The position numbers were made by a program, and so were the translations under genes. From positions 1 through 36,054 of the IMG/VR virus record IMGVR_UViG_3300037808_000692: a stretch of 36,054 bases of DNA; one strand, written 5' to 3'. A model generated the notes under the pieces. It ran no database searches, had not been told where the DNA came from, and saw nothing but the letters and a program-made list of their open reading frames with translations. The DNA comes from a virus. Positions within the stretch are counted from its first letter, which is position 1; the number at the start of each line of letters is the position of its first letter. Below, piece after piece: positions 1 to 36,054 of the stretch.

Positions 1-260
1 ACGTAATCACTTCTATCTAATTCATTATTGGGTCTAATTTTTGTTTTATAATGTAACACTTTTTCATATTTTAACATAAAATCTTTTAGACTAGAATGGG
101 GTATCACGTCATCAGAATCATACCATAAATATAACTTGAATTGTGTACTTAAATCTGAATACGACTTGACAATATTATCCATAACAACACTTTCATATGT
201 AGTGTCTATAAAATCAGACAAATTCAATCTTAATGATAAATTAATATATGGTGTTTCCAT
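1..260 (-). CDS. Unknown protein, 5' part only (runs off window)
   Basis: An open frame starts at ATG 260-258 and stays open to the window edge, giving 86 residues. The ATG shares a base with the TAA of the upstream nuclease gene (TAATG), the usual coupling in this genome. The visible protein is moderately hydrophilic, with YLWYDSDD near residue 50. I recognise no domain. It could be a further accessory or metabolic gene; the rest lies outside the window. Confidence 0.6.
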   Translation of the reverse strand, partial: METPYINLSLRLNLSDFIDTTYESVVMDNIVKSYSDLSTQFKLYLWYDSDDVIPHSSLKDFMLKYEKVLHYKTKIRPNNELDRSDY

Positions 261-1132
261 TATCGTTTCCTATCACATAGTTCTGGTTTAGTTTTAAACT
301 CACACCATTTGCAATTCTTTGCAGAAGGTTCTTTTCTGTAAGTTCCGGTTGTTTTATATTCACCATCAATAAAAGCGTCATCTAAAAAACTATTAAATTG
401 AATCATAGTCTTGTTTATAGATGGAGTTCCATTAGCTGGGGCGAATATTTGTATTCTCTTTTGCGGAAAATCGACTTTTTCGTACAATTTACGTTTAACT
501 ATAAAGAATTCAACATCTATACTATTCAAAGGTACGTTGTATTGTTTTGAATAAAATTGCTTATACAACAATAACTGATCGCTTTTTACTTTATCTTGCT
601 TCATCCACTTATTCCACCCAACAGTAGATGTTTTTATATCTATAATTTTGATACGATTTCTAAGAGTATCCTTTATAGCTATATCAATAAAACCTCTAAA
701 TGAGATGTGGTCTGATACTTGATGCTTCAACTCAATCTCAACACCCAATAACTCATATCCTCTTTTAGAAAAATATTTATTCCTATTTTTTTTCAAGTAA
801 TCTAATATCGTAACTCCATCGTAGTAAAACTCTACCATTTCATCTTGAGTACAAGGTTCTACCCCAGACGAGCTCTTTGTTATATCGATAAACTGCTCTT
901 TCATACTAGCTAACAACATTGCGTTTAAGTCTAGGGCATCTGCATCTTTAGCAGTTTTAGTATACATTATAGTTAAATACTCTTGTATCACTTCATGAGC
1001 TGCACTTCCAAAAAGTGTAAATATATTCCCATGAAATTCTCGCATATCATCGACATAATTTAGTTTCCACTTCCAAGGGCACTGAACCCATTGTGAGAAC
1101 TGAGAATAGCTTACAGACTTTATATCACTCAT
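260..1132 (-). CDS. RecB/Cas4-type PD-(D/E)XK exonuclease with Fe-S cluster
   Basis: This 290-residue protein has the AddB/Cas4-like PD-(D/E)XK nuclease layout. It shows an N-terminal YSQFSQWVQCPWKWK box with Cys18, His46 in AAHEVIQEY, Asp150 in FRGFIDIAI, IIDIKTS giving Asp165 and Lys167, and a QLLLY (QxxxY) motif near 186-190. The C-terminal cysteines 274, 277 and 286 with Cys18 form the four-cysteine 4Fe-4S set of that family. The likely role is DNA end processing during replication or recombination. It lies directly downstream of an Nmad1-like gene and overlaps it by four bases. The family call is firm; the exact biological task is inferred. Confidence 0.88.
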   Translation of the reverse strand: MSDIKSVSYSQFSQWVQCPWKWKLNYVDDMREFHGNIFTLFGSAAHEVIQEYLTIMYTKTAKDADALDLNAMLLASMKEQFIDITKSSSGVEPCTQDEMVEFYYDGVTILDYLKKNRNKYFSKRGYELLGVEIELKHQVSDHISFRGFIDIAIKDTLRNRIKIIDIKTSTVGWNKWMKQDKVKSDQLLLYKQFYSKQYNVPLNSIDVEFFIVKRKLYEKVDFPQKRIQIFAPANGTPSINKTMIQFNSFLDDAFIDGEYKTTGTYRKEPSAKNCKWCEFKTKPELCDRKR

Positions 1133-1542
1133 TTATGCCATTTCCCATTCTTTACAATTTGTGCTATTATACCATATACAGCTAAATCTGCAAAAGCATC
1201 CATCACCGGTTCAGCTTCACCTTCAACATCTCGTTTGATTATAAGATTGATTAATCTATTTACCTTATCATTAATACGTACGACTAATGCTGTGAGTGAT
1301 AGTTTAACATCAGATGTATCCTTTAGATCAGTTCCCATACTAATGTTACCTGGGCCGTAATCGTGATGTTTTATCGCGAATAGGTTATATTGTTCTCGTT
1401 GAATTCTTCTGAACTCAGCCATCAATTCCGGATATTCTCGTTCTACCAACTGAATTACGTTATCACTGTCGTGGTTGATATCTGCTTCGAGGTCATCGTT
1501 CCCGTATAATATACGTTTACTACCTTCTTTCAAGTTAGTCAT
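1129..1542 (-). CDS. Nmad1-like (DUF1599) protein
   Basis: The 137-residue protein carries the DUF1599 / nucleotide-modification-associated domain 1 pattern: HDYGPGNIS near 60-68, LTALVVRINDKVNRLINLI near 83-101, and DAFADLAVYGIIAQI near 115-129. The family is all-helical and was linked by comparative genomics to phage nucleotide or DNA modification, but its biochemistry is not settled. Here it sits in the same minus-strand series as a 7-deazaguanine cassette and a dCTP deaminase-like gene, which fits a nucleotide-metabolism role. The ATG overlaps the stop of the ClpP-like gene. Function beyond the family is inference. Confidence 0.75.
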   Translation of the reverse strand: MTNLKEGSKRILYGNDDLEADINHDSDNVIQLVEREYPELMAEFRRIQREQYNLFAIKHHDYGPGNISMGTDLKDTSDVKLSLTALVVRINDKVNRLINLIIKRDVEGEAEPVMDAFADLAVYGIIAQIVKNGKWHK

Positions 1543-2087
1543 TATATTATCCTATCAATTATACCATATTTCAACGATTCTTCTGCTGTTAAATATGTAT
1601 CTTGTTTACTAACTTCATCCCAGAATGTATGTGATTTGGTTGTAACGTCACCTAATATTCGATTAATATTCGACTGAAGCTTTTTTAAGTGATCTGCACC
1701 CTTCAGCACATCTGACGTCTTCCCAGCTTCAAATGCTGAGCCTTCATGTATCATCACTGTAGAATTTTCAGTCATAGTTCTCTCACCAGTACCACATGCT
1801 AGTATAACTGCTGCAGCTGACATAGCTGTCCCCACAGCATGGGTATTCACTTTAACTGGTAATGACTTAAAGTAATCAATAGTCCCTAACATTGAATATA
1901 CATCACCACCATATGATGATATGATAAGATTAAGATCTTCCCCTCCATTATACTGAGACATTGCATCAAATCTAGACATAATTGAATGTAACTGATCTGA
2001 ATCAATATCGTATGTTAGATATACTGTATTGGATTTGAGGTTGATGCCCCATTCTATTTGTTTAAACAGATTGTCTATACTACTCAT
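1542..2087 (-). CDS. ClpP-like serine protease
   Basis: At 181 residues this has the size and fold signature of ClpP/S14 peptidases. IISSYGGDVYSMLGTIDY (55-72) is the oxyanion-hole strand and helix, GTAMSAAAVILA carries Ser90, VMIHEGSAF carries His114, and KQDTYLTAEESLKYGIIDRI supplies Asp163 and the C-terminal handle. The triad order Ser-His-Asp is intact. In T4-like phages the prohead protease is normally gp21, but this gene lies among replication genes, so a capsid role is not supported by context. It may act with host Clp ATPases or turn over phage proteins. Family call strong, role unknown. Confidence 0.9.
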   Translation of the reverse strand: MSSIDNLFKQIEWGINLKSNTVYLTYDIDSDQLHSIMSRFDAMSQYNGGEDLNLIISSYGGDVYSMLGTIDYFKSLPVKVNTHAVGTAMSAAAVILACGTGERTMTENSTVMIHEGSAFEAGKTSDVLKGADHLKKLQSNINRILGDVTTKSHTFWDEVSKQDTYLTAEESLKYGIIDRII

Positions 2088-2096
2088 GTGTTCCCC

Positions 2097-2573
2097 CTAT
2101 CTTAGATTTAGTTTTTTTAACTCTTTAGGATCAACGCCATATTTTGCTAATAAATCGTGAAGTTCAACTTTACCACCTTCAGTCATTAAGAACACTTCTA
2201 CGTATTCATATGATTGTTTGATACTAACTTCGTAATGTTTAGAGATTGCCTCTAAAACCCATTGTGGATATTTCATATTATCTTTTTCCTTTATGTATTT
2301 AATATATTGTTTACGTTTAGGTATCACGTCTATATATAATTTATATAATATTTTAGGATCTAGCGTGTACTTTTGAAATTCATTTACAATTACAACCCAT
2401 TCAGGTTTCATTGATAAAAACCTATTAATCATATAATTAGACCATGATTTCTTATCCTCTAATGATAAGGTGTCCCAGTAGTCATTCGTTTGAACCGCTG
2501 TTAGGTGGTTCAGGTGTTCGAATAACGTTTTTCTTTTTACTGAAGATTTCTTCCCAATTTTTTTCCCACTCAT
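2097..2573 (-). CDS. Clamp loader small subunit, T4 gp62-like
   Basis: The 158-residue protein matches the gp62 type by sequence feel and position: LFEHLNHLTAVQTNDYWDTL near 17-37, SWSNYMINRFLSMKPEW near 44-60, and a central LYKLYIDVIPKRKQYIKYIK. It lacks ATPase motifs, as expected for the subunit that pairs with gp44 to load the sliding clamp. gp45, gp44, a zinc-ribbon gene and this gene follow one another, mirroring the T4 order 45-44-62. The first about 15 lysine-rich residues overlap a short upstream ORF in another frame. Confidence 0.8.
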   Translation of the reverse strand: MSGKKIGKKSSVKRKTLFEHLNHLTAVQTNDYWDTLSLEDKKSWSNYMINRFLSMKPEWVVIVNEFQKYTLDPKILYKLYIDVIPKRKQYIKYIKEKDNMKYPQWVLEAISKHYEVSIKQSYEYVEVFLMTEGGKVELHDLLAKYGVDPKELKKLNLR

Positions 2574-2637
2574 CCTGTGTTATACCTCTCCTGAGCTTAT
2601 CACCCTTACCCGCTGTATTTGATTTATTATTCGGCAT
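2482..2637 (-). CDS. Small basic protein overlapping the gp62-like start
   Basis: A 51-residue frame starts at ATG 2637 and stops at 2482, overlapping the end of the zinc-ribbon gene and the first 92 bases of the gp62-like gene in another frame. The segment KGDKLRRG...EWEKNWEEIFSK resembles a family of tiny phage proteins with a KGDKxR ... NWDKIF pattern, which is the main reason to call it. No strong ribosome-binding site precedes it. If real, it is an out-of-frame overlapping gene; otherwise the resemblance is chance. Confidence 0.45.
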   Translation of the reverse strand: MPNNKSNTAGKGDKLRRGITQDEWEKNWEEIFSKKKNVIRTPEPPNSGSNE

Positions 2638-2884
2638 TATCTGGAAATACTCCACTTCCCTTTAACAATTTCTCAGGTACAGCACCACAATTCCCACAGC
2701 TGTACACCTGAACCGGTATTAGCGATTCTTTCCCTGTAGGTGACATTATCGCAGAGATCTTCTTTATGATAAATGAGTGGATAAATAGATAATTTCCGCA
2801 CTTATCACACGATTCTGTATCAGCTTTAGTTAAATCTAACTCCTGATGTGGTGGTTGAAATTGTTTTTGTGCTTTCATATTCAC
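2627..2884 (-). CDS. Zinc-ribbon protein between clamp loader subunits
   Basis: The 85-residue protein has two CxxC knuckles, Cys26/Cys29 (ESCDKCGN) and Cys63/Cys66 (YSCGNCGAVP), separated by a beta-rich stretch, a typical zinc ribbon. It overlaps the gp44-like stop by four bases and is flanked by both clamp-loader subunits. Location suggests a link to replication or late transcription, where T4 couples the clamp to gene expression, but no specific function can be read from the sequence. Confidence 0.75.
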   Translation of the reverse strand: MNMKAQKQFQPPHQELDLTKADTESCDKCGNYLFIHSFIIKKISAIMSPTGKESLIPVQVYSCGNCGAVPEKLLKGSGVFPDNAE

Positions 2885-3804
2885 GGTTTTATAACTCCTA
2901 GTATTTCTATCATCATAGCCATAGTGTTAATTTCTTTATCAACGACCACGACATCAGATTGTTCATATTTTGCTATAATTAATATAACTTCAGCGATATA
3001 CCCTTTACCATAAGTATCAACACTATCGTATAACAGTCGAAATAAATCTGCAAAATCTGTTATCTTACTATCAGCTAATAATTGCCTTATCGTGGTAAAT
3101 GCTGATTTCTTATCTTGAGTTTGAATCACTTCCAATATCTTCAACTTGTAGTCGTTTTCAACAACGCTATGTTTATCTATAGACAATAACCCATTAATAG
3201 ATTGACGTTGTAGTGAATTGATAATCCGTCTTATATCAGGATACCCTGAATTGATTATCAAAGCTACATCATCTATACTATAATTGATATTCTCACTATC
3301 TAATATATTTGTCGAATGTATAGCTACTTCCCTTTTCGATGGTGGAATTGTTTGAAATGATTGACATCTACTTTGAATGGGATCTATAATACGCTCGATA
3401 TAATTACAAGTTAATATAAATCTTGTATGTTTACTGAAAGTCTCCATTAAATTTCTTAACGCCGCTAGTCCTTGTGGTGTTATAAAATCAGCTTCATCTA
3501 ATATAACGACTTTTAAATCTTTAAACCCAACAGATGATGCAAAACTTTTTATTTTAGTTCGTACTACATCTACACTATTCTCATCACTAGCATTAATGTA
3601 CAAATAGTCACATTCAATATTATTAACGATTAATTTAGCGAGAGTGGTCTTACCAGTTCCGGCCTTTCCGTATAATAACAAATGCGGTAAGTCACCACTC
3701 TCAAGGTAAGCAGATACTTTACTTTTGAGATGATTATTCCCAATGTAAGTATCCAGTGTATTTGGCCGATACTGTTCTACCCATAATGTATGTTCAGTAG
3801 CCAT
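2881..3804 (-). CDS. Clamp loader large subunit, T4 gp44/RFC-like AAA+ ATPase
   Basis: This 307-residue AAA+ protein opens with WVEQYRPNTLDTYIGN, the RFC box. It has Walker A YGKAGTGKT (45-53), Walker B VVILDEAD (99-106), and the SRC motif with arginine finger Arg146. It would form the ATPase core of the clamp loader, opening the gp45 ring and placing it on primer-template DNA with the gp62-like subunit. It starts one base after the clamp gene stops. Length and motifs agree with T4 gp44 (319 residues). Confidence 0.95.
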   Translation of the reverse strand: MATEHTLWVEQYRPNTLDTYIGNNHLKSKVSAYLESGDLPHLLLYGKAGTGKTTLAKLIVNNIECDYLYINASDENSVDVVRTKIKSFASSVGFKDLKVVILDEADFITPQGLAALRNLMETFSKHTRFILTCNYIERIIDPIQSRCQSFQTIPPSKREVAIHSTNILDSENINYSIDDVALIINSGYPDIRRIINSLQRQSINGLLSIDKHSVVENDYKLKILEVIQTQDKKSAFTTIRQLLADSKITDFADLFRLLYDSVDTYGKGYIAEVILIIAKYEQSDVVVVDKEINTMAMMIEILGVIKP

Positions 3805-3805
3805 A

Positions 3806-4522
3806 TTAAGAATGACCCTGCTGAGCTACTAAATAGTACTCTGATTTAAAATCTCCAAGTTGAAAACTAATATGTAATAATCCACTATTAGATATTTCCA
3901 TAATCCCTCCAGTACACTCTTTGTTAGCTATTAATATTTCCTTAAACAATTCAGCGTTAAATGATATATACTCAGGCATGTGTAATTCATTTGTGGATAA
4001 CGCCATAGTAACTCTATTAGTGTTTGTTGTAGAATATCCAATAACAAACTTCAAACCACCCCTATCCATTACAGTAAAAGTTGACGCATCTGGTAATGCT
4101 GATTTACCTCGTATAAAAGTTGTAGTAAAGTTATTAGTAATATCAACTCTAGTTTCAAACTCAGGCATATTCTTGAGTTTGGGTGGAGTTGAAATTATAG
4201 ATAAATCTGCTAATATAAAATTGCAAGTTGAATTGGTATCAGAAAATGTTAGTGAGATGGGTTTGCCATTTATATCTACCACATCAATTTCCATAGAATT
4301 GTCAACTGTATTCAACAACCGTTGTAATTGACTAGTCGAGTAGACTCCAATATCTGCGTTACAAAACTTAAAATTATCAACTGACACGTTTCCTAGTAAA
4401 GATTTACTATCAGTAATAAATGACGTCGATAAAGTGTCACCTTTACATACCCATTTAACGCTATCAACATTCCCACCTAAATTGTACTTTACGATGAATT
4501 GTTCTAATTTATTTTTATCCAC
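3806..4522 (-). CDS. Sliding clamp, T4 gp45-like
   Basis: A beta-rich protein lying immediately upstream of the clamp-loader ATPase, as gene 45 does in T4. It contains DADIGVYS-like and SLTFSD strands typical of clamp folds. I place the start at GTG 4522, which overlaps the upstream stop and has AAGGA nine bases before it, giving 238 residues, close to T4 gp45 (228). An ATG at 4576 would add 18 residues but lacks a ribosome-binding site. The clamp tethers the polymerase and in T4 also activates late transcription. Sequence motifs are weak in this family, so context carries much of the call. Confidence 0.8.
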   Translation of the reverse strand: MDKNKLEQFIVKYNLGGNVDSVKWVCKGDTLSTSFITDSKSLLGNVSVDNFKFCNADIGVYSTSQLQRLLNTVDNSMEIDVVDINGKPISLTFSDTNSTCNFILADLSIISTPPKLKNMPEFETRVDITNNFTTTFIRGKSALPDASTFTVMDRGGLKFVIGYSTTNTNRVTMALSTNELHMPEYISFNAELFKEILIANKECTGGIMEISNSGLLHISFQLGDFKSEYYLVAQQGHS

Positions 4523-4922
4523 GTTCTCTAATCCTTTTATCTTTTGCCCACATTTGTATTCGTTTTTTATTATCATAGGCCGTTATATGTGGATATCTGT
4601 CTTTATTAAAAACAGCTTCTCCTTTTTCAGCATATTCTAATATAGACGTTTGTTCTAATTTTAAAACATCTGGATGTGACATCTCAGATGGTTTTACTAT
4701 CCAACCAACTTCAACTTCTTGAGCTATCGGACCTCTTAAAATTTGCCTCCACGATGTCATATTATAAGTAGCACCTCCTCTATTGTAATAAAAGTCTAAA
4801 TCACCACGTCTATGTGTGTTATCTAACTGAGCTATCGTTTTTGATGACGATCCTATATACATAACATGACCGGAAATGGTATTTTTATAAGCATAAACTC
4901 CACGTTTTATATTATCGCTCAT
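4515..4922 (-). CDS. Small GIY-YIG-like protein
   Basis: From ATG 4922 the protein is 135 residues. GVYAYKN near residue 8 and VMYIGSSSK near 20 fit the GIY and YIG strands, followed by LDNTHRRGDL, where the family usually has its arginine helix, and a later glutamate in KLEQTSILEY. A nuclease acting on DNA, as a free-standing homing or repair enzyme, is plausible. A second ATG at 4937 exists, but 4922 is preceded by GAGGTG. The motif match is reasonable but degenerate, so activity is uncertain. Confidence 0.6.
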   Translation of the reverse strand: MSDNIKRGVYAYKNTISGHVMYIGSSSKTIAQLDNTHRRGDLDFYYNRGGATYNMTSWRQILRGPIAQEVEVGWIVKPSEMSHPDVLKLEQTSILEYAEKGEAVFNKDRYPHITAYDNKKRIQMWAKDKRIRERG

Positions 4923-5427
4923 GCCACACCTCACCATCTTTCATGTTATAATCACCAGTGTAAATACCTTGTGAATCTGATTCAGCAATAATAAATTGAG
5001 CTACACAAGCATCAACTTCTAAATGAGCGGTTCCTATGTGATTATATAACATACCGCAAACTGGACCTTCGAACCCTGAATCGTATATACCAGAATGGAC
5101 AAATAATCCGTTCCGATTTAAAGTTGATCTAGTATGTAACCATCCAACATGCCCTTCTGGAACTTTTACATATACATTACTCATAAAATCATATGACCCC
5201 GTTCCAATTTCCCAAAGGCTTGACCTACCTACATTATCATCTACCATTGTAGGTGTTAGCTCTACTCTCGATCTGTGAGTTTTTCCATCTACATTCAACA
5301 CAAAAACGTCATCTTGAACTTCCCACATCCTTGTCATTGGAATATCCACCGCGTTAGGTTGTATACATTTAGACGGTACGTATTGAAGCCAACCATTATC
5401 AATCGCTTTTTTTGGATTAATAAACAT
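4912..5427 (-). CDS. dCTP deaminase / dUTPase superfamily protein
   Basis: The 171-residue protein has the trimeric dUTPase/dCTP deaminase jelly-roll signature: SKCIQPNAVDIPM near 20-32, GHVGWLHTRSTLNRNGLFV near 93-111, and GIYDSGFEGPVCGMLYN near 114-130. It would convert dCTP to dUTP or hydrolyse dUTP, feeding the ThyX reaction encoded in this window and limiting uracil in phage DNA. The usual SSLAR element is HTRSTLNRNG, so the deaminase versus dUTPase choice cannot be made by eye. It abuts FolE2. Confidence 0.82.
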   Translation of the reverse strand: MFINPKKAIDNGWLQYVPSKCIQPNAVDIPMTRMWEVQDDVFVLNVDGKTHRSRVELTPTMVDDNVGRSSLWEIGTGSYDFMSNVYVKVPEGHVGWLHTRSTLNRNGLFVHSGIYDSGFEGPVCGMLYNHIGTAHLEVDACVAQFIIAESDSQGIYTGDYNMKDGEVWHER

Positions 5428-6338
5428 TATCTTAAACCTCCATCTACACCTTTATATATAACTGATATCGCATCATGTTTATGTAACGATTCGTGATGTG
5501 CACATACTACTACAAAGTCCAAAACCCTCGAATCTCCATCTAAAGCTTCATATGCAATTCTCCCAGCATCTTCACAAAATAGTAAATTTGAACCATTCAA
5601 TCTAGCAAACTCCGCTTCATCTTCTCTCTTACACATAACCAATACCTCTGTTGGTATAGCTTTACGCATAGTGAGTATTAAATCCTCGATTAGATATGGA
5701 TCGTCAGGATTCAATTGAATGGTAACTTTTGCAGTACTTCTCTGTGAATGTGATACTACAGGCTCTCCAGTCTGTTCGTGGACATATTGACCCATTTCAT
5801 ACGAACAAGGACATGCTGACGAATAAATGTATTCGACTGTTAGAAATAACTTGACGTCGTTATTATGATCCATCTTACCTTCTAATATACACGAGTAATA
5901 TTGCCATCCTTCTAGCTTAGATCTCAACGACATCTGTTTCATTGGATAGTCGAATCTAAACTTTATATACGAATCTCGAGATTCAAGTTTATCTTTATAA
6001 TCATTCAACACATCATGTAACAACTCAATACTCAAATCTGTACTAAGATGATCATAAAGAGTTCTAACCAACCGTGACATGTTAATTCCTTTAGTCTCTT
6101 TCGTTAACGACACATATGCTGATACTGTCGTTTTTAACTTTATCGCTTTACCTTCTTTTGAAAAATACTTGACTGGTACTTCAACACCTTTTACTCCAAC
6201 TTTCTGAATATTAGCCTCTGCCCCTCTAGTGGATAGATAATTCTGAACATCAGGTAAGTTATCCCAATCAACGTTCTTTGGTAAATCTGATAGTTGTATA
6301 GCTGGTCCAGATGATGGACATTGTTTTTCATTACTCAT
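5427..6338 (-). CDS. folE2: GTP cyclohydrolase FolE2 (type IB)
   Basis: Starting at ATG 6338 (TAATG overlap with the DpdA-like stop, GGAGAAC upstream) the protein is 303 residues, the normal FolE2 length. Signatures are LPDVQNYLSTRG near 28-39, KVGVKGVEVPV near 46-56, the CPCSYEMGQYV metal/catalytic segment at 176-186, and HHESLHKHDA at 281-290. FolE2 converts GTP to dihydroneopterin triphosphate, the first step toward 7-deazaguanines or folate. Its position beside a DpdA-like gene, QueE and QueD points to 7-deazaguanine synthesis for DNA modification. An ATG at 6368 would merely extend into the upstream gene. Confidence 0.93.
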   Translation of the reverse strand: MSNEKQCPSSGPAIQLSDLPKNVDWDNLPDVQNYLSTRGAEANIQKVGVKGVEVPVKYFSKEGKAIKLKTTVSAYVSLTKETKGINMSRLVRTLYDHLSTDLSIELLHDVLNDYKDKLESRDSYIKFRFDYPMKQMSLRSKLEGWQYYSCILEGKMDHNNDVKLFLTVEYIYSSACPCSYEMGQYVHEQTGEPVVSHSQRSTAKVTIQLNPDDPYLIEDLILTMRKAIPTEVLVMCKREDEAEFARLNGSNLLFCEDAGRIAYEALDGDSRVLDFVVVCAHHESLHKHDAISVIYKGVDGGLR

Positions 6339-7168
6339 TATTTGTTCTCCAAATGTATAGTTTTCCACACTAAAAAGTTATGGTCGACTGTTTCTATTTC
6401 TTTTTGATTTAACTTTTTGTCAAAATTTAATTTTTCCATTATTATTTCATCTACATATCCATCTTGGATGGAACTTCCATTATACCCATATACGAAAGGC
6501 ATAGATGTGTCGTTTGATCTTATAAAATCCCAACCATTATCATAATAATACATCAATTCATTTACACCTACATTATCAGATCCGAGTAAGTGTAATTCTT
6601 TATTAAAGATATCTGGTGTCATTTTAGCTGAAACTAAAGCATTTAAACACTTGATACGACCACTACTACAATTTCCACTTTCGTGGTGGTTTCCTATAAA
6701 ACTCTCTGGCACTGCAAGCTTAGAAAAACCTATAACATCTACATCATCAATGCGAATCAACTCTTCATAACACTTCATCCATTCGTCTTCAGATCTACCT
6801 TGAGGTATTGCCATAAATTTTGTGTTTTCAAACCCCAACGGATTTCGCCGTTTCCAAAACTTCAAGAAGTCTTTTACTGAATCGACAGTGTCACTACCAT
6901 TAAACAATACATCTATTGCACACACTTCATCTGGATTGATTTTCATAGCTGCATCATATACTAAATCTAACGATACTCCATGACCTTGTTCTTCAAACTC
7001 AAAAGCTGAATTATCCATTATCACGTATTTATTAGACTGCTTTCCGTAGAACTCAGCATACTTATCATCTTCTAATACTTTATGTGCGAGACACAAATGC
7101 CTATCACTTAACGTCGCATGACTATTCAGATGTGGTGTACTTGTGATGTAACAAATATCAATTTTCAT
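6338..7168 (-). CDS. DpdA-like DNA-guanine transglycosylase (TGT-type barrel)
   Basis: The 276-residue protein reads as a compact TGT/DpdA-type TIM barrel. MDNSAFEFE (51-59) stands where TGTs have the DSGGFQ aspartate, AIDVLFNG (84-91) and KFMAIPQGRSEDEW (117-130) match the substrate-binding strands, and ELHLLGSDNVGVNEL (191-205) matches the late-barrel HLLG segment. DpdA enzymes swap guanine in DNA for a 7-deazaguanine base. The cassette context (FolE2 downstream, PTPS-like, QueE and QueD upstream) is what makes a DNA rather than tRNA substrate likely. The zinc-cysteine cluster of bacterial TGT is not evident. Subfamily assignment needs a profile search. Confidence 0.75.
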   Translation of the reverse strand: MKIDICYITSTPHLNSHATLSDRHLCLAHKVLEDDKYAEFYGKQSNKYVIMDNSAFEFEEQGHGVSLDLVYDAAMKINPDEVCAIDVLFNGSDTVDSVKDFLKFWKRRNPLGFENTKFMAIPQGRSEDEWMKCYEELIRIDDVDVIGFSKLAVPESFIGNHHESGNCSSGRIKCLNALVSAKMTPDIFNKELHLLGSDNVGVNELMYYYDNGWDFIRSNDTSMPFVYGYNGSSIQDGYVDEIIMEKLNFDKKLNQKEIETVDHNFLVWKTIHLENK

Positions 7169-7547
7169 TTACTATACCTCCTTGTATATTATCTTCAAAA
7201 ACAGAAACTTTCCAATTTCGTTTAACTTTTTTAAAAAACTTTTGTTTTCTATATTTTTTCTCCAACTGCTCGAGGATGACTTGTCCAATCATTTCACAAC
7301 TCGAACTTCCAAACTTCTTTATATATTGGCCTGGATATGTATTATCAATAATCTTCATCAACTCCAATCGTAACATTATGAATTCTATCTCTCTATCATC
7401 ATGCGTTACATTACATTCCACATATATGTGAAAGTCGTGATGATGTTCGTATTGTAAGAAACCCACTTCCGGAAAGAATTTATCTACATCAGGCCAATTG
7501 TGTGTCCCTAATACGATGTGCTTCACTTTAATTTGTGCACTATTCAT
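7158..7547 (-). CDS. Short PTPS/QueD-like T-fold protein
   Basis: At 129 residues this looks like a reduced 6-pyruvoyl-tetrahydropterin-synthase (T-fold) relative. EHHHDFHIYVECNVTHDD near 34-51 resembles the HGH strand, SSSCEMIGQVILEQL near 86-100 resembles the CE/SE helix, and KVSVFEDN near 115-122 resembles the last strand with its glutamate. A canonical QueD is encoded 1.4 kb upstream, so this may be a second pterin-handling or tailoring enzyme. It overlaps the DpdA-like gene by 11 bases. Fold call moderate, reaction unknown. Confidence 0.55.
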   Translation of the reverse strand: MNSAQIKVKHIVLGTHNWPDVDKFFPEVGFLQYEHHHDFHIYVECNVTHDDREIEFIMLRLELMKIIDNTYPGQYIKKFGSSSCEMIGQVILEQLEKKYRKQKFFKKVKRNWKVSVFEDNIQGGIVNEN

Positions 7548-8118
7548 TTATAATATCCATTAAACTTTTAACATTCGACTGTAAATCTTTCAGCGTTCCT
7601 GAATTATCTAACACGTAATCTGCTTTTGTTGGTGAATTTGGATCGTTCGATAGATGTTCAGTTATGTGGTTGATTTGATCTACATCTGTTAATGTTGATC
7701 GACCACTAATGTATATTATAAATCCACCATTTCGTTTAACGTAATCCCACTCATTCTGAAATCTAATGTCAGTTACTACTATTTTATCGTGATCATCTAC
7801 CATCGATTTTACTGACAAATTTATCCAATAATCATCTCCATGACGATTCCTCATATCCATTCCATATTCTTGTATAAAGCGTCTAATTGACAAATTGAAC
7901 ACCAAATGTCCGTCCATATAAGGATTGTGTTCGACTACATCTAAGTCTTTATTTTTATGTGATTCTAACGTTAATCTATCTATTTGTAAGTATCTACACA
8001 AATCATCCTTCATAACATCAGCTGATGCAGTTCTACGAAATCCTTCAATTTTTAGTAAATCAGAAATGCTATCCTTTCCACAACCAGCTGGTCCTATTAA
8101 ACCTAACAACGTTTTCAC
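7540..8118 (-). CDS. Deoxynucleoside monophosphate kinase, T4 gp1-like
   Basis: The 192-residue P-loop kinase has Walker A GPAGCGKDS (9-17), an early RRTASADVMKDDL lid-side segment, RFIQEYGMDMRNRHGDDYW near 84-102, and VVTDIRFQNEWDYVKRNGG near 112-130. This is the pattern of phage dNMP kinases such as T4 gp1, which phosphorylate dNMPs (often including modified ones) to diphosphates. It lies inside the 7-deazaguanine cassette with overlaps on both sides. DpdA-type insertion works on finished DNA, so it need not take part in that pathway. Confidence 0.88.
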   Translation of the reverse strand: MKTLLGLIGPAGCGKDSISDLLKIEGFRRTASADVMKDDLCRYLQIDRLTLESHKNKDLDVVEHNPYMDGHLVFNLSIRRFIQEYGMDMRNRHGDDYWINLSVKSMVDDHDKIVVTDIRFQNEWDYVKRNGGFIIYISGRSTLTDVDQINHITEHLSNDPNSPTKADYVLDNSGTLKDLQSNVKSLMDIINE

Positions 8119-8897
8119 TAAACTTCCCTATCAGTATCAAATGCGATTATATGATCTCTACCAGTCATCCTATACCCATGTTCAGCGACCATATCGAACA
8201 CCTTAGGATACATCTTGATTAATTCTTCTCTACAATCACCTGCAGGCATGATATAAGTTTTACTTTTTGGAATATTCATTCTCACTCTAAATGCCTCTAT
8301 TTCTTTTAGGTTGACTATAGTACCATCCCATACTGGTTTGAAATGATAATCAGTGTGGTATTCTATTAATTCTTCAATTGCATTGTAATTTAACCTAAAT
8401 CTATCATGTAAGTCAACAAATTTCTGATCGACTACTTTGCCTTTTGGTGTAATTGCTCCTATAACTGGAACTGAATTACTGAACTTAGGACTGAGACTAA
8501 TAAGATCAATCGGTAAGTCAGTTATGATCGGATGAGATCCTTCAGTTTCCATTGTAACTATGATCCCACGTTCACTTGCAAAATACATTAGTTCGTTTAC
8601 CAAATCAGAATGCATGCTTGGCGACCCACCAGTCAACATCATTTCTTTTATGTGTGGATTTTCATCATAAATGTCAATTATATCTTGAAATGTATATTTC
8701 CCTTTCTCTGGATGTATAGAATTTTGCCAGCTATCACACCACCCACCATCACCGAAGAAGCAGCGATGTGTACAGCCTAAACAACGTACTGCTATAGTAG
8801 GTATTCCAAATCTACTACCTTCCGACTGAACGCATCGATATAGCTCATTAACTGGTAGCACTTTATCATAATTTGGTATTCTTCCTATTTTTTCCAT
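8118..8897 (-). CDS. queE: 7-carboxy-7-deazaguanine synthase QueE (radical SAM)
   Basis: The 259-residue protein shows NELYRCVQSEGSRFGIPTIA near 18-36, matching the QueE start (FxSIQGEG). A cysteine cluster follows with Cys42, Cys46 and Cys54, then the SAM-binding LTGGSPSMH at 88-96 and METEGS at 116-121. QueE converts 6-carboxytetrahydropterin to 7-carboxy-7-deazaguanine (CDG) using SAM and Mg. The cluster spacing C-x3-C-x7-C departs from the standard CxxxCxxC; QueE is known for variable spacing. An extra Cys39 is present. It overlaps the dNMP kinase start by one base. Confidence 0.92.
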   Translation of the reverse strand: MEKIGRIPNYDKVLPVNELYRCVQSEGSRFGIPTIAVRCLGCTHRCFFGDGGWCDSWQNSIHPEKGKYTFQDIIDIYDENPHIKEMMLTGGSPSMHSDLVNELMYFASERGIIVTMETEGSHPIITDLPIDLISLSPKFSNSVPVIGAITPKGKVVDQKFVDLHDRFRLNYNAIEELIEYHTDYHFKPVWDGTIVNLKEIEAFRVRMNIPKSKTYIMPAGDCREELIKMYPKVFDMVAEHGYRMTGRDHIIAFDTDREV

Positions 8898-8936
8898 TAT
8901 ATAACTCCTTGTTTTTTCAACATATTCACCTGCACG

Positions 8937-9467
8937 TTATAGTACATCCTCGAATAGATTTTCATTCCATTCTCTATGCCCTTCACGATAAGCCATGTTA
9001 GTTTGCGTTTCACGTACTTCTACTCTAAAACACCAAAGTCTTTCCGCCTCACCTGGCCCCCACATATCTGGAATAAATACTCCATTTACATATTTGTATA
9101 ATTGATCAGCTATAGATTCACACCCTAAATTTGGTAATATACAAAGTCTTGCCAAACCTCGCTTTTCTAATTCTTTATACAGATCCATTTCAGGTTCATC
9201 TTCAGCTACTAATAGTGTATGGTCGAATTGATCATCAAGGAGTTGTTTGAGTTCTCCAAGTCCACCATAATCAGCGGCCCAATTTCTAACATCCAAATCA
9301 TTTGTACCGAAGTAGAATTTCATACTGAGACTATACCCATGAATAACATTACAATGACTATCTGCTCTCCATTGCCTATATGCTACTGGGAACTTATCTA
9401 CGTATTCTTTCGTACTAACATATTTGTATGTTACTGGTGTTTTATTTTCAATTTGCATATTCTTCAT
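8937..9467 (-). CDS. queD: 6-carboxytetrahydropterin synthase QueD (divergent phage type)
   Basis: This 176-residue T-fold enzyme has FPVAYRQWRADSHCNVIHGY at 26-45, the FDHTLLV strand with Asp82/His83, GCESIADQLY near 115-124 and a final VEVRET strand. QueD converts dihydroneopterin triphosphate to 6-carboxytetrahydropterin, the QueE substrate. Two positions that are zinc-ligand histidines in E. coli QueD are Tyr30 and Tyr45 here, while His38, Cys39 and His43 remain. The same FPxxYRQWRxxSHC...HGY pattern occurs in a recognised divergent subgroup, so the enzyme is probably active with a rearranged metal site. Confidence 0.88.
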   Translation of the reverse strand: MKNMQIENKTPVTYKYVSTKEYVDKFPVAYRQWRADSHCNVIHGYSLSMKFYFGTNDLDVRNWAADYGGLGELKQLLDDQFDHTLLVAEDEPEMDLYKELEKRGLARLCILPNLGCESIADQLYKYVNGVFIPDMWGPGEAERLWCFRVEVRETQTNMAYREGHREWNENLFEDVL

Positions 9468-9468
9468 T

Positions 9469-9573
9469 TTAACCTTTCATCTTAGTTCGTTTTTTAGTGT
9501 TACATTTAGGTTTTGGATTTATACCCACCACCCATCCTACAATTTCTTCACACACTTTTAGTATATCTTTCAT
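9469..9573 (-). CDS. Possible 34-residue protein between polymerase and QueD
   Basis: A short frame starts at ATG 9573, six bases after the polymerase stop, and ends one base before the QueD ATG. It encodes MKDILKVCEEIVGWVVG followed by a lysine-rich tail. It fills the only gap between polymerase and QueD, which supports it, but there is no clear ribosome-binding site and no recognisable family. It may equally be leader sequence for queD. Confidence 0.3.
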   Translation of the reverse strand: MKDILKVCEEIVGWVVGINPKPKCNTKKRTKMKG

Positions 9574-9578
9574 TATCA

Positions 9579-12092
9579 TTAGAAGAACCGCTCTAATGAA
9601 ACTTTAGTATCAATTGGCTCAGTCCACGATAACGCTTCATAAATAATTTTTACTTTTTTATATAACGCGTTATCAAATATAGTATCATAATCAATATACG
9701 TTTTTATAAAATCTAAGATTTCGATCGGATCATCGTATCCTTTAAAAGCTATAGACTTGTAATTTAAACTATTAGGTTTAAGATATATCCACTTCACTTT
9801 TTCTCCACTATTAATCGGTGTATATTCATCGCTGACTTTTAAATATTTTAACAGATCGTTATATCTCACTGATGATTTTACATGAATCGGTGTTCCTTTA
9901 TTAAATTCAGTTGCTATGCTATCACTTTTCCTTATAAATTTCTTTATATTTGATATGCCAGTTGGTGAAGCAATCTCATCTATAGGAAGAGTTTTCATGT
10001 GAGATTTAAAACTCATTATATCATTATCTATTTTGGATTTATCCACATCTCCCAATATATCAACAAGCACTCCCATCATTAATTTTTGAAAAGATGGAGC
10101 AAACGAACTTTTAATAACATCCAAACCTTTAATATCTAACCTATCACACGCGATACCATTATCATTGATAATTTTTTGAGCATATCGTTTCTTAGTAACC
10201 CAAAAAGCTCGTTTAGCTATAACTTCTTGTTTAATATCAAATTTATGTGGTCCTTTAATATTTAAAAATCTCTGTGCAAATAGATCATACGAATCATTTA
10301 AAAACTTTTGAACATATGATGTGATTCCTAACACTTGACTAGTCATAAACTGCTCATCTTCATAATCAGCTTTAGGGTATCTGTGCTTAATTATCGGAAG
10401 AGCACTTGCAAAAATAGAATCAGTATCTATATACACTACATGGTCTTTATCTACATTCAATTCTTTATTATAAATATAATTTACCATCTTCTGTGAATAT
10501 TTAATTAAATGCTGTCCTGTAAGTGTAATAGCTTCAGAATTATCTGTATCGTAAAATCTGAATATCGGTAAACCGAATACTCCATATACTGTATTGAGAA
10601 GAATCTTCTGAATATATTGTCTACGATTAAAGTACTCTGATTTTGATTGATCGCCAGCATCGTGATATTTTTTAGATAGCTTTCTATATTCTTTTCGTTC
10701 ATTGAACCATTTTGAGAGAATTGCAGGTATTAATCCAGTTTTCTCTTGGTTATACATAACTCCAGTTACTGCAATGGATATTTTATTTATGTCTAATAGG
10801 GTTTTAACTTCACTTGTATTATACTGTCGTTTAATTTTCCCATCGACTATAAAATCATATACTTTATCAGTCCCTTTAAGATATTCATCAATATCCCAAC
10901 CGTCTAACTTTCCCAATTTCATCTCTGGTGATATATTCATTGACATTATAATTGACGGATACATTGACGTAATATCTAGATCATATATCCATTTATGTTT
11001 ACCCGGAATTGGATCTTTTACGTAAGCTCCAACATATTTAATGTTAGTAGGGACGTTTGATTTTGGTGCTTTGTTTGGTGCCACTACACCTATTCGTCTC
11101 ATATACGTTAACATAGCACCTTCAATATATCGACTAGAATATACTACATCTTCATATGATATATGACCGAGATGACTAACACCCATAGCTAATGTTATGA
11201 AGTCTAACTTCTCGTTCAATTTCACGATCAACTTAACATCTTGTAAGTTATATTCTATAAATTTATTAATCTCATTTAAATACAAATCAGTTAAGCTTCC
11301 ATCATAAGACACCTTCTTCTGCCCAACCTCAAGTTCACCAATATAGTCTAACCTATAAGATGGTTGTTGTTTAAATGTAAATTTTTTATATAACGTGAGA
11401 TAATCTAAAACTGAAACACCAGCTATTTTAAATCGTTCTTGTCTATCGTTGAAATTTACTATACTAATTGGAGATAATGCGTTTGCAATTTCCGATCCCA
11501 ACACCACCACCGTTCTATTATATAAATACGGTATATCAAATCCATCAACATTCCACCCACTTAACACGGTTGGTGCGATTTCAATGTATTTTTGAAAAAA
11601 CCGTTGCAATAACTCTCCCTCATCAGTAAATAGTTCAACTGATACGTTATCTTTAGTGTAAGCAATAGCTTCTGAAGATTGAGTGCAGGTGTATACAAAA
11701 TAATCATCAGTGGTCTTATCATATAAAGCTATAGATGTTATTGGTTGATCTGCAAGTCTCCAATCTGGAAACCCTGCTGATGATTCAGTTTCAATATCAA
11801 AGTATAATTCTCTATGCCCTGTAGCAATATCATCAGAATCGCCGTATTTATCGATTAAGATTCTCGTTTCAATTGGTACGTCACTTTCAAATATCTTGTT
11901 TTTTTCGACATCATCATGTGTCCAAAACTGAACTCTCTTTAAATTATCACCATATAATGATTTATAAGTACCTGCTCCATACTTTTTATAAGCATAACTC
12001 TTAACATTAAATTTAGTATATCCAGTCTTATCATCCCAGAGATGTACTTCATTGAATTTTTTATGCCGTCTACAGTATATATTCTGATACAA
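9579..12092 (-). CDS. Family B DNA polymerase, T4 gp43-like
   Basis: The 837-residue protein has both halves of a replicative family B polymerase. The 3'-5' exonuclease motifs are YFDIETES (97-104), GWNVDGFDIPYLYN near 180, and YNLQDVKLI near 285. The polymerase motifs are DLDITSMYPSI near 370, the motif B KILLNTVYGVFG region, and YIDTDSIF near 550. It is slightly shorter than T4 gp43 (898). The start is TTG 12092, with an in-frame stop four codons upstream, so the N terminus is well bounded. Partners encoded nearby are the clamp, clamp loader, helicase and gp32. No intein is present. Confidence 0.96.
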   Translation of the reverse strand: MYQNIYCRRHKKFNEVHLWDDKTGYTKFNVKSYAYKKYGAGTYKSLYGDNLKRVQFWTHDDVEKNKIFESDVPIETRILIDKYGDSDDIATGHRELYFDIETESSAGFPDWRLADQPITSIALYDKTTDDYFVYTCTQSSEAIAYTKDNVSVELFTDEGELLQRFFQKYIEIAPTVLSGWNVDGFDIPYLYNRTVVVLGSEIANALSPISIVNFNDRQERFKIAGVSVLDYLTLYKKFTFKQQPSYRLDYIGELEVGQKKVSYDGSLTDLYLNEINKFIEYNLQDVKLIVKLNEKLDFITLAMGVSHLGHISYEDVVYSSRYIEGAMLTYMRRIGVVAPNKAPKSNVPTNIKYVGAYVKDPIPGKHKWIYDLDITSMYPSIIMSMNISPEMKLGKLDGWDIDEYLKGTDKVYDFIVDGKIKRQYNTSEVKTLLDINKISIAVTGVMYNQEKTGLIPAILSKWFNERKEYRKLSKKYHDAGDQSKSEYFNRRQYIQKILLNTVYGVFGLPIFRFYDTDNSEAITLTGQHLIKYSQKMVNYIYNKELNVDKDHVVYIDTDSIFASALPIIKHRYPKADYEDEQFMTSQVLGITSYVQKFLNDSYDLFAQRFLNIKGPHKFDIKQEVIAKRAFWVTKKRYAQKIINDNGIACDRLDIKGLDVIKSSFAPSFQKLMMGVLVDILGDVDKSKIDNDIMSFKSHMKTLPIDEIASPTGISNIKKFIRKSDSIATEFNKGTPIHVKSSVRYNDLLKYLKVSDEYTPINSGEKVKWIYLKPNSLNYKSIAFKGYDDPIEILDFIKTYIDYDTIFDNALYKKVKIIYEALSWTEPIDTKVSLERFF

Positions 12093-12157
12093 TATGTTAA
12101 CCTATTTAATTTCTATTTAAATTTACAAACATTTATCACTAAAGTCAACTATTATTT

Positions 12158-13088
12158 TTAATTAGCGTAATCTTGATCATCGTTATCCCCAGCGATTGGT
12201 ATTATCTCACAAGTGTCGTTATTACAAAACTTGTCGGGTTCAGCTTCTTCACCTTCAATACCGGCGAAGCTTAACTTTCCTAATTTCGAAAGCATTTTAT
12301 TGTATTTTTTTTCATCAATTTCCTCATATGGCATTTGTCTATAAGCCCCATACTCATGTCTCGGTAATAATGATATCCCTTTTAACTTGTATTGAAAATA
12401 TTCAAGTACATGTGGTAGTTGTGTAGATTCAACTGCAGGATTAAATGTTGCTGTACAACTTACTTGATTGTCTGCCCAATGTCTCTGTAAGAATGCTGCT
12501 AGGCTGAATTGTTCCCATATAGATAGTTCTCCTACAGTTCGAATTCCTTCACCAATATCAATTGGAACCTCAACAACTACTGTCGAATCTTCACTACCAA
12601 ATGCTGGTTCTAAATTGTAGTTTGCTTTCTTTAACGACTCTATCAATTCTGATTGTTTAGATAATCTCATTCGTCGTATATAAAATCTACTTTCCGGATA
12701 GTGCATTCCTGGAGTAGCTCCTACTAATAAACTAACAGTTCCAGAAGGTTTAATGCTACTCAACTTTATACTTCTTGGTACAGCTAACCAATCTGAGTAC
12801 ATCTTATCCCATTTCGTTAGCTCATTATACCCTTCTTCACACCACGTTTTTAAAGAATCCAATCCCCTATTAGTAACAAATTGTGCTATACCACTCATCG
12901 ATGTACCAATTCTTCTATTTCTCAGCATAACTCGATTGGTGTCAGGCCAGTGTGTTTTTCCTAATGTAACTGTTTTTGCATATAAGTATGCATACTTTAA
13001 TGTCTTCTTATAATCTTCTAAGTCGTCGTGGTGGTGTGGGAAAGTTTCCACAAGACAACATAATTCATAAGATTCTAAACTTTGTTCG
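12158..13088 (-). CDS. nrdJ: NrdJ class II ribonucleotide reductase, C-terminal exon
   Basis: The frame continues upstream of the GTG at 13051 to 13088, reading EQSLESYELCCLVETFP, the conserved segment right after the catalytic cysteine motif of B12-dependent reductases. A stop and a group I intron lie immediately upstream, so this is an exon, not a free gene. It covers the C-terminal half of the barrel (TVSLLVGATPGMHYPES, KPSGT) and ends near a CNNDTC pair matching the redox-active tail cysteines. Joined to the exon-1 codons (Cys-Leu) it supplies 311 residues; with the 360-residue N-extein the mature enzyme would be about 671 residues. Confidence 0.93.
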
Positions 13089-13263
13089 CTTTTTACGGAT
13101 TGTATCAGTAAACTTTCAATCTATAAGGTGGACTGTCGCATCTTCATTAGAAGTTTCTCCGCTCAGTCTCTCACGCTGGCTTTACCCTTGCGCCCTGTCG
13201 GCGTTTCACTCGCCTTCCAAGTCAATCAGGAGAAATTTATACTACCCCGGGACTTGTTAGTTA
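13089..13263 (-). ncRNA. Group I intron in nrdJ, 175 nt, no ORF
   Basis: The sequence between IntC-Cys-Leu and the downstream exon folds as a compact group I intron. The exon end CTGCCT (13269-13264) pairs with internal guide GGGTAG (13247-13242), with U.G at the splice site, forming P1. TTTCTCC and GGAGAAA form P3, GAGACTG (13170-13164) and CAGTCC (13135-13130) form P7, and ACTTC-TAAT-GAAG forms P8. The last intron base is G at 13089. Removal restores the reading Cys-Leu-Glu-Gln-Ser-Leu, as expected for NrdJ. No endonuclease lies inside it. Confidence 0.9.
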
Positions 13264-13376
13264 AGGCAGTTGTGGATTAATATATTATTAGCCACAAAAT
13301 TGTGATTATTTTCTACACTCAAATCGTATACGTCTTGATTTTTATCATGTAATATTGTTTTAAGCAATCTTCCCAT
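13257..13376 (-). CDS. nrdJ: NrdJ split-intein C half (IntC) plus first C-extein codons
   Basis: A 39-codon frame starts at ATG 13376 with GGAGA ten bases upstream and overlaps the endonuclease gene end. It reads MGRLLKTILHDKNQDVYDLS, then VENNHNFVANNILIHN, then Cys-Leu. The block F/G ending VxNNHNFxANxILxHN followed by Cys is the C half of a split intein like NrdJ-1. In unspliced RNA translation stops two codons after the Cys; intron removal joins it to the C-terminal exon. The product would be an IntC-NrdJ(C) protein that trans-splices with the N-terminal half. Confidence 0.92.
   Translation of the reverse strand: MGRLLKTILHDKNQDVYDLSVENNHNFVANNILIHNCLN
13269..13376 (-). mobile_element. 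Split intein C fragment of nrdJ (36 aa)
   Basis: This is the 36-residue IntC, ending in the penultimate His and terminal Asn (IHN) that cyclises during splicing. The next codon, TGC, is the +1 nucleophile and also the thiyl-radical cysteine of the reductase. Confidence 0.92.
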
Positions 13377-14409
13377 AAGATTTAATCTCCGTTAAATAAT
13401 TGTTAATTGAACTAAAGTATTTTTCGATACTTTTTTTAGTAATCCCAAAGGTTTTTGGAACAGCTTCAGTTTTATTTTTTCTCTCTATTATGATATTATT
13501 AATATCAGTAATCTCTTTTATGTTGTATAATTCAAGTAAAACCCCATACTTTAACATTTTAGTTTTATATGAATTAATTGAACTATTTTTTGGTAATGGT
13601 TTTCGTGGTTTACCAATCAAATTATTGTATCTATTAGTGCATCCATTCTTTTTACACGTTTTTCTATCGATATCGCTTACAATCCTGTATTCGAATACAT
13701 CTCCACAAATAATACAATTAGATACTTTTATTGGATCAGTTATATCCTTTCCTTCCCAAAATAATTTACTCTCTTCCTTGCGTTGTGCTGATATTATCTC
13801 CCGCCTTTTCATACCATCTGGTGTATTATAAAAAGCACGTATAGATTTGCTAAGTCTATCAGTATATTTTTTATCAGATGCCCGTTCGGCTGTTTTTTTT
13901 CCAATTTTAAGTTTAGTTTCATCTGAAGATGTCGTGCCGTATCTTGGATTGTTTTTACCTCTCATATCCACAGTTTTATGGTTTTTAATAGAAGCTTCAA
14001 TCCATTCTTTAACACCATTTTCAAGTTTATATTTTTTAACTATTTTGCTAATGTGTTTATCCCACACTACCAAATACCGTATTCCGATATTTCCAAACAA
14101 TTTATTGTATTTATAATAATAATCCATAGCTTCTTTTTTAGAGCTTTTGACTTCTATAATTGTTCTAATTTTATCATTAACAATATGAAAAAAATCAGGC
14201 TTGTAACTTTTACCATCAAATTCGTATATTTTACTTTCATATAAAAATGACATATTAGCTATATCCAACCATTTAGCAATAACAAATTCACATTTACTGC
14301 GTAAATAATATTTTTTATTATCTTTTGTTGTATAATACCCGACATAACTTCTATGATTAGTATCACCTCTCTTAATTTTCCCATGTTTTTGTTCACAATA
14401 TGTTTTCAT
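13360..14409 (-). CDS. Homing endonuclease, PD-(D/E)XK + NUMOD3 type, between intein halves
   Basis: The 349-residue protein sits exactly between IntN and IntC of nrdJ. Its N-terminal domain has Glu41 (SKCEFVIAKW), PD at 71-72 in YKPDFF and EVK at 86-88, a PD-(D/E)XK active site. GKNNPRYGTTSSDETKLKIG near 150-170 is a NUMOD3 DNA-binding element, and CIICGDVF...CKKNGC near 233-260 is a four-cysteine zinc module. It would cut intein-less nrdJ alleles and drive spread of the split intein. The layout matches the fractured genes described from marine metagenomes. Confidence 0.85.
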   Translation of the reverse strand: MKTYCEQKHGKIKRGDTNHRSYVGYYTTKDNKKYYLRSKCEFVIAKWLDIANMSFLYESKIYEFDGKSYKPDFFHIVNDKIRTIIEVKSSKKEAMDYYYKYNKLFGNIGIRYLVVWDKHISKIVKKYKLENGVKEWIEASIKNHKTVDMRGKNNPRYGTTSSDETKLKIGKKTAERASDKKYTDRLSKSIRAFYNTPDGMKRREIISAQRKEESKLFWEGKDITDPIKVSNCIICGDVFEYRIVSDIDRKTCKKNGCTNRYNNLIGKPRKPLPKNSSINSYKTKMLKYGVLLELYNIKEITDINNIIIERKNKTEAVPKTFGITKKSIEKYFSSINNYLTEIKSYGKIA

Positions 14410-14487
14410 AATTCATCTCTTTTTAGTGGTTGTTTATCTAATAATAAATATAATAGAATTAAAAAATAAACACTAAAATTAAAAGAA

Positions 14488-15882
14488 TTATGTTATTATT
14501 TTAATATTATCATCTTCAGTTAAATCTTTAGCTTCTACATACCCCTTATTGGTTGTATAGACTTTATGGTCAGGGGTACAAGTAAGTTTATAGATATTTC
14601 CATCTTCTTCAATCTCTAACGTCATGATAGAAACATCCTTTCTGCTTAACCAAGCGTTAGTAATAACATTGTATTCTAATGATAGAGTATTTTCATTAAA
14701 AGTTAATGCTTTAATTTCTTCACCGTTTTTTACCAGTTCTACAACTTCTTCAACGGTTAATTTACCTTTATCAGTATTAACTAATGTATCACCAACTACA
14801 CATGGATTTCCACCAGCTACCCTATGGTCTTTATTATCACCACCATTTTTCATACGAGAATACTTTCTCATATTATCTAACCACGCAATTCCAGGTTCAC
14901 CATTATCTACTATTCGTTTACATATATCAGTATAATCCATTCCTAATTCAGCGAATACTGAGTTATTGGAAGTCCATCCGTAATCTTCCCTATGAGGGTT
15001 TTTCTTGTAATTCTTTAGATCTAAATATTCTTCTGAGTGTGGATCTCCAAATACAATCTCAGCTGTGCGCCTTACATTACCGGCCACTACACACTTACCA
15101 ATCAAATTCATGATGTCCACAATTGTAGTTACTGTAATTGGTTGTCCTATATTGATGTCTAATATTTTTTTAATTTTATTATTAATTTCCTCTAATGGAT
15201 CAGGACCACTACTAATTCCCCCAAATCCTTTAATGGGTTCTCCCAACCCTCTGATTAACGAGTAATCAAATTCTACATCTACAGTTCCTACGAAGTAGCT
15301 ATCCAACACCATCTTTACAGATTCTACCCAACCTTCTCGTGTATCTGGAATCCGAAATACATTGGATGTTTGTGATAAGTTTAATTTGGGACCTTTAATA
15401 ACAATCTCACCAGCACCTTTTGTATCGAAACCGACACCCACTCCTAACATAGAAGCGTCCATTAGGAATGTGAATGGTTTAGATAAATCTTCCTTAATAG
15501 TCTTAGTTGAAACGAACGCACAATTGTTAAGTGCTGCGTATAATTTCTTTTCTTCTGTTATAGCAGTTCCCATTGCCCATAACCCACGACCGGGTGGAAG
15601 GAATTTCATACTCCACATTCTCTCGTACATTTCTTGAGCTGAGTTTTGAGCTTGCCATGGATTCCAACCTAATTGGTGCTGTTCAATCCACTGCTTTTGC
15701 ATATTGTAAGTACCTTCTACAACTCGTCTAATAGTTTCCCACCATCTCTCATTTTTACCATTATCTTTGATACGGGAATATGTTCTCATATAAACTAACT
15801 CACCAAGACCATTGAAACCGAATGGTGGTTTTTTTCTTTTATATTTATTTATAAATGATTCCGTTAAAACAAACTTATCCAT
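14488..15882 (-). CDS. nrdJ: NrdJ class II ribonucleotide reductase N-terminal half fused to IntN
   Basis: Residues 1-360 are the N-terminal part of an adenosylcobalamin-dependent ribonucleotide reductase of the Lactobacillus RTPR type. They include WWETIRRVVEGTYNMQKQ, FLPPGRGLWAMGTA near 94-107, redox Cys121 (NNCAFVST), CVVAGNVRRTAEI and ending GGNP. From residue 361 the protein is an intein N fragment (CVVGDTLVNT...TCTPDHKVYTTNKGYVEA) that stops after 104 residues. The enzyme makes deoxynucleotides for phage DNA. The start is ATG 15882 with GGAGAAC upstream. The remaining half is encoded 1.1 kb downstream, so activity depends on trans-splicing. Confidence 0.95.
   Translation of the reverse strand: MDKFVLTESFINKYKRKKPPFGFNGLGELVYMRTYSRIKDNGKNERWWETIRRVVEGTYNMQKQWIEQHQLGWNPWQAQNSAQEMYERMWSMKFLPPGRGLWAMGTAITEEKKLYAALNNCAFVSTKTIKEDLSKPFTFLMDASMLGVGVGFDTKGAGEIVIKGPKLNLSQTSNVFRIPDTREGWVESVKMVLDSYFVGTVDVEFDYSLIRGLGEPIKGFGGISSGPDPLEEINNKIKKILDINIGQPITVTTIVDIMNLIGKCVVAGNVRRTAEIVFGDPHSEEYLDLKNYKKNPHREDYGWTSNNSVFAELGMDYTDICKRIVDNGEPGIAWLDNMRKYSRMKNGGDNKDHRVAGGNPCVVGDTLVNTDKGKLTVEEVVELVKNGEEIKALTFNENTLSLEYNVITNAWLSRKDVSIMTLEIEEDGNIYKLTCTPDHKVYTTNKGYVEAKDLTEDDNIKIIT
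14491..14802 (-). mobile_element. Split intein N fragment of nrdJ (104 aa)
   Basis: The fragment starts with Cys1 right after GGNP. It contains block A CVVGDTLV and block B LTCTPDHKVYT (TxxH), and ends in DLTEDDNIKIIT before the stop. Its sequence pattern is close to the NrdJ-1 fast split intein family. The C fragment is at 13269-13376. Confidence 0.93.
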
Positions 15883-15906
15883 GATTTACGTTCTCCATTA
15901 ATTTAA

Positions 15907-17277
15907 TTATTCAAATCCAGTTGTAGTTTTAAAGTCTTTATATTTAGTCGCCAACGTCTTTCTAATAACATCATCTCTACTATCCATCTTTTTTTGTGCT
16001 ATCTTACCACCGGCTGATAAATCCTCATATATATCTATCTTTCCAATATTAGTGTTCATATTCATCGGATATGTGATACCATCTAGGCCAAATCTATTTT
16101 TTATAACGTGTGCTCTTGCAGTATTGCTGATTTTATCATCAACTTTTCTACTAATAGATATTATAAAATCCGCCGTCATGACTTTACTATAAGCTTCAGC
16201 TACTTTACTTGCATCGATAACATCTTCGTCGAGGGAGCTCCTGTTTGCTTGAGATGCTGTCCATATAGGACAGTCAATCTCTCCCGCTAATCCTCGTAAA
16301 TCTTCATATATACTACCCAGTTGATGTCGCATTTCCTTATAATTGCTAGTGTCTCTGAGTATGTCAGCATAATCTACTAACACTAAATCAGGATCAATAC
16401 CTTGTAACTCCATCTGCTTTAAATGTGCTGCTAAAGTTGGTACAGTTGCAGATCTAGTTGGATAGTATTTTATTACTAATTTTCCTGATATTGTGTTTAT
16501 TTTCCGTTCAACTTCTTCTTTATGAAATTTAATATTCGCTGTTGGAATGCCTGATATTATAGTATCAAATCTCAAACCCACATAATTTTGATTCAATTCC
16601 AAAGTATAATAAACTACAGTTAATCCTTTTTTAATCCCATGAGCTCCTATCGACTGCAATAACCAAGACTTACCTATACCTGCAGGTGCTACTACAACTC
16701 CGAGTTCACCCTTACCTAAACCACCATCCATCAATTCATTAATAGGATCCCAAGGAGTTTCTACAACATCTCTAGCAGAATTTGCTAATCTCTCATCCAA
16801 CCCTTCAGTGTAATCGTGCCCTAAATCCCTCTCAGTTCCAGCCTTCATAGCTTCATCTATTATTTTTTTAATATCATCATATTTTCTGAGCTCTAATAAA
16901 TTTACAGATTCTAGTATGGCATTTTTCAATACCTGATTCTTACAGAATTCTATAGTTTCAGTCTTTACAAATTCTAAATCTGTAGACTCTATATATTTCC
17001 AAGCTTCCTTTAAATTCTCAATTACAGACACTTGTAGTATATCATCATCCATTGCATTGATTTTAACTTTTAACACTTCAAGCGTTGGAGTTGTTTTATA
17101 TTCGTGAAAATAATCTCTAATATTTGTAACTAAAAATCTATTTGCATCTGAGTCGAAGTATTTTGATTCTAATATGTCAGATATAGTCTGAAAAAACTTC
17201 TTATCTAACAATAGAGATGTGATAATTTTAGATTGGAATGTTGGACCAAATTGTGTTAATGTTGTATTATTCCCCAT
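15907..17277 (-). CDS. Replicative DnaB-type helicase, T4 gp41-like
   Basis: The protein has an N-terminal helical domain (FQSKIITSLLLDKKFFQTIS) and a RecA-type C domain with Walker A VVAPAGIGKSWLLQSIG near residue 200, the DnaB H1a strand TVVYYTLELNQ, and Walker B DLVLVDYADIL near 310. The WTASQANRSSL segment and a late HVIKNRFGLDG complete the hexameric helicase pattern. I prefer ATG 17277 (456 residues), which follows GAGAGGA; a GTG at 17298 would add seven residues. It unwinds DNA ahead of the family B polymerase. Confidence 0.94.
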   Translation of the reverse strand: MGNNTTLTQFGPTFQSKIITSLLLDKKFFQTISDILESKYFDSDANRFLVTNIRDYFHEYKTTPTLEVLKVKINAMDDDILQVSVIENLKEAWKYIESTDLEFVKTETIEFCKNQVLKNAILESVNLLELRKYDDIKKIIDEAMKAGTERDLGHDYTEGLDERLANSARDVVETPWDPINELMDGGLGKGELGVVVAPAGIGKSWLLQSIGAHGIKKGLTVVYYTLELNQNYVGLRFDTIISGIPTANIKFHKEEVERKINTISGKLVIKYYPTRSATVPTLAAHLKQMELQGIDPDLVLVDYADILRDTSNYKEMRHQLGSIYEDLRGLAGEIDCPIWTASQANRSSLDEDVIDASKVAEAYSKVMTADFIISISRKVDDKISNTARAHVIKNRFGLDGITYPMNMNTNIGKIDIYEDLSAGGKIAQKKMDSRDDVIRKTLATKYKDFKTTTGFE

Positions 17278-17446
17278 ACAATAATCGTCCTCTCTCACTC
17301 TTTATTTTTTCCATTTTATTTTTTCTATAACGTGCAATCGCTTTGGCTCTAATTGTTTTTTTATTGCGCTCGTAATATTCCATTTGCCACTTTAATTGAG
17401 CTTCTTTCTTTTCTTCTTTAGTAATATATTTTCGTTTACGACCCAT
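17267..17446 (-). CDS. Small basic protein between RNase H and helicase
   Basis: A 59-residue frame fills the gap between the RNase H and helicase genes, overlapping each by about 11 bases, as real genes here do. It is rich in Lys/Arg/Glu (MGRKRKYITKEEKKEAQLKW, then RAKAIARYRKNKMEK) and looks like one long charged helix. I recognise no family; some homing-type and DNA-binding modules have such lysine-rich NxKxxRAxxxARYRKN helices. The ribosome-binding site is weak. Confidence 0.6.
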   Translation of the reverse strand: MGRKRKYITKEEKKEAQLKWQMEYYERNKKTIRAKAIARYRKNKMEKIKSERGRLLYGE

Positions 17447-18503
17447 TATATTCTTTAGCTAATCTATTTAACTTAGACCACGATTGATTTAACCAAGATT
17501 CGAAATTGGGTATACCATTAAACATTCTATCCTTCATGAATTCTAATTGGAAATGTGGTTTATTTAAGATAGGAACCTTCCCTCTAACTATATCATTGAT
17601 CTTCAATTTTGCATTATTTGATATGTCAACTTCATGTAACTGCATTAATTTGTAATTTAGTTCTAATTGATCTTTAGAAGCTACAACATTTCTAAATATT
17701 TTCAATAAATCTTTATTCTTTTCTGAAAACTCTAAGAGGTCTTTGATATTAAATGCATTATTCTCATCTAAAATACCCGGAAATCTTTTCTTAATTGTTT
17801 TAAATCCTGCACCTTGTACTCCAGGAATATTATCTGATTTATCACCTTCCATCACTCTACCCATCAGAAAATTTATGCATGGGATGCCATACTCTTCAAA
17901 TAAATTGTCAGGCTTATATAACTTTTTCTTAGTAGGGCTCCATACACTAATTCTATCATCTACCAATTGTAAAAAATCTTTATCTGAAGACATTAATATA
18001 ATATTATTATTTGATTTGTTTAAAATTTGTTTAGTGATGTAAGCCATAGTATCGTCAGCTTCTATATTATCGATAGCTATAGTGCTTATAGGTAAAAACT
18101 CTAAATACTTTGATACCATCGATAATTGCATCATCATATTTTGGCGCTCATCAGCATGAGAATTAAAATTTGATACTCTATTGAGTCTAGATTTAACTTT
18201 TCTGTTAGCTTTATAATCTGGATACAATTTACGGCGACGGACGGACCCACCCTTACCATCAAATACGATGATACATCGAGTGGGTCCTAATAATTTCACA
18301 GCATAACCAACTGATTTTAAAAAACCTACTATTCCCCCAATGTGAACTCCATCTTCATTGAGAGTAGGTATAACGCTAAATACTCGTATAAAAGTATTTA
18401 ATCCATCTATAATCAGTACTTTATCATTAATGTCCCCTGTGTCGGACTTCCCGCCATGTTTTTTTATTTCTTCTAATATCGATAAATATTTATCATTACT
18501 CAT
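17436..18503 (-). CDS. 5'-3' exonuclease / RNase H, FEN-1 family (T4 Rnh-like)
   Basis: This 355-residue protein has the FEN/5' nuclease acidic centre: KVLIIDGLNTFIRVF near 28-42, CIIVFDGKGGSVRRRKLYPD near 78-97, the IEADDTMAYI cluster near 143-152, MSSDKDFLQLVDD near 170-182, and the helix-hairpin-helix region GDKSDNIPGVQGAGFKTIKK near 220-239. It removes RNA primers and 5' flaps on the lagging strand, with gp32 and clamp as likely partners. Its ATG overlaps the UvsX stop by eight bases. Confidence 0.93.
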   Translation of the reverse strand: MSNDKYLSILEEIKKHGGKSDTGDINDKVLIIDGLNTFIRVFSVIPTLNEDGVHIGGIVGFLKSVGYAVKLLGPTRCIIVFDGKGGSVRRRKLYPDYKANRKVKSRLNRVSNFNSHADERQNMMMQLSMVSKYLEFLPISTIAIDNIEADDTMAYITKQILNKSNNNIILMSSDKDFLQLVDDRISVWSPTKKKLYKPDNLFEEYGIPCINFLMGRVMEGDKSDNIPGVQGAGFKTIKKRFPGILDENNAFNIKDLLEFSEKNKDLLKIFRNVVASKDQLELNYKLMQLHEVDISNNAKLKINDIVRGKVPILNKPHFQLEFMKDRMFNGIPNFESWLNQSWSKLNRLAKEYNGS

Positions 18504-18927
18504 CGCCGGTCACATCTTCAGTAAATTGAACATCATCTATACCCAAATTTGCAGTTTTATATTGCAACACCATTTTATCACATATCAAATCATAGAGATA
18601 GTTTTTTAGTCCATCAACTTCAGCTAGTTTTAATTCAAACTCCTTTGATAGAAATTTCACATCTTTACCATTGTAGTTTACAGTATACCACGCTCCACCT
18701 TGTTTGATCAAATTATGCTCTTTTAGCACTGTCAACCATCCACCGTAATTATCAATTCCTTTATCAAAGTACATATCATAATCTGCATGACGTAGTGGTG
18801 GGCCTAATCTATTTTTAATAACTTGAGCTCGACATTTCATTCCTAGTACGTTCTTCTTAGCGGTATCTTTAATTTGACCCATATTTTTTAATCTAAGTCT
18901 AGTAGATGCGTGGAATGGTAATGCTTT
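18496..18927 (-). CDS. uvsX: UvsX/RecA-like recombinase, C-terminal exon
   Basis: The frame encodes KALPFHASTRLRLKNMGQI, then VIKNRLGPPLRHADYDMYF and GGAWYTV, the C-terminal core strands of phage RecA/UvsX. It would restore TTSGGKALPFHAS when joined to exon 1. The frame stays open further upstream through an apparent ATG at 18978, but those residues (MRNYKMYNLNDYTITKL) are the 3' end of a group I intron, not protein. Exon 2 starts at 18927 and supplies 143 residues ending in an acidic tail. The mature recombinase would be about 367 residues, near T4 UvsX (391). Confidence 0.93.
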   Translation of the reverse strand, partial: KALPFHASTRLRLKNMGQIKDTAKKNVLGMKCRAQVIKNRLGPPLRHADYDMYFDKGIDNYGGWLTVLKEHNLIKQGGAWYTVNYNGKDVKFLSKEFELKLAEVDGLKNYLYDLICDKMVLQYKTANLGIDDVQFTEDVTGDE

Positions 18928-20120
18928 CAATTTTGTTATCGTATAATCATTTAAATTATACATCTTATAATTTCTCATAAGTTCGGACTATATCTTTACC
19001 AAAATTTTGAATTAATTTTAATACATTCTTCTCTGTTATATCAGATCCAAATATACGACATACGTTATATCCACATTCTTTTATTTCATTCAAACGAATA
19101 TTATCTTTATCCCATACTGATTGAGCTGTTACTACTCTATTTCCTGGATATTTAATTAATTCATCTGAATCGTATTTCTTTGGATTTGCATGCCAATAAT
19201 CACCATCCACTTCAAATACTAAATTGAAGTCTGGTAAATAAAAATCGACATAATATGCTTTTATTTTATCGTATTGATGTATATAGTTTATACCGCTATC
19301 TTCCAAAATACTTTTTACTTTTAATTCAATTTTAGTATTTCTAGAACCGCCAGGTATTTTATTTTTATATTTCCAATTCTGTAATCTTAGATCAGCTTCA
19401 TCTTTTCCATATTTTTCAAACCACCTTTGCCAATTAGATTTTCCATAATGGTGATGAGCTGAACCTGTAATTGAACTCCACATTATACTTTCTGGATGAT
19501 CGTTTACGTATTCTTTCATCACTTTACTGTGATTTTTTCTATATTCAGCACTTTGAACTGCTTTTTTTACAGCATCCTTTCTTTTCTGAGAATGTCTACT
19601 TATGTCGTTCATTTTACGGCAATGGTTTTTATTACCATCAGAATAAATCCATTTTGCAAATTTATCGAAATGTGCGTTGGAAATCATTTTTGAATTTGGA
19701 AATGATAACTTATATTCATCAGTTGTCATTTTATGTTTAGTTTTTAAATGTGTATTTGTGATTGATTTAAAATCTGTATTACACAATTCACACTTTATTA
19801 ATTCACTATTTTGGTATTCAGCGCTCGTGTTATTTTCATCTTCGTTATACATTTTACTCTCCATTATATCTTTATACATATAAATATAATGAAATGGGAA
19901 AACTTTACCCAATTTTTGTATATTAGTTTGAAGATTACTCATATTAGTCTCTGAACCTTATTCTCATCACTGAGAGTCTTGGCTGCTGATTGTCCAATCC
20001 TACTTTTTTCAAACCGTCACGATTGTCATTACTAACTGCGTTGTGGTAAGTTAGGCTATCAGGAGTTTCCAGCAATTCACCGAATGTTTTATAGTGGAGG
20101 CAAAACATTACTTACGCAAT
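18928..20120 (-). ncRNA. Group I intron in uvsX, about 1193 nt, with endonuclease gene
   Basis: Exon 1 ends AGTGGTGGT; it pairs, with one internal mismatch, to the guide GCCTCCACT about 20 bases into the intron, with U.G at the splice site. The intron 5' half carries AATTGCTGGAAACTCC and CAATCAGCAGCCAAG, hallmark P4-P6/J6-7 sequences. P7 is formed by CAGAGACTA (near 19953-19945) and TATAGTCC (18992-18985), which lie before and inside the 3' end of the endonuclease ORF. The last base is G at 18928. Excision joins GGT-GGT to AAA-GCA (Gly-Gly-Lys-Ala), the expected RecA reading. Confidence 0.9.
18965..19942 (-). CDS. Intron-encoded EDxHD (Vsr-like) homing endonuclease
   Basis: The 325-residue protein begins three bases after the 5' P7 strand of the uvsX intron. 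Residues 51-70 (CELCNTDF...HLKTKH) form a C2H2 finger of the MucR/Ros type followed by MTTDEYKLSFP. The C-terminal third has NTKIELKVKSILEDSGINY (Glu206), YYVDFYLPDF (Asp233/Asp238), VFEVDGDYWHANP (His251) and WDKDNIRLNEIKECGYNVCR (Asp280), the EDxHD/Vsr-fold pattern known from I-Bth0305I, also in a recA intron. It would promote intron homing. Its last codons double as intron core sequence. Confidence 0.9.
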   Translation of the reverse strand: MSNLQTNIQKLGKVFPFHYIYMYKDIMESKMYNEDENNTSAEYQNSELIKCELCNTDFKSITNTHLKTKHKMTTDEYKLSFPNSKMISNAHFDKFAKWIYSDGNKNHCRKMNDISRHSQKRKDAVKKAVQSAEYRKNHSKVMKEYVNDHPESIMWSSITGSAHHHYGKSNWQRWFEKYGKDEADLRLQNWKYKNKIPGGSRNTKIELKVKSILEDSGINYIHQYDKIKAYYVDFYLPDFNLVFEVDGDYWHANPKKYDSDELIKYPGNRVVTAQSVWDKDNIRLNEIKECGYNVCRIFGSDITEKNVLKLIQNFGKDIVRTYEKL

Positions 20121-20492
20121 ACCACCACTCGTTGTGTTATGATTTACATATCCATTTGCAATATAATTTTCATTATCTTCTACGGATATATCAACAACAT
20201 TTATTTCATCGTCCACTTTTTTAGCATCTGGATGATTTTTTAGATGCATGTAGCTATTATCACTACATTTTACTCTATGATTTCCTGTACCTTTTAAATC
20301 TCCCAATTTATAATGAGATTTAACTTTAGGTTTAACAAGAAAATCAAGAATTTGTTTATACTCAACATCACCATCATTATTGACTGATTCTACTTCCAAT
20401 CCCATACCACTTAAATCTAATGATTCTGGATTATTGTAGTTCATATCAAATAATTCAGTAAGTTGAGCCATACTAACTGTTTTTTCTATCAT
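20112..20492 (-). CDS. uvsX: UvsX split-intein C half plus exon-1 codons
   Basis: The 126-residue frame starts at ATG 20492, with AGGAG seven bases upstream, and overlaps the N-terminal gene by 20 bases in another frame. Residues 1-119 are intein: GTGNHRVKCSDN carries the block B TxxH, and VVDISVEDNENYIANGYVNHN is block F/G. The extein codons Thr-Thr-Ser-Gly-Gly follow; Ile-Ala-stop is intron read-through. After intron removal the product would be IntC fused to the UvsX C terminus. The independent ribosome-binding site argues for a true split rather than a frameshift error. Confidence 0.9.
   Translation of the reverse strand: MIEKTVSMAQLTELFDMNYNNPESLDLSGMGLEVESVNNDGDVEYKQILDFLVKPKVKSHYKLGDLKGTGNHRVKCSDNSYMHLKNHPDAKKVDDEINVVDISVEDNENYIANGYVNHNTTSGGIA
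20136..20492 (-). mobile_element. Atypical split intein C fragment of uvsX (119 aa)
   Basis: This long C fragment includes block B (TGNH) as well as the terminal NHN, so the split lies N-terminal to block B. That is unlike the usual split-intein break and resembles atypically split phage inteins such as those reported in terminase genes. The +1 extein residue is Thr. Confidence 0.88.
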
Positions 20493-21255
20493 TGGTATTC
20501 TCCTGTGTCATTTGTTGTAATTTATTATGATATTCACCAAAAAAAGGTGAATCTTCATCGTATCGTATCTTAATATTAGTTGTTTCAGGATCAACACACC
20601 ATGGATCTCCAAAGGACACACCTAATTTCTGACGTAGTTGATTAGTAAACACTAAAGCTATTTTCTGCCGTCCTATCATTTGAGTAATCTTTCTTAACGC
20701 TTTTGAGATAATAATAGCCTTTGCTGTAGCCCAACCATCTTTATCAAAATCTGCTTCTAATTCTACTTTAGTAGTTGCTGCCGCTAACGAATCCACTAAA
20801 ATTGTAACTAATCTATCTTTATCGGATTCTCTAACTTTAGTAACGATTTCTTCAATAGCACTAAATATATCTTCTACAGTTTCCAAATGTAGATAGAGCA
20901 TATTAGACACATCTACCCCAATAGCTTCCAAAAACTGTTTGCTAACTGACGTTTCAGTATCCACATAAACTGCCACTCCACCCTTTTTCTGCGTTTCAGT
21001 TAGAATATGTGCTCCTAATAGAGATTTTCCACTGGATTCTAATCCAGTAATTTCAGTGATTCTACCTACTGCAATACCACCATCTTTCCGATTCGATATT
21101 GCTAAATCTAACATCGATGATCCTGTTGAGATAAAATCGCTAATATCTGTAGGTGTACTATCTGTTCCATCTAGAAAGTATGCAACTTTCATATCTTTAA
21201 ATTGTTTATTTATATTATCAGCCAAGACATTAGCTAATTCGTCTCTTATAGACAT
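20473..21255 (-). CDS. uvsX: UvsX/RecA-like recombinase N-terminal half fused to short IntN
   Basis: Residues 1-219 are a RecA-family core: STGSSMLDLAISNRKDGGI near 44-61, Walker A EITGLESSGKS (68-78), the YVDTETSVSK catalytic glutamate strand near 97-106, Walker B VTILVDSLAAAT (150-161), and loop-2 entry TNQLRQKLGVSFGDPW. From Cys220 a 41-residue intein N fragment (CVDPETTNIKIRYDEDS...) runs to the stop. UvsX drives homologous pairing and recombination-dependent replication, so the split falls in DNA-binding loop L2. ATG 21255 follows TAGGAGA. Confidence 0.94.
   Translation of the reverse strand: MSIRDELANVLADNINKQFKDMKVAYFLDGTDSTPTDISDFISTGSSMLDLAISNRKDGGIAVGRITEITGLESSGKSLLGAHILTETQKKGGVAVYVDTETSVSKQFLEAIGVDVSNMLYLHLETVEDIFSAIEEIVTKVRESDKDRLVTILVDSLAAATTKVELEADFDKDGWATAKAIIISKALRKITQMIGRQKIALVFTNQLRQKLGVSFGDPWCVDPETTNIKIRYDEDSPFFGEYHNKLQQMTQENTNDRKNS
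20476..20598 (-). mobile_element. Atypical split intein N fragment of uvsX (41 aa)
   Basis: The fragment starts with Cys directly after GDPW and has a block A-like CVDPETTNIKIR, ending at TNDRKNS. At 41 residues it is far shorter than the 88-105 residues of conventional N fragments. The C fragment follows with a 20-base frame overlap. Confidence 0.88.
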
Positions 21256-21271
21256 GTAATTCTCCTATAAC

Positions 21272-21299
21272 TAAAATGGGGGGTTATAAAACCCCCCAT
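21272..21299 (-). terminator. Hairpin terminator between gp32 and uvsX
   Basis: On the minus strand ATGGGGGG (21299-21292), an eight-base TTTTATAA loop and CCCCCCAT (21283-21276) form a perfect 8-bp stem, followed by a short T run. It lies ten bases after the gp32 stop and just before the uvsX ribosome-binding site. It is by far the most GC-rich hairpin here and probably ends or attenuates the abundant gp32 transcript. Confidence 0.75.
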
Positions 21300-21308
21300 G
21301 ACTATTGA

Positions 21309-22058
21309 TTATTTATTGAACAAGTCGTCGAACGCTGCAGTTGCATCTGATGTAGTAGGTGTTGTTGAAGCAATACTTGATTTAGCATCACCAACTTCTT
21401 CCTTCTCATCACCACCAGATAACCAAGTCTGTAGAGCTTCAGCTAGATCGTCGTATGAAAGCTCTTGATAAACATCCATAATGTCCTTTTGATTCTCGAT
21501 CAAATTCTCAAGAATAGCAACATCATCAGTGATTGGTGATTGGTTCGGTTTAACTCGAACTGATGTAGATGGAAAATTCTTTCCAGTTTCTTCTGCTGTT
21601 TTAAACTCAACGGCAATATCACGACCGTTAATAGGATCTGTAATATCACCGTAGTCTGGATCCGCCATCACACCAAGTAACTCTTGATATACTAGCTTAC
21701 CAAAACCCCAAAACTTTACACCTTGAGCTTCCTCACCTCGAACTACCATCGGAGCAAAAGTTCTCATTTTAGCTTCTAACTTTTTACCAAGTTTCCAATC
21801 ATCACGATTCCCTGAAGATTTTAGTTTATTAGCAAATTCTTCAATTGGGTCTGGACGGCCGAATGATGTTGGTGATAAATAAGTTTTCCCACCCAAATCA
21901 TAATGAAAGAATAATTCAATAAACGGAATATCCTTACTATATTTATTTGGTACTATACGTATTTGAGTCTTTCCTGGTTGAGGTTTCCACAAGTTTGATG
22001 TTCTTGTATTGGTTGTTTGTAACTGATTGAGTCGTTTCCTAATTGCATCTAAGTCCAT
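21309..22058 (-). CDS. Single-stranded DNA-binding protein, T4 gp32-like
   Basis: The 249-residue protein has a basic N terminus (DAIRKRLNQLQ), an OB-fold core with NLWKPQPGKTQIRIVPN near 23-39, FFHYDLGGKTYLSP near 50-63 and FWGFGKLVYQELLG near 116-129, and a Ser/Thr-rich acidic tail ending AAFDDLFNK, the partner-binding tail of gp32. It has no cysteine at all, so the zinc module of T4 gp32 is absent. It coats replication and recombination intermediates and works with UvsX and the helicase encoded just downstream. It is bounded by a terminator. Confidence 0.93.
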   Translation of the reverse strand: MDLDAIRKRLNQLQTTNTRTSNLWKPQPGKTQIRIVPNKYSKDIPFIELFFHYDLGGKTYLSPTSFGRPDPIEEFANKLKSSGNRDDWKLGKKLEAKMRTFAPMVVRGEEAQGVKFWGFGKLVYQELLGVMADPDYGDITDPINGRDIAVEFKTAEETGKNFPSTSVRVKPNQSPITDDVAILENLIENQKDIMDVYQELSYDDLAEALQTWLSGGDEKEEVGDAKSSIASTTPTTSDATAAFDDLFNK

Positions 22059-22160
22059 TAGTTAATCTCCTATATGTTTATTTGTTATTTTGTATTTTTT
22101 AGTTACTCCATGTAACCGCTTCTAATATATATATATACTAGTTTTTTTAAAACAATCGAT
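22059..22160 (-). promoter_or_regulatory. gp32 leader: AT-rich promoter-like region and small hairpin
   Basis: This is a 102-base gap. On the minus strand it holds an alternating TA tract (22140-22125), then a 5-bp hairpin GTTAC/GTAAC (22116-22102), then an A/T-only stretch leading to TAGGAGA before the gp32 ATG. A hairpin followed by an unstructured A/U leader recalls the autoregulatory operator of T4 gene 32. No consensus promoter is certain. Confidence 0.35.
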
Positions 22161-22559
22161 TTATTTTCCGACGTTTACTATTTTATATAATTTTGTTGCA
22201 ACTATATGCAATCCACCATCATTCGTTAAAAGTAAACTATTTGTGTACTTGCTCCAATCTAAAGGAAACGATTTATCTAACTCACCACCATTTGCACTTC
22301 TGATAGCTTCATTTAATGCATTAATGGTGTATAGCGTATTCGTTTGTTTTTTACGGTGTAGTGAAATAGTATCTGTAGTCTCTGCATAATGGTCTTTATC
22401 TTCTTCAATATTATAAGTACATATCATTTGATTAGAATCGTGTTTATTCGAAAATATGTATATTTTATCAAATATGATATCATGACATGCTATTATCAAA
22501 TCGACTATATCGTCTACCTTATCTTCAGTAGTAAATGTGCAAAGGAGTTGAGTTTTCAT
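22161..22559 (-). CDS. Unknown conserved-looking protein upstream of gp32
   Basis: The 132-residue protein alternates hydrophobic strands and charged segments: LLCTFTTEDKVDDIVDLI at the start, IYIFSNKHD near 33-41, TISLHRKKQTNTLYTINALN near 64-83, and NSLLLTNDGGLHIVATKLYK near 108-127. It has no signal peptide or membrane segment. The end of the preceding gene is three bases away, so it belongs to the same transcript. I recall similar unannotated proteins in marine T4-like phages but cannot name a function. Confidence 0.7.
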   Translation of the reverse strand: MKTQLLCTFTTEDKVDDIVDLIIACHDIIFDKIYIFSNKHDSNQMICTYNIEEDKDHYAETTDTISLHRKKQTNTLYTINALNEAIRSANGGELDKSFPLDWSKYTNSLLLTNDGGLHIVATKLYKIVNVGK

Positions 22560-22562
22560 ACT

Positions 22563-23816
22563 TTATATTTTTATCTGAAATACTGCACCTTGAGTGCTAG
22601 CTTTTGATGTAAAACTAGGTGCAGCTGATATTGATACTTTACTTAAAATATTTTGTACATCCTTGTTTTGCACTACAGCCAACTTACCACTTCTATCTAA
22701 TATTATAATCGTATCGAAACCTTCACCGTCCATATAATGTTGCATGTTAGCTGATAGTAAATTTGATTTAAATTTTCCATTAGTAGCTTTATCTTTCACA
22801 ATTCCATCAGATCCCACTTGGTCTATAGCTTTCTTCAAAAACCCCAAAGCTTTTCCTTTAATGCCAACGTACATTTGTTCGAGTCCAACCTGCCATATTC
22901 GTTTGATATCCTTAGACGTTATGTTTCCCGAACTATTTTTTATCAAAAAACTACCAATTTTATCTATAGCCCAATTACCTTTAGTCATATTATACTCAGT
23001 TCCACCAGCTTTTGGGATTGCAATACTCTTAGCGTTTTTTGGATACTTCTTAGCGATGAGAGATTCTAACTCTTTCTGAAAAATACGACCAGCTGTCAAT
23101 CCTTCTTGAAAACCGTGTTGCCCTCTAAGTCTACCACCAGAACCTTTAACTTCAACTGGCTTTCCATGTACTGTAATATCTCCTGCACCAGTAGCCATAG
23201 ACCCTCCATCTAACAGTATAGCTAATGCAGCTTCCCCTGAACCTACTGCAGGTGACCCCACCCATTGATAATTAATCAACCACTTCAAAAAGTCTAAATT
23301 TATTCCAGTCGATTTTAATGCTGATTGTAATGTTTTTCCGTGAAGTGAGCTGATTTTTAAAGATCTATTGTCTATATAAGTTACGAACTTTTCGGGATTT
23401 GGAAAAGAAAATGCAGCGTCAGCTACCTCTACAGCATATTTCTTATCTATATTGACATCGCTGATTTTGTCTATTAATTTATAATATGCTACTTGATCGC
23501 GTTGCACTAAACTAAGCATTTGATCTATAATGTTTTGGTCGAAAATATTATTACTAGTTAAATAATTAATGATATTTTCTATATCTTTACTGCGAGCTTT
23601 TTGTATGGGTGATTTTTTATTAGGAGCTTTTGATGATTCTACAAATAAGTCTCTAGTTTGCAACGTAGCCACCACTTCTTCAACTACGACAAGGTTCATT
23701 CCCATACCAGTCATTACTTTTCGTAAAACGTTAAGATGTACTTGATTATCAACATCTGGGGTTCCATCTAGTATTCTATAAGACCATTCGTTTAATATTT
23801 TATCTAAAATGTTCAT
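22563..23816 (-). CDS. Large protein with PD-(D/E)XK-like domain, N-terminal phage motif
   Basis: From ATG 23816 (GGGGAA upstream) this is 417 residues; the ATG at 23864 overlaps the previous gene and lacks support. The N terminus MNILDKILNEWSYRILDGTPD matches a motif starting many unannotated marine phage proteins. Around residues 205-235, SMATGAGDITVHGKPVEVKG followed by GGRLRGQHG reads as a nuclease core, GxGD-(x)n-EVKG. A site-specific or structure-specific nuclease is the best guess. It is followed by predicted strands (FDTIIILDRSGKLAVV). It sits beside tagged proteins that may be virion-associated. Confidence 0.55.
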   Translation of the reverse strand: MNILDKILNEWSYRILDGTPDVDNQVHLNVLRKVMTGMGMNLVVVEEVVATLQTRDLFVESSKAPNKKSPIQKARSKDIENIINYLTSNNIFDQNIIDQMLSLVQRDQVAYYKLIDKISDVNIDKKYAVEVADAAFSFPNPEKFVTYIDNRSLKISSLHGKTLQSALKSTGINLDFLKWLINYQWVGSPAVGSGEAALAILLDGGSMATGAGDITVHGKPVEVKGSGGRLRGQHGFQEGLTAGRIFQKELESLIAKKYPKNAKSIAIPKAGGTEYNMTKGNWAIDKIGSFLIKNSSGNITSKDIKRIWQVGLEQMYVGIKGKALGFLKKAIDQVGSDGIVKDKATNGKFKSNLLSANMQHYMDGEGFDTIIILDRSGKLAVVQNKDVQNILSKVSISAAPSFTSKASTQGAVFQIKI

Positions 23817-23820
23817 ATGT

Positions 23821-24627
23821 TTATTTCCCCAGGAAATGACTACTACCCATGAACGTTCCACCAACTTTAGTATATTTCAATACATCTTTTGATGTAAACT
23901 TGTTGCCATAATACATATAATCCCCTTTAACAGTTTTAGGTCCATTTTTACAACTTAAAGTTCCATCACCAGGTGCGAAGTTTCCGTTTATAATACTTGG
24001 AACTCCAGTTAAGTCTTTTATTTTAGGTTCAAATGCTACGTAATAATCATTCCCAACTGACGTAGGACCCCCAACCAATGATGTTAAAACGCGACTTGCG
24101 GCGTTGAATGATCCACCAACTTTACTAGTACATCCAGCTAACGTTTTATATGATCCAAATACATCCCAATCACCCGGTACCGATTTAGGTGAACCTTTCA
24201 ATGATGTGATTGACTTATTATGTATACCAAATTTTCCTTTTACTTTAACATTAGATAACCCTTCAAGTGATGTTAAACTTTCACAGTATCTGATGTTTAG
24301 GGGGCCTTTTATAGTAGTAGGCATACCTTTAAGACTTTTCAGATTATTATTATCGATGATATTAACATGTCCAGCTGTTTTTGGACTTCCTTCTAAAGTC
24401 GTTAATTTATTACACCCATCTATTGTGTACTCTTTTGGGGCTGCACTCGGAAAATCTGGAATGTCAGTAAGTTTTCCTACATTCTTGTTAATCAGTACCA
24501 AGTTTCTTTTTTTCTTCCACTCTGCTGATGAAGGATTCCAGTAGATTGGCGTTTTAGCTTCATTCAGATTCTGAATTTGAATTTCTTCTCTAATAATTTG
24601 TCTCAATTGTGTTTTAGTTATTTTCAT
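23821..24627 (-). CDS. Tagged leucine-rich-like repeat protein
   Basis: The 268-residue protein opens with MKITKTQLRQIIREEI and LNEAK near 22-26, a tag shared with its upstream neighbour. Residues 65-265 consist of about nine irregular repeats of the type LTSLEGxPxxVxGxFxxxxN (LTTLEGSPKTA, LKSLKGMPTTI, LTSLEGLSNVK, ITSLKGSPKSV), a short leucine-rich solenoid seen in many phage and bacterial proteins. Solenoids of this kind usually bind proteins. No enzyme motif is visible. The tag suggests targeting, perhaps to the prohead, but this is inference. Confidence 0.65.
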   Translation of the reverse strand: MKITKTQLRQIIREEIQIQNLNEAKTPIYWNPSSAEWKKKRNLVLINKNVGKLTDIPDFPSAAPKEYTIDGCNKLTTLEGSPKTAGHVNIIDNNNLKSLKGMPTTIKGPLNIRYCESLTSLEGLSNVKVKGKFGIHNKSITSLKGSPKSVPGDWDVFGSYKTLAGCTSKVGGSFNAASRVLTSLVGGPTSVGNDYYVAFEPKIKDLTGVPSIINGNFAPGDGTLSCKNGPKTVKGDYMYYGNKFTSKDVLKYTKVGGTFMGSSHFLGK

Positions 24628-24656
24628 AGTTTTAGTTCTCCGTGATTTAGTTATTT

Positions 24657-24932
24657 TTATAATGATTTCTTTAAAGCTTTGATTAAAGCATTCATCATTC
24701 CATCGGTAACTTGTCCTTCAAGTTTTTCAAAGTCACCATCAGAAAGTCCAGAATCTTCGAAAGGAAACCCTTCCCATAAGAATTCTGTCAAATTATTATG
24801 AATATCGTTTGCCCATTGTTTTACAGACTTATTCTTTAATGGTACCGTACCTTCTTTCACTCGACGTTTAGAGTGTGATTTTGATAGTTCTTCTTTGATC
24901 ATTTTTCTTAATTGTGTTTTAGTTATTTTCAT
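24657..24932 (-). CDS. Small tagged protein (MKITKTQLR N terminus)
   Basis: The 91-residue protein begins MKITKTQLRKMIKEEL, almost identical at protein and DNA level to the start of the next gene downstream. The rest is unrelated: a basic hinge (KSHSKRRVKE) and two predicted helices (VKQWANDIHNNLTEFLWEG, GMMNALIKALKKSL). It overlaps the family A polymerase-like gene by four bases. The shared tag is the only clue; a packaged internal protein is one option. Confidence 0.65.
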   Translation of the reverse strand: MKITKTQLRKMIKEELSKSHSKRRVKEGTVPLKNKSVKQWANDIHNNLTEFLWEGFPFEDSGLSDGDFEKLEGQVTDGMMNALIKALKKSL

Positions 24933-26197
24933 AGTATTCTCTCCATATTATTATAATTAATCCCACGTGATATCTTCACTGGAAATTTACCTGATACTTC
25001 TATGATACGTCTAATGTTATTTATAAAATCACTACCATCAGATAAATCAACATCAAATAAAAAAGCATCATAATTATATAATACTAATTTACTTCTATAA
25101 TTATCTAATATAGGAATAAGTTTACTTAACGTCAACATATTTTGTTCAGTTTCTAAATTCTGAATAATATAATTAAATAATTTATTCTTATTCATGTCAG
25201 TTAAATTGTCTTTAAATATCTTCTTACTATAAATATAAGATTTTATAAAATCTGACCCTTTTTGGTCGATCCATAGTTGTGCTATATAGTCGTTAACTTT
25301 TCCAAAAAATGGTATCTCTTTGGCGATTTTATTAGGAATTCCTCCATAAAGATACTTGAAAGACATTACTTTACTCTCATCATAACTAACGCCGTAATGT
25401 GCTCCCAAATATTCATGAACAGATCCTTCTGGAAAATCATATCCTACAACATCAGCTATCAATCTCAAATGGTATGCGTCATAATCCATCTCAACTAACA
25501 CTCCATCCTTCCCAAATCTACTAATAAATTGTTCACGAGTTCCGTCTTTTTTATTTAAAGCTGCATAATTAACTCCACCGAACCTGTTGGAAGGTCTGCC
25601 TGTTGATGTGTATGGGTTGTATTCGGTATATTTCATTCCGTTGATTGTGTATATACCATTCTTTTCTATATATGATAGCACGTCAATTACATCGTTATTA
25701 TATGATGTATGTACTGGTAATGTAGTATACCGTTCTAACCTATCAACTAGTTTTCTACAATATTCGAGATGTTTTAATATTGGAATAATTTTATTTACAT
25801 TACCCACATTATAATACTTATAATTAAAGTACTTATGGGCTTGTGTGGTTATATCCTCAACTTCTAACGGTTGATTGTACATTATATAATGTTGTAGGTT
25901 TACATCAATTACGTTTTCTAAACTAACTAGTTGATTTAACTGCTTTTTATTATAAGTGTATTTACGCATCTTAGAATGTAATTTATATAAATTCACTAAT
26001 GGAAGATTCAATGCTTCAGAATGGTTGAATGGTAGAATATACTCAGTGCTATCGATAATCTTAACATATAATATACATAGTTCAGTTTCAGATGGATGTT
26101 TGCTTTCATCTAACTGCACTGGGATTATAATACTATCGCTCTTTTTAAATTGAGCTATGAACTCACTAAACTGTTTTTGATTTTCTACTATAACCAT
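24929..26197 (-). CDS. Divergent family A DNA-polymerase-like protein
   Basis: The 422-residue protein has an ordered set of Pol I motifs: TSTGRPSNRFGGVNYAALNK (198-217, template-strand motif), motif A VEMDYDAYHLRL (Asp238 kept, usual Glu replaced by His243), motif B ESKVMSFKYLYGG (Lys276, Phe280, Tyr284 kept), NYIIQNLETEQNML (Q-helix), and motif C LYNYDAFLFDV (Asp377 kept, His and Glu lost). The first about 170 residues resemble an exonuclease fold without its acids. It coexists with a normal family B polymerase, suggesting a repair, translesion or regulatory role. It is small for the family. Confidence 0.7.
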   Translation of the reverse strand: MVIVENQKQFSEFIAQFKKSDSIIIPVQLDESKHPSETELCILYVKIIDSTEYILPFNHSEALNLPLVNLYKLHSKMRKYTYNKKQLNQLVSLENVIDVNLQHYIMYNQPLEVEDITTQAHKYFNYKYYNVGNVNKIIPILKHLEYCRKLVDRLERYTTLPVHTSYNNDVIDVLSYIEKNGIYTINGMKYTEYNPYTSTGRPSNRFGGVNYAALNKKDGTREQFISRFGKDGVLVEMDYDAYHLRLIADVVGYDFPEGSVHEYLGAHYGVSYDESKVMSFKYLYGGIPNKIAKEIPFFGKVNDYIAQLWIDQKGSDFIKSYIYSKKIFKDNLTDMNKNKLFNYIIQNLETEQNMLTLSKLIPILDNYRSKLVLYNYDAFLFDVDLSDGSDFINNIRRIIEVSGKFPVKISRGINYNNMERIL

Positions 26198-26390
26198 TTT
26201 TACGTAACCTTCTCCTAATTATTCTATGGCGTATGAACCCTACGACCCAACCAACCAATAACAATATAGCAATTGAAAAACCAACGATACTAAATGATGG
26301 TGCTTCTATCACTTTATACATAAATAATACAGCAGTTAGTAATTGAATATAAAATTGAATTGCATCTAACCTCCGAAGTTTATGATTCAT
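26166..26390 (-). CDS. Small membrane protein, two transmembrane segments
   Basis: From ATG 26390 (GAGG upstream, overlapping the ThyX stop) the protein is 74 residues. Two hydrophobic stretches, IQFYIQLLTAVLFMYKVI and FSIVGFSIAILLLVGWVVGF, are followed by an Arg/Lys-rich tail (RHRIIRRRLRKNG). The positive-inside rule places both ends in the cytoplasm. I recognise no family; an inner-membrane role during infection, such as superinfection exclusion or lysis control, is possible but unsupported. Confidence 0.65.
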   Translation of the reverse strand: MNHKLRRLDAIQFYIQLLTAVLFMYKVIEAPSFSIVGFSIAILLLVGWVVGFIRHRIIRRRLRKNGYSRKSKTV

Positions 26391-27084
26391 GCCAATATAC
26401 CTCACTCCATATTTTCACAGTTTCGGGATAAATGTCCAACATTATTCCCTTTAACACTTCAGCATATTGTTGAATTTCCCACTGCGACGATGGCTCCGCT
26501 CTAAGTTCTATAAAATTCATTATAGCTTGAAATGAAGCTGTCCAATACACTTCAGTATATTGTGATAGTGGTAATAGGATACGAGCTTGCTCTTTAGCGA
26601 CACCTTTACTTAACAGTGCATCATAGTGTTGTAACGTTAATCTCATATGTTCTTCATATATCATGTGAGAATTACTTTGATGAAATCCAGTTAAGTCACC
26701 ATCACTCGCTTGTTTATTATCATCTGATTGCTTTCTCCAAAATTCTGGATAGTAATATTCTTCAACTGGCACATATCTACCTGATATTTCATTCCAAGCG
26801 TGATCTTTAGTTGCGCTACTAGATGTAGTTTCAATTCCCACTACATGTTTATACCACTGTCGCATAACGAACTCAGGAGCTTTAATGTGAAATTGTACTT
26901 GCAAATGTCTAAATGGGCTGAAGTGTTTATGTTTAGCTAAATACCTAACTAACTTTTCATCACTAACGTCCCACTTATCTTTTCGTTTACCAAACGATAC
27001 ACGAGCAGAATTAACTACTGTTAAATCATTCCCAAGTGAATCTACAACCTCAATGAAGCCTTTGTCAAGGACTTTTTCTTTCAT
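26380..27084 (-). CDS. thyX: Flavin-dependent thymidylate synthase ThyX
   Basis: The 234-residue protein carries the ThyX pattern: NSARVSFGKRKDKW near 25-38, KHFSPFRHLQVQFHIKAP near 53-70, FVMRQWYKHVVG near 72-83, then WNEISGRYVPVEEYYYP after a loop, and LPLSQYTEVYWTASFQAIMNFIELR near 170-194. It makes dTMP from dUMP using FAD and methylenetetrahydrofolate. The RHR...S ThyX motif is loosened, with extra residues between KH and NEISGRY, as in some phage enzymes. It complements the dCTP deaminase-like gene, which would supply dUMP. Confidence 0.95.
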   Translation of the reverse strand: MKEKVLDKGFIEVVDSLGNDLTVVNSARVSFGKRKDKWDVSDEKLVRYLAKHKHFSPFRHLQVQFHIKAPEFVMRQWYKHVVGIETTSSSATKDHAWNEISGRYVPVEEYYYPEFWRKQSDDNKQASDGDLTGFHQSNSHMIYEEHMRLTLQHYDALLSKGVAKEQARILLPLSQYTEVYWTASFQAIMNFIELRAEPSSQWEIQQYAEVLKGIMLDIYPETVKIWSEVYWHES

Positions 27085-27124
27085 AATTTTATAACCTTAT
27101 TGATGTATATATATAACAAATTTA

Positions 27125-27724
27125 CTATAACATTCCAAGTTTTTTTAACACGTCATTTTTTGCGGACGGTTTAGGTTTCCAATAACTCAAAGGATCTATT
27201 TGATATTTTATACCTACCATTAGTCTATCAGCGTTTTTTAGTTGTTCTAAATTATACTCGATTGAAGATTCTTTATCACCGTAGATGCTCCACTTTATCT
27301 GTAGTTTAGTGTAGAAAGGTGTTATTAGTTTAAAGTGTTTGTTAGTTATTTCTATGATTTTACCTAAATTGTTATTGGATTGTCGCGCGAAATATCTATT
27401 AACAATACCTCTTTCATAATCTTTCTTTTTTAAGTTTAACAGTGTGTGTTTAAGAAATTTAGTCTTAAATATATTATCATGTTTTGCAGTTGTGTATTCC
27501 CCAAAAGAAGTGTATCCTTTTTTTCTGTTTATAATATCAGATGTTACATTATAATTATCACCAGTAACATAATATTCCTTTAGACCCTTAGTATATCTAA
27601 TATGATACACCATATTTTCATCAACATAAGCTCCAGTATCATTATACGTAAACTCACCTGTTAGAGTTATACCTGCTCTAGGTATAATTCTATTAGTACG
27701 TTTTAGTAGATCTTTCATATTCAT
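27125..27724 (-). CDS. Unknown protein following the tail module
   Basis: The 199-residue protein is basic and rich in Tyr, Asn and Lys. It has likely beta segments (GITLTGEFTYNDTGAYVDE, YHIRYTKGLKEYYVTGDN) and a C-terminal QIDPLSYWKPKPSAKNDVLK. It starts six bases after the large baseplate gene stops, so it is probably co-expressed with virion genes. No domain is recognisable. A minor structural or assembly protein is the most economical idea. Confidence 0.6.
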   Translation of the reverse strand: MNMKDLLKRTNRIIPRAGITLTGEFTYNDTGAYVDENMVYHIRYTKGLKEYYVTGDNYNVTSDIINRKKGYTSFGEYTTAKHDNIFKTKFLKHTLLNLKKKDYERGIVNRYFARQSNNNLGKIIEITNKHFKLITPFYTKLQIKWSIYGDKESSIEYNLEQLKNADRLMVGIKYQIDPLSYWKPKPSAKNDVLKKLGML

Positions 27725-27730
27725 GTTATA

Positions 27731-30193
27731 TTAGTCCCTGGGAATGTTCATCAACACAGGATACAGTAACATCCCGACATTATCGGATGTTTCATCTTGA
27801 GACATGGGACCATCTCCAGGTTTACGACTCATTCCGGATTTCTCCAGGGTTTCTAGTACTTCTTCTTCAGATGGGATGTGTGGTGGCCCGTAAACTTCAG
27901 CGCCAGATGTTGTATTATCCCAATTATCATCCAGTATAGCACGTACTGTTTGGGATGTACTTAAACCTACTCTCAGCATACCTTTAATTGTAGTAACCCA
28001 TTCGGATGAGTTTATTGCGTGGGATATATTAGATACTTGAAACAATGAATTTCCTTCTAAATGTGTTGGTAAATAATCACTAGTGAAAGTATTACCTGGA
28101 AATATTCCTCCTATGCCATCTACCGCAATTTCTAGATCTATAGGTATTATGGGGTCTGATGATGCCCACACTGCAGTATCAGGAAGCATTGTTAATATAT
28201 GCTTCATAGTTTTCAAGTGTTCAGGTTTAATTTTACCATTATTGTTATACAATATTCTAGCTTTGTCCGCGAATCCCGCCGAAGTATTATTATTTGCTCT
28301 TATTATCGACCCCCATTGCATCTTTTGGCCCCTCTGTTTAGCTACCAACTCGGCAGATGTTTTAGAGACGTGTGTATTCGATTTCACAGAGCCCTGATCA
28401 TCAGTATCTAGCTTCATTGTAGTATCTGGTGATATTTTTACATCATATCCCTTATTGGGTCCAAAGTTTTCCCATGTTAAATCTATAGAACCAAAAGCAT
28501 TAACATCATATGCCATAGTCAACCCATGTAACGACTCATCATTTTTAACACTCCTCTGATGTGAGTATGCTGATATTGTAGGGTCTCCAGTGTTTGGTTC
28601 AATTGGTGCTGAGCTATTCCCACCATACATTGCAGTAACAGCCATTGCTGATGGTATCTTAGACGTCATAGTTTGCGATTTAACAATGCCGTCTACATTC
28701 CATACGGGGAATGTGTATACTTCGCGAATTGGGTTTGGTTGTAATGCAGATTCTCGTATCAAAGTGTCTATAGATTTATAGGTCACATTATCATCCACAA
28801 CTTTCATAATACCGGTGTTGTTATCATCAAATGTTAATCTAAAGTTCCATATAGGTACTTCTGAATTCAAAGCTCTAAATAGCTTTTGCAATCCAGCTTC
28901 TATTGTAGTAGCGTCCTTGAACGAATCTCTCACTAACTCCCAATGCAAATATATATTCCTCAAAAACCCTTTAGTTTTATCAGACGGCTTTGCGAATTTG
29001 GGGAGTTGGATGACATCTGCATTCATATTAGTCAAACCTTCATGTGTGGTTTGATTTAAAGGTAATTGTCCTGGAAGTATAAATTTATTAGCGTCAGGGG
29101 TAACTAAATATTCATGGTTTGATATTAAGGTTGATTTTCGTTCAGTCTTATTAGAGTCGTTTGTTGGATATTCATCAAAACTCCTAATAGCTGATATAAT
29201 AGTATCATCTTTAACTTTCCCTAAAAATTTACTCAAAATATTATCTTCCATAAATCCCCAAGATATATAAGGGCCATAAGTTGAATCACCCCAAAGCCAA
29301 TCACCCTTATGCCTAAAATAAATACCACCATCTACTTGTAATTTATCTTTTTTATTACTAAATAAATCATCAGTATCAATTCCGCTGAACGTATCCTTCA
29401 TCCATTTATCAATCTGACTTACAAAACCCCCTAAAGTTAAAACTGGAATTACTTTCTTAGGATCATCTGGTTTTTTCTTAATACCTATATCAGAGTGTGG
29501 CTTTGCCTGTTGACTTATAATAGAGACTCCCATTGATGTAATATCTGTAGTGCAATCAAATCCACCATCATCTCTATTGGACCATGAAAAATTAGTAATT
29601 ATACCAGCCATAGCATCATAGTTACCACCATTATTGAAAATCCTATCTTGTATACTATTATAAGCCTTGCCATTTTTTATTTCATCAGAACCGAACAATG
29701 ATAAACTACCATCAATACCTATTAACTGATCTAAAGTGGACCACCCATATTCCAATACGACCCCTTTTCCTATAGTCAGAAAATATTTCTCCATATCAGA
29801 TATATCTAATTTGTCCCAGCATGTCCAATTTATTGTAGCTTTCCTCAAAGCACTCATAGGGCCTTTATATTCACACGATGCGTCTTTGATACCTGCTATT
29901 GGTCTATATGCGTTAGATGAAGCGCCTTGACTAGTAGGCTGGTGATATAAGTCTCTGAATTTTGATATAAATCCATCACTCTCAGTTAATTCCCCTCCCA
30001 TCATAACCTTACCTTCACCTACTACAGAAGACATTCTTATCCACGTTGAAAATGTATGTGAACTTGCCATTGGAGCTATCGATGAATCCGACATGGTCTC
30101 GTTTATAGACACATTCCCGCTCTTTGATAGAGCCTGAACCCTTCCATGTAACGTCTCACGGATCCGTCTATCTATAGGTGATAAATTAATCAT
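27731..30193 (-). CDS. Large baseplate/tail structural protein
   Basis: At 820 residues it has no enzymatic motif but a virion-protein composition: many beta segments, Gly/Asn/Asp/Ser rich. KATINWTCWDKLDISDMEKY and GKGVVLEYGWSTLDQL near 117-160 recur in large virion proteins of T4-related and other big myoviruses. It lies between a LysM-like baseplate gene and an unknown gene, downstream of the tape measure. In this position it is likely a baseplate hub or wedge component. No direct T4 equivalent can be named by eye. Confidence 0.65.
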   Translation of the reverse strand: MINLSPIDRRIRETLHGRVQALSKSGNVSINETMSDSSIAPMASSHTFSTWIRMSSVVGEGKVMMGGELTESDGFISKFRDLYHQPTSQGASSNAYRPIAGIKDASCEYKGPMSALRKATINWTCWDKLDISDMEKYFLTIGKGVVLEYGWSTLDQLIGIDGSLSLFGSDEIKNGKAYNSIQDRIFNNGGNYDAMAGIITNFSWSNRDDGGFDCTTDITSMGVSIISQQAKPHSDIGIKKKPDDPKKVIPVLTLGGFVSQIDKWMKDTFSGIDTDDLFSNKKDKLQVDGGIYFRHKGDWLWGDSTYGPYISWGFMEDNILSKFLGKVKDDTIISAIRSFDEYPTNDSNKTERKSTLISNHEYLVTPDANKFILPGQLPLNQTTHEGLTNMNADVIQLPKFAKPSDKTKGFLRNIYLHWELVRDSFKDATTIEAGLQKLFRALNSEVPIWNFRLTFDDNNTGIMKVVDDNVTYKSIDTLIRESALQPNPIREVYTFPVWNVDGIVKSQTMTSKIPSAMAVTAMYGGNSSAPIEPNTGDPTISAYSHQRSVKNDESLHGLTMAYDVNAFGSIDLTWENFGPNKGYDVKISPDTTMKLDTDDQGSVKSNTHVSKTSAELVAKQRGQKMQWGSIIRANNNTSAGFADKARILYNNNGKIKPEHLKTMKHILTMLPDTAVWASSDPIIPIDLEIAVDGIGGIFPGNTFTSDYLPTHLEGNSLFQVSNISHAINSSEWVTTIKGMLRVGLSTSQTVRAILDDNWDNTTSGAEVYGPPHIPSEEEVLETLEKSGMSRKPGDGPMSQDETSDNVGMLLYPVLMNIPRD

Positions 30194-30196
30194 ATA

Positions 30197-30499
30197 CTAC
30201 CAACTACGATTTGAAATTTCTAAAGACTTAATTATTTTTCCAGTGTGGGATGGAATGCGTAATGTAGTTCCAGCTTTGATACCTAAAGTACCTCCAGGAA
30301 GATCATTAGCTTTTGATATAATCCACCATAACGATGAATTTTTATAATATTTATGTGCTAGTAAATCTGGCCTGTCTCCATTTTTACTTACAATATACAC
30401 ATCGCCATTTTCAACTGGAATTTGTGGGTATACACTTGGGACAAATACCCTGTTTCCGTCATCATTACGTTTTACTCTTAAAAATTTATATCTGCTCAT
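30197..30499 (-). CDS. LysM-like baseplate protein (gp53-type)
   Basis: The 100-residue protein has a C-terminal LysM-type fold: DVYIVSKNGDRPDLLAHKYY near 33-52, SSLWWIISKAND near 55-66 and GIKAGTTLRIP near 73-83. This pattern (dRPDLLAyKYYgxxxLWWiI...G..LrIP) is typical of small baseplate proteins such as T4 gp53 and tail protein X-type connectors, which act in baseplate assembly rather than cell-wall binding. It is sandwiched between two large tail proteins. The fold call is good; the specific T4 equivalence is tentative. Confidence 0.72.
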   Translation of the reverse strand: MSRYKFLRVKRNDDGNRVFVPSVYPQIPVENGDVYIVSKNGDRPDLLAHKYYKNSSLWWIISKANDLPGGTLGIKAGTTLRIPSHTGKIIKSLEISNRSW

Positions 30500-30504
30500 T
30501 TTAT

Positions 30505-32253
30505 CTACCCTTGGATTTCGTTAAACATATTCTTGTACTTAGTGCGGTATGGTTTAGTTTGAGTATGATCTGTTGATGGGTTTTTTGCAAATGTTCCATT
30601 ACCGTTAGACTCAGTATCACTGAGCCAGTTTAGATCGTAATGTTTACCAATACTTGATGGTTGATAATTCCCAATATATGTAAACTCACATGATGCTTTA
30701 ATATATTTAGGCAACATTAACCCTTTATCCATTTCCCATGTAGTACCATCTTCGATTGAAATGCTTATACTGTTCAAAAATCCCGGTGTATTTACAAACA
30801 TATCCCCTATAGTTAAATTTATAAAAGGTGATATCATTCGCACGGATTCGGTACCTCCTAGATTTGAATACGATGGATAACATAACCCTACTAAATAATT
30901 TAATTTTTCCCATAAGATTGGCAGTTCTTGCTTTGTCTTAGGGTACACATCAAAACTAAAACTCAATGACCTATTAACTCCTTGATATACGTATACTTTA
31001 TCAGGGCGGCCCACGTATCTCTCATCACTCCAATCAGCTGTTACGCTATCAGATATCCCACTGATGAGTGCTCTGAATATGATCCATTTACCGTTAACAA
31101 TATCTCTAATTTTAAACGGTATCATATCATCATTATTATCATTAACTGTAATATCCCCATATATACCACCGTAAGGGTGCATGTTTAATTTATCAGTGAG
31201 TTCATTATTATATTTATCGCTAGTTCCTTTATTTATTGTACCCAATTCTTTATCAACTAATATACCCTGTACACCTTTACCTTGATCGCCGATTTTATAT
31301 ACAACATTAGATGCTTTCTTCCTCACAGACTGAATATCATTCGGCGTTGATGATGTGAGCCCACCACCATTTAATTCACTAGGTGATAATAATTCATCAC
31401 CATATTTTGCAGTTCCGTGTAAACGGCCATATGATAATGTAGAATAATTTTTTATAGTTTGATCTTTCACTTCATGTGGTAGCGACCTAGGTCCATTTTC
31501 AAACGCCTCTAGTATAACAGCATCTACACCCATCTTACCATTATATCCAGGCACCATATATGATTTATGAGCTATTGTCGTTCTAAAATCATTATGAGCT
31601 TTTACTAAGTTTTCTTCATTTAATTTGTTATCCTTTATTCTAGCCAAAAGATCTGCTGATTTAGTTAATATTGATACTGGTGCTTTAGTATCGTCCGCAT
31701 TCCATTCGATGTCATTCAAAGAATCAGCTATCACACTACTATACGTTCCCTTTCCGACTGGTCGGCCTAATGCTGTGTATGATGTCAGCCCTGGAGTAGT
31801 AAGTATCCTATCAATATGTACCATAGGTGCTATAGATCCCAATGATAATGGATTCCAAAGTCTAGTTTCAGGTCTTGCGTTTAATAATTGTAACCCTAAC
31901 TGCTTAACACCAAAAACTAATCCTTTTGGTGATTTTATAAATTTTCCTATTGTAATAACATCTGATACTGTTCTCGATGCTGCAGTTACTACACCACCTC
32001 TAACGATACCAGCATCAATTGACCCTAATCCGCCAGGTCCCCAATTGTCCCCTATTTTTCTAATTATAAAAGGTTGATCATCTTCATTGGTTTTGTATTT
32101 TAATTTGGTCCATTGTGCTTTATAATTTGATATCTTTAATGGCTTTTTAATGATTTTTCTCAAAACCACTGTCGATTTAACGTTACCCTTTGGTTTGTTT
32201 TTATTGACACCTGCACCGTATGCTAAATCACTTGTCATTGTTACTAAAGACAT
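30505..32253 (-). CDS. Baseplate structural protein, possible tail-tube junction
   Basis: The 582-residue protein has no catalytic motif. An N-terminal region with PETRLWNPLSLGS near 144-156 resembles marine T4-like structural proteins. The last about 200 residues (IVNGKWIIFRALISGISDSV, ERYVGRPDKVYVYQG, LSFSFDVYPKTKQELPILWE, FLNSISISIEDGTTWEM) look like a tube-type beta domain similar to baseplate tube-initiator proteins. Its place right after the tape measure parallels T4 genes 48/54. I infer a role joining baseplate and tail tube. Confidence 0.65.
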   Translation of the reverse strand: MSLVTMTSDLAYGAGVNKNKPKGNVKSTVVLRKIIKKPLKISNYKAQWTKLKYKTNEDDQPFIIRKIGDNWGPGGLGSIDAGIVRGGVVTAASRTVSDVITIGKFIKSPKGLVFGVKQLGLQLLNARPETRLWNPLSLGSIAPMVHIDRILTTPGLTSYTALGRPVGKGTYSSVIADSLNDIEWNADDTKAPVSILTKSADLLARIKDNKLNEENLVKAHNDFRTTIAHKSYMVPGYNGKMGVDAVILEAFENGPRSLPHEVKDQTIKNYSTLSYGRLHGTAKYGDELLSPSELNGGGLTSSTPNDIQSVRKKASNVVYKIGDQGKGVQGILVDKELGTINKGTSDKYNNELTDKLNMHPYGGIYGDITVNDNNDDMIPFKIRDIVNGKWIIFRALISGISDSVTADWSDERYVGRPDKVYVYQGVNRSLSFSFDVYPKTKQELPILWEKLNYLVGLCYPSYSNLGGTESVRMISPFINLTIGDMFVNTPGFLNSISISIEDGTTWEMDKGLMLPKYIKASCEFTYIGNYQPSSIGKHYDLNWLSDTESNGNGTFAKNPSTDHTQTKPYRTKYKNMFNEIQG

Positions 32254-32265
32254 TACATTCTCCTA

Positions 32266-34428
32266 TTAATTTTGACCTTGGCTAACCATTGCGCCATATA
32301 ATGTTTGATTACCAGCTCCCTGACCACCTATACGTTTTGCTAATGCTCCATTTGGGCCTAGTGCTGTTAGAAGTGCATCTAATTTTTTATTAGTAGTTTC
32401 AAGATCAAACGTACCCACAGTTTCACCTTTATGAACTTTTGCTAAGCCAGTCTCCTCTATAGTACCCCCACCAGATAATGATGGCGTGGAAGTTGGAATT
32501 GGTGTGGTTTCGACATCAGATCCACCCCCAAATCCTAAAAACGATCCAACTGAAGATATAGTTTCTTTAATAGCTTTTATAGCTTCCCACGCTAAGAATA
32601 ATGGCCAAAATGCTAGCATTAATGCTTTTTTAGCTAAATTCCCAAATCCTCCGAAGTGTTTAGCGAGTAACACCACACCCGCTATTAAAGCCCCAACCCC
32701 TTCTTTAATAGCTTTTATAGCTTCCCACGCTAAGACTAATGGCCAAAATGCTAGCATTAATGCTTTTTTAGCTAAATTCCCAAATCCTCCTAAGTGTTTA
32801 GCGAGTAACACCACACCCGCTATTAAAGCCACAACCCCTAATACAATCCATGTTATTGGATTTGCTAGAAGTGAAGCTGTAAGCCCCCACGATGCTGCAA
32901 CCAAGCCCCCCATTGTACTCAGTAATGCCCACGCCCCTGCCACCATCATAGGTCCAAATACAACAGCTAATATTGCACCAATCATAGGTAAATATGATAC
33001 TATTACAGACAGTGCATCTGCTATATATTCCCATAATAATTGACTTGCCTTTTGTCCAGCATTCATGTTGTTCAATTTTTCCTGATTAGCAACCATCTTA
33101 GATAATTCACCTACACCAACACCTATCGATTCAGCTAACGCTCTTTTTTGGAGTACATTGAGTCTATTAAATTCTTCCACACTACCCATCTGACTCAAAA
33201 TATCAGCAACTGCACCTTCTATATCGTCATTTAACGCTAACCTACGAGCTGCATCATAATTTAAATTTCTACCAATCAACATTGAAGCTTCCATTTGTTT
33301 CTCTATTGAAGATTCGAAATCCAACAATGAATCTGCGATTTTAGTTGAAGTGCCTAGATTCACTCCTAACATTCTTGCTTGAACAGCAGCTCGTGCCATA
33401 TTTTCACCACCATCTTTAGCGTAAGATGCAAAGGTGTCCATATCACCTGCCATATCTTCTAATACAGCTGCAGGAGCAACACCATTAGCTCGGGCTAATT
33501 CACTAGTCATTCTAATAGTACTAAATACTGCTTCATCACTACTAGCGCCCATTGCACCCATACTAGCAAGTAATTTTGCACTCGTATCCGCTGACACTCC
33601 ATACTGAAAGCTTAACATCTTCATGGATATTAAATTTTTAGTAGTTGCTTTTTCTAACGAACCAACATTATCTAATATGGCCTTAGCTTCGTCTCCAAAT
33701 AATGCTATACCAGTACCCATTTGATTAAACGCTAATCCAGTCGACTGCGCGAAATCAAATGCGTTCTTAGCAAGTAATGCAAAGGCGCCTGCTATAGCTA
33801 ATCCAGCACCACGCATTAGTACCATACGACCTTCACTCGTTTCTAATAAGTCCCCCCATCTTTTTACTTTGTTCTTTATTTTTTCAATGGCACCAAACAT
33901 TGATTTATAAGCGTCATCATATTCATCCAAGATATCTTTATTATTGCTTTGAAATTCGTTAATGTCGCCCATAACATTTAATTGTTCTTTTAATGGATTT
34001 AATTGTTCCGCTAATTGTAACCCTTTAAAACCTTCTGCAGCTGCTATCGCGTCTTCTATGGCTACTCTTTGTTGCAACTGATCTGTTAAACTAAGCTCAC
34101 CTGATATAGCGTCGTGTTGAAGCTTTAATTGTTGTTGTTGAATTTCAGCTGCAGCTACTCGACTTTTATCACCTAATAATAAATTCTCAGTTATTTGACG
34201 TTCTAGATTTCTTTGATTGAAAGTACTTTCTACATCGGATTGTTGGCGGTCTGATAAACTTCTTTTGGCTTTTAATTGATTTCTATACATGCCAAGCAGT
34301 TCTTTATTTGAGTTGGACAGTTTACCTTCTTCCATCGCTACTTGTTTAATAGCTGCTACTCTATCTTGTAAAGATTTAATTATCTCTTTATTAGTTTTTA
34401 TATGATCTTTATCTGATTTTGTAGGCAT
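32266..34428 (-). CDS. Tail tape-measure protein
   Basis: The 720-residue protein fits a tape measure: a long helical, Gln/Lys/Glu-rich N-terminal region (residues 1-180, coiled coil likely), an Ala/Gly/Met-rich middle, and several hydrophobic segments near 460-630 (VIVSYLPMIGAILAVVFGPM, ITWIVLGVVALIAGVVLLA). It ends in a flexible Gly/Ser/Thr stretch. It lies between the gp26-like/small-gene pair and the baseplate genes. A 46-residue block carrying a membrane-like helix is tandemly duplicated near the C terminus. T4 gp29 has 590 residues. Confidence 0.8.
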   Translation of the reverse strand: MPTKSDKDHIKTNKEIIKSLQDRVAAIKQVAMEEGKLSNSNKELLGMYRNQLKAKRSLSDRQQSDVESTFNQRNLERQITENLLLGDKSRVAAAEIQQQQLKLQHDAISGELSLTDQLQQRVAIEDAIAAAEGFKGLQLAEQLNPLKEQLNVMGDINEFQSNNKDILDEYDDAYKSMFGAIEKIKNKVKRWGDLLETSEGRMVLMRGAGLAIAGAFALLAKNAFDFAQSTGLAFNQMGTGIALFGDEAKAILDNVGSLEKATTKNLISMKMLSFQYGVSADTSAKLLASMGAMGASSDEAVFSTIRMTSELARANGVAPAAVLEDMAGDMDTFASYAKDGGENMARAAVQARMLGVNLGTSTKIADSLLDFESSIEKQMEASMLIGRNLNYDAARRLALNDDIEGAVADILSQMGSVEEFNRLNVLQKRALAESIGVGVGELSKMVANQEKLNNMNAGQKASQLLWEYIADALSVIVSYLPMIGAILAVVFGPMMVAGAWALLSTMGGLVAASWGLTASLLANPITWIVLGVVALIAGVVLLAKHLGGFGNLAKKALMLAFWPLVLAWEAIKAIKEGVGALIAGVVLLAKHFGGFGNLAKKALMLAFWPLFLAWEAIKAIKETISSVGSFLGFGGGSDVETTPIPTSTPSLSGGGTIEETGLAKVHKGETVGTFDLETTNKKLDALLTALGPNGALAKRIGGQGAGNQTLYGAMVSQGQN
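32563..32838 (-). repeat. 138-bp tandem duplication inside the tape-measure gene
   Basis: Units 32563-32700 and 32701-32838 differ at only three positions that I can see (a/c in aagMataatgg, g/t in cctccKaag, c/a near the end). The unit is 46 codons, so the frame is kept; it encodes ALIAGVVLLAKH, GGFGNLAKKALMLAFWPL and AWEAIKAIKE in each copy. The near identity shows a recent duplication or ongoing homogenisation. Confidence 0.95.
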
Positions 34429-34444
34429 TTTTAAGTAATCTTAA

Positions 34445-34705
34445 TTATAAATTTACTAAGGTTTGTAATAATTTATTATTCGATTGAGCTGCTCGGTTCT
34501 TAACATCATTTCCTAACCTCTCCATATCACTCGCGGTTTTTTCAGCTTCTTTCTCTATCCGCAGTACCTGAGCAAGCATATCTTTATCACCAGTCGCTTT
34601 TATAGCCTTATATAATTGAGTATGTTGCTTCTTATTGTTTCCTTTAACAAAAAAATTGAACAATTTCTTCCCCACACCTTCATTGATACTTATTTTTTTA
34701 GACAT
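34445..34705 (-). CDS. Small helical protein upstream of tape measure
   Basis: From ATG 34705 (AGAGGAA upstream) the protein is 86 residues; the earlier ATG at 34747 lacks a ribosome-binding site. It is mostly predicted helix, with KKLFNFFVKGNNKKQ near 11-25 and a heptad-like AQVLRIEKEAEKTASDMERL. SINEGVG near residue 5 recalls the tag endings (LNE/INE) of other proteins here. Position between the gp26-like gene and tape measure suggests a tail assembly or tape-measure partner. Confidence 0.6.
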   Translation of the reverse strand: MSKKISINEGVGKKLFNFFVKGNNKKQHTQLYKAIKATGDKDMLAQVLRIEKEAEKTASDMERLGNDVKNRAAQSNNKLLQTLVNL

Positions 34706-34764
34706 AATGTGTTCCTCTACTAATTTAAATTGAATATAATAACTCAATAATAAATATCAAATTA

Positions 34765-34992
34765 TTAAGTTTTTCGCGATGATGGTGGCCTACTTAACCC
34801 CTTATTTTGCTTAGTAGACTTTTCCATTTGCTTCGCCTCTTCTTTATAACTAAGTTCGAGTTGTTTCAAATAGAACATACGTAAGTATGTGGGCATCATA
34901 TAAACTTCATTAAATGTGAATCCACCTTTACCGTGGAAGCATAGTTGATAGATTTGTTTGTGTATGTTAGGTTTATCTTCTGGTTTTAGGCC
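34765..34992 (-). CDS. Frameshift extension of the gp26-like gene (tail assembly chaperone-like)
   Basis: A 75-codon frame begins at the run of seven T just before the gp26-like stop and lies +1 (or -2) relative to it. It reads GLKPEDKPNIHKQIYQLCFH, then GKGGFTFNEVYMMPTYLRMF and a lysine-rich tail. The GGGF(T/N)xxEVxxMPxxLRxFY pattern is typical of C-terminal extensions of tail assembly chaperones. No ATG, GTG or TTG precedes the conserved part; the first ATG would give only 43 residues. AGGAGGTGA lies about 20 bases before the slippery run. It fills what would otherwise be a 260-base gap. Confidence 0.65.
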   Translation of the reverse strand, partial: GLKPEDKPNIHKQIYQLCFHGKGGFTFNEVYMMPTYLRMFYLKQLELSYKEEAKQMEKSTKQNKGLSRPPSSRKT

Positions 34993-35758
34993 AAAAAAAC
35001 TGGACCGTCATTGGGACAGTCACCTCCTCTTCGTACCCACAAAGGGAGCATTCGAAGTTATAAGACATGTCAATATCAGGAGTCATACATTGTATATATT
35101 CTCTAAATGCAAATGAATCTCTTGATAGAAAATCATTATCGACAAATTGATTAATTTTTTGTTGGTTAACTTCACCATCAACAGATACTATGATCTTTTT
35201 CATACGTGTAGTAACCTCAGAATCTATTCGAGATCCTTTCATTATCTTTTTTAACGCGTTCAATTCTTGACTAATTTCACGCTCATCTGCTTGAGTTAAA
35301 AACTTAAATTTAATATTACGTTTAGAGTGTGGAAGATTGAATTCAAATTCATTTCTACCTTTTTCTAAATCATCAAATTTAACATTTTTATCTTCTAAAC
35401 TAGTTAGATCAATAGAATCTCGGTTATGCTCAGCACAAGCTGAACAATTAGTCTCAAAAGCGTATTCTTTACCATAAGCTAATATACGAGCAGCGACCAT
35501 TATAGCATTCTTATCACCTATAATAATATCATTTAAATTGATATCTTTATTCACTACTAATGACTCTAATAATTTATCAATAACGATACCCTTCTTTATC
35601 AAATTCTGAGATGTTAGAATATCCTCATCTTTTGCTGTTGGGTATCTTAGTTCAATTTCCCCACTTACTAATGGACTATCACTGGAATAGAAATACCCTT
35701 TAGATGGTAAACTAACAACTTCAGTAGGAAACTGAGGTTTATTACTTTGTTCAGACAT
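34973..35758 (-). CDS. Baseplate/tail assembly protein, T4 gp26-like
   Basis: The 261-residue protein matches the T4 baseplate protein gp26 family: VVSLPSKGYFYSSDSPL near 14-30, ELRYPTAKDEDILTSQNLIKKG-type segment near 37-58, then a CxxC pair in ETNCSACAEH near 117-126 and a second in FECSLCGYEEE near 236-246, which could bind zinc. It ends VTVPMTVQFFWPKTRR at a stop next to a T7 run, where a frameshift could extend it. ATG 35758 follows AAGGAGA. It acts in baseplate hub assembly and/or as a tail assembly chaperone. Confidence 0.8.
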   Translation of the reverse strand: MSEQSNKPQFPTEVVSLPSKGYFYSSDSPLVSGEIELRYPTAKDEDILTSQNLIKKGIVIDKLLESLVVNKDINLNDIIIGDKNAIMVAARILAYGKEYAFETNCSACAEHNRDSIDLTSLEDKNVKFDDLEKGRNEFEFNLPHSKRNIKFKFLTQADEREISQELNALKKIMKGSRIDSEVTTRMKKIIVSVDGEVNQQKINQFVDNDFLSRDSFAFREYIQCMTPDIDMSYNFECSLCGYEEEVTVPMTVQFFWPKTRR

Positions 35759-35828
35759 ATTAATGTCTCCTTATGTTTGGTTGTTTTGGTTAATAACTAT
35801 TTTCTGTAACTATTAATTACAGTGTACT

Positions 35829-35846
35829 AAAACTATATGTAGTTTT
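35829..35846 (-). terminator. Weak AT hairpin after the first gene
   Basis: A perfect 7-bp stem AAAACTA/TAGTTTT with a 4-base loop overlaps the stop of the partial gene. It is AT-only apart from one C:G pair per arm and lacks a long T run, so it may be a weak terminator or an RNA-stability element, or chance. Confidence 0.3.
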
Positions 35847-36054
35847 ATTTAATATATTTTTTTATAGCTTTAATAAAATCGTTTTTTGCACCTGGTCCAA
35901 ATTCAGTTTTAATTAGGAAACCTACAGCACGTGCTGTTTCGTCCAAATTAGCACCATCTTTCTTATCAGCTTTTTCAAATCCAGCTTTAAGGCCTTTATA
36001 TATCCAAGTCCAAGTTGATTCATTTTCTTCATTCAGAGTTTTAATCTCTTCTTT
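35845..36054 (-). CDS. Unknown protein, C-terminal 69 residues only
   Basis: An open frame enters from the window edge and ends at TAA 35847-35845. It begins KEEIKTLNEENESTW and ends FIKAIKKYIK. The opening KEEI..LNE matches the continuation of the MKITKTQLR-type tag of two proteins elsewhere in the window (IREEI...LNEAK), so the missing start is probably that tag. The rest is a compact helical, lysine-rich domain (TWIYKGLKAGFEKADKKDG). No family is recognised. Confidence 0.65.
   Translation of the reverse strand, partial: KEEIKTLNEENESTWTWIYKGLKAGFEKADKKDGANLDETARAVGFLIKTEFGPGAKNDFIKAIKKYIK

What the first reader, a model, noticed from the sequence alone, without database searches (positions are those of the whole stretch)
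18496..21255. uvsX is broken by an atypically split intein and a group I intron 15 bases apart
After GDPW a 41-aa IntN ends at a stop; a new ATG with AGGAG starts a 119-aa IntC that contains block B. Only TTSGG of extein follows before a group I intron of about 1193 nt with an EDxHD/Vsr-like endonuclease. Exon 2 resumes with KALPFHAS. The short N fragment is like rare atypical split inteins described from phage terminase genes. EDxHD endonucleases in recA introns are known (I-Bth0305I), but combining an atypical split intein with such an intron in loop L2 looks unusual and could yield a new trans-splicing tool protein family.
Basis: partly seen in the sequence, partly recalled or inferred. Interest (0 to 1): 0.9.

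Follow-up and report, generated by a model that had tools for sequence, protein, structure and literature searches.

The report
Split intein beside intron in uvsX
An uncultured phage's DNA-recombination gene is interrupted by a protein-splicing element made in two pieces and, 15 bases later, by an RNA-splicing element; the pair recurs in related phages, and a similar pair sits in a second gene of this genome.

Summary
Confirmed. On the minus strand uvsX has the parts described: GDPW, a 41-aa IntN, an overlapping 119-aa IntC ORF, TTSGG (15 nt), a 1193-nt group I intron with an EDxHD-type endonuclease gene, then KALPFHAS. It is not a sequencing error. A near-identical contig and three more lineages carry both elements, and the frames evolve under purifying selection. 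All 79 other loci kept from the UvsX search (best 80 of 411) read GDPWTTSGGK without inserts, which fixes the boundaries. The fused halves model as an intein (pLDDT 89); VidaL, an atypically split intein, is narrowly the top Foldseek hit. The split follows beta-strand 2, and IntN carries a conserved extra helix that a one-piece intein at the same site lacks. Intein, spacer and intron appear to travel as one block: contigs with nearly the same genes around uvsX carry a one-piece intein and no intron, and inserts are scattered on the UvsX tree. So this is a new variant built from known parts: an intein-intron doublet with one endonuclease gene. Splicing and homing are inferred.

The parts
20599..21255 (-). 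uvsX exon 1 / N-extein (219 aa, ends ...FGDPW)
   Evidence: PF00154 RecA E 1.4e-37 and PHROG 97 UvsX-like E 1e-47 for ORF 21255-20476
20476..20598 (-). IntN, 41 aa: about 15 residues of intein beta-hairpin (Cys1) plus a 26-residue tail with a predicted extra helix
   Evidence: alignment to one-piece intein, AlphaFold2 model helix 18-31; dN/dS 0.31 vs L003 over 35 codons
20136..20492 (-). IntC, 119 aa, own ATG with AGGAG; block B GTGNH, VVDISV, ends HN
   Evidence: PF14890 E 2e-6 (below cutoff), TIGR01443 above cutoff; dN/dS 0.09; intein-fold model
20121..20135 (-). 15-nt C-extein spacer TTSGG between intein and intron; its last 9 nt can pair with the intron's internal guide in P1
   Evidence: 79/79 empty relatives read GDPWTTSGGK; P1 8 of 9 pairs incl. 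U.G at the splice site
18928..20120 (-). group I intron, 1193 nt, ends in G, phase 0
   Evidence: RF00028 43.0 and 22.6 bits; endonuclease-less homologue 54 bits
18965..19942 (-). intron-encoded homing endonuclease ORF (longest 325 aa; likely start ATG 19852 with GGAG upstream, 295 aa), zinc finger + Vsr-like EDxHD-type nuclease
   Evidence: PF03852 Vsr 27.2 bits (cutoff 27), ROS/MUCR finger below cutoff; Foldseek top hit 3r3p I-Bth0305I; start read
18496..18927 (-). uvsX exon 2 / rest of C-extein (KALPFHAS...)
   Evidence: PF00154 E 7.3e-10, TIGR02012 E 5.2e-17 for ORF 18978-18499
14491..14802 (-). second doublet: IntN (104 aa) of a canonical split intein at the end of NrdJ N-part (ORF 15882-14488)
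   Evidence: PDB 8ubs NrdJ-1 intein E 6.5e-19 over residues 361-461; Cys at residue 361
13360..14409 (-). second doublet: free-standing endonuclease gene between IntN and IntC (349 aa)
   Evidence: PHROG 29037 endonuclease E 3.8e-4; NUMOD3 just below cutoff
13269..13376 (-). second doublet: IntC, 36 aa (MGRLLK...ILIHN), start overlaps the endonuclease end
   Evidence: sequence and translation
13089..13263 (-). second doublet: probable small group I intron, 175 nt, 5 nt after the intein
   Evidence: spliced product CLEQSLESYELCCLVETFP equals 7 of 9 uninterrupted relatives, the other 2 differ by S to T; core 84% identical over 74 nt to a stretch between two RNR pieces of Roseobacter phage CRP-118; no Rfam hit at E<=1
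12161..13088 (-). second doublet: NrdJ exon 2
   Evidence: PHROG 367 ribonucleotide reductase E 6.7e-52 for ORF 13051-12161

Best explanation
uvsX is expressed in two splicing steps. (1) The group I intron removes itself from the mRNA, joining GGT to AAA and fusing IntC-TTSGG to the rest of UvsX. (2) Ribosomes make two proteins from the overlapping frames, exon1-IntN and IntC-TTSGG-exon2; the halves dock, partly through the extra helix at the end of IntN, fold into an intein and trans-splice, giving GDPW-TTSGG-KALPFHAS, i.e. intact UvsX. Neither intein half encodes a nuclease. The EDxHD-type endonuclease in the intron probably cuts uninterrupted uvsX alleles at this spot, and repair copies intein, 15-nt spacer and intron together, so the two form one composite mobile unit run by one endonuclease. 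Shown by sequence: all parts, exact boundaries, selection on every frame, predicted intein fold, and block-wise exchange. Inferred: both splicing reactions (my estimate 0.9) and endonuclease-driven co-homing (0.55).
For: Boundaries: 79/79 loci of the first capped UvsX set have the uninterrupted sequence; in the capped L003-centred set 77/80 are uninterrupted, 2 carry a one-piece intein and 1 is cut off by a contig end after TTS. Real split: same +1 arrangement in L003/L004, L005 and L182 with different junction bases; dN/dS of IntN, IntC and endonuclease 0.31, 0.09 and 0.23 between window and L003. Intein: model pLDDT 89, pTM 0.83; the best Foldseek hits are inteins, VidaL 6vgv first at E 2.6e-5; VIA-align Z up to 15.0, VidaL 12.2. 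Intron. Endonuclease: Foldseek top hit I-Bth0305I, TM 0.71 on target, E 3.2e-4, Z 9.7. Co-mobility: 5/5 contigs (4 lineages) found with an intron-only motif carry the split intein; 4/4 contigs (3 lineages) found by the split IntC carry the intron. L003 and L093 are 96-98% identical in gp32, both exons and the downstream gene, but L093 has a one-piece intein (34% aa identical to IntC) and no intron. L003 vs L005: dS 0.43 (IntN) and 0.34 (IntC) against 0.83 (exon 1), 0.60 (gp32), 2.32 (exon 2) and 1.47 (downstream gene); spacer identical 15/15, while L093 differs from L003 at 4/15. UvsX tree: 3 changes of insert state; a single insert-bearing clade is rejected, p-AU 6.7e-7. A second intein-intron pair with one endonuclease in nrdJ of the same genome.
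Against: No RNA or protein data exist. Only four lineages carry the uvsX doublet, and several contigs counted are copies of each other. Window, L003 and L182 IntC are as diverged from each other (55-58% aa identity) as, or more than, their exon 1 (60-72%), so most transfers are old or the doublet is partly vertical. Outside the spacer, only two of the five substitutions nearest the insertion (-37 and +6) carry the L005 base, so co-conversion tracts are not resolved. The elements are separable: L093 has an intein at the site without intron, L005's intron has lost its endonuclease gene, and Roseobacter phage CRP-118 has the nrdJ-type intron with no intein. P1 pairing is not diagnostic on the exon side: 48 of 79 uninterrupted alleles would pair as well. 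[quoted passage not shown] The nrdJ intron is not recognised by Rfam. The tree is a quick one on capped samples; the window and L182 sit on long branches.
Confidence: 0.72

Rival explanations
1. Two independent insertions in a conserved hot spot: intein and intron each target the invariant L2 region (and the NPC site of nrdJ) and sit close by coincidence, without joint transfer.
For: Endonuclease-bearing introns and inteins both tend to target conserved sites (passages of PMC2814812). L093 has an intein at the site without intron; CRP-118 has the nrdJ-type intron without intein. Intein and extein divergences between the lineages are similar.
Against: In uvsX the split intein was not found without the intron, or the reverse, in two differently anchored searches (5/5 and 4/4 contigs). 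L003 and L093 differ by both elements at once in an otherwise near-identical background, and the 15-nt spacer changed with them.
Confidence: 0.3
2. Sequencing or assembly error: one intein in one frame, broken by a miscounted base in the A6 run at the junction.
For: The frames differ by +1 and the window junction holds AGAAAAAACAG.
Against: A second contig has identical sequence there (1 mismatch in 6837 nt, elsewhere). L003/L004, L005 and L182 have the same split with different junction bases and own start codons, with AGGAGG upstream in L182.
Confidence: 0.01
3. Programmed ribosomal frameshifting at A-AAA-AAC joins the halves, so the intein acts in one piece.
For: The window has the slippery heptamer A AAA AAC in the IntN frame (motif recalled).
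Against: A -1 shift gives the wrong frame (IntC needs +1); the junctions of L003, L005 and L182 lack the heptamer; IntC has its own start codon and, in the window and L182, a ribosome-binding sequence.
Confidence: 0.04
4. uvsX is a decaying pseudogene that merely collected insertions.
For: Two insertions and three reading frames in one gene.
Against: Exon dN/dS 0.22 and 0.13, IntC 0.09 between window and L003; intein halves and intron ends intact in the lineages read, though L005 has lost the endonuclease gene.
Confidence: 0.03

Closest known systems
Atypically split inteins with short IntN: VidaL (16 aa), PolB16 (15 aa), AceL TerL (25 aa), GOS TerL
   Same: Short IntN, long IntC, cysteine-dependent chemistry (VidaL, AceL TerL), intein fold; split after beta-strand 2 like VidaL and PolB16 (positions and lengths from passages of PMC13014065 and PMC10189870; VidaL 6vgv is the first Foldseek hit by a small margin)
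   Different: IntN is 35-41 aa because a conserved helical tail of about 20-26 aa follows the beta-hairpin; +1 residue Thr; a group I intron lies 15 nt downstream. I recall, from no call, that an atypically split intein named VidaL UvsX-2 was reported by Neugebauer et al. 2017, so an atypical split intein in UvsX would itself not be new; its insertion site could not be checked
Fractured genes (Dassa et al. 2009): free-standing endonuclease gene between IntN and IntC
   Same: Phage replication genes, split inteins, Vsr-like endonucleases; the nrdJ locus of this window fits the arrangement, with an NrdJ-1-like intein
   Different: In uvsX the endonuclease is inside a neighbouring group I intron and the intein halves overlap. 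The paper itself is not held; this description is recalled, its title seen in reference lists
recA group I intron of Bacillus phage 0305phi8-36 with I-Bth0305I
   Same: EDxHD-type endonuclease in a phage RecA-family gene (host gene recalled); top Foldseek match; target of nearly 60 bp (passage of PMC3943268)
   Different: No intein described there, as far as I recall; the phage record was not in the collection, so the full endonuclease was not compared
[quoted passage not shown]
   Same: One phage gene carrying both element types (passage of PMC3653736)
   Different: The passage does not describe a split intein or adjacent elements
Collaborative homing
   Same: One endonuclease moving a second, nuclease-less splicing element (passages of PMC10448857 and PMC3984707)
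   Different: Those cases pair a free-standing endonuclease with an intron; here the passenger would be an intein

Membership tests
Naturally split intein (atypical) | Two separate ORFs for IntN and IntC at one extein site | tested here: met
   same in L003/L004, L005, L182
Naturally split intein (atypical) | Catalytic residues: Cys1, TxxH of block B, HN at the end, Cys/Ser/Thr +1 | tested here: met
   C1 and TGNH, HN, T+1 invariant in window, L003, L005; read in L182; motif definitions recalled
Naturally split intein (atypical) | Intein (HINT) fold when halves are together | tested here: met
   pLDDT 89, pTM 0.83, chain joined by a frame change; 6vgv and other inteins top the search
Naturally split intein (atypical) | Short IntN | tested here: met
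   41, 35, 35, 39 aa; reported range 15-37 aa, so the window's is slightly longer
Naturally split intein (atypical) | Protein trans-splicing activity | not testable with these tools
   needs protein
Group I intron | Conserved core (RF00028) | tested here: met
   window 43.0 bits E 2.8e-9, below the 50-bit gathering score; the ORF splits the core; L005 homologue without the ORF 54 bits
Group I intron | P1 with U.G at the 5' splice site and terminal G | tested here: met
   8/9 P1 pairs in the window, 9/9 in L003 and L005, but 48/79 empty alleles pair at 8/9 or better too; intron ends TTG|AAA
Group I intron | Self-splicing | not testable with these tools
   needs RNA
EDxHD homing endonuclease | Vsr-like catalytic domain | tested here: met
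   PF03852 27.2 bits vs cutoff 27; 3r3p first in Foldseek, E 3.2e-4; Z 9.7 over 95 residues, behind Vsr 1cw0 (Z 10.9) and a mitoribosomal protein (Z 10.4); model mean pLDDT only 62.7
EDxHD homing endonuclease | E-D-H-D catalytic residues | tested here: inconclusive
   E244, H251, D280 and D301 invariant in five aligned endonucleases, not mapped one by one onto I-Bth0305I
Fractured gene (Dassa type) | Free-standing endonuclease gene between IntN and IntC | tested here: not met
   uvsX halves overlap by 20 nt with nothing between; the arrangement is met in nrdJ of the same window
Collaborative homing | One endonuclease transfers a second element | not testable with these tools
   only consistent sequence signatures

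The most novel reading that the evidence does not exclude
Split intein and group I intron form a composite two-layer mobile element: one insertion locus, one endonuclease gene (in the intron for uvsX, between the intein halves for nrdJ), with RNA splicing and protein trans-splicing both needed to restore the host protein. The endonuclease of either element mobilises both by co-conversion, and the uvsX intein has gained a dedicated docking helix on IntN.
Probability: 0.4. Interest if true: 0.78.

Novelty: new variant of a known kind. Interest (0 to 1): 0.62.

Why it matters
It couples the two kinds of selfish splicing element in one locus and suggests how an intein without its own nuclease can spread: by riding with a neighbouring mobile intron. 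The natural alleles with and without each element (L003 against L093; L005 with no endonuclease gene) make intein-intron co-homing directly testable. The intein itself is a Cys-type split intein cut after beta-strand 2, with a short IntN whose extra helix may help the halves associate, which is of practical interest for protein ligation.

Tried and rejected
IntN tail as a leftover of an endonuclease start (EYHxKL resembles EYQxNxL): local alignment of the tail with the own endonuclease in window, L003 and L182 placed the best match elsewhere, and shuffles did as well in 347, 155 and 546 of 2000 cases; rejected.

Mosaic exon 2 in the window as proof of recent homing: in each of the three exon-2 segments compared, the window is closer to the empty clade than to L003; not supported.

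RNA folding of the 5' intron part alone: z-score -0.76, uninformative. Rfam default scan of the window: no hit; of L003 and L093: none.

Searches that found nothing: IntC in the INPHARED phage collection and in genome contigs (none of 86 pattern matches confirmed); the nrdJ endonuclease-IntC stretch in phages by DNA. The IntC search missed L182, which the intron motif found, so absence in these searches is weak. The profile search with three IntC sequences returned the four known contigs and L092, a different split intein in a helicase, which I left out of the uvsX counts. Mel-JY01 and LR756508 looked as if the match ran past GDPW; both lack the intein. In the structure searches, families that are not listed are not excluded.

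Literature: uvsX + split intein gave 0 papers, uvsX + intein 7 papers, of which I saw passages of one; other searches are. Of the papers cited I saw passages only. No description of an intein-intron doublet in uvsX was seen, but the library lacks most subscription papers and, Dassa 2009; Neugebauer 2017 was not looked up by id.

Rows dropped: 7 of 157 relatives were too short or cut for the tree and identical rows were merged, leaving 110 rows plus outgroup; searches used the 110 without the outgroup. Counted as split-plus-intron against all else, the tree needs 4 changes rather than 3.
Full report
WHAT IS THERE. The window is a whole IMG/VR virus record with T4-like replication genes: DNA polymerase, clamp loader, DnaB-like helicase, exonuclease, ssDNA-binding protein and UvsX, all on the minus strand. 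uvsX reads: exon 1 to FGDPW (21255..20599), a 41-residue IntN beginning CVDPETTN (20598..20476), a stop, and an IntC frame whose ATG (20492) lies inside the end of IntN, in the +1 frame, 7 nt after AGGAG. IntC is 119 residues ending NHN (20136). Five extein codons TTSGG follow (20135..20121), then 1193 nt (20120..18928) with a 325-codon ORF, then KALPFHAS (18927).

IS IT REAL. The first UvsX search kept the best 80 of 411 loci; one is the near-identical contig, and the other 79 (L007-L085) all read GDPWTTSGGK in one frame. In a second capped set of 80 centred on L003, 77 are uninterrupted, 2 have a one-piece intein and 1 stops at a contig end after TTS. Removing intein and intron from the window therefore restores exactly the sequence of its relatives. 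The same double interruption is in contig 3300042102_000095 (1 mismatch in 6837 nt, away from the junction), in 3300025584_000281 and 3300004111_000145 (identical to each other over 5816 nt), in 3300009451_000004 (L005) and in 3300047491_000241 (L182): six contigs with the window, four lineages. The junctions differ: TAG after an overlap of 20 nt in the window, TAA then ATG one base later in L003 and L005, AGGAGG and a shorter overlap in L182. Between window and L003, dN/dS is 0.22 for exon 1, 0.31 for IntN (35 codons), 0.09 for IntC, 0.23 for the endonuclease and 0.13 for exon 2; dS is 1.1 to 3.4, so values are rough. Sequencing error is excluded in practice.

THE INTEIN. IntC matches Pfam's intein splicing domain (E 2e-6, below the curated cutoff) and NCBIfam's C-terminal intein motif above cutoff. 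The halves, read as one chain by a frame change, fold confidently as an intein (pLDDT 89, pTM 0.83). Foldseek ranks the VidaL intein 6vgv first (E 2.6e-5), just ahead of other inteins; VIA-align gives Z 15.0 to PI-PfuI and 12.2 to VidaL (rank 29), so the fold is an intein's but the nearest relative is not settled. Loci L093 and L094 carry a one-piece intein at the same site. Aligned to it, IntN supplies only the first 15 residues, IntC resumes at the first helix, and IntN residues 16-41 have no counterpart. The split is therefore after beta-strand 2, as described for VidaL and PolB16, not after helix 1 as in the TerL inteins (passages of PMC13014065). The tail is conserved in all four lineages (DE[DN]S.F[YF].EYH.KL) and modelled as a helix, residues 18-31. 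I infer a role in bringing the halves together; this is not tested.

THE INTRON. RF00028 matches the 5' core at 43.0 bits (E 2.8e-9) and the 3' core at 22.6 bits; the endonuclease ORF separates them. In L005 that ORF is almost wholly deleted and the intron matches over the full model at 54 bits, above the gathering score. L003 and L182 give partial matches below it. The last nine exon bases pair with the guide sequence, 8 of 9 in the window and 9 of 9 in L003 and L005, with U.G at the splice site; the exon side of that helix is the TTSGG spacer itself, which is so conserved that 48 of 79 empty alleles would pair as well. DNA similar to part of the intron core occurs in 168 of 50,697 phage records, so the ribozyme is of a common kind. 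The encoded protein has a ROS/MUCR-like finger (below cutoff) and a Vsr-like domain; its model is weak overall (pLDDT 62.7), but the nuclease domain finds I-Bth0305I first in Foldseek and at Z 9.7 over 95 residues in VIA-align, behind Vsr at 10.9. No close relative is in the phage collection: 80 records match it, all under 60% identity.

HOW IT MOVES. Five observations suggest that intein, spacer and intron travel together. First, a scan with an intron-only DNA motif returned five contigs and all five carry the split intein, including L182, which no intein search had found; the IntC search returned four contigs and all four carry the intron. Second, L003 and L093 share near-identical neighbours and exons (96-98% nt), yet one has split intein plus intron and the other a distant one-piece intein and no intron. 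Third, between L003 and L005, synonymous divergence is lower inside the intein (0.43 and 0.34) than in gp32 (0.60), exon 1 (0.83), the downstream gene (1.47) or exon 2 (2.32). DNA identity is 0.902 for the intein, 15/15 for the spacer and 0.953 for the 5' intron, against 0.83-0.84 upstream and 0.74 in exon 2; the 3' 110 nt of the intron gave 0.864 in one alignment and the last 83 nt 0.96 in another. Fourth, the L003 spacer equals L005's and differs from L093's at 4 of 15 bases. Fifth, on a quick UvsX tree the insert state changes three times, and a single insert-bearing clade is rejected, p-AU 6.7e-7. Against this, the five substitutions next to the insertion in L003 agree with L005 in only two cases, IntC identity between window, L003 and L182 (55-58%) is no higher than exon-1 identity (60-72%), and the tree has long branches and capped sampling.

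A SECOND DOUBLET. The same window holds a fractured nrdJ: NrdJ N-part with an IntN like NrdJ-1 (8ubs, E 6.5e-19), an endonuclease ORF, and a 36-residue IntC. Five coding bases after the IntC a 175-nt intervening sequence begins, and the reading frame resumes to give NP-CLEQSLESYELCCLVETFP; all nine relatives examined are uninterrupted here, seven identical and two with T for S. By eye it has a possible P1 and a GACUG/CAGUC P7, and its core is 84% identical over 74 nt to DNA between two ribonucleotide reductase pieces of Roseobacter phage CRP-118, but Rfam does not recognise it. CRP-118 shows no intein there. Thus in one genome two genes each carry a split intein with an intron 15 or 5 nt downstream, and each pair has one endonuclease gene, in the intron in one case and between the intein halves in the other. 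Whether other phages have the nrdJ doublet could not be seen: of seven contigs with the uvsX doublet or one-piece intein, only L005's contig reached an RNR gene, a distant one.

VERDICT. All parts are of known kinds; a phage gene with both intron and intein is known (SPbetac2 nrdE, passage of PMC3653736), as are atypically split inteins, EDxHD-type endonucleases in introns, and fractured genes (the last recalled; paper not held). What is new to me is the tight, recurrent pairing with signs of joint transfer, and the helical IntN tail. I recall an atypically split UvsX intein from Lake Vida in the literature, which no call could confirm. I rate it a new variant of a known kind.

Noticed in passing
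window 15882-12161 (-): Fractured nrdJ with NrdJ-1-like split intein, endonuclease gene between the halves and a 175-nt probable group I intron 5 nt after the intein.
   Followed up: partly
L005 2503-3999: uvsX of this contig has a further split intein at the P-loop (GLEQ|SGKS) with an apparent IntN of only 13 aa (CVTEDTLIDVIIE) and a short ORF weakly resembling TnsA nuclease (below cutoff) in the gap.
   Followed up: no
L005 6311-8047; L093 3775-5855: Helicase gp41 split at its P-loop by a split intein with an ORF weakly like Vsr/DUF559-type nucleases, or its remnant, after the N half.
   Followed up: no
L192 (same contig as L005): Ribonucleotide reductase pieces with more split-intein halves; by eye this 24-kb contig holds about five split inteins.
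   Followed up: no
L093 2473-2670: 65-aa ORF weakly resembling a nuclease C-terminus (below cutoff) directly downstream of uvsX in the allele with the one-piece intein and no intron.
   Followed up: no
L092 3355-5861: By eye, a helicase gene split by a canonical split intein whose N-part ORF runs on into an endonuclease-like stretch.
   Followed up: no
window 8897-8121 (-): QueE-like radical SAM gene (phrog_2076, E 8e-42), possibly for modified DNA bases.
   Followed up: no
window 32563-32839: Two copies of a 138-bp repeat, 97% matching, in the tape-measure-like gene.
   Followed up: no
window 30193-27731 (-): 820-aa protein with no PHROG match at E<=0.001.
   Followed up: no

What the first reader, a model, noticed from the sequence alone, without database searches (positions are those of the whole stretch)
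34765..35758. Probable programmed +1 (or -2) frameshift in the gp26-like tail gene upstream of the tape measure
A run of seven T precedes the stop; the +1 frame then stays open for 75 codons with a conserved-looking GKGGFTFNEVYMMPTYLRMF segment and has no usable start codon. Tail assembly chaperones made by frameshift just before the tape-measure gene are widespread in long-tailed phages but have not been a standard feature of T4-like phages. An internal AGGAGGTGA lies about 20 bases upstream.
Basis: partly seen in the sequence, partly recalled or inferred. Interest (0 to 1): 0.7.

Follow-up and report, generated by a model that had tools for sequence, protein, structure and literature searches.

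The report
Frameshifted tail chaperone in T4-like phages
A phage gene needed to build the tail makes a short and a long protein by letting the ribosome slip one base forward at a conserved run of T's. This trick was already known for T4-like phages, but this branch slips in the other direction and carries upstream RNA signals that I found no report of.

Summary
Gene 35758..34973(-) is a 261-aa T4 gp26-like protein (PF12322). Seven T's (34999..34993) precede its stop. The +1 frame then runs 75 codons without a usable start codon, just upstream of the tape-measure gene. It is not a sequencing error. A near-identical contig from another metagenome has the same run. 148 of 149 distinct relatives in the window's clade keep UUU-YUU-U (or a close variant), a non-T base before it (one further exception) and an open +1 frame. 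The extension evolves as protein (pN/pS 0.14). Best reading: a programmed +1 frameshift makes the short (TAC-N) and long (TAC-NC) tail assembly chaperones. Frameshifted chaperones in T4-like phages are already published (Vladimirov 2022, as cited by later papers; described there as -1), so the gene type is known. New, as far as I could check: this branch uses +1, not -1. It conserves a Shine-Dalgarno-like element about 23 nt upstream. In the window's own subclade a covarying hairpin lies between that element and the slip. The T-before-slip rule cleanly separates -1 from +1 branches. +1 rather than -2 is inferred, not shown. The hairpin did not clearly replicate in a sister subgroup.

The parts
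34973..35758 (-). TAC-N (short chaperone, T4 gp26-like), 261 aa, zero-frame product
   Evidence: PF12322 T4_baseplate E 2.2e-10; phrog_150 E 1.6e-13; AF2 pLDDT 88, Foldseek match to SP-15 baseplate hub subunit, TM 0.81-0.85
35023..35028 (-). AGGAGG Shine-Dalgarno-like element, 23 nt before the slip
   Evidence: Conserved beyond coding: 60/79 vs 18.0+-3.3; replicated 49/70 vs 17.6+-3.2; G-ending codons preferred
35003..35021 (-). 7-bp stem-loop between the SD-like element and the slip (GACUGUC-CCAAU-GACGGUC, one U.G pair)
   Evidence: Predicted -8.7 kcal/mol; clade-wide MFE -6.5 vs -2.9 for synonymous resamples; compensatory changes
34993..34999 (-). Slip site UUU UUU U(GG), codons TTT TTT TGG
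   Evidence: Conserved in 148 of 149 relatives as TTTTTTT, TTTCTTT or a close variant
34765..34992 (-). TAC-C: +1-frame extension, 75 aa plus stop; fused product about 330 aa (TAC-NC)
   Evidence: Open in relatives; pN/pS 0.14, third-position changes dominate; homologous to the SP-15-type extension and to cyanophage 'gp51'
32266..34428 (-). Tail length tape measure protein, 720 aa
   Evidence: phrog_58 E 6.1e-12

Best explanation
This is a tail assembly chaperone gene of a T4-like phage. Most ribosomes stop at 34973 and make the short chaperone (TAC-N). A minority slip one base forward while peptidyl-tRNA sits on the second UUU (or CUU) of UUU-YUU-U, and continue in the +1 frame to make TAC-NC with a helical C-terminal domain. 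By analogy with lambda gpG/gpGT, TAC-N coats the tape measure and TAC-C recruits tail-tube subunits. Shown here: gene layout, conservation of the slip site and frame, purifying selection on the extension, a selected SD-like element, and a covarying hairpin in the window's subclade. Inferred: that the slip is +1 rather than -2; that the hairpin re-forms behind the ribosome and, with or without the SD-like duplex, favours forward slippage and blocks -1; and the chaperone function.
For: Same layout (conserved FF/FL, slip, other-frame extension with GGF..VY.MP..LR, upstream of the tape measure) in cultured phages immuto, Mel-JY01 and SP-15 and in others. Slip and a +1 extension in 78/79 contigs, then 70/70 further distinct contigs. 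Extension pN/pS 0.14; changes by codon position 190/93/506. The base before the slip is never T in the first set (0/79, 25.6 expected) and almost never in the second (1/70, 38.4 expected), whereas the -1 branches carry U UUU UUY (101 of 107). SD-like element selected. Hairpin covariation. Upstream duplexes next to the E-site stimulate +1 and suppress -1 on 70S ribosomes (PMC6321510). UUU-CUU-U variants fit P-site slippage of the kind seen at prfB CUU U.
Against: No protein-level proof. The SD-like element lies 22-28 nt from the slip, beyond known spacings unless the hairpin folds that distance away, and in the sister subgroup the hairpin signal is not above its control window (23/70 vs 19/70). 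-2 slippage gives the same frame. T4 gp51 does not match the window-type extension directly.
Confidence: 0.85

Rival explanations
1. -2 rather than +1 slippage: the same C-terminal frame with one extra residue (FFFG instead of FFG), as in phage Mu.
For: T7 allows P-site UUU to re-pair two bases back; -2 is used by some tail chaperones (PMC5009743).
Against: TTCTTTTGG (L090) and the GAG TTC TTT CGT sites of the SP-15 branch would need a mismatch for -2 but re-pair well for +1. An E-site-adjacent hairpin favours forward slippage (PMC6321510).
Confidence: 0.12
2. The +1 ORF is expressed separately from its own internal start, driven by the SD-like element, possibly as a split ribosome binding site like T4 gene 25.
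For: A Shine-Dalgarno-like element exists; T4 genes 25 and 38 use an SD plus hairpin before their start codon (PMC3014915).
Against: No conserved start codon in the +1 frame: 34 of 75 complete cases have none at all upstream or in the first 20 codons, and 58 of 75 have no ATG. The codons after the hairpin are UUU UUU GGC. Independent initiation does not explain the invariant slip or the avoidance of T before it.
Confidence: 0.04
3. RNA polymerase slippage on the T run makes mixed transcripts.
For: A run of seven T's in most members.
Against: The run is interrupted (TTTCTTT and similar) in 15 of 149 members (13 TTTCTTT, one TTTTTAT, one TTCTTTT) that keep the same frame layout; seven is short for slippage (the run-length point is general knowledge).
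Confidence: 0.02
4. Sequencing or assembly indel, or a decayed gene.
For: Homopolymer at the break.
Against: Identical run in another metagenome; conserved in about 150 relatives; extension under purifying selection.
Confidence: 0.01

Closest known systems
T4-like tail assembly chaperones (T4 gp26/gp51; cyanophage gp26 plus short gp51; Vladimirov, Gautam & Davidson 2022)
   Same: Same family (PF12322, phrog_150), same place before the tape measure, short and long forms. Cyanophage and KVP40 'gp51' is the out-of-frame C part.
   Different: T4 uses two paralogous genes. Cyanophages and XacN1/MIJ3-type phages use -1 at U UUU UUY, the cyanophages with GGAGGG about 9 nt upstream. The window branch uses +1 (or -2), never T before the run, SD-like about 23 nt upstream, and a hairpin.
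Lambda gpG/gpGT and related tail chaperones (-1, +1 or -2 in different phages)
   Same: [quoted passage not shown]
   Different: No sequence similarity tested or found; lambda uses -1. The best-ranked tail-chaperone fold match is HK97 2ob9, not significant.
E. coli prfB (RF2) +1 frameshift
   Same: P-site CUU/UUU followed by U slipping forward; upstream SD-like duplex.
   Different: [quoted passage not shown] SD linear distance about 23 nt instead of 3.
T4 gene 25/38 split ribosome binding sites (SD, hairpin, start)
   Same: A hairpin shortens the distance from an SD to its target (22 to 5, 27 to 11 nt; PMC3014915). The gene 25 case lies at the end of gene 26.
   Different: There it serves initiation at AUG; here no start codon follows.

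Membership tests
Tail assembly chaperone made by frameshift (TAC-N/TAC-NC) | Lies directly upstream of the tape measure gene | tested here: met
   Tape measure at 34428..32266, one 85-aa ORF between
Tail assembly chaperone made by frameshift (TAC-N/TAC-NC) | Homology to known T4-like TAC proteins | tested here: met
   N part PF12322/phrog_150 like gp26 and gp51; C part to cyanophage gp51 E 3.5e-5; not significant to T4 gp51 directly
Tail assembly chaperone made by frameshift (TAC-N/TAC-NC) | Overlapping second frame without its own start, conserved slippery site | tested here: met
Tail assembly chaperone made by frameshift (TAC-N/TAC-NC) | Fused protein is made at low ratio, binds tape measure and tube protein, absent from virion | not testable with these tools
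   Needs experiment
Tail assembly chaperone made by frameshift (TAC-N/TAC-NC) | Chaperone fold like HK97 gp13 (2ob9) | tested here: inconclusive
   2ob9_B rank 10, probability 0.30, E 2.3, TMt 0.38
-1 frameshift at X XXY YYZ | U UUU UUY heptamer and open -1 frame | tested here: not met
   Base before the run is G; -1 frame ends after 24 codons in the window and is closed in most relatives
prfB-type +1 frameshift | P-site codon followed by U that re-pairs one base on | tested here: met
   UUU U in the window; CUU U in 13 relatives
prfB-type +1 frameshift | In-frame stop in the A-site, SD 3 nt upstream | tested here: not met
   UGG/UAC in the A-site; SD 23 nt upstream, about 4 nt only if the hairpin is folded away
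T4-type gene pair (gp26 + gp51) | Two PF12322 genes, one with the C extension in frame | tested here: not met
   One copy in the 36-kb record; the record is a fragment

The most novel reading that the evidence does not exclude
An SD-like element plus a stem-loop that re-forms right behind the ribosome, placed before UUU-YUU-U, is a natural 'upstream duplex' +1 frameshift signal in a very large group of T4-like phages. In this gene family the frameshift has switched between -1 and +1 at the same protein junction, the base before the U run deciding the direction.
Probability: 0.45. Interest if true: 0.7.

Novelty: new variant of a known kind. Interest (0 to 1): 0.58.

Why it matters
It shows that T4-like tail chaperones, a 'core' gene of very abundant environmental phages, use both frameshift directions at the same junction, and it gives sequence rules that separate the two. 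It would also supply a natural, tunable bacterial +1 frameshift signal whose stimulators lie upstream, matching what was built artificially on 70S ribosomes. Practically, many annotated 'baseplate hub subunit' and small 'hypothetical' or 'gp51' genes should be merged as one frameshifted gene.

Tried and rejected
Nucleotide search of phage records with the region found nothing. Pairing of the purine tract with the U run as the reason for its conservation: rejected, because G-ending codons are chosen over A-ending ones and pairing of the slip bases equals synonymous controls. Internal initiation at the NTN codon 12 nt before the slip: not consistently a start codon. A downstream stimulatory structure: stem lengths downstream are not above background by the simple count used. 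Hairpin as a universal feature: not upheld in the sister subgroup. Sequence search of solved structures gave no relative. The full text of Vladimirov 2022 is not held. L255 was first labelled -1 by mistake and corrected.

Full report
What is there. On the minus strand, 35758..34973 encodes 261 aa. It is a PF12322 'T4 bacteriophage base plate protein' (E 2.2e-10) and phrog_150 'baseplate hub' (E 1.6e-13), the family of T4 gp26 and gp51. Near its end it reads CAG TTT TTT TGG CCT ... TAA. In the +1 frame 75 codons follow the T run (34999..34993) up to a stop at 34767..34765. Downstream come an 85-aa ORF and the tape measure gene (34428..32266, phrog_58 E 6.1e-12). The record is a 36-kb virus fragment; other genes include a DNA polymerase, a DnaB-like helicase, a UvsX-like recombinase and a ribonucleotide reductase.

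Not an error. A contig from a different metagenome (L001) is identical at the site. Distant cultured relatives show the same arrangement: Flavobacterium phage immuto, Microcystis phage Mel-JY01, Bacillus phage SP-15, Listeria phage LIS04 and Streptococcus phage GXN1. A conserved FF/FL lies at the end of the zero frame, a stop follows within 2-10 codons, and a 60-90 codon extension in another frame precedes the tape measure.

Conservation. A profile search of IMG/VR matched at least 597 relatives, of which the best 80 were kept. Of 79 with a complete zero frame, 78 have the +1 frame open past the stop up to a normal end or the contig end. With the window itself, the site is TTTTTTTGG in 63, TTTCTTTGG in 9, TTTTTTTAC in 5 and single variants in 3; no other T7 run occurs in 58,401 bases of gene body. 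The extension has pN/pS 0.14, with changes at codon positions 1/2/3 of 190/93/506. A start codon is not conserved in that frame. A second, independent set of 70 distinct loci gave the slip site and +1 extension in 70 of 70.

Direction. In the first set the base before the U run is never T: 0 of 79 against 25.6 expected from codon usage (log10 P -17.5). In the second set it is T in 1 of 70 against 38.4 expected. In contrast, cyanophage-like and XacN1/MIJ3-like branches open the -1 frame and carry U UUU UUC or U UUU UUU in 101 of 107. There the cyanophage branch has GAGGG or GGAGG starting 15-16 nt before UUU UUC, i.e. about 9 nt before the heptamer, the spacing known to stimulate -1 (PMC6321510 gives 8-11 nt). 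On a tree of the N part, the direction label needs 3 changes in all, and 1 after setting aside the T4 pair and the long-branched L254 and PAU rows. So +1 and -1 are branch-specific forms of one frameshift at a homologous junction. UUC-UUU-U variants fit +1 but not -2; UUU-CUU-U fits +1 (as at prfB) but does not by itself exclude -2.

Upstream signals. SD-like cores occur at -42..-15 in 60 of 79 genes against 18.0+-3.3 in synonymous resampling, and in 49 of 70 against 17.6+-3.2 in the independent set. Glu is GAG in 62% and 81% of cases there against 18% and 15% in the gene bodies, so the element favours G and not mere pairing to the U run. In the window's own set the 27 nt before the slip fold better than synonymous versions (-6.5 vs -2.9 kcal/mol; 47 of 79 in the best 5%, while control windows give 3-5 of 79). 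A 7-bp stem ending 3 nt before the slip shows compensatory changes: 28 double-change cells vs 7.8 shuffled, and 93% paired vs 21-50% when slid (rows chosen by fold). In a set not chosen by fold it is 29 vs 11.1, and 77% vs 18-50%. SD-like element and hairpin co-occur (51 both, 13 neither, Fisher p 2.5e-5, not corrected for kinship). The hairpin is absent from the -1 branches. In the independent sister set it is present in some members, but the upstream control window is also raised (23 vs 19 of 70), so it is firmly supported only for the window's subclade.

How it would work. The chaperone function comes from family knowledge: lambda gpG/gpGT (PMC5009743) and the T4 hub assembly chaperones gp26 and gp51 (PMC3004832). 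Upstream hairpins next to the E-site stimulate +1 and weaken -1 slippage on 70S ribosomes, as an SD duplex does (PMC6321510). Here the linear SD distance is 23 nt, but with the hairpin folded about 4 nt remain. T4 genes 25 and 38 shorten SD distances by hairpins in the same way, for initiation (PMC3014915). That this drives +1 slippage here is an inference.

What is known. Frameshifting of tail chaperones in T4-like phages, and its replacement by the gene pair 26/51 in T4, was published by Vladimirov et al. 2022. I know that paper only through PMC10885494 and PMC12846349, which describe -1 poly-T sites. Atkins et al. note that tail chaperones as a class use -1, -2 or +1 (PMC5009743). The 2010 remark that cyanophage gp51 is only about 20% of normal length (PMC3037559) is explained by the same thing: it is the out-of-frame C part. 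The window's extension is homologous to that of the SP-15 branch (hhalign E 3e-10) and to cyanophage gp51 (E 3.5e-5); cyanophage gp51 matches the T4 gp51 C-terminus (E 1.1e-4), while the direct comparison of the window extension with T4 gp51 is not significant. An AlphaFold2 model of the short form (pLDDT 88) matches viral gp26-like models and no solved structure significantly; the HK97 tail assembly chaperone 2ob9 appears at probability 0.30.

Noticed in passing
window 12161-15882 (-): Class II ribonucleotide reductase in pieces: N part 15882..14491 ending in an intein splicing domain (PF14890, below the curated cut-off), then an ORF 14409..13360 with a weak NUMOD3 match, then the C part 13051..12161. 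Looks like a split intein with a homing endonuclease gene between the halves.
   Followed up: partly
L110:1900-2200: One relative has TTC TTC TGG at the slip and its conserved C part in the -1 frame instead of +1: a recent direction switch or an indel.
   Followed up: partly
L031:2218-2391 and L032:2113-2280: Cyanophage P-SSM2 and Vibrio phage KVP40 genes annotated as separate 'gp51 baseplate hub assembly catalyst' are the C part of the frameshifted chaperone, in the -1 frame in P-SSM2.
   Followed up: yes
L013:3806-4429: In T4 the gene 25 split ribosome binding site (SD plus hairpin) is described at the gene 26-25 junction, the end of the homologous gene; possibly coincidence (PMC3014915).
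   Followed up: no
L132, L135-L137, L141-L142: Some SP-15-type relatives have TTA TTT AAT CCC AGT or CTA TTC AAT CCC AGT instead of a U run with the +1 frame open; the slip may be at CCC A.
   Followed up: no
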